This document shows, in pieces, positions 1-24,585 of a stretch of DNA of 24,585 nucleotides. The translations under genes were made by a program, and so were the position numbers. The DNA comes from a virus. Where the stretch lies: the IMG/VR virus record IMGVR_UViG_3300037189_012917, positions 1-24,585 of that record. One strand, 5' to 3'. Below the pieces are notes generated by a model. It was not told where the DNA came from. It searched no databases and saw only the letters and a program-made list of their open reading frames with translations. Each line of letters starts with the position of its first letter. The first letter of the stretch is position 1.

Positions 1-154
1 CTTCCATTTTAGCAACCAGGTTCGCAATGGCGAAGGCTTCGATCTCACAAAGAGCGACTGTGCGCAGAGTTGGGAGGACTCGCTTGAGTCCAAGTTCAAT
101 GCCGCCGTATCCGGCACAAAGGCCGACGTGTGTAGTTGTTTTGGTAGTATCCAC
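1..154 (-). CDS. DNA cytosine-5 methyltransferase, N-terminal part (cut by window edge)
   Basis: The reverse strand reads from a GTG at 154 to the window edge without a stop. The peptide contains HVGLCAGYGGIELGLKRV followed by ALCEIEAFAIANLVAKME. The GLCAGYGGIELG stretch is the AdoMet-binding motif I of C5-methyltransferases, and the EIEAFA segment fits motif II, whose acidic residue contacts the cofactor. In this family the enzyme methylates C5 of cytosine in a short recognition site; in phages this often protects against host restriction or marks phage DNA. The catalytic PC motif and target-recognition region lie outside the window. There is no clear Shine-Dalgarno before the GTG and no upstream ATG in frame close by, so the start is provisional. 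It is the last minus-strand gene here, about 255 nt downstream of the 410-808 gene. Confidence 0.85.
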   Translation of the reverse strand, partial: MDTTKTTTHVGLCAGYGGIELGLKRVLPTLRTVALCEIEAFAIANLVAKME

Positions 155-409
155 ATTTAGTACCGGTAGGTCTACCCGTCCCGGCGGAGGTCCGTCCAGA
201 AAAAAGGAGGGGGTACCCCTTTGGGGTGATGGGGGCTTCAGGGTGTGGGGCACCCCCGGCGCGACTGTGGAGGGACCTCGACTTCATTTGTTTTGGCGGC
301 GCGCCTGGGGGTGACGCGGGCGTGCGCGCGCGTAAATGTGTGCGCGCGTGCGTGTTACGCGCGCGTATAGTTAGTCAAACCCACTCCATATGACACCGAT
401 AGTATTGGC
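155..409. other. Intergenic spacer, G/C-rich, no convincing gene
   Basis: Spacer between the 410-808 gene and the methyltransferase. It holds a perfect GGGGTACCCC palindrome near 210-220, a short GGGTG/CACCC inverted repeat near 240-256, and the alternating CG/TG block listed separately. Short open frames on both strands (for example 27-314 +) are antisense to the methyltransferase or low-complexity, and look non-coding. A promoter for the methyltransferase may lie here, but I cannot place one. Confidence 0.5.
320..369. repeat. Alternating purine-pyrimidine (Z-DNA-prone) block
   Basis: Three runs of strict purine-pyrimidine alternation of 15, 20 and 14 nt (320-334, 336-355, 356-369) follow each other, broken only by one A and one phase change. 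They are dominated by CG and TG/CA steps, which most readily adopt left-handed Z-DNA. The third run contains the perfect 12-bp palindrome TACGCGCGCGTA (356-367). The 9-mer TGTGCGCGC (339-347) also occurs in the promoter of the HTH gene (12929-12937), so part of the block could be regulatory. Confidence 0.6.
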
Positions 410-808
410 TTATGTGGAAGTGCCTGGCTCTGTGCTACTTACAATAGGCGCTTGCACAGCCTCGGCTTGCACCTCAATCACCTGCCCTGATTGCGCCATC
501 AGCCCTTGACGCTGTGCATCAGCGAGAGCCCGGGCCGTCCTGGCCTCGAGCTGGGCGTCGGTCAACTCAGTCAGCGCCGCCAGCAATGGCGAGCCGTCGG
601 CGTTGGCGAGCTTAGTTGGCAACAACTTGCTGAGCAGTGCGCAAAACGTGCGTGGATCGGTACGTCCGACGTGCTCGAGATAGGACGCGCCGCCTAACTT
701 TTCAAAGGCCCGCTCTACCGCCTCCTTGACCGATACAGTCAATGCGTTGGGCTTTCCTAGTCGGCTTCCGCCTGTGAGATTTCGCAGCGATTGTTCAGCT
801 ACTGGCAT
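410..808 (-). CDS. Conserved phage protein, terminase-small-subunit-like neighbourhood family
   Basis: A 132-residue protein starting MPVAEQSLRNLTGGSRLGKPN. The N-terminal basic GGSRxGKPN motif, the VKEAVERAFEKLGGASYLEHV helix and the DPRTFCALLSKLLP segment (about residues 10-60) match a phage protein type often encoded beside terminase genes. Some members are annotated as small-terminase-like, but the function is not established. The C-terminal third is rich in Ala, Gln and Val and looks disordered. The frame is open for 35 more codons upstream (to 913), but that stretch lies in the divergent promoter region, so I take the ATG at 808, although no clear Shine-Dalgarno precedes it. It is transcribed divergently from the 954 gene. 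A true small terminase is possible, but no large terminase is in view. Confidence 0.6.
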   Translation of the reverse strand: MPVAEQSLRNLTGGSRLGKPNALTVSVKEAVERAFEKLGGASYLEHVGRTDPRTFCALLSKLLPTKLANADGSPLLAALTELTDAQLEARTARALADAQRQGLMAQSGQVIEVQAEAVQAPIVSSTEPGTST

Positions 809-834
809 AATCGACAGCTTGCCAGCATTTCGCT

Positions 835-852
835 GATTTTTCCTCAAAAATC
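835..852. promoter_or_regulatory. Candidate operator, perfect 7-bp inverted repeat
   Basis: GATTTTT, a 4-nt spacer CCTC, then AAAAATC: a perfect inverted repeat of 18 bp overall in the 145-bp divergent intergenic region between the genes at 808 (-) and 954 (+). Size and position suit a dimeric regulator site for the leftward promoter. There is no second copy nearby, so the function is inferred. Confidence 0.35.
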
Positions 853-918
853 TTTCATGCGTAAATACCACGCACTCAACTCGCTCCACACTGTACGCAA
901 AAAAAGCGCACAAATATA

Positions 919-947
919 TTGCACGCTACGCTGATCCCGCGTAGTTT
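919..947 (+). promoter_or_regulatory. Candidate promoter of plus-strand operon (leaderless geometry)
   Basis: TTGCAC (919-924), a 17-nt spacer, then TAGTTT (942-947), followed by 6 nt to the ATG at 954. The hexamers match the sigma-70 consensus only weakly (3/6 each), but the spacing is ideal and would put +1 at the A of ATG. It overlaps the motif GCGCACAAA (906-914) plus GCACGCTA (921-928), which also precedes the HTH gene at 12900, suggesting common control. Confidence 0.4.
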
Positions 948-953
948 TGCGCC

Positions 954-1202
954 ATGGAAACAAAAGATCTCTCCAATATGACATTCGCCGAAGAACGCGC
1001 CTTCAATCAAGATATTCTTGATAAGGCACTTACGTGGTCCGAAGGACATCCAATGAAGGCGATGCTCATCGCATCCGCTACCGAAGCGATTGCACGCGTC
1101 AACCGGCAGGAAGCGAACGCTTTACGCATCAAGCGCAACCAAGAATCGGACCGCGCTTTCGCCGCCCTCCCTTGGTACAAGAAGCTTTTCCGCTCAGCCT
1201 AA
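954..1202 (+). CDS. Hypothetical protein, first gene of plus-strand operon
   Basis: An 82-residue, mostly alpha-helical, charged protein beginning METKDLSNMTFAEERAFNQDILDKAL. I recognise no family, catalytic motif, signal peptide or membrane segment. The C-terminal part (ALPWYKKLFRSA) is basic and aromatic. It opens the plus-strand unit, directly behind a promoter-like element with no room for a Shine-Dalgarno, so it may be translated from a leaderless mRNA. It is followed after its stop by the CCCCAA-type repeat and the 1235 gene. The location suggests a small early accessory factor, but its function is unknown. Confidence 0.6.
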   Translation: METKDLSNMTFAEERAFNQDILDKALTWSEGHPMKAMLIASATEAIARVNRQEANALRIKRNQESDRAFAALPWYKKLFRSA

Positions 1203-1227
1203 CCCCAACCCCAACCCAACCCAACCC
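1203..1227 (-). repeat. Telomere-like C-tract repeat; G-quadruplex motif on minus strand
   Basis: Five C-runs (1203-1206, 1209-1212, 1215-1217, 1220-1222, 1225-1227) are separated by AA throughout. The minus strand therefore reads GGG TT GGG TT GGG TT GGGG TT GGGG, meeting the strict G-quadruplex rule (at least four G3 runs, loops of two). It starts at the stop codon of the 954 gene and ends 7 nt before the ATG at 1235, forming the leader of that gene. Confidence 0.8.
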
Positions 1228-1234
1228 AAACAAA

Positions 1235-1435
1235 ATGAACACACTACTCAAATCCTATGACGTCATGGTACGTCTCCCCATGACCGCCGCCGCGCGCAAT
1301 GCAGGCGCAACTGGCCGGACCCATTGGTGGGCCTATGCTGGCCGCATCAACGCTAGGTCTAAACGTCACGCCTGCGCATTGATGCGCAAGGGCGAGTGGG
1401 CTTATGCAGAAAAGCTCCGCGCATTTTCCCGCTAA
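1235..1435 (+). CDS. Small basic hypothetical protein
   Basis: A 66-residue basic protein starting MNTLLKSYDVMVRLPMTAAARNAGATGRTHWWAYAGRINARSKRHACALMRKGEWAYAEKL. No family is recognised. The Arg/Lys-rich central region could bind nucleic acid, but no defined fold is visible. The frame is open much further upstream (to 1034) because it overlaps the 954 gene out of frame. The ATG at 1235 is preferred because it follows the intergenic leader and the same ACAAAATG context recurs at 2173 and, slightly varied, at 1464. There is no Shine-Dalgarno; the leader is free of G. It lies in the plus-strand operon 33 nt after its upstream neighbour. Confidence 0.5.
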   Translation: MNTLLKSYDVMVRLPMTAAARNAGATGRTHWWAYAGRINARSKRHACALMRKGEWAYAEKLRAFSR

Positions 1436-1463
1436 CCTTCCCCACCCCCAACACCCACAAAAA

Positions 1464-2162
1464 ATGTACATCCTCCACGAATCCAGCGACTTAGTCTGCA
1501 TCGCGACTGTCGCATCCGATAACATCAAAACCGGCCCCATGATCCAGCTTTGGATCATGGCCCGCAACGTGCACCCCGTAGAGTCCCGCCGTACCGGTCA
1601 CGATGCTACTCTCCAGTGCCAAGGATGCCCTCATGCCTCTAATCAAGGCTGCTACGTTTCCCCTTTGGCTTTGATGGCGATTTATCGCACATATAAATCT
1701 AACGGGTACACCCATTTACATATGGGATCACCCGAATGGGCCGCATTCTTCGACGGCGCTTCCGTTCGGTTTGGCGCCTATGGCAATCCATCCATGATCC
1801 CTTTGGAAATGGTGTCGGATATCGTGGACCGTTGCTATTCTCACACTGGGTATATGCACGACTGGCACCTAATGCCGATAGACTTAGCTAAGGCATACGG
1901 GCGCTTTTTCATGGCAAGCACAGAGCCCAGCAATGTAGCCTATGCGCAAAACCTTGGCTTGCGGACTTTTACGGTCGTACCGGAAGCACCTGAAGATAAG
2001 CGCCTTGGGATTGAATGCCTTGCTGACAAAGCCGGAATCCAATGCATTGACTGTGGCCTCTGCGATGGCAATTCCCGTTCTGCTTCCCGGTCTCTCCCGC
2101 TCCCTTCCGTTTGGATCAAAGCACACGGATACCAAACCGAAAAAGCAATCGCGAACCTTTAA
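1464..2162 (+). CDS. Conserved Cys-rich phage protein of unknown function
   Basis: A 232-residue soluble protein and the largest of the plus-strand operon. Visible features are NIKTGPMIQLWIM near residues 20-32, a CX2C plus third Cys (C52, C55, C63), VRFGAYGNPS (about 101-110), HTGYMHDWH (about 127-135), GLRTFTVVPE (about 165-174), and a C-terminal CX8CX2CX2C cluster (C185, C194, C197, C200). I recognise this pattern from uncharacterised proteins of phages and other bacterial elements. The two Cys clusters suggest metal (Zn or Fe-S) binding, but no enzymatic activity is established. The frame is open from 1404; I choose the ATG at 1464 because the upstream codons lie in the previous gene and in the CA-rich leader. 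No Shine-Dalgarno is present. Confidence 0.75.
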   Translation: MYILHESSDLVCIATVASDNIKTGPMIQLWIMARNVHPVESRRTGHDATLQCQGCPHASNQGCYVSPLALMAIYRTYKSNGYTHLHMGSPEWAAFFDGASVRFGAYGNPSMIPLEMVSDIVDRCYSHTGYMHDWHLMPIDLAKAYGRFFMASTEPSNVAYAQNLGLRTFTVVPEAPEDKRLGIECLADKAGIQCIDCGLCDGNSRSASRSLPLPSVWIKAHGYQTEKAIANL

Positions 2163-2172
2163 CCCATACAAA

Positions 2173-2286
2173 ATGAAAGACATCCTAGTTTCACTTTTCG
2201 TCATCTTCAGCCCCTTGGCCGCATGCTGCGCTGTGTTCCACCGCACCGTCCGCGCCGAGCTCCGCAACCTGGGAGGAAAACGCTAA
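2173..2286 (+). CDS. Short single-helix membrane peptide
   Basis: A 37-residue peptide starting MKDILVSLFVIFSPLAACCAVFHR, with one hydrophobic helix (about residues 4-21) including a Cys pair and a basic C-terminal tail. It starts 10 nt after the 1464 gene in the context CCATACAAAATG, and its stop overlaps the next start (TAATG at 2284-2288). It could be a small inner-membrane phage peptide. A lipoprotein is less likely because the LAAC box is inside the helix and leaves almost no mature protein. No family is recognised. Confidence 0.5.
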   Translation: MKDILVSLFVIFSPLAACCAVFHRTVRAELRNLGGKR

Positions 2287-2447
2287 TGCAAACTCGTCTC
2301 AACCTTTCTAGATCGGGCTCAACTTGGTTCGTCCTTCTCCCTTACTGGCCCTATTCGTACCGATTCCTTTCGGCGGCCCGGGCCCGATTATGGGCGAAAA
2401 AAGAAGGCATTAGCCTCACCAGGGCAAAGCATGACGACCGAGTCTAA
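2286..2447 (+). CDS. Small hypothetical protein, last gene of plus-strand operon
   Basis: A 53-residue basic protein starting MQTRLNLSRSGSTWFVLLPYWPYSYRFLSAARARLW. Aromatic residues and arginines dominate, and no domain is recognised. Unlike its upstream neighbours it has a strong Shine-Dalgarno (GGAGG about 8 nt upstream) inside the end of the 2173 gene, and its ATG overlaps that gene's stop, so translation is probably coupled. A strong intrinsic terminator follows 39 nt after its stop. It may bind nucleic acid or a host protein, but this is a guess. Confidence 0.55.
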   Translation: MQTRLNLSRSGSTWFVLLPYWPYSYRFLSAARARLWAKKEGISLTRAKHDDRV

Positions 2448-2485
2448 AGGCTAAGGTCAGCACATCCAAGCGCACCGCCGAACAA

Positions 2486-2516
2486 GGGCGTCCTCCTCAC
2501 GGGGGACGCCCCTTTT
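2486..2516 (+). terminator. Intrinsic terminator of plus-strand operon
   Basis: Stem GGGCGTCCTCC (2486-2496) pairs with GGGGGACGCCC (2501-2511) with one G-T wobble and a 4-nt loop TCAC. A TTTT tract follows at 2513-2516. It is a textbook rho-independent terminator, placed just downstream of the last gene of the operon. Confidence 0.88.
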
Positions 2517-2797
2517 CGTTGTCACCTTGTCCCCGGTTCGTCCCTAAAGCGTCCCCAAAGGACACCCAAAAAGCCCCCACACCCAAGCCCCACAAACGCC
2601 CATTAAAAGCCCTGCCCCCTCAATCCGCCATCACCCCACTCCCGTGTCTACATCGCCACCCTTAAGGCGCCTTCAAGGCTCAAGAACCGCACCTTCCAAG
2701 CAGGCCAGACGCCCCCAAAGACGGGCCAGACCGCCTCCAAAACGCCCCAAAACGCCCCATTTCCGAAGCCAAAATCCCAAAAACCAAAATCGCCAAA

Positions 2798-2815
2798 ACC
2801 ATTTCTCAAATGTCA
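2798..2815. repeat. 18-bp direct repeat with internal palindrome, copy 1
   Basis: ACCATTTCTCAAATGTCA, identical to the copy at 2885-2902. Each unit contains the perfect palindrome CATTT-CTC-AAATG. The starts are 87 bp apart. Confidence 0.8.
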
Positions 2816-2884
2816 TTTTACCCGGCAAAATCCGCTAAAGTCCTGGCTACCGCGATCCGATTCCTAAAAACCGGAATTGGTCAG

Positions 2885-2902
2885 ACCATTTCTCAAATGT
2901 CA
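2885..2902. repeat. 18-bp direct repeat with internal palindrome, copy 2
   Basis: Exact second copy of ACCATTTCTCAAATGTCA (first at 2798-2815), ending 28 nt before the ATG at 2931. The palindromic core suggests an operator pair for a dimeric regulator controlling the membrane protein gene. Confidence 0.8.
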
Positions 2903-2930
2903 ATTCAGTCAAACAAACCCAAATCCAACC

Positions 2931-3308
2931 ATGAGCACCTCGCACTACTCCCGCAGCTACACCGACCTCACCTCACCGTCCCGCACCGACGAGTACCCAG
3001 AGCCCTGGGCTGACCGCCGGCCGAGACCCTCGATCCAGCACTCCCGGCCGGAAGCCACTGACGTTGGTGCTGAGACAATCCGGTTGCCGTTGCCAGCCGA
3101 GCGGCCAAAGCCGGCACTCAAGACCACCTGGTTGTTCCTGACCGGCATCCTGCTGCTTGTGTCCGACGGCTGTGGCCTGGTGTACTTCTGTGACTCCTTT
3201 TGGGAGTCGGTAGTCTTCTGCATCCTGACGATGCCGACCTGCGGCTTTGTGCTGTGGTGCGCCTGGGAGATCTACTCGCTCAACGACAACGAGGACTGGA
3301 CGCACTAG
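2931..3308 (+). CDS. Small two-helix membrane protein
   Basis: A 125-residue protein starting MSTSHYSRSYTDLTSPSRTDEYPEPW. The first ~65 residues are polar, rich in Pro, Arg and Ser, and probably disordered. Two hydrophobic segments follow (about 68-84, TTWLFLTGILLLVSDGCGL, and about 93-112, VVFCILTMPTCGFVLWCAW), then an acidic tail SLNDNEDWTH. No family is recognised. The disordered cytoplasmic head with a helical hairpin could act at the host membrane. The frame is open from 2877, but the ATG at 2931 follows the repeat region and matches the CA-rich start context of other plus-strand genes; no Shine-Dalgarno is seen. It converges with the RusA gene, sharing a CTAG at the stops, with no terminator between them. 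Confidence 0.6.
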   Translation: MSTSHYSRSYTDLTSPSRTDEYPEPWADRRPRPSIQHSRPEATDVGAETIRLPLPAERPKPALKTTWLFLTGILLLVSDGCGLVYFCDSFWESVVFCILTMPTCGFVLWCAWEIYSLNDNEDWTH

Positions 3309-3892
3309 TCTTTCCACTCGGCTGCTGCTTTTTCCTCGATCGCGACAAACCGCAGTTTAATCCATTCTGGAGCGTTTTCGGCGGCGGATACCCCTGCGGA
3401 CGCGTCCAACCCCTCCCACGGGGCTCCTGAAGCGTCTACGGACACCTCGACGATGGCACCTTCACCTCCCGGCCGGCACCAGTACTTGCGGATCATACCG
3501 GTGGACACCCGGCAGTCGTCTCCGCCGAAGAGTCCCACCTTGGTGCACTCGTCCAAGATCAGCTTATCCAAGTTGTCCCGGTCGGGCTTCATCGTGTGCG
3601 GTTGACCCCAGCGGTCGCCAACCTTCGTCGGGAAGAAGAACGTCACGTCCACCCGGAGTGCTGTCGCCTTCGTCACCAACCCCACGGCAATCGCGCACAA
3701 TGCCTCGCTCGCAGCCCTTCGGACTGCTCCCTGCCACATCGATACCGCGGGCTTAATATTTGAGATTACGCGGTTCCCTACGAACCGCGGACGCGGCTGG
3801 CTCTTCGGTTCACCTCGCACCACCAGCCTCACCAGCACTTGGCCGGTGCCTGCACTGCATTCTGCACTAAGTGTTACCTGCTCTTTCTTCAT
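3305..3892 (-). CDS. rusA: RusA-family Holliday junction resolvase
   Basis: A 195-residue protein. The N-terminal half has VVRGEPKSQPRPRF (about 24-37), the substrate-contacting start of the RusA fold. The active-site segment KPDRDNLDKLILD (102-114) supplies the conserved aspartates D104 and D106, and D125/D126 (FGGDDCRV) follow, with K136 in RKYW. RusA enzymes are dimeric Mg-dependent endonucleases that resolve four-way DNA junctions. In phages they process recombination intermediates and branched DNA before packaging. The C-terminal ~50 residues extend beyond the usual ~120-residue core, are Ala/Glu-rich and of unknown role. The gene stands alone downstream of the hairpin region with its own promoter-like sequence and no Shine-Dalgarno. 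Its stop overlaps that of the convergent 2931 gene. Confidence 0.88.
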   Translation of the reverse strand: MKKEQVTLSAECSAGTGQVLVRLVVRGEPKSQPRPRFVGNRVISNIKPAVSMWQGAVRRAASEALCAIAVGLVTKATALRVDVTFFFPTKVGDRWGQPHTMKPDRDNLDKLILDECTKVGLFGGDDCRVSTGMIRKYWCRPGGEGAIVEVSVDASGAPWEGLDASAGVSAAENAPEWIKLRFVAIEEKAAAEWKD

Positions 3893-3897
3893 ACTTG

Positions 3898-3926
3898 ATA
3901 TTTAAGTGTACGTACTTTTTTGCAAA
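3898..3926 (-). promoter_or_regulatory. Candidate promoter of rusA (leaderless geometry)
   Basis: On the minus strand TTTGCA (3926-3921), a 17-nt spacer, then AAATAT (3903-3898), followed by only 5 nt to the ATG at 3892. A one-base shift (TTGCAA, 15-nt spacer, TAAATA) is equally plausible. The spacer holds TACGTACTTTT in plus orientation (3909-3919), repeated at 4164-4174. Confidence 0.4.
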
Positions 3927-3974
3927 CTTTGAGCACCGCCGCAACTTAAGGAAGTAAGCGAAGCATTCCACGGT

Positions 3975-4024
3975 CCTCGTACGGACACCTAGCGTAAGCG
4001 TTAAAGGTGTCCGAGTATACGAGG
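3975..4024. repeat. Long imperfect hairpin carrying GGACAC in its stem
   Basis: CCTCGTA (3975-3981), C, GGACACCT (3983-3990) pair with AGGTGTCC (4005-4012), G, a 4-nt bulge, and TACGAGG (4018-4024). This gives 16 paired bases with one bulge and a 14-nt loop. No U-tract follows on either strand, so it is not an ordinary terminator. Confidence 0.7.
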
Positions 4025-4039
4025 ATACGGGGAATTAGG

Positions 4040-4068
4040 GGACTATCCCTATTACCCTTATATAGTCC
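4040..4068. repeat. Inverted repeat GGACTAT/ATAGTCC
   Basis: A perfect 7-bp inverted repeat, GGACTAT (4040-4046) and ATAGTCC (4062-4068), separated by 15 nt. It is the second of three consecutive hairpins between the primase-helicase and rusA. Confidence 0.55.
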
Positions 4069-4136
4069 TCGTGTCCTCAAATGACGTAAAGCTACCATTT
4101 TCAACAACTTAACCCCGTCCTCGAGCACCCCCAAAA

Positions 4137-4192
4137 ACAGCAAAAAAGGACACGCGTTCATTCTACGTACTTTTGCGTGTCCTTTTTGCTGT
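4137..4192 (-). terminator. Intrinsic terminator of early/replication operon
   Basis: Stem ACAGC-A5/6-GGACACGC (4137-4155) pairs with GCGTGTCC-T5-GCTGT (4175-4192): 18 bp with one bulged A and a 19-nt loop. On the minus strand the hairpin is followed by TTTTTGG (4136-4130). It lies 25 nt after the primase-helicase stop and so should end the long early transcript. GGACAC hexamers form part of both arms. Confidence 0.82.
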
Positions 4193-4216
4193 CCCCTGAG
4201 GACACTGCTATGCCAT

Positions 4217-6703
4217 TTACTCTGTTGGCACAGCGTGTCCTCGTGTCCTAATTGTGTCCTCGGCATCGTCAGCGGCAGCCAATATGCTGCTTTTTCCCAT
4301 ACCCTCGGGGACACGGCTAAATTGCGCTTTCCATGCGTTACTTTTGGCGGCCAAAACCACCTCACCAGCGTCCGCGTCAAAGTAAAAATCCTCCCATTCC
4401 GGCACGTTGTTGTAGCTGCCTGCGGCCAACACAACCCCCGCCTCGTCCTGGGACAAGACCCCTCCCGGGATGTCCAGATACGTCTTCGACTTGCTGCCTC
4501 GGACGGCACACGGTACCAGTAGATTCTTTACCAATGCCTCCTCAACTAAGTTGCCAAACTCCCTCCAACCTACGCCCCGGAGTATCTGCGGCAGTTCATT
4601 CCGGCGCTTGTAGAGACCGTTGGCGGCATTCTTCCCACCCACAGCGTACGGATGCAGCGCACAGGCAGCCTGATGGATCGCGTACACCATCCACGCCACC
4701 CGCTCACTCACGTTCACGGCGGCATATGAGTCCTTCTCGGTGATGTCCTCGAGGAGGCCGATGCCGTTCCGAAGCAGCGTGCGCTCTCCCTGTACCAGAC
4801 CGTGGATGTTGGCCTTCACAACCCCAAACTTCCAGAGTGCGCCCCGCTTTGGAGTCATCCCCATCGCCTTCATGCGCCTCTCGTAATCGCTCGCATGAAA
4901 CATCCCAAAGTTAATTCGGAAGTAACTCGGGATCGCTGACGCGCCCCGGATAGCACTACGCAACTCTTCGAGTGACCTCAGCGGTTCATTGCTCTTACGG
5001 ATATGATGGTTTATCAGAAGCGCCGCCCCCAGCTCGCCGCACACTCTGTGGGCCTCACGCATCATCTCGGCAATGACCACGTTCGAGTTCTCGTCGCCGT
5101 GCGATACCGAATTCAATGTATCAATCGCCACCAGCACCGGAGGCTCCGGCAGTGCCTTCATCAGATCCAGCATCCGGCGCCACTTGTCGCTCGTCACAGT
5201 AGTCCCGGTCTTAAAGTCCCGCTCGGTGAGCGGGAACGCTCCGCCAATGTTGGTCATGGGCAGCACAATCAGCCTGTCCCCGGCGCGGTCTATCAGGCCA
5301 CCTTGATCAAGCTGCTTGATGCGGATGTGCATCTCGGTCTGCGAATCCTCACACAGTATCAGCACCGCGGTGCCGCCACCCTTGATCCTCTGCCCACACC
5401 AGTAGAAGTCTTTGGCCTCGCTCCAAGCCGCGACCTTGAGCGCCAGATCCGCCACTAAGAACGTCTTGCCGCTCCCACCCTCACCTACAAACAGATGCGG
5501 CTCACCCTTCAGTACCAGTCCCTCTACCAGTTCCTCATGCTGCGGCACCGGATCCGTGATCCAGCGGTGGGCACTCCAGGCCAAAAGACCGTTCTCCCCT
5601 ATCGGCAGAGCCTCAGAAACAGCCTGTGTCCCCGACTTTTTCTCTGTAAACGACCCCTTCGAGGACACGTCTTGGCGGCACAAAGCTTCCCACTCGGAGC
5701 GGACTCTGACCTCGGGCCACGCTGGTTTCATGTGGAGTGTGACCCAACCGCTTAAAGCCTCGAAAGCTTGCTCTTTCTCCATGTCCCCACGCCGCACACA
5801 GTGGATGTAGTGACCGGCAACACGATTAAACTCCCCGAAGCGGGTGACGACCTCGCCCCCGGCATGCACGTCCCGGGTCAACTCGACGGGCTCAAAGTCC
5901 TCGCCTGCGTTGGTCGTGTTCTCCCCAAAGAGTCCCCGAATCACGTTATTTCCGTCCCCAAGGGACATCACTGTTCTAACAGCCCACGGCGCCGGGTTCA
6001 CTTCCTTGACCTTGTCGGCAAAGTCCGTGTGCAGATAATCTCCCATGATTTCCCCACTCCACTCAAACCTGCACGGCTTCGCCGTCCCGCCCTTCCCGTG
6101 GACTGTGCCGGCGATCCGCACCGGTTGATGAGACCGCCCGAACGGATTAGACTTTACCCCGCGACCCAACATGAGATCCCCACCGGACTTCTCGGCTATC
6201 TCATGCCGCAGGTTGATCACACCCTCAATGTCAGCGGTGGGCTCAATCTTCCACCAGGCATGCCGCTTCGGTGTACCGGCCTCGGTAGTACCACCAGACT
6301 CCACCACCAAGTCCGGCACACCGATGTTCTCGGCCACCCAAGCAATCCGCTCGTCAGTGTTGCCACTGTCAAAGTCCGCTACCACGGTCGTAAACGCCAG
6401 TACATTGGTAGACGTTGCCTTTGGCGCCCGCAGGACACACGGCACGATGAACGAGGCCACGGCATGCTGTCCCCAGCGACGGCAGTGCTCCACGGCAGCG
6501 TTCACCCAGTTCACCTCGGTCGCCGGCTCAAAGAAGAACTCTTCCCGGAAGGTTCCTTCTTGGCTTGTGCCCTTCTCACCGATCCCACGCAAGCAGACAT
6601 ACCGCCCCGGCTCAAAGTCAAAGTTCCCGAATATAAAGGACAAGTGTTCACGCACCTGGCTCTCATCAAAGAAAGCCAAGTTTTCTGTTTTTTGTGTCAT
6701 CAT
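4217..6703 (-). CDS. Primase-helicase fusion replication protein
   Basis: An 828-residue protein. The N-terminal part resembles archaeo-eukaryotic-type/RepB-like primase domains: TVVADFDSG (D110, D112) as the metal-binding acidic pair, ESGG...KRHAWWKI (135-153), and a GR..QPVRIAGTVHGKGG segment (189-206). The C-terminal half is a RecA-fold replicative helicase of the RepA/AAA_25 type: Walker A GEGGSGKT (407-414), ILCEDS (449-454), Walker B VAIDTL with D528, and the sensor-like INHHIRK (564-570). Such proteins prime and unwind DNA at phage or plasmid origins in the cytoplasm. The start has a good AGAGGA Shine-Dalgarno, and ATG overlaps the stop of the Cas4-like gene (TAATG). It is the last gene of the early operon. 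The 3' end carries the GTGTCC copies. The primase assignment is less certain than the helicase assignment. Confidence 0.85.
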   Translation of the reverse strand: MMTQKTENLAFFDESQVREHLSFIFGNFDFEPGRYVCLRGIGEKGTSQEGTFREEFFFEPATEVNWVNAAVEHCRRWGQHAVASFIVPCVLRAPKATSTNVLAFTTVVADFDSGNTDERIAWVAENIGVPDLVVESGGTTEAGTPKRHAWWKIEPTADIEGVINLRHEIAEKSGGDLMLGRGVKSNPFGRSHQPVRIAGTVHGKGGTAKPCRFEWSGEIMGDYLHTDFADKVKEVNPAPWAVRTVMSLGDGNNVIRGLFGENTTNAGEDFEPVELTRDVHAGGEVVTRFGEFNRVAGHYIHCVRRGDMEKEQAFEALSGWVTLHMKPAWPEVRVRSEWEALCRQDVSSKGSFTEKKSGTQAVSEALPIGENGLLAWSAHRWITDPVPQHEELVEGLVLKGEPHLFVGEGGSGKTFLVADLALKVAAWSEAKDFYWCGQRIKGGGTAVLILCEDSQTEMHIRIKQLDQGGLIDRAGDRLIVLPMTNIGGAFPLTERDFKTGTTVTSDKWRRMLDLMKALPEPPVLVAIDTLNSVSHGDENSNVVIAEMMREAHRVCGELGAALLINHHIRKSNEPLRSLEELRSAIRGASAIPSYFRINFGMFHASDYERRMKAMGMTPKRGALWKFGVVKANIHGLVQGERTLLRNGIGLLEDITEKDSYAAVNVSERVAWMVYAIHQAACALHPYAVGGKNAANGLYKRRNELPQILRGVGWREFGNLVEEALVKNLLVPCAVRGSKSKTYLDIPGGVLSQDEAGVVLAAGSYNNVPEWEDFYFDADAGEVVLAAKSNAWKAQFSRVPEGMGKSSILAAADDAEDTIRTRGHAVPTE

Positions 6704-7491
6704 TAGTTCCTCTGTTTAACTCCCAGTGTGAATTTGATCCCGCCCAGTTCTGGCGCGGGCGCCCCCAACTTCCCCCAGCACCGCTTCTTGAAGTCACAGA
6801 ACCGGCATTGCCAGTCCGTCTCGGTCGCGGTACACCGCGGCAACTGCTCGGGCCGCTCGCTCTCGATCACTCGGAGCGCCTTGTCGCTGACTTCCTGTAT
6901 TGTCCGCAGATCGGGATCCCCAAGCTCCACAAACACCTCACCAGTGTCCCGGTTCATTGCCGTGAACAGATACCCCTCCAACTCCAGATAGCCGATGTAG
7001 GTCTGCATCTGCGCGTAGTACAAGGGCTTCGAGACGCGGACTCCTTTGGCCTTGGTATCGTTCCACGATTTGTTATTGAGAGCCTTGTTCTCCCATACAA
7101 GTGGGGCCTTGGTGATGCCTGGGCCGGCGTGGACGATGCCGTCACAGTGTCCTCCCAGCTTCCCATCGCAGGCCGAGAACCCGATCTGTCCACCCCCGGG
7201 CTTCTCTGTTGCTATCTCAAACCCCGCCAGTCGCAGGTACTGGGCCATTCGATCTTCTCCATCGTGCCCCATGTCAAACACTCTGTACAGGTCTGCTGAG
7301 AACTGTGGCTTGGACATGTCGTCTCGCTCGGTGGCGTGAAACTCGTAGGCGAGGGCTCGTGTGCAATGATGTCCCCAGCGAGAGGCCCCCAGATAAGTGC
7401 GTCTGTCTTCTCGGGATCTGGCGGTAATGAGTGCATGATTGATCTTAGCCTCGATGTCTTCGTTGTGGAACTGCCGTGGTGGTTCAAACAT
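6703..7491 (-). CDS. Cas4/AddB-like PD-(D/E)XK exonuclease with Fe-S cluster motif
   Basis: A 262-residue nuclease. LGASRWGHHCTRALAYEF (34-51) holds the first cysteine (C43). GHCDG (D117) and VWENK (E134, K136) give the PD-(D/E)XK active site, and QMQTY (Q161, Y165) is the QxxxY motif of the RecB/Cas4 branch. The C-terminus has C229-X2-C232-X5-C238, which with C43 forms the four-cysteine 4Fe-4S arrangement of Cas4 and AddB. Relatives degrade or resect DNA ends. In a phage this fits recombination, by making ssDNA for the ATPase and ssDNA-binding protein of the same operon, or host DNA breakdown. The start is set by GGAGGT just upstream, and it overlaps the 7484-7765 gene by 8 nt. It is not a CRISPR component here; no array or other cas gene is present. 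Confidence 0.87.
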   Translation of the reverse strand: MFEPPRQFHNEDIEAKINHALITARSREDRRTYLGASRWGHHCTRALAYEFHATERDDMSKPQFSADLYRVFDMGHDGEDRMAQYLRLAGFEIATEKPGGGQIGFSACDGKLGGHCDGIVHAGPGITKAPLVWENKALNNKSWNDTKAKGVRVSKPLYYAQMQTYIGYLELEGYLFTAMNRDTGEVFVELGDPDLRTIQEVSDKALRVIESERPEQLPRCTATETDWQCRFCDFKKRCWGKLGAPAPELGGIKFTLGVKQRN

Positions 7492-7765
7492 TCTTACCTC
7501 CGTTCATCTGCGCCAACCGCTTGGCCTTGTGTTCCGGCGACACCGTCGCCCAGTACGCCGAGGTCTTGGCCTGCATCGCTGCGCGACGCTCTTCCGGGGT
7601 GGCGTACTTCTTCATCCGCCGCAGCTTAGTCTTTGAGACCGGCTTCTCCGCCGGTCTGCTAATGACACTGCTTGGCCTCTCTAGAGTCCTGCCGTAGTTC
7701 AGTGACTGCCCCAAGCCGCGCTTCTTTAACCACCGCTCACAAGCGGCGCGTACGTCTAGATACAT
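7484..7765 (-). CDS. Small basic hypothetical protein
   Basis: A 93-residue, strongly basic protein (MYLDVRAACERWLKKRGLGQ...). The C-terminal half KKYATPEERRAAMQAKTSAYWATVSPEHKAKRLAQMNGGKN contains a helix-rich ATPEERR...YWATVSPEH pattern similar to short linker or DNA-contact segments of phage HNH and modular DNA-binding proteins, but no catalytic residues are visible. It may bind DNA. It begins 2 nt after the 7768-7935 gene and carries the Shine-Dalgarno for the nuclease gene at its 3' end, so it is part of the translationally linked early operon. No family is assigned. Confidence 0.6.
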   Translation of the reverse strand: MYLDVRAACERWLKKRGLGQSLNYGRTLERPSSVISRPAEKPVSKTKLRRMKKYATPEERRAAMQAKTSAYWATVSPEHKAKRLAQMNGGKNV

Positions 7766-7767
7766 AA

Positions 7768-7935
7768 CTATTTCTGTGTGTAAATCTTGTCCAGTTCTCT
7801 GCGTTGTTCTGCGCTCAGTTTCTCAAAGTCCAGCGCCATCACCATCTCAAACAACTTATTGCGCTGTAGCTTAAGCCGGTCGATCTCAAGCTCGGCCTCG
7901 AGCAAGATCATCTCCGCTGCAATGTGTTCATTCAT
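7768..7935 (-). CDS. Short coiled-coil protein
   Basis: A 55-residue protein, MNEHIAAEMILLEAELEIDRLK followed by a helical region ending in DKIYTQK. The heptad-like pattern of Leu, Ile and Glu predicts one amphipathic helix or coiled coil, and there is no membrane segment. The ATG overlaps the upstream stop (ATATGA at 7936-7931) and the stop is 2 nt before the next gene. It sits in an unbroken chain of overlapping small genes. It may be an oligomerising accessory factor, but its function is unknown. Confidence 0.6.
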   Translation of the reverse strand: MNEHIAAEMILLEAELEIDRLKLQRNKLFEMVMALDFEKLSAEQRRELDKIYTQK

Positions 7936-8168
7936 ATCAGTTTCGCTTCTTGTGCTAGTCTTTTCATTATGGAGAACCCACTTTCGGCGGGCTCCGGTTC
8001 TCTCTTCTCCAGCTTGTAGGAAAGCCCGATGCGCCGGGCTTTCTGCTGCGCCTTCACCAGCAGGTTCCGCACGGCCTCGGGGGAGCAGCCGATCTCCTCC
8101 CCCACCATCCGGCAGGACATCCCGGATGCCACTAACCAGTACACTAGAGCCTGCTTCTCAGTTGGCAT
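7932..8168 (-). CDS. Helix-turn-helix DNA-binding protein (sigma-70 region 4/LuxR-like HTH)
   Basis: A 78-residue protein. Residues 5-45 (KQALVYWLVASGMSCRMVGEEIGCSPEAVRNLLVKAQQKAR) form a clear HTH of the MVGEEIGCSPEAVRNLL type, as in sigma region 4 and other trihelical DNA-binding domains. It is followed by a charged tail and a final helix. It probably regulates phage transcription or packaging; some small terminase N-domains look similar. The first codons overlap the end of the 8158 gene by 11 nt. No partner domain is seen. Confidence 0.65.
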   Translation of the reverse strand: MPTEKQALVYWLVASGMSCRMVGEEIGCSPEAVRNLLVKAQQKARRIGLSYKLEKREPEPAESGFSIMKRLAQEAKLI

Positions 8169-8517
8169 CTTGAGTCTCCTCCCATTTGCCCAGCGTCCTC
8201 AGAAACGCCTCTGCGCGTTCGCGGGCTGTTGCGTGCGTTGCCATCAAATGTTCGTCCGTGCTCCAGTCTTCGCTTCTGTTTTCCAAATGCCACACATAGG
8301 TGGCGATTTGCTCGTATCCTTTCAGCACCTTCTCCGCCTCATGCATCGCGTTGAGGTCAGCGCAGTAGTTTGGCAGGTACTGGTACGCGTTGCCGCCTTG
8401 CCCAGGCTTCATTGGCGGGTAGCCCCACAAGGCGTGATTGTGCCATAAGCCGCTGTCGTGAATATCAGTCCACCCACACGCTTCTGCAATCACCGCGTTG
8501 ATCTGTTCGTTGGTCAT
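8158..8517 (-). CDS. Phage ABA-sandwich-type conserved protein
   Basis: A 119-residue protein with MTNEQINAVIAEACGW at the start, LPNYCADLNAMHEAEKVL in the middle (about 48-65) and ATARERAEAFLRTLGKWEE at the end (about 96-114). This pattern (INxxIAEACGW...PxYxxDLNAMHEAE...ATAxxRAEAFLRTLGxW) is a widespread phage family known structurally as an alpha/beta/alpha sandwich. No catalytic role is established. It starts at an ATGA overlap with the 8514 gene. It is a typical accessory gene of early phage operons. Confidence 0.75.
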   Translation of the reverse strand: MTNEQINAVIAEACGWTDIHDSGLWHNHALWGYPPMKPGQGGNAYQYLPNYCADLNAMHEAEKVLKGYEQIATYVWHLENRSEDWSTDEHLMATHATARERAEAFLRTLGKWEETQDAN

Positions 8518-8660
8518 TTTGCCTCCTCCTGTTCACGCTTCAGGCAACTCGGGCAGAACCAATCTCCCAAAAGATCCTGCTCAAGGAGATCGTTGCAATT
8601 CGGCTCCATGCACGCGGGTTCTGGCTCGCAGTTCGGGTCGTATTCAGATGCAAAGATCAT
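8514..8660 (-). CDS. Small cysteine-rich (zinc-ribbon-like) protein
   Basis: A 48-residue protein starting MIFASEYDPNCEPEPACMEPNCNDLL and ending GDWFCPSCLKREQEEAK. The arrangement C22 ... CPSC (C36, C39), with C11 and C17 upstream, looks like a minimal zinc ribbon or knuckle. It is acidic overall. An open frame runs upstream to 8777, but that stretch belongs to the 8657 gene. The ATG at 8660 forms an ATGA overlap with that gene, and its own stop overlaps the next ATG. Its role is unknown, perhaps a protein-protein adaptor. Confidence 0.6.
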   Translation of the reverse strand: MIFASEYDPNCEPEPACMEPNCNDLLEQDLLGDWFCPSCLKREQEEAK

Positions 8661-8824
8661 TTGGCCTCCCTTGCTGCTGCGATGAGCGCCTCCACCTCGG
8701 CGCGGGCTTCGTCGCACTCTTTTTGCAACTCCTCCAGCCTGTCTGCGGCAAGGTCCATAATTTTTTCTCCTTCCCAAGCTCCTGCTCTGAGTGCTTCAAT
8801 AATTTGTTCTGTATCTGGCTTCAT
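8657..8824 (-). CDS. Short acidic coiled-coil protein
   Basis: A 55-residue protein starting MKPDTEQIIEALRAGAWEGEKI and ending EALIAAAREAK, with a long Leu/Glu/Ala helix between. Start and stop both use ATGA overlaps (8824/8821 and 8660/8657), the strongest evidence that this short frame is translated. Relatives of the DRLEELQKECDEARAEVE style are common in phage early operons. Function unknown. Confidence 0.62.
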   Translation of the reverse strand: MKPDTEQIIEALRAGAWEGEKIMDLAADRLEELQKECDEARAEVEALIAAAREAK

Positions 8825-9030
8825 TTGGATGCCTCCTGCTTTGCGCGTTCAATGCGTTGTTCAATCTGCTGGCGGACTACGTCCGCCTCCATCCAGGCAC
8901 ACTGCGCGTGCCGGCTGCGCTTTGGATCAGATGATACCATCACCTCCTTTAATGCCGACTCGGCAATGATAAGCCACGCCGTCAGGTCGCGGACTTCCTC
9001 TTCAAGCCACTCTAGTTCTGTCAGTTTCAT
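8821..9030 (-). CDS. Small helical protein
   Basis: A 69-residue charged protein (MKLTELEWLEEEVRDLTAWLIIAESALKEVMVSS...) predicted all-helical, with an acidic N-terminus and basic C-terminus. It starts at an ATGA overlap with the helicase stop (9030/9027) and ends at another with the 8657 gene. No domain is recognised. The tight coupling to the helicase may mean co-regulated dosage rather than a shared mechanism. Confidence 0.65.
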   Translation of the reverse strand: MKLTELEWLEEEVRDLTAWLIIAESALKEVMVSSDPKRSRHAQCAWMEADVVRQQIEQRIERAKQEASK

Positions 9031-10652
9031 TTTGTGATTTTGGTTCGTATCTTGTTCTCGTTAAACTGCCAAGTCAGCAGACAGCTTGCACGGTAGCGGT
9101 TCATATTGAACATGGACGCCCCCGTCAGCATCTGAATCTGCTTCGCTGTGGGCGGTAGATTGAGCCATGACCGGGTCTTCCGGCACAAGCTTGTATCTCC
9201 GTTTGTGCGGAGGAAATCGTCAGCCGAAGAGATCGCCATGATCTTTTCGTCCGATACATCCAGCTTCTGAACCCGCTGTCCCTCGACAGCCCCCACGGCC
9301 CAGAAGCATCCGCCAAAAGAAATCACCGCAGCCCAAGCCTGCATGCCGTTAGCCACAAGGACCAAGCCGTCAAACAGGGATTCCCACTGAAAGGGGGATG
9401 CGTCGATCAGTTCCACCTCTGTCATTCGGAATTCCTCAAGGATTCCTTTAGAGATTTTATCCTCATACCCACAAATTGGGCAGATCATCGTCGAGATCGG
9501 CAGCGAGATGCCGCAGCCCTTGCACTTCTTGGACGGCGCCTCACCAGGCTCGGCATCCTTGGCCTTGCTGGCCAGCCGCACCTCGGCCTCTAGGTTGCCG
9601 TGAGTCACCAGACTGTAGCCGAAGTCCATGATGAGACAGTCGCTCTTGGTCTGCCCCGGATACCGCTCTGGGTCCAGTTTCCTGAGGCCGCGCCCAACCA
9701 TCTGGAGCATGACACTCTTGCTCGAGCAGGGCCGCACCAACACTACGCATGACACCGGCTGGCAGTCCCAGCCTTCTGTGAGCACCGCTACGTTCAGCAC
9801 AACCTGGTGCTTCCCCTCGTCAAAGGCCTTGAGTGTGGCCCTACGGTCCTCCTCACCCATCTTGCCGTGTACGACGACGGCCTTGATGCCGCCTTCTACA
9901 AACGCCTGGCACAAGTGCTCGGCATGCGCCACGGTGGCGGTGAACACTACAGTTTGACGGGCGCCGGCGTGCTGCTTCCACTCTCGGACGATCCGGTCAT
10001 TCAGCGGACTTTTGTCCATCACCTCGGCCACCTCGTCCATGTCGAAGTCGCTCATCTTCGGGATCCGGTCCAGCTCCGCCTTCAGGCCCAAGTCCATGAC
10101 GATGCCTCTGGGGCGCACTAGAAAACCGCCCTGTACCAACTCCCCAAGCTGAATAATGTCAGCGACGGTCGGGAACACCGAGATCAAGGCCTTCCTATCG
10201 GACCGCTGCGGCGTAGCCGTCAGCCCCAGGATGTGTCCCTCTGGATTGCGGTCGCGGAACTCCTCGATAATCCGCAGATAGGACGCCGCGGCCACGTGAT
10301 GTGCCTCGTCCACTACCAGCAGGTCAAGATCCTGCGGCATAGTTGCAAGATTTCGCTCTTTTACCAGCGTCTGGACCATGCCGAAGGTGGCCTGATGCCC
10401 CCAAGCCTTCCGGCTCGCAGCAAAAATATCGCTGCGCTTCCTGGGATTAACTGCCGTAAACGTCTTGCGGTTTTGAGCCACTAGCTCGTCTCGGTGCTGA
10501 AGTATTAGCACCCGCTTGTACCGGCTCGCGGCAGCGGACAGCATGACTGTCTTGCCGGCTCCTGTTGGCGCTACGCCGAGAGCGGCGCCGTACTGATCAA
10601 GTGCTTCATGGCACTTCTGAACAAACAATTTCTGTCGTGGTCTAAGAATCAT
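9027..10652 (-). CDS. DEAH-box superfamily 2 helicase with zinc finger
   Basis: A 541-residue SF2 helicase of the type-III-restriction-helicase/UvsW-like kind. Motifs are Walker A GVAPTGAGKT (26-35), DEAH (115-118), GLTATP (143-148), VVFTAT and VHGK in the second RecA domain, and QMVGRGLR (317-324). A zinc finger follows (C377, C380, C391, C394), with a ~150-residue C-terminal domain I do not recognise. Such enzymes translocate on duplex or branched DNA using ATP. In phages they remodel replication forks or recombination intermediates, or start origin opening. I take the ATG at 10652. A GTG at 10679 in frame adds nine residues and cannot be excluded; neither has a clear Shine-Dalgarno. A 171-nt gap with a hairpin separates it from the upstream gene, so it may have its own control. 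Confidence 0.88.
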   Translation of the reverse strand: MILRPRQKLFVQKCHEALDQYGAALGVAPTGAGKTVMLSAAASRYKRVLILQHRDELVAQNRKTFTAVNPRKRSDIFAASRKAWGHQATFGMVQTLVKERNLATMPQDLDLLVVDEAHHVAAASYLRIIEEFRDRNPEGHILGLTATPQRSDRKALISVFPTVADIIQLGELVQGGFLVRPRGIVMDLGLKAELDRIPKMSDFDMDEVAEVMDKSPLNDRIVREWKQHAGARQTVVFTATVAHAEHLCQAFVEGGIKAVVVHGKMGEEDRRATLKAFDEGKHQVVLNVAVLTEGWDCQPVSCVVLVRPCSSKSVMLQMVGRGLRKLDPERYPGQTKSDCLIMDFGYSLVTHGNLEAEVRLASKAKDAEPGEAPSKKCKGCGISLPISTMICPICGYEDKISKGILEEFRMTEVELIDASPFQWESLFDGLVLVANGMQAWAAVISFGGCFWAVGAVEGQRVQKLDVSDEKIMAISSADDFLRTNGDTSLCRKTRSWLNLPPTAKQIQMLTGASMFNMNRYRASCLLTWQFNENKIRTKITK

Positions 10653-10773
10653 AAAAGCAAAACGCACACAGTGTTTCACAAAGGAAGTGAACCACCTCGC
10701 CGCAGGATCTCCCTGCGTACCATGCTGAGTGCGTACCCCGTGCCTGGGGCGCTTAGGTTTTACCGATTGACAA

Positions 10774-10812
10774 GTCCGCTGGCTAGGTTCTTTTGTGTAA
10801 AAGCCAGCGGAC
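10774..10812. repeat. Perfect 11-bp-stem hairpin between ssDNA-binding gene and helicase gene
   Basis: GTCCGCTGGCT (10774-10784) and AGCCAGCGGAC (10802-10812) are perfect complements with a 17-nt AU-rich loop. It begins 12 nt after the stop of the 10824 gene on the minus strand. There is no U-tract after it, so simple intrinsic termination is unlikely. It may stabilise the upstream mRNA, attenuate helicase expression or bind a protein. A direct repeat of TGCGTACC lies downstream (about 10714-10738). Confidence 0.6.
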
Positions 10813-10823
10813 CCGTAAACTGA

Positions 10824-11414
10824 CTACTTCATCCAAGGTGGCTTCACAGTGCCGATGGCAGGCTGCGCTGGCTTTGTGATGGTTGCGGCTGGCGCTGCTA
10901 CCGCACCACCAACAGACTCAGCCCCGGACTGAGCCAACTGGTAGGACTTATACCCGTTAGACTTGGGATTCGGACTGGTCCACTCTTTCACTTCGTTTTT
11001 GTCAGCGCGGCCATCCTTGCCCTTCTGGATGCCGATCACAATGTAAACCGATTTAGTGTTGAACGTGATGGCGATTCCGTTGATGTCGCTATCGTTAAAC
11101 CTGTTGTAGGTTTCAGGATTCGCAGGATCAAAGACACCAAGCTGCTCCATGATTCGGGTAATATTCCCAACAGCCATGTCCTTAGCCTTCTGAGACGTTG
11201 CCGGATCCCACGGATCACAAATGACGCTGAAGATGCGGCGCCGGTCGTACTTGCCGCCGTCCACCACCAACTCCAGATCAAGGTACTTGGCCCCGGTGGA
11301 TTGGCTGTGCTTGATGTCGCGGACAATCATGACGACCTTGGCGATGGTGCCGGCAGGAATCAGTTCGATTGAGCTGCTGCCTGTGTTGCTGGTTTCAGGT
11401 GAAAAGAAGGACAT
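10824..11414 (-). CDS. Candidate ssDNA-binding protein (DUF669-like)
   Basis: A 196-residue protein. The core (about residues 15-130) has the beta-rich pattern IPAGTIAKVVMIVRDIKHSQSTGAKYLDLELVVDGGKYDRRRIFSVICD, then an A-K-D-M-A helix and a second strand set GIAITFNTKSVYIVIGIQKGKDGR. This resembles phage single-strand-binding proteins of the DUF669 type. The C-terminal third is Ala/Pro/Gly-rich and ends KPPWMK, a flexible tail like the protein-recruiting tail of SSBs though not acidic. Position directly after the Sak4-like ATPase (3-nt gap) supports a recombination/replication role in coating ssDNA. There is no experimental family name I can state firmly. Confidence 0.65.
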   Translation of the reverse strand: MSFFSPETSNTGSSSIELIPAGTIAKVVMIVRDIKHSQSTGAKYLDLELVVDGGKYDRRRIFSVICDPWDPATSQKAKDMAVGNITRIMEQLGVFDPANPETYNRFNDSDINGIAITFNTKSVYIVIGIQKGKDGRADKNEVKEWTSPNPKSNGYKSYQLAQSGAESVGGAVAAPAATITKPAQPAIGTVKPPWMK

Positions 11415-11416
11415 AA

Positions 11417-12280
11417 TTAGTTGTTAGTGGGAAGTGTAGTCTGGATGCTATCGATGCGCTTACCAGCGCGGATTTTGGCGATGATGGCCGCAAGGTTGGG
11501 TTCCTCAACCATCTCAAGGCAGCCGGAGCGGTCCTTGGCAGGATACCCCCACGGGTTCTGCTCGTGACAGATGAAAGCCCTGTACAGGCTCCCGTCTTCT
11601 GCCTTGAGGTTCGTAAGGGTCAGCACCTCGTCGAAGACGCCTGGCAGTTCCCTACCGGTCTTGGAGCCTTCAATCTGAGGCTCCCAGAAAACGCGCTTTA
11701 GTTCGTCCTCGTCTCGGTTCAGGATACCGACCATGATTACCGACTTGGTGGCGTGCTGAAGGTGGGTAATCCACCTCATCATTTCCCTGCCCAGCAAGCC
11801 ATAGGCGCCGCGCATGTCAGGCTTCCCTGTGCGCTCACTGAGCGCCTCGGGCTGGACCTGCGACCACTTGAAGCACTCACGTGCTGCAACGGTGATCGAG
11901 TCCACGAACACAGTGTCGTACTGGTCCAGTTCCTTAGGGTCACCAAACATCTCAGATACCTGGTCGTACATCGCTTTGCTGTACGATCCGTTCGTATCTG
12001 AGGGATCCGGGCCACCGATGTAGAGAGCGGCAGCTCTGGCAAGCTCCCATGGGTGGCAGCCAACAGTGCCGGCGACACCGCGGACGTCAAAGACGTTGTC
12101 CTTGGCCCAGTCCTTACCGAGGGCGAGCGTCCCGGCCTCGAAGTCGATGAAGAGCGTCTTCTTTGGGTCAAGCGTACGGGCCTGTGTCGTCTTGCCGGCC
12201 CCTGCTGGGCCGAAGATGCACATTGTTACTTTGTCGCGTGCGGCCTTTTTACGGTCGTCCGCTTTGGTGAATTTAAGCAT
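11417..12280 (-). CDS. Sak4-like RecA-fold ATPase (phage recombinase)
   Basis: A 287-residue P-loop protein starting MLKFTKADDRKKAARDKVTMCIFG. Walker A is GPAGAGKT (24-31), an acidic FIDFEAG strand lies at about 44-50, and Walker B YDTVFVDSI has D127. GAYGLLGREMMRWITHLQHATKSVIMVGILNRDEDE follows (about 157-192). This arrangement is typical of AAA_24/Sak4 single-domain RecA paralogues, which assist annealing or strand exchange with the phage SSB. I choose the ATG at 12280; the longer frame to 12346 overlaps the upstream gene by 74 nt. The chosen start overlaps the upstream stop by 8 nt, with AAAGAA as a weak Shine-Dalgarno. It is next to the ssDNA-binding gene, as in many phages. Confidence 0.83.
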   Translation of the reverse strand: MLKFTKADDRKKAARDKVTMCIFGPAGAGKTTQARTLDPKKTLFIDFEAGTLALGKDWAKDNVFDVRGVAGTVGCHPWELARAAALYIGGPDPSDTNGSYSKAMYDQVSEMFGDPKELDQYDTVFVDSITVAARECFKWSQVQPEALSERTGKPDMRGAYGLLGREMMRWITHLQHATKSVIMVGILNRDEDELKRVFWEPQIEGSKTGRELPGVFDEVLTLTNLKAEDGSLYRAFICHEQNPWGYPAKDRSGCLEMVEEPNLAAIIAKIRAGKRIDSIQTTLPTNN

Positions 12281-12686
12281 GGTTCTTTTGTAGTTTGATT
12301 GTGGGCGCACTGAACTTCGTAATCCGGGCATCGACCAGTGCGTCAATCAATGCTGAATCTGTCTGACAGGCAAACATCCGTTCAGGCACACTGAACTTTA
12401 GTTCCACCAGTTTGTTGCCGACGTAGGACGGCAGAGCCTCCCAGAGAGCCCGCAGCTTGTCTTGGTCCCAAGACACTGTCTGCTTTACCTCGTAGGTGAG
12501 ACGGACGCCGTCGATTTCCTTCGAGATGCTACCGTGCGTTTTCTCCCGCGCTACCATCTCTGCCGCGAAGTCGCTCGAGGTAAGAGCCAGCAGCTCCGCT
12601 TCCAGCTCCGTGTTTCTTTCCTTCAGGAACGCTATCGACATTCGATTGCTTTCGATTTGTGTTATCAGGTCTTTCACTTTTTTCAC
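12273..12686 (-). CDS. Conserved phage coiled-coil protein of unknown function
   Basis: A 137-residue protein starting from GTG (MKKVKDLITQIESNRMSIAFLKERNTELEAELLAL). Residues 1-40 form a coiled coil. A compact region follows (VRLTYEVKQTVSWDQDKLRALWEALPSYVGNKLVELKFSVPERMF), then DALVDARITKFSAPTIKL at the end. Similar SWDQxKLxxLWxxLP...FSVPER proteins are encoded just before Sak4-type ATPases in other phages, so it probably belongs to the recombination module, but its activity is unknown. The GTG at 12686 lies inside the HTH gene in a different frame, giving an unusual 158-nt overlap. A start at the internal ATG (residue 16) is possible. Confidence 0.7.
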   Translation of the reverse strand: MKKVKDLITQIESNRMSIAFLKERNTELEAELLALTSSDFAAEMVAREKTHGSISKEIDGVRLTYEVKQTVSWDQDKLRALWEALPSYVGNKLVELKFSVPERMFACQTDSALIDALVDARITKFSAPTIKLQKNHA

Positions 12687-12900
12687 TTAGGTGGTCTTCT
12701 AGTTTTAGTTTGAGGCCGTCAGCTTTCGCTAAGTCGACCAGTTGAAGGAACCGATGCATGGGAATGACCCCATGATAGATCCAGTTGTCTAGTGTGCGGT
12801 GGCTTATCTCGACTTTGGCGCCGCACAGCTTTCTGTAAAGCTGGGCTCGGCCTCCAAAGAGTTTGATCACACCACGCACGTCCATTGCTGTTTTTGTCAT
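12529..12900 (-). CDS. HTH transcriptional regulator, first gene of early operon
   Basis: A 123-residue protein starting MTKTAMDVRGVIKLFGGRAQLYRKLCGAKVEISHRTLDNWIYHGVIPMHRFLQLVDLAK. The FGGRAQLYRKLC...ISHRTLDNWIYHGVIPMHRFLQL segment (14-55) is a Cro/YdaS-like helix-turn-helix, with RTLDNW in the recognition helix, so it probably binds operators of its own and other early promoters. Residues after about 70 are charged, low in hydrophobic residues, and overlap the 12273 gene out of frame, so the tail may be structureless. The longer frame to 12942 adds 14 residues across the promoter, so the ATG at 12900 is preferred. A promoter-like element and a terminator lie immediately upstream. Confidence 0.72.
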   Translation of the reverse strand: MTKTAMDVRGVIKLFGGRAQLYRKLCGAKVEISHRTLDNWIYHGVIPMHRFLQLVDLAKADGLKLKLEDHLSEKSERPDNTNRKQSNVDSVPEGKKHGAGSGAAGSYLERLRGRDGSAGENAR

Positions 12901-12906
12901 GGCGAG

Positions 12907-12937
12907 AACATACCTAGCGTGCGCTGTTTGTGCGCGC
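12907..12937 (-). promoter_or_regulatory. Candidate early promoter/operator (leaderless geometry)
   Basis: On the minus strand TATGTT (12912-12907) is a good -10, and exactly 6 nt separate it from the ATG at 12900, placing +1 at the start codon. Upstream lie GCGCACAAA (12935-12927) and GCACGCTA (12922-12915), both also found in the same order before the 954 gene (906-914 and 921-928). No good -35 at 17-nt spacing is seen, so activator dependence is possible. Confidence 0.45.
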
Positions 12938-12940
12938 AAC

Positions 12941-12975
12941 AAAAAAGGCGCACTATTTTTAAGTGCGCCTTTTTT
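12941..12975. terminator. Bidirectional intrinsic terminator between late and early operons
   Basis: AAAAAAGGCGCACT (12941-12954) and AGTGCGCCTTTTTT (12962-12975) form a perfect 14-bp stem with a 7-nt loop. A/T tracts on both sides allow termination in either direction. It lies 18 nt after the endolysin stop and 41 nt before the HTH gene start, so it would end the leftward late transcript just before the early promoter. Confidence 0.9.
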
Positions 12976-12993
12976 ATACTGCGGGGGAAAGAC

Positions 12994-13539
12994 TTACGAC
13001 AGATCGCAATCGGCTCGAAGGTCATTTAGCCGGTTCAGCCATCCCTTTAAGAACCGCTTTAAGTGCGGCTTGTTTTCGGAAAGCTGCACGTAGAAGGTCT
13101 CCTTCTGATCGCAAACGTGTTTCGCTAAAGTCTTTGCGTCAATCTCAGCGAGTGCATCCGAGACTGCCAGCCTGGTCTTCGGGCCCCACGCACCATCAGC
13201 CGTAACGCTCACGGCTCGTTGCAGAAACTTGGTTTGCTGACCGATGCCGCAATTCACAGCGCCATCAAAGTGAACCTGGCTCAGCGGCCACGGCATTTCA
13301 TCGCAGTGCGCTCGCTCCCAGTAGTGCCGACGATACACCTCTCCGGCTTCTTCAACTGTCAGGCTATCAAGATCTAATTCCGGGTGACTGGCTTCGTCCA
13401 AGCCGAACTTCGTGCGTCCTCCGGCGTCTCCTGCTTCGCACTCGACAACGGCAAAGTTCATGTCGCCGTAATGTCCCTTCGCGTAGACCGTTTCGTGTTC
13501 CAAACAGAACTTTAGCGCCTTCTCAAATGGGTCACTCAT
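12994..13539 (-). CDS. Endolysin, GH108-type N-acetylmuramidase with peptidoglycan-binding domain
   Basis: A 181-residue enzyme that should cut the MurNAc-GlcNAc bond of peptidoglycan for lysis. FEKALKFCLEHETVYA (5-20) carries the putative catalytic Glu (E16, equivalent to the Glu of the usual xEGGY). AGGRTKFGLDEASHPELDLDSLTVEEAGEVYRRHYWERA (39-77) is the family core. WPLSQVHFDGAVNCGIGQQTKFLQRAVSVTADGAWGPKTRLAV (84-126) matches the C-terminal predicted peptidoglycan-binding domain of this lysozyme family. It has about the usual family length. There is no signal peptide, so release needs a holin, and membrane proteins lie directly upstream. ATGA overlap with the 13536 gene and an AGGA Shine-Dalgarno fix the start. 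It is the last gene of the late operon. Confidence 0.88.
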   Translation of the reverse strand: MSDPFEKALKFCLEHETVYAKGHYGDMNFAVVECEAGDAGGRTKFGLDEASHPELDLDSLTVEEAGEVYRRHYWERAHCDEMPWPLSQVHFDGAVNCGIGQQTKFLQRAVSVTADGAWGPKTRLAVSDALAEIDAKTLAKHVCDQKETFYVQLSENKPHLKRFLKGWLNRLNDLRADCDLS

Positions 13540-13763
13540 TTCTTTTTCCTCATTTCCTGAACGGTCTGTGCAATTTTACAAATGGTGTAGACGAGTGATG
13601 CCGTAAGCAGCAGCACCCGAACCCATTCCGAAAAGTCCGACATAGATACAGCGAACGCCGCGAAGTTCACGAAGTTCACCTTCAGCATGTCGTCTATGTG
13701 AGTCTCAAGCATAAGCGAGAAATCCTGGTTTCGCGGGACCGGATGGGAGTTTTCCTCGTTCAT
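13536..13763 (-). CDS. Single-TM membrane protein, candidate lysis protein
   Basis: A 75-residue protein (MNEENSHPVPRNQDFSLMLETHIDDMLKVNFVNFAAFAV...) with one or two hydrophobic stretches: a moderate one (about 30-41) and a stronger one (about 50-67, VRVLLLTASLVYTICKIA). The tail is basic (VQEMRKKK). A polar N-terminus, a helix and a short basic tail directly before the endolysin suggest a holin or antiholin. A second ATG three nt upstream (13766) is also possible. The stop overlaps the endolysin ATG. No family match can be named from sequence alone. Confidence 0.6.
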   Translation of the reverse strand: MNEENSHPVPRNQDFSLMLETHIDDMLKVNFVNFAAFAVSMSDFSEWVRVLLLTASLVYTICKIAQTVQEMRKKK

Positions 13764-13792
13764 CATAGATCCCAGAGTACGGCAGAATCTTA

Positions 13793-14194
13793 TCAGGAGG
13801 AAGCCCGTTCCCGTCGCTTGCGAGTGGTGGCAAAATTCGGACTGGTTTTTGGAGCACCTGAAGGTTTGCGAGGCCGCTGTGGCTTGGGAACCTTGGCGAC
13901 AACTCCGGCACTGGAGCGATTGGTGAAACGGTCATGGTAGTAAAGTGAGAAAAGATAATTTCCAGCGAAACCGTAGTTTAAAATCACTTCGGTCCAGTTT
14001 GGAGTTGATAGCGTAGCAAGGTTCAATACAGCGCCGCAGATTACCAAAGACGAGATGAACTTGCGAATGTAAAAAAGCTCTGGGTGATTGTGTATCTGAT
14101 GCTTGGCGTCACCGAACACGCGGATTGCCATTCCGGCGACTGCAACTACTACAATGACATTAGCGACGGCGTTTGCGATTGTTAACGGGTTCAT
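13793..14194 (-). CDS. Three-TM membrane protein with basic tail, candidate holin component
   Basis: A 133-residue protein with hydrophobic segments at about 7-25 (ANAVANVIVVVAVAGMAIRVF), 45-65 (RKFISSLVICGAVLNLATL) and 70-85 (TEVILNYGFAGNYLFSLYY), followed by a ~45-residue very basic Pro/Lys/Arg tail (KPQRPRKPSGAPKTSPN...). Three helices plus a charged cytoplasmic tail is the classic holin layout, but no family is recognised. It overlaps the preceding gene by 35 nt without an obvious Shine-Dalgarno, so it probably depends on upstream translation. Confidence 0.6.
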   Translation of the reverse strand: MNPLTIANAVANVIVVVAVAGMAIRVFGDAKHQIHNHPELFYIRKFISSLVICGAVLNLATLSTPNWTEVILNYGFAGNYLFSLYYHDRFTNRSSAGVVAKVPKPQRPRKPSGAPKTSPNFATTRKRRERASS

Positions 14195-14465
14195 CTGTGA
14201 GGACTTTTGAGGTGAGAGCTTCTATCGCACGGAGACCGGCAAATCCCAATAGAAATGCGATAGAATAACTATAGGTGGGATCATCTCCAAGCTTGGTGAC
14301 GTGCAGGATTAGCGGCGTGACGTAGTTGGCCGATGCCGCGCCTCCGACCGTCGCAAGAACGGTTCTGCCGGTGTTTAAGCCCGCCGTCTTGGACATCATT
14401 AATAGGGCCCCGAACAACCCGGCGAGGAAAAATCCAACGTCGATATGGATGTCCTTGAGGTTCAT
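14160..14465 (-). CDS. Membrane protein, candidate holin component
   Basis: A 101-residue protein starting MNLKDIHIDVGFFLAGLFGALLMMSKTAGLN. Three hydrophobic regions are visible: 9-25, about 37-53 (VLATVGGAASANYVTPLIL) and about 63-77 (YSYSIAFLLGFAGLRAIEAL), then a basic end NRKRRR. The glycine-rich VGGAASANYVTPLIL pattern recurs in small membrane proteins of phage lysis cassettes that are often called putative holins. A longer frame to 14633 lies within the upstream gene. The ATG at 14465 is favoured because it forms an ATGA overlap with the upstream stop. Confidence 0.65.
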   Translation of the reverse strand: MNLKDIHIDVGFFLAGLFGALLMMSKTAGLNTGRTVLATVGGAASANYVTPLILHVTKLGDDPTYSYSIAFLLGFAGLRAIEALTSKVLTDEPVNNRKRRR

Positions 14466-14938
14466 TTCTTTACCTCTGGCTTGTAGCTGGCCCCGTAGTA
14501 GAAAGACAGGACGCTTGTAAACGCCCCTGTGAGGCTGCCGATCAGCAGGCTGAGTGTCGTGCTCTCCCATAGCTTCAAATACCCCGTGAGCAGCCCTAGA
14601 AGCGTCAAAAAGAACCCTGCGGTCACCACACAAGCCAGCGCAGACGGTACCCAGGAGTGTGTTGCCACCTGCATCGCTCGAGCGTCAGCCTGACCGGCCT
14701 GCGTGATCCGGGCCGCCTCGATGCCGAGTTCCGCGAGGTTAGCCTCGAGATCAGCGTCAGCCTTCTTGAGTGCCGAGATCTGCTCCGCGCTCAGGTTCCC
14801 GGAAAGCGCCTTCTCCACCGACTCCTTGGAGGAATCATTGAGCCGAAGCGCAGATGCCGCAGCGGTGACCGCGGCAGCTCCTAGCGGCCCGCCTAGCAAG
14901 CCGCCAATAGTGGGCAGTAAAGACTTTATCCAATCCAT
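14462..14938 (-). CDS. 3TM holin-like protein (GTA-holin type)
   Basis: A 158-residue protein starting MDWIKSLLPTIGGLLGGPLGAAAVTAAASAL. The hydrophobic Gly/Ala N-terminus (about 5-30), a soluble helical middle (SKESVEKALSGNLSAEQISALKKADADLEANLAELG) and two C-terminal helices (about 100-120 and 127-148) ending in SFYYGASYKPEVKK match 3TM holins of the gene-transfer-agent release type. Such proteins permeabilise the inner membrane so the endolysin can reach peptidoglycan. An AAAGG Shine-Dalgarno lies before the ATG, which overlaps the end of the 14926 gene by 13 nt. Three further small membrane genes follow, so which of them triggers lysis is unclear. Confidence 0.72.
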   Translation of the reverse strand: MDWIKSLLPTIGGLLGGPLGAAAVTAAASALRLNDSSKESVEKALSGNLSAEQISALKKADADLEANLAELGIEAARITQAGQADARAMQVATHSWVPSALACVVTAGFFLTLLGLLTGYLKLWESTTLSLLIGSLTGAFTSVLSFYYGASYKPEVKK

Positions 14939-15228
14939 GCCTTTAAGAGTGCCACGATGATAACGGCAGTACTAGGGTAAATGAAATCAGTCAACCCCTT
15001 CAGCGTCCAGGCCCGCGGCTCGAGGCCTCCGAAGTCCGGCATGTTGCGTCGAAAGCCGCCGTAGTTCTGCTCGATGTTGCGGTACTCGGCCTGGGCGTAC
15101 TCGCGGCCAATGAAATAAAAGCTGCCTGCGGCTGCGCCTGTCCACCAATTACCAAAGATAGCACCAATGACAAATTGCAATGCCAAGGCAATAATGCTGT
15201 GAGCAAGATGCTTAATTACATTCTTCAT
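14926..15228 (-). CDS. Conserved small phage membrane protein
   Basis: A ~100-residue protein (MKNVIKHLAHSIIALALQFVIGAIFGNWWTGAAAGSFYFIGREYAQAEYRNIEQNYGG...). A hydrophobic stretch at 8-40 is followed by the conserved-looking FIGREYAQAEYR motif, a soluble loop and a C-terminal helix STAVIIVALLKAWIG. The GREhAQAEYR motif recurs in small phage proteins near lysis genes, but its function is not known. A GTG two codons upstream (15234) is an alternative start. The start lies within the 15212 gene, and the stop overlaps the next gene. Confidence 0.68.
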   Translation of the reverse strand: MKNVIKHLAHSIIALALQFVIGAIFGNWWTGAAAGSFYFIGREYAQAEYRNIEQNYGGFRRNMPDFGGLEPRAWTLKGLTDFIYPSTAVIIVALLKAWIG

Positions 15229-15367
15229 TTGCACTATGAGCCGCTTCTATTTCTGCTAAGTCCTTTTCGTAAAGTATGCGCGACAGCTCGCAAACTTTTG
15301 CGTTTGCAATATGAAGCGCCTCGGATACGCGCATCAGTTCAATTTTTAGTTTCAAAAGCTCGTTCAT
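15212..15367 (-). CDS. Short coiled-coil protein between spike and lysis genes
   Basis: A 51-residue protein, MNELLKLKIELMRVSEALHI followed by a helix ending HSANEECN. It is almost entirely amphipathic helix and has no membrane segment or lipobox. The ATG follows the stop of the 15369 gene after one nt, and the end overlaps the 14926 gene. The gene is short and only context and codon phasing support it. It could be a small chaperone or lysis regulator. Confidence 0.5.
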   Translation of the reverse strand: MNELLKLKIELMRVSEALHIANAKVCELSRILYEKDLAEIEAAHSANEECN

Positions 15368-15368
15368 A

Positions 15369-16589
15369 CTAGAGGTCAACAACCACAGCGTTTTTCAAAT
15401 GCAACTTCAAGTCTGAAGACCTGAACTCAGCAAAAACTGTTGATCCTGCTTTGACTACAACATTCGAGGAAACATTGGTTCCAAGTTGCAAAAAAATGGT
15501 TGTATTTGACGCGCTGGTATCTAGGTAAATTGAGTCTGCGGCTGCTATCGTCAGGTTTGTGGTGGAGTAAATGTGCTGGTACGCTGACCCAAACTTAATC
15601 CCATACTTTGGGTTGTTGCTTCCATCCCATGAGCCGCAGTTAATCCCAACGGTTCCATTGATTGCAGAACCGTGGAAACAGTTCTTGTCGATGATGATTC
15701 CGTTCCAGAATCCATACATCCCCGCAGTCTGACCGGTCCCGTCGATTGCAACCCCGGCCTTGGCAGGGCTTCCAACGCTGGCAGAAAATACATGCAATCC
15801 AACTGACCACTTGGAGTTAAGCCTGTCGTCTGCGGTAGACCCGGCAACATTCTGGTAAATGTGCGTCTCCATTCCCATCACGCCACCGTCTAGTGTAGAC
15901 TCTTGATACGCGCTTCCCCACACACCGGCCGAGTCGCCGATACCGCCTGTTACCTGAGACTTCCTTGCTCTGCCGGATACCCCGATAACGTCGTTATTCC
16001 CGGATGCATTGTTCCAGGCATACCCCATGATCGAGTGCGTAAAAGCCTGGTTAGCGGTCGAGGTGCCGACCTGCTTGTGCTGCACATAAATCCCCACGGG
16101 AACAGAACCGCCTTCTGCGCCCACAAAGTCAGGCCCGATAGCAGCGTCTCCGTTGTAAACAACGTCGATACGGTCAACCTCTTGCAGTGGCCCCGTAGAT
16201 GCCGTCAGCGTCCGGGTCTGAGTGCCTCCAGAGCTACGCTCCTTGACGCTCGTGCTGTACCCCCAAGGAGAGCTGAAGATGGTTCCGGCAGTGATCGTTC
16301 CGGCGCCTGTCGCCCAGCCGTTGTTGGAGGCGTATACATCAGAAAAGGCTAGAGTAACACCTGTTGCCGCACTGATAAACGCAGCGTAATCGAGAGCGAC
16401 AGGAACAGAAACAGTCAGGTTTGATGTTATTTTGTATGTTCCAGCAGGGAAAGAAACTGTGCTGCCGCTACTGATGGCGGCCTGAACCGCAGTAGTGTCA
16501 TCAGTCACCCCGTCCCCCACCGCTCCAAACTGGAGCACTGATACGATGCCTCGAAGCTTGTCTGCGTTTTGAAAAGATTTGCTGCTCAT
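15369..16589 (-). CDS. Second tailspike-like protein with pectate-lyase-type beta-helix start
   Basis: A 406-residue protein. After a 20-residue arm it has LQFGAVGDGVTDDTTAVQAAISSGSTVSFPAGTYKI (20-54), the hallmark start of Pectate_lyase_3-type right-handed beta-helices in phage spikes. The remainder is Gly/Ser/Thr/Asn-rich beta structure (for example GGIGDSAGVWGSAYQESTLDGGVMGMETHIYQN), ending KLHLKNAVVVDL. No head-binding domain is present, so it probably docks onto the upstream spike or another tail protein. It may bind or degrade surface polysaccharide, but catalytic residues cannot be assigned. It starts 13 nt after the tailspike stop without a clear Shine-Dalgarno. Confidence 0.75.
   Translation of the reverse strand: MSSKSFQNADKLRGIVSVLQFGAVGDGVTDDTTAVQAAISSGSTVSFPAGTYKITSNLTVSVPVALDYAAFISAATGVTLAFSDVYASNNGWATGAGTITAGTIFSSPWGYSTSVKERSSGGTQTRTLTASTGPLQEVDRIDVVYNGDAAIGPDFVGAEGGSVPVGIYVQHKQVGTSTANQAFTHSIMGYAWNNASGNNDVIGVSGRARKSQVTGGIGDSAGVWGSAYQESTLDGGVMGMETHIYQNVAGSTADDRLNSKWSVGLHVFSASVGSPAKAGVAIDGTGQTAGMYGFWNGIIIDKNCFHGSAINGTVGINCGSWDGSNNPKYGIKFGSAYQHIYSTTNLTIAAADSIYLDTSASNTTIFLQLGTNVSSNVVVKAGSTVFAEFRSSDLKLHLKNAVVVDL
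16498..16529. repeat. Spike-module repeat, copy in second spike gene
   Basis: A 32-bp segment matching 17897-17928 at 30 of 32 positions, in the same orientation. It encodes the FGAVGDGVTDD motif of the second spike. It marks homology between the two adjacent spike genes. Confidence 0.85.
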
Positions 16590-16602
16590 AGTGTTGAGTA
16601 AT

Positions 16603-18567
16603 TTATTTTGCAGTCCAACCAGTGTTTCCTGAACCGCTGGTTTTTACCCAAAGAGTAGTCGATGTGCTACCATTTAGGTTTGTGTATATGCTGCCAACAA
16701 AAGCAGTAATAACTCCTTCTGGAGACCCAAGCCCAGACAAGATTTTTGCACCAGTTGAAAGCTCAATGCTCTTATCTGCTCCATTTAAGGAAATAACATT
16801 TGTAGCGCCTTGATAGAAGCCACAGTTATTGTTTGGCTGCATTTGCCAAGACCAATTTGTGTTTGCGTTAATTAACGCAAAAGATGGAAGGCCAGTTGAG
16901 TTTGCTTTTGCGGTAAAGAAATTTGATTGAATTGCTATTCCGTAATCAATTCCAGTTTTATCTGGATTGATATTAAAATTTCCGGTTGGAACCAATGAAA
17001 TTTTATTTCCAGCATTTACTCCTGCTCCCTCATTTACATTTGCTGTTTTAACAGAGGCTATAGAAATCCTGTTCAGGAAATATCCACCTCCAACAACATT
17101 GAAGTCATATGTTGCATCAGTTGGATTGCTCCACAAAACACACTTTTCAGCAACATTGTATCCAGACCTAAATTGAGCGGCTGAAACTATCCCTTTATTT
17201 TGCTCAAACCAGCAACTATCAAGCAAGCATCCGTTAATTACAGTTCCGGGATGGCCGGAACCAATATTGTATCCAACAAAAATAGCCCCGTGCGTTGCAT
17301 CTCCAATTGTCGTTCCATTCACCTCAAATCCACAGTGTTTAAACTGAATATGAACACAGTGGTCCATTGTCACTGCACACGTTGAATTGAGTTGAATCAC
17401 ACATCCAAGAAATACTATTGAATTGGATGTCGGAGACGAAGGGAATGAAGGGTTTGCCAGCTTGTTTACGTTTAACCCAATGATGTTGTTCTCAAGATAG
17501 GAATCGTAGACTGCACCAAAATAGCTAGACTTAACAACAAGCCCAATGTTGGAATTTCTGCACGCAACATTGTTTACCTGAAACCTTGATGTGTCGTTTA
17601 GTTCTATTCCAGCAGATGCGTTGCTGGTTCCATTCCCGTCAAAAGCAATGTTGGATATAATGCAATTTGGAAAATTAACACCAGAGCCATCTGCATTTAT
17701 TTTTAACACTGGAATTGCAGCTCCTCCAGAAATCTTTTTAATAGTGGTTTTCTCTTTACCATCGCCAAGCAACACAAGTGGTTTTGCGTTTGCCGGAGTG
17801 TAAGAAAGACCACTGACCATATAAGTTCCAACTGGAACTTTTATGGCTTTGTTTTCTTGAGACGCAACATTGAATGCTGCATTAAATGCTTGCGTATCAT
17901 CCGTCACCCCATCCCCCACCGCTCCAAAGTCTTTTACAGACACGCTCTCGCGGGCCTTCTCTTGGATGTTCCGCGTGACAGCACCTGTCCCGGCCTGCAC
18001 AAAGGACACCTGCGACCCAGGTACTTGATTGCCGGTGACGACGGCCCCACCCTGGAACAAGAACTCATCCCCGGCAGCCGCTGCTGTCGTCAGCGTCACC
18101 GTGGAGCTGTTGGTCTCGAGGTAGTCCGTCCCCAGCGTCAGCCTGAGCCCGTTCCGATACACTTGAAGCGTGTCCGTCGCCGGTAGGTAAGTGAACGTGG
18201 TAAGCGTAAAGGTGACCTGCCCCGCGGTGGCCGTGATGACCTGGGTGGAGATGTCGAACACCGACGTAGGTGCATCGGTCTGGTCAAAAGCCGCGAACAC
18301 GAACACGCGGTTCCGGTTCCGCACCGTGATGCTGTAGGTATCCGCAGACACGTACATGCGGCTGGGGCTGCCGTTGCGGCTCGCGTAGCCTCCCACCGTG
18401 CGGATTGGCTGTGCGGCCGGTACGGTCAGTGCCGCGTCCCAGAACACATTGATGGGCGCCGACTCCGGGTTCAGGTTAGACTGCCCGATGTAGATGTAGC
18501 CGGCCTCGAGCGGAGTGCCGTCGAGGTCGTTGAAGACCGGGAAAGGTGAGACGATGGAAGAGGGCAT
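16603..18567 (-). CDS. Tailspike with P22-type head-binding domain and beta-helix
   Basis: A 654-residue receptor-binding protein. Residues 1-95 (SPFPVFNDLDGTPLEAGYIYIGQSNLNPESAPINVFWD, then the TVPAAQPIRTVGGY and MYVSADTYSITVRN segments) are the P22-tailspike-like head-binding domain that attaches to the tail hub. Residues about 107-173 form a small beta domain (VYRNGLRLTLGTDY). SVKDFGAVGDGVTDD (210-224) opens a Pectate_lyase_3-type beta-helix likely to contact or cleave host surface polysaccharide. The end GSIYTNLNGSTSTTLWVKTSGSGNTGWTAK is common in phage spikes. GC content changes sharply at the domain border: line 18361-18420 is 75% GC, line 16921-16980 is 25% GC. It starts at a TAATG overlap with the 849-residue gene. 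Confidence 0.88.
   Translation of the reverse strand: MPSSIVSPFPVFNDLDGTPLEAGYIYIGQSNLNPESAPINVFWDAALTVPAAQPIRTVGGYASRNGSPSRMYVSADTYSITVRNRNRVFVFAAFDQTDAPTSVFDISTQVITATAGQVTFTLTTFTYLPATDTLQVYRNGLRLTLGTDYLETNSSTVTLTTAAAAGDEFLFQGGAVVTGNQVPGSQVSFVQAGTGAVTRNIQEKARESVSVKDFGAVGDGVTDDTQAFNAAFNVASQENKAIKVPVGTYMVSGLSYTPANAKPLVLLGDGKEKTTIKKISGGAAIPVLKINADGSGVNFPNCIISNIAFDGNGTSNASAGIELNDTSRFQVNNVACRNSNIGLVVKSSYFGAVYDSYLENNIIGLNVNKLANPSFPSSPTSNSIVFLGCVIQLNSTCAVTMDHCVHIQFKHCGFEVNGTTIGDATHGAIFVGYNIGSGHPGTVINGCLLDSCWFEQNKGIVSAAQFRSGYNVAEKCVLWSNPTDATYDFNVVGGGYFLNRISIASVKTANVNEGAGVNAGNKISLVPTGNFNINPDKTGIDYGIAIQSNFFTAKANSTGLPSFALINANTNWSWQMQPNNNCGFYQGATNVISLNGADKSIELSTGAKILSGLGSPEGVITAFVGSIYTNLNGSTSTTLWVKTSGSGNTGWTAK
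17897..17928. repeat. Spike-module repeat, copy in tailspike gene
   Basis: Partner of 16498-16529 (30/32 identical). It lies at the border of the GC-rich head-binding part and the AT-rich beta-helix part, in the DNA for FGAVGDGVTDD. It could serve as a recombination site for exchanging spike modules. Confidence 0.85.
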
Positions 18568-21116
18568 TACTTGGACTCCTGTTGAGGTTGCTCTTGGTCG
18601 AGTGTAAAGAAAGTGGATCTGGCCGCAGCAGGTATGTTCGCGGCATTAGCAAACTTAACAAAGGCAGGAGATGATGCCACTTTCCTGGCAGCAGGAGCAA
18701 ACTTATTGGGATCAGCCTTACTGATTTTCACCATTTCCAAAAATGGTCCAGAAGAAAGAAGGTCGTCAGCAGCCTGTAATGGAGCGGCCTTTGCGTTTAA
18801 GAAGTGAGTTCCAAAAAGACCAAGTAAGCCACCTTTGTATGTCAAAACATAGTTTGCAACTTTCTGAAGTAAAGGGGCGCTCTCTTTAAGAGCCTCAGCC
18901 AAAGCTCCGGTTCCAATTCGTTCTTCTAAGCCTTTGACGTAGTTTTTTGAAAGCATGGCAAGTGCATCAAGCTCTTTCCTCGTCTCTGCTGGAATGTTTG
19001 AAAAGATTGCTGTCTTGGCAACCGAGTTTTTTTCGAGCCCAGACATAAAGTTGGAGAACAACTTTGGGTTAAAGGTGCCGTCTGAGTTTGCCCTAGAGAA
19101 CATTGAGGTTATACCAGAGACGATTACATCTTCGCGGAACTCTTTTGGGATCGCGTTAATCAGATTTACCAATTTATCTGAATCAGCTTTTCCAATAACA
19201 GACAAAGCCGGACGCATCCCTTTGGTTACAAAGCTTTTGTCCAGTTGCTTTCCAAAGAGATCAATCATCTGGTCTTCAAGATCCTTACGCTGTTGCACCA
19301 AGGCCTTTGCTTCATCAACTAAATCCCTGTGCCCAAGAGCTTCAGCTACAGCATTCTGGTCTTTAGTTAGACGCTTGTAGTATTCTTTTGCCAGTCCCTT
19401 ATCGGCGTCTGAAAAAACAGTCTCTCCTCTTGTTTTTGCTCCGACAAGTTTTCTTGTTTCGTCGTAAGTGAAGTAATTCTTTGGTTCTGCTGCGCTTTTT
19501 GGAATATCAATTTTTGCCAACTCTTCACTAAGGGTTGTTCCATTTCTTGCAGACAAAAACGAAGCCTGTCTTTTTATGTCTTCTGGAATTGCAGACAAAA
19601 CAGGCTTTCCGGCGAGCGAAAGAATCTTTTTGTCTAAAGAGGTGAGCTGCTCAAAATCTCCTCCAAAATCTGCAAGTCTTTTTTTTGCAAAAGCAACAGC
19701 TTCCCCATTAGGCACAGGAGTCCTAGCGGGAATAAGTTTCGGAAGTTCTTCGTTGTAAATTTTATTCGCCGCAGCCTGCAAGTCATCAACAGTTGACTTC
19801 ATACTGTTACGCATCTCGGCATTAAGTTCACTCAAGTCTTTTGCGCCCCATTTCTGAGCAAGATCCAAAGCCTTATCTTTAAGGGCCTGAACATCAGCGG
19901 CCACCTGCATTCCAGTCTGAGATCCTCGAGCAGATTGAACCCCAAAGTAAATCGACTGCGCTTGAGGATTTTTGCTTAACATAGCAGGGCTCATGTTCTC
20001 TACATCGAGCCCTAATGTTTTTGCTGCTTGCAACGTATCAGGATCTGCTGCATACGCCTGAGCGATCTCCTGCAATGCTTTTGTTTTCAGAATCGGCACT
20101 CTCCCTCCGGCCTGCTGAAGAGCTTTAGTAATGTGACCTGACGGAGTAAAAAACTGCTTAACAGCCGATCCAACTGCTTTTACTCCAGATAAAGCCGCTC
20201 CTGGGACAACTGCTCCAACCAATCCTGCCGTGATTTGCCCACCCATCCCGGCCCCCTGTTGCCTTGCTTCTTCACTTGCAAGTGCTCCAACAGTTCCTCC
20301 AACGGCCTGAGCAACAGGATTTGCGGCCAGAAACTGACCGACCTTTGCAACCTTAGGCGCGGCAGACATCGCAAGTTGCCTTCCAAAGGCAGTTCCACTC
20401 ATCGAGGACGCCAGTCCCTTTGCCCCTGCTTCCATTGACTGCTCTGATGCCGTAACAGATTCCGGAACTCCATACTGACTCAAAAGCTGTTGTACCACTT
20501 CATCTGGAGTAGAGACGTTTGCGCCAAACAGCTTATTGAATCCAGACACCAACAAGTTAGCTCCCTCCATTGCTGCCGGGCCAACCCTAGCTCCAATAGC
20601 AGCGCCCGCCGGCGACCTCGAAATTAGTCCGCCAAGAAGCGCCCCGCCAGCAGCCCCAGCGGCTGTAGGTGCAACTCCACGCAATGCAGCGGCAGCTAGG
20701 TTCTGCTCACGTTCCTGACCTGCAATAGCAGATCCAAAAGCAACAGCAGCAATCGCGTTAGCATCTCCAGAAACAGCTCTCTTAACAGTGTCAATTGAAC
20801 CAGCAAGAGGCACCTGTTCTACGGGAGGCATCTGCTGTGGCTGCATAGGCAAGCCTGCTTGCGGCAGTCCTGGCTGCGCCATAGTCTCAGGAGGTACTTG
20901 CGGCCCCTGTATCTCTGGTGCAGGTCGTCCGCCTCCTTCAAGTGGAGTGGTTAACAGGGTGCCAGATTCAATTGGCACTTGAGGTGCGACAGGTTGCTGG
21001 GTTGGTTCTCCGTACGTTGACTTATAATGCCCCATCGCGGCATCAACGGCGGACTTTTGGTCCGGCGCGTCAATGACGTACTCCTTGCCGTAAACGTCGA
21101 GAGTAAATTCAGGCAT
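18567..21116 (-). CDS. Large putative ejection (internal virion) protein
   Basis: An 849-residue protein and the largest here. The N-terminus MPEFTLDVYGKEYVIDAPDQKSAVDAAMGHYKSTYG is a small beta-alpha unit often seen at the start of phage ejection or tape-measure-like proteins. A Pro/Gln-rich linker (about 40-105) follows, then a long Gly/Ala-rich hydrophobic region (about 120-330, LRGVAPTAAGAAGGALLGGLISRSPAGAAIGARVG) that could insert in membranes, and a helical C-terminal half. Size and order (last of three such genes before the tailspike) fit a P22 gp16/T7 internal-core-type DNA ejection protein. No enzymatic motif is seen. Start in TAATATG context, 1 nt after the previous stop. Confidence 0.7.
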   Translation of the reverse strand: MPEFTLDVYGKEYVIDAPDQKSAVDAAMGHYKSTYGEPTQQPVAPQVPIESGTLLTTPLEGGGRPAPEIQGPQVPPETMAQPGLPQAGLPMQPQQMPPVEQVPLAGSIDTVKRAVSGDANAIAAVAFGSAIAGQEREQNLAAAALRGVAPTAAGAAGGALLGGLISRSPAGAAIGARVGPAAMEGANLLVSGFNKLFGANVSTPDEVVQQLLSQYGVPESVTASEQSMEAGAKGLASSMSGTAFGRQLAMSAAPKVAKVGQFLAANPVAQAVGGTVGALASEEARQQGAGMGGQITAGLVGAVVPGAALSGVKAVGSAVKQFFTPSGHITKALQQAGGRVPILKTKALQEIAQAYAADPDTLQAAKTLGLDVENMSPAMLSKNPQAQSIYFGVQSARGSQTGMQVAADVQALKDKALDLAQKWGAKDLSELNAEMRNSMKSTVDDLQAAANKIYNEELPKLIPARTPVPNGEAVAFAKKRLADFGGDFEQLTSLDKKILSLAGKPVLSAIPEDIKRQASFLSARNGTTLSEELAKIDIPKSAAEPKNYFTYDETRKLVGAKTRGETVFSDADKGLAKEYYKRLTKDQNAVAEALGHRDLVDEAKALVQQRKDLEDQMIDLFGKQLDKSFVTKGMRPALSVIGKADSDKLVNLINAIPKEFREDVIVSGITSMFSRANSDGTFNPKLFSNFMSGLEKNSVAKTAIFSNIPAETRKELDALAMLSKNYVKGLEERIGTGALAEALKESAPLLQKVANYVLTYKGGLLGLFGTHFLNAKAAPLQAADDLLSSGPFLEMVKISKADPNKFAPAARKVASSPAFVKFANAANIPAAARSTFFTLDQEQPQQESK

Positions 21117-21117
21117 A

Positions 21118-22605
21118 TTATCGTACGCTCTTGATGGTTACTCCAGCCGGAGGTGCATATGTAGGCGCAATTGGAGGAGTTCCAGTAATCTTGTCGGTCG
21201 GGGTAGGAGGCAGCGTGCTCTTCCTTCTTGACGGCGGCCCAGGTGGATTTTGAGGCCCAGATGGAGCAGAAGTCTCTGGAGGAGGAATCAGCTCGGAGAC
21301 TGCTGTTTTCCACCACTGATTAAATCCCATGCCCTTTGCAACATCCATCCCTAGAACAGAAATGTTCTGCCTTGAGTTTCCAAGGTTCCCATTTGCCGAA
21401 AGCCAAGCTGCTGTGGCTTCTTGATATTTTGAATCGAGCTGATAAAGCCTTGCCATTGATTCAACAGCTTTTTTAAATTGTTCAGGACTTGCATTTTCTG
21501 AAGTTAGTCCTTCTTTTGCAAACTGAACATCTTGGTTTGAAGCGGACCCTGGAGGCAAATTTTTTGCTGCTTCAGAATTTTTAATTTTGATGAAATCTTT
21601 TTTTAGGGCTGTTATTTCATTCGCAAAAAGAGGGTATACATCTTTCACCTCTTTTTGTATCCAGCGGCTTATAAAATTTTTTGGAAGTTTAATTTCGCCA
21701 GTGTCTATTTTTTCAAGAATCCCATAAGCTAAATCTGACTTTTTCGTGTACTCAGTCGACTTGTCGACTGATTTAGCGATCAGATCTTTTGTAAAGACAT
21801 CTTTGATCTCAACTTGCCCTCTAGTGCTCTCTTGTGGAACTTTGATAGCCTTTGTAAAGTTATCAAAAGCCGTGTTATTGAAGCTTGAAAGCCAGACCAA
21901 AGCTTCAACTCCAGCAGCATCTGGATCAGTTTTTGCCGTCTCTAAATTTTTCTTCAACGCCTCAAGCTGAATTTTAGAAACACTATCATTTGGGTTTGCC
22001 TTTAGTTTTTCCTCAACAGCAGAAACATATTGCTCTAGCTTTGGGACAATCAACTGAGGCTTTCCTGAGTTTGCGGCAAAAGCCACATAACTCGAAGCTT
22101 CTGTCAAAAGCGGCACCGATGTCGGTTCATCTTTTCCAAACTTCTCAATCCCAGCAATAGCCTGCGGATCAGCTCCAGTGGCCAACATCTTGAGGCTTTT
22201 AAGGTCATCTTGAGTCCAAGATGTCGGAGAGTTTGCCATTTCGATCACTTTATTCTGATAAAGTGAATTAAGTTTATTCTTCTCTTGAATGGCAGTCAGG
22301 TTCTCTTTTGCTGCGGTTGTCTGAACACCAACAAGCCCGGTTCTGGCTTTAGCTTCTGCTGCCGATGCGTATGCTGATGTTTGGGCTGCCCTTGCCGAGT
22401 TAATCTGCTCCGTAAGCTGGTTTATCTCAAGCGGCTGCTTCTGTTGCAGAAACTCCGCCTGCTGCTTCTGTGCAGCGAGTTGCTGCTCCGCAAGCAATCC
22501 CTGCTGCTGAAGCCCCTTCATCTGCTGAATCCCAATCAGACTCTGAAGGAAGTTATTCGCCGGAGGCTGCGGGATATTGACGGTGTAATCGTAAGGTCCG
22601 GGCAT
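21118..22605 (-). CDS. Putative ejection (internal virion) protein, helical
   Basis: A 495-residue protein starting MPGPYDYTVNIPQPPANNFLQSLIGIQQMKG. A Gln/Ala/Leu-rich coiled-coil region (about 20-110) leads into a helical body and a Pro-rich C-terminus (PPPETSAPSGPQNPPGPPSRR...). The order and composition fit the second member of a P22 gp7/gp20/gp16-like ejection set, although sequence similarity is too weak to name it. The ATG at 22605 is chosen over 22617 because GGAG lies 6 nt upstream and the upstream stop is 1 nt away (TAATATG). The gene is AT-richer than the replication operon, which suggests separate origin. Confidence 0.68.
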   Translation of the reverse strand: MPGPYDYTVNIPQPPANNFLQSLIGIQQMKGLQQQGLLAEQQLAAQKQQAEFLQQKQPLEINQLTEQINSARAAQTSAYASAAEAKARTGLVGVQTTAAKENLTAIQEKNKLNSLYQNKVIEMANSPTSWTQDDLKSLKMLATGADPQAIAGIEKFGKDEPTSVPLLTEASSYVAFAANSGKPQLIVPKLEQYVSAVEEKLKANPNDSVSKIQLEALKKNLETAKTDPDAAGVEALVWLSSFNNTAFDNFTKAIKVPQESTRGQVEIKDVFTKDLIAKSVDKSTEYTKKSDLAYGILEKIDTGEIKLPKNFISRWIQKEVKDVYPLFANEITALKKDFIKIKNSEAAKNLPPGSASNQDVQFAKEGLTSENASPEQFKKAVESMARLYQLDSKYQEATAAWLSANGNLGNSRQNISVLGMDVAKGMGFNQWWKTAVSELIPPPETSAPSGPQNPPGPPSRRKSTLPPTPTDKITGTPPIAPTYAPPAGVTIKSVR

Positions 22606-22606
22606 A

Positions 22607-23368
22607 TTAAGCTCCAAATAAACTTCCCTTCAAGGCATCTGGGGATATGGCTTTTAGCATTGCAATATTTTGAATCCCACCTCCAAGACCGCCAGCAATG
22701 CCACTTAGCCCCTGAGCATATGCATTCGCGGCTCCGATCTGACCAGCGGCTTGAGCCTGACCTTGGCCGACTAGCAGATTTCCAATGTTCTGCGATGTTT
22801 GCTGCTGAAGTGCTGCTGTTCCGGCTGCTGATGCCTGCCCAACTCCAAGAAGGTTTTGAGCAGATTGAGACCCTAGCGTTGTCAATCCAGCCAGCTTGCC
22901 GTACTGAGACTCGATAAGCTGGTTCAGTAACGCCGGACGGAACTGCGCGAGTGCGGCCTGTACATTACCGCCACGAAGTCCCCCAGTAGCAGCCGCATTC
23001 TGAAGGATACCCTGCTCTCCCTGCCGAGCCAGTTCTTGGAACTGAGCGGATTGCTTGAGTTGATCAATAGCTGCCTGCTGCTCTGCGGCGCCGCGAAGAC
23101 CTGCAAGCCCCTGCATTCCTTGAAGAGCACCAGGTCCAGCCTGCACATACGGCTGAGTTAAGTTGGGGGCTCCTGCCTGAATATATGGCTGCAACAGTGT
23201 TCTAATCTCATCAAACTGACGACTCTGTTCAGCAATAGCAGCATCTTGTGCGGCAGCCTGTGTATTAGCCGCAGACTTAGCAGCAGATGATGCTTTCTTG
23301 GCGCCAAAAAGACCAGCTCCTGCTGTAAGTGCGCCCGCGCCTAAAATTCCTAATGCTGGGGATGGCAT
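22607..23368 (-). CDS. Putative DNA ejection protein
   Basis: A 253-residue protein. The hydrophobic Gly/Ala N-terminus MPSPALGILGAGALTAGAGLFGAKKASSAAKSA resembles the early part of phage ejection proteins. The middle GGLRGGNVQAALAQFRPALLNQLIESQYGKLAGLTTLGSQSAQNLLGVGQ (about 134-183) is the characteristic GLRGGN...L..QLI...Y..L.GL...G pattern of P22 gp7-type DNA transfer proteins. Ala/Gln-rich repeats form the rest. It probably leaves the virion with the DNA and crosses the envelope. A strong Shine-Dalgarno (AAAGGAG) lies before ATG, which overlaps the preceding gene by 19 nt. It is the first of three ejection-type genes. Confidence 0.8.
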   Translation of the reverse strand: MPSPALGILGAGALTAGAGLFGAKKASSAAKSAANTQAAAQDAAIAEQSRQFDEIRTLLQPYIQAGAPNLTQPYVQAGPGALQGMQGLAGLRGAAEQQAAIDQLKQSAQFQELARQGEQGILQNAAATGGLRGGNVQAALAQFRPALLNQLIESQYGKLAGLTTLGSQSAQNLLGVGQASAAGTAALQQQTSQNIGNLLVGQGQAQAAGQIGAANAYAQGLSGIAGGLGGGIQNIAMLKAISPDALKGSLFGA

Positions 23369-23811
23369 ACAAACTCCTTTCGGTATTCTTCAAAATCTTC
23401 TCCGTAGAGCTTCATCACGTCAGATGATAACTCGATGGCCTTTTCTGTTCCATGACAAAGCTGAACTGCAATCATGCAAAGGTCATAGAACCCAGCTCTC
23501 CAAACAAAAGACCTAGCATCTGCTTCGCCTGTTTTTTCTGCGCAGTCGCTACCCTGCCATTTCAAAATATTCACGGCCACAATCGGAATAAGCGTAGCTG
23601 CATTTGCAGAGAAGAAATGATTTAAAGGCATTGCTACAAGCGTGTTCCAGATGCACTTGTTTAAGTCTCCTCTATAAACAACGCCACCATCAGCAACATC
23701 GTCAAAGACTTGAATCGCATCGAACATCATCACCAACCACTCAACGGCAGACGCAGGCAACTGGAAGTGTTCTTCCAGATTCCGTCTTAACCATGTCGTA
23801 TCATCTGCCAT
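23350..23811 (-). CDS. Conserved phage structural-module protein of unknown function
   Basis: A 153-residue mostly helical protein starting MADDTTWLRRNLEEHFQLPASAVEWLVMMFDAIQVFDDVADGG. Recognisable conserved-looking parts are LPASAVEWLVMMFDAIQVFDDVADG (18-42), LIPIVAVNILKWQGSDCAEKTGEADARSFVWRAGFYDLCMIAVQL (about 72-117) and the C-terminal EEYRKEF. I recall this pattern in phages, always among virion genes, without a known role. It may be a minor virion or assembly protein. It starts at a TAATG overlap with the 23811 gene. Confidence 0.68.
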   Translation of the reverse strand: MADDTTWLRRNLEEHFQLPASAVEWLVMMFDAIQVFDDVADGGVVYRGDLNKCIWNTLVAMPLNHFFSANAATLIPIVAVNILKWQGSDCAEKTGEADARSFVWRAGFYDLCMIAVQLCHGTEKAIELSSDVMKLYGEDFEEYRKEFVCHPQH

Positions 23812-24146
23812 TAGGTCACTTCCCTCCCGGATGCGGTGATGGTAAGCGCAGAAGCTGTCCCTGCCAGCGTCGAGATGAAGCCGCCGGACTCGAGCACCTG
23901 GCCGACAAGCTCAGGGCACAGATAGGTCTCACCGGGCACAATCGAGCGAGCCTTGACGATCAGGTTCGCGGTGCCGGCACTGCCACCGGAAGCCACCAAG
24001 TTCACGCTAAAGGTGACATTCCCCGCGCTCGTGTTCGTCACCGTAAACTTGTCGATGATAGCCTTGCAGTTCGTAGCCGTGTACTGCGTGGTCTGCGCGT
24101 TCTCGGCTTGCTTGGCTGGGATGAGAGTTTTGACGGTGACTGCCAT
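23811..24146 (-). CDS. Small beta-sandwich virion protein
   Basis: A 111-residue protein. AKQAENAQTTQYTATNCKAIIDKFTVTNTSAGNVTFSVNLVASGGSAGTANLIVKARSIVPGETYLCPELVGQVLESGGFISTLAGTASALTITASGREVT matches a phage decoration or fibre-head type with a beta-sandwich pattern (IDKFTVTN, FSVNLV, SIVPGETY). The residues GETYLCPELVGQVLESGGFIST (about 72-93) are the most conserved-looking part. The exact location in the virion is unknown. TAATATG links it to the preceding gene. Confidence 0.7.
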   Translation of the reverse strand: MAVTVKTLIPAKQAENAQTTQYTATNCKAIIDKFTVTNTSAGNVTFSVNLVASGGSAGTANLIVKARSIVPGETYLCPELVGQVLESGGFISTLAGTASALTITASGREVT

Positions 24147-24147
24147 A

Positions 24148-24585
24148 TTAGGAGATGTTGTCGGTAACAGTAAGGATCAGCGATGGAATCGCGGGGACCG
24201 GTGAGCTTGCTGCCGAAGCAAAAATCTGGCAATGTGTGTCGTCCGTGCTCCACATCAACTCAAAATAATCGCCGGCGTTGATAGGCAGCACAAAGTTCCA
24301 CGCGGCAACCGTCTCAGCGTTGTTGCCTTGAATGCGAATCTTAGTGGCGGAGTCTGAGATGTCAACTCCGTTCACCCGACACCAGATGTAAACGGCCCCC
24401 ACGCCTCCAGTAGTTTTTTCAAGCTGCGCCGAGAACTGAAAGTTGTAATAGCCCTCTGTGTCGATGTACACCCGGCTGGTTGGTGTACCAGTGTACACGC
24501 CAAACGAAATGGTAGTCGTGTTCAGCGTCATTGGGTACGCCGTGTTGATAGCAGCAGCCGTCTGTGTAACGGTGGAGTGGAACGC
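24148..24585 (-). CDS. C1q-like beta-jelly-roll virion protein (5' end outside window)
   Basis: The frame is open from the right edge to the stop at 24148. Before the first internal Met (24531) it already reads AFHSTVTQTAAAINTAYP, which belongs to the same domain, so the gene is truncated here. The domain VYIDTEGYYNFQFSAQLEKTTGGVGAVYIWCRVNGVDISDSATKI...WNFVLPINAGDYFELMWSTDDTHCQIFA...PAIPSLILTVTDNIS is a TNF/C1q-like jelly roll common at the C-terminus of phage fibre and other virion proteins. It probably binds host or caps a trimer. The N-terminal part and total length are unknown. Confidence 0.75.
   Translation of the reverse strand, partial: AFHSTVTQTAAAINTAYPMTLNTTTISFGVYTGTPTSRVYIDTEGYYNFQFSAQLEKTTGGVGAVYIWCRVNGVDISDSATKIRIQGNNAETVAAWNFVLPINAGDYFELMWSTDDTHCQIFASAASSPVPAIPSLILTVTDNIS

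Follow-up and report, generated by a model that had tools for sequence, protein, structure and literature searches.

The window, i.e., the whole 24,585-base stretch of viral DNA (from IMG/VR) analyzed here, carries on its minus strand a gene for an 828-aa primase-helicase (positions 4217-6703). Beyond the 3' end of this gene, a noncoding stretch separates it from a gene for a RusA-like Holliday junction resolvase (3305-3892, minus strand). A primase domain of the archaeo-eukaryotic type occupies residues ca. 10-235 of the primase-helicase (5999-6676, minus strand), and the helicase half, in which AAA_25 was the only Pfam match, contains a hexameric-helicase domain similar to RSF1010 RepA (4988-5581, minus strand). 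A structural model of residues 1-360 (mean pLDDT 75.5) had as its nearest solved structures PrimPol of cyanophage S-2L (6zp9, Z 15.6) and RSF1010 RepB' (3h20/3h25, Z 12.4), including a structure bound to ssiA. Modeling of the full-length protein gave a poor result (mean pLDDT 44), with low confidence in the C-terminal part. The gp5 protein of a Wolbachia phage, annotated as RepA-like, is a relative; IncQ RepA was found by the helicase of a relative, with 29% identity. The match to IncQ RepA ends at about residue 282 of 391, leaving the last ca. 100 residues of the phage helicases as an extra part. Within the C-terminal part lies a segment (residues ca. 683-746; 4466-4657, minus strand) that we propose to be the reader of the repeats described below. 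Neither Pfam nor a profile search of PDB gave a match to this segment, and its winged-helix appearance, noticed by eye, was supported by neither search.

A Cluster of Repeats and Hairpins Follows the Primase-Helicase Gene

Between the primase-helicase and RusA genes lies an array of repeats and hairpins, our proposed replication origin (3964-4315, no strand assigned). A sequence-only reading of this DNA had counted ten copies of GTGTCC/GGACAC in 332 bp, and the count was confirmed: 10 of the 22 copies present in the window are located at 3983-4314, and 300 dinucleotide shuffles never gave more than 4 copies per 332-bp stretch (mean 1.8). The true repeat unit is longer than this hexamer and corresponds to the 9-mer GAGGACACG/CGTGTCCTC. 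With one mismatch or less allowed, 6-9 copies of the 9-mer per 400 bp were found at the array versus ca. 0.2 per kb elsewhere in five genomes (24.6-40 kb), and the array was the densest spot in each of these longer genomes, which excludes an equal density of the repeat elsewhere.

DNA of the array region is predicted to fold much better than shuffled sequences on both strands (z -7.6 and -10.1), and the same region folded as RNA gave z -7.5. Hairpins at 3974-4025, 4142-4187, and 4198-4242 proved to be real; a fourth, overlapping hairpin (4029-4057) and a conserved motif at 4098-4111 are added here. Starting from the RusA side, the array consists of a terminal hairpin (3974-4025) with outer arms TCCTCGTA/TACGAGGA, inner arms CGGACACCT/AGGTGTCCG, and a conserved loop with AGCGTAAGCG; a second hairpin (4029-4057; GGGGAATTAGGGG and CCCTATTACCC) in A+T-rich surroundings; an exact plus-strand repeat CGTGTCCTC (4070-4078); and an IHF-like site, TTTTCAACAACTTA (4098-4111, plus strand; reverse complement TAAGTTGTTGAAAA), of which this is the sole copy in the window. 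Further on, two hairpins are each made of two inverted repeats. The first (4142-4187) has repeats at 4146-4154 (minus strand) and 4176-4184 (plus strand) and is accompanied by a T-run, while the second (4198-4242), with repeats at 4198-4206 (minus strand) and 4234-4242 (plus strand), holds a conserved CAACAGAGTAA (minus strand) in its loop. Two more tandem repeats follow at 4242-4261 on the plus strand (4242-4250 and 4253-4261), and an outlying repeat with one mismatch (4307-4315, minus strand) lies within the coding end of the primase-helicase gene.

Two other elements were noticed outside the cluster. An extra exact GAGGACACG is present at 5661-5669, inside the primase-helicase gene and ca. 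1.4 kb from the array, and is found at the same place in the other array-bearing genomes searched; it may reflect coding conservation or be an outlying site. Upstream of the RusA gene and outside the repeats, GTGCTCAAAGTT (3925-3936, minus strand) is nearly invariant in 14 relatives and is possibly a promoter or a further part of the origin.

The Array Is Conserved among Close Relatives

The set of close relatives comprised 14 sequences, including the window, all of them viral contigs reaching past the end of the gene, with primase-helicases 65-91% identical to that of the window. The array is kept in 14 out of 14 sequences containing the primase-helicase and its downstream flank; its loss from close relatives that keep the gene is thus excluded. 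In most relatives the gene ends before the array (814-821 aa), and the 828-aa product of the window results from a one-base deletion and read-through. The earlier suggestion that the repeats constrain the C-terminal residues of the protein is not supported, since repeat copies are coding only through the run-on frame of the window and no coding constraint can be read from them when most relatives stop earlier. The hairpin at 4142-4187 had been taken for a terminator. The hairpin itself is conserved, but its T-run is not: the window, L004, L007, and L030 have GTGTCCTTTTT, the remaining sequences have GTGTCCTC, and a T-run accompanies the hairpin in only 4 of the 12 relatives having it. The conserved T-run expected of an intrinsic terminator is thus lacking. 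Given the presence of the array in all 14 sequences, the earlier gene stops, and the patchy T-run, we conclude that, as judged by sequence comparison, the array is a conserved noncoding element and is neither a product of coding constraint nor primarily a terminator.

Pairing in the hairpins is maintained. Five different inner stems of the terminal hairpin are found among the 14 sequences, each perfectly paired around the conserved loop, with G-U pairs never used, and the hairpin at 4029-4057 shows one compensatory pair change in L031. In a search of bacterial genomes no exact terminal hairpin was found, and the primase-helicase of the window had no match in a genome search.

Several side observations were also made. 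In L032 and L033, another hairpin, located ca. 170-190 bp into the array, contains a second, inverted copy of CAACAGAGTAAA, the loop motif of the hairpin at 4198-4242, as a duplicated and flipped unit. An ORF on the plus strand of the window (1404-2162, phrog_2554) runs against the main gene direction, and its relative in G002 (L016, 8839-9546) has the same opposite orientation. The first 20 bases of G002 (IMGVR_UViG_3300027733_000006, 36,986 bases) recur ca. 127 bases before its end, so that the genome of G002 is probably complete and bears a direct terminal repeat.

Arrays with Lineage-Specific Repeats Occur throughout the Helicase Family

About 100 related viruses and plasmids were compared overall. 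A search using aligned helicase halves yielded 80 loci, 79 of which could be scored for an array, taken as five or more occurrences of a single 7-mer per 350 bp. In 62 of the 79 loci an array lies no more than 1.5 kb downstream of the helicase gene, and in five more (67/79) it lies at 2-4 kb; among 1711 background tiles (380 bp each), 9 (0.5%) reached five copies. The displaced arrays retain the whole anatomy. No cluster was detectable in 12 of the 79 loci, among them L109 and L115, which are cut short by the contig end; the array of L079 is degenerate. Scans based on RusA or on L099 revealed no new loci.

The repeat is specific to each lineage, yet the different versions can be aligned as one degenerate word (CGTGTCCTC, CGTTCCCA, CATTTCC, CGTTGCCA, CTTCCCG, and ACTTCCGC). 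Rhizobium phage RHph_Y3_1, whose primase-helicase is 31% identical to that of the window, has an analogous array at the same place, with the repeat CGTTCCCA in hairpins, and this type of array was also found in sixteen further relatives of RHph_Y3_1. The most distant clades have mainly direct repeats that fold weakly, and we therefore consider the repeats, not the hairpins, to be the constant feature. Outside the survey set, an Agarilytica plasmid has a TTCCC array (together with lysine at the key position discussed below), an Azospirillum plasmid has six copies of ATCCCCG, and no array was seen in Wolbachia WO phages. In Bradyrhizobium plasmid p155_1 (L156), a relative of the helicase is broken, an IS66 element comes after it, and no array is left.

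A second shared element is the IHF-like site. Motif TAAGNNNTTGAAAA is common to the clade of the window and the Rhizobium clade, and all 14 of its occurrences in the 17 records searched are within arrays. TAAGNNNTTGA, read on the opposite strand, gives TCAANNNCTTA, in agreement with the core of the IHF consensus WATCAANNNNTTR (PMC10380432). For the motif WWTCAANNNNTTR, 54 copies were counted in arrays (18.4 kb in total) versus 32 in 482 kb outside (44-fold), and for the exact consensus 14 versus 11 (33-fold); many of the arrays come from related viruses, and these counts are not independent. At least one relaxed IHF-like site is present in 38 of 51 arrays, including arrays built of other repeats, and the copy in the window, TTTCAACAACTTA, differs at one position. 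Several plasmid origins are known to include IHF sites (PMC4980987).

The Array Goes with the Helicase, Not with the Primase

The N-terminal half of the protein in the Rhizobium clade is TOPRIM-like, Prim-Pol, RepB-like, or absent, and the array is unchanged. In the CATTTCC clade, arrays of the same type are accompanied by a RepB-like primase in L094, no primase in L095, and Prim-Pol in L096. As a side observation, close helicases with four kinds of N-terminal part are present among L048-L068 and L073-L101, which is an unusually frequent domain swap. From the comparison of these loci we conclude that the array goes with the helicase and not with the primase.

This pattern bears on the possibility that the hairpins are single-strand initiation sites recognized by the RepB'-like primase domain, as are ssiA and ssiB of RSF1010. 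Such a role would agree with the fold match to RepB', which includes the ssiA-bound structure, with the strength of the hairpins, and with the terminal hairpin staying paired through five different stems. Primase types vary under a constant array, with TOPRIM, Prim-Pol, RepB-type, or no primase at arrays of the Rhizobium and CATTTCC types, which speaks against reading by the primase as the common function of the hairpins; in addition, the GTG that follows ssiA is not conserved after the terminal hairpin. We regard hairpins read by the primase as an unlikely explanation.

The C-Terminal Segment of the Helicase Is the Likely Repeat Reader

Outside a block of substitutions located in the C-terminal segment, the helicases of L116 and of L101-L104 are near-identical. 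The array repeats are TTTCC in L116 versus TTCCC in L101-L104, while the terminal hairpin beyond them is unchanged. DNA identity between these loci is mostly 92-100% before the segment, 56-84% over the segment and the array, and back to 100% and 92% at the terminal hairpin, a profile that corresponds to one exchanged tract.

When 33 loci of the clade containing L116 and L101-L104 were compared, one of ca. 400 alignment columns, chosen after the fact by search, separated the repeat types, with lysine in 27 of 27 loci with TTCCC and arginine in 6 of 6 with TTTCC; the repeat labels rest on counts, with a tie in L079 and a near-tie in L098. On the tree, the residue and the repeat type each switch three times, and all switches coincide (sign test, p 0.25, not significant). 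The five best-separating columns are all within 20 residues of the C-terminal segment. The lysine/arginine rule fails in distant clades (L117 has arginine with GCTTCCC, and L124 has lysine with ATTTCCA), and holds at L077, L080, L089, and L091, all of them with arrays displaced by over 2 kb.

Such co-change could also arise if the repeats were read by another protein encoded nearby, with the helicase segment following them merely through physical linkage. The segment ends at the array, so that one recombination tract could span both. The same residue was, however, hit by three independent switches, and the rule also applies to arrays lying over 2 kb away; this agreement, and the fact that the best columns cluster in the segment, lower the probability of simple hitch-hiking, and we consider a reader encoded elsewhere to be improbable. 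The co-change, which comes from related clades (the repeat is invariant in the clade of the window), suggests that the helicase tail reads the repeats, each lineage having a matched pair of tail and repeat. The likely reader would be the C-terminal segment of the helicase, and not the primase. An extended version of this proposal, to which we give roughly even chances, is that in a wide range of phages and phage-like plasmids the array and the C-terminal segment together make up one exchangeable specificity cassette, in which a few residues of the segment, the lysine/arginine position foremost, set the repeat that is read, while the primase is swapped freely. If so, replication modules would be mutually compatible or incompatible according to a readable code.

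Replication Initiation as the Probable Function of the Array

The repeat cluster after the primase-helicase gene is, judging from the comparative evidence, very probably where the virus starts copying its DNA. We further consider it probable that the region serves as the replication origin by virtue of the RSF1010-RepA-like helicase, which would read the CGTGTCCTC repeats by its C-terminal segment and load there. According to this scheme, copies of the helicase (the C-terminal half of the 828-aa protein) would recognize CGTGTCCTC through the C-terminal segment, the IHF-like bending site at the center of the array would help to fold the DNA, the helicase would be loaded on strands opened near the A+T-rich, easily melted hairpins, and the attached primase domain would then make the first primers. 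Binding, melting, helicase loading, and the start of replication at the array are what we infer from the patterns described above.

An origin here had been proposed earlier from iterons lying beside an initiator gene. The comparison strongly supports this part, the array being conserved, unique in each genome, and matched in distant relatives by arrays of other repeats. It also modifies the proposal: hairpins are not universal, which makes the repeats the primary element, and these are likely read by the C-terminal segment of the helicase instead of the primase. A switch of GC skew, also looked for, was not found at the array; over most of the genome the sign of the skew does not change. It is weak evidence, because in these phages the skew follows the one-directional orientation of the genes.

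An alternative function would be that of an operator array, at which the helicase or another protein bound to the repeats controls transcription of the flanking genes, with hairpins acting as terminators or mRNA processing sites. The array does lie between two genes of the same strand, and one of its hairpins has T-runs on both sides. Yet the T-runs are not conserved, a promoter-like site was looked for and none was found, arrays displaced by 2-4 kb retain the whole anatomy, and an IHF-like site is present in the middle of the array. We therefore think a purely regulatory role quite unlikely, though origin and operator roles could coexist. A structured RNA element, riboswitch-like or a small RNA, would agree with strong RNA folding (z -7.5) and compensatory changes in the terminal hairpin, but is highly improbable given the lack of any Rfam match at curated thresholds (the best sub-threshold matches being microRNA models), the lack of G-U pairs in the inner stem of that hairpin, the presence of repeats on both strands in variable number, and the weak folding of the mainly direct repeats of distant relatives.

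To our knowledge, origins are not known for most environmental phages, and a literature search of limited coverage revealed no paper describing such origins for the RSF1010-RepA-like helicase family. If the array is the origin, origins of many phages with a helicase of this family could be read from sequence, as a lineage-specific array just after the helicase gene, and the specificity of the protein-DNA interaction could be tested by swapping a few residues. The results also suggest that primases are interchangeable parts of the replisome, while the helicase-origin pair is a stable unit.

Comparison with Known Replication Systems

SaPI Rep/ori is the closest working analogue, though the helicase family is different. 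Helicases of SaPI Rep and of Cch2 belong to the SF3-like or MCM-like AAA+ family, while the helicase considered here is of the AAA_25, RSF1010-RepA-like type, is often fused to a primase, and does not belong to the SaPI Rep family. In both cases short repeats are clustered directly beside the helicase gene, at a single place in the genome. As described in the literature, the C-terminal domain of SaPI Rep (Ubeda et al. 2007) and of Cch2 of SCCmec recognizes repeats downstream of its own gene (PMC7581432); a similar role of the C-terminal segment is proposed here from co-change. The arrays described here differ in having IHF-like sites and, in several clades, hairpins.

In RSF1010, iterons are read by a separate protein, RepC, and ssi hairpins by RepB' (PMC4234260, PMC4434180). 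The likeness to the IncQ oriV system lies in the RepA-like hexameric helicase and, in the clade of the window, in the RepB'-like primase. Here, in contrast, one polypeptide combines primase, helicase, and an extra C-terminal segment, which IncQ RepA lacks, and the primase is exchangeable, the RepB'-like primase of the window clade being replaced by others in relatives. Plasmid pRN1 has a stem-loop origin downstream of its primase-helicase gene orf904, and a C-terminal DNA-binding domain has been proposed to bind it (PMC4234260). The order of a primase-helicase gene and then a structured origin is the same, and a conserved stem-loop is found downstream here too; pRN1, however, has an SF3 helicase and no iterons, whereas an AAA_25 helicase, constant repeats, and variable hairpins are observed here. 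Finally, the combination of initiator repeats with an IHF site is shared with the iteron plasmid origins of pSC101, R6K, and P1 (PMC4980987). There the initiator recruits host DnaB, while in the system described here the reader of the repeats is apparently the helicase itself.
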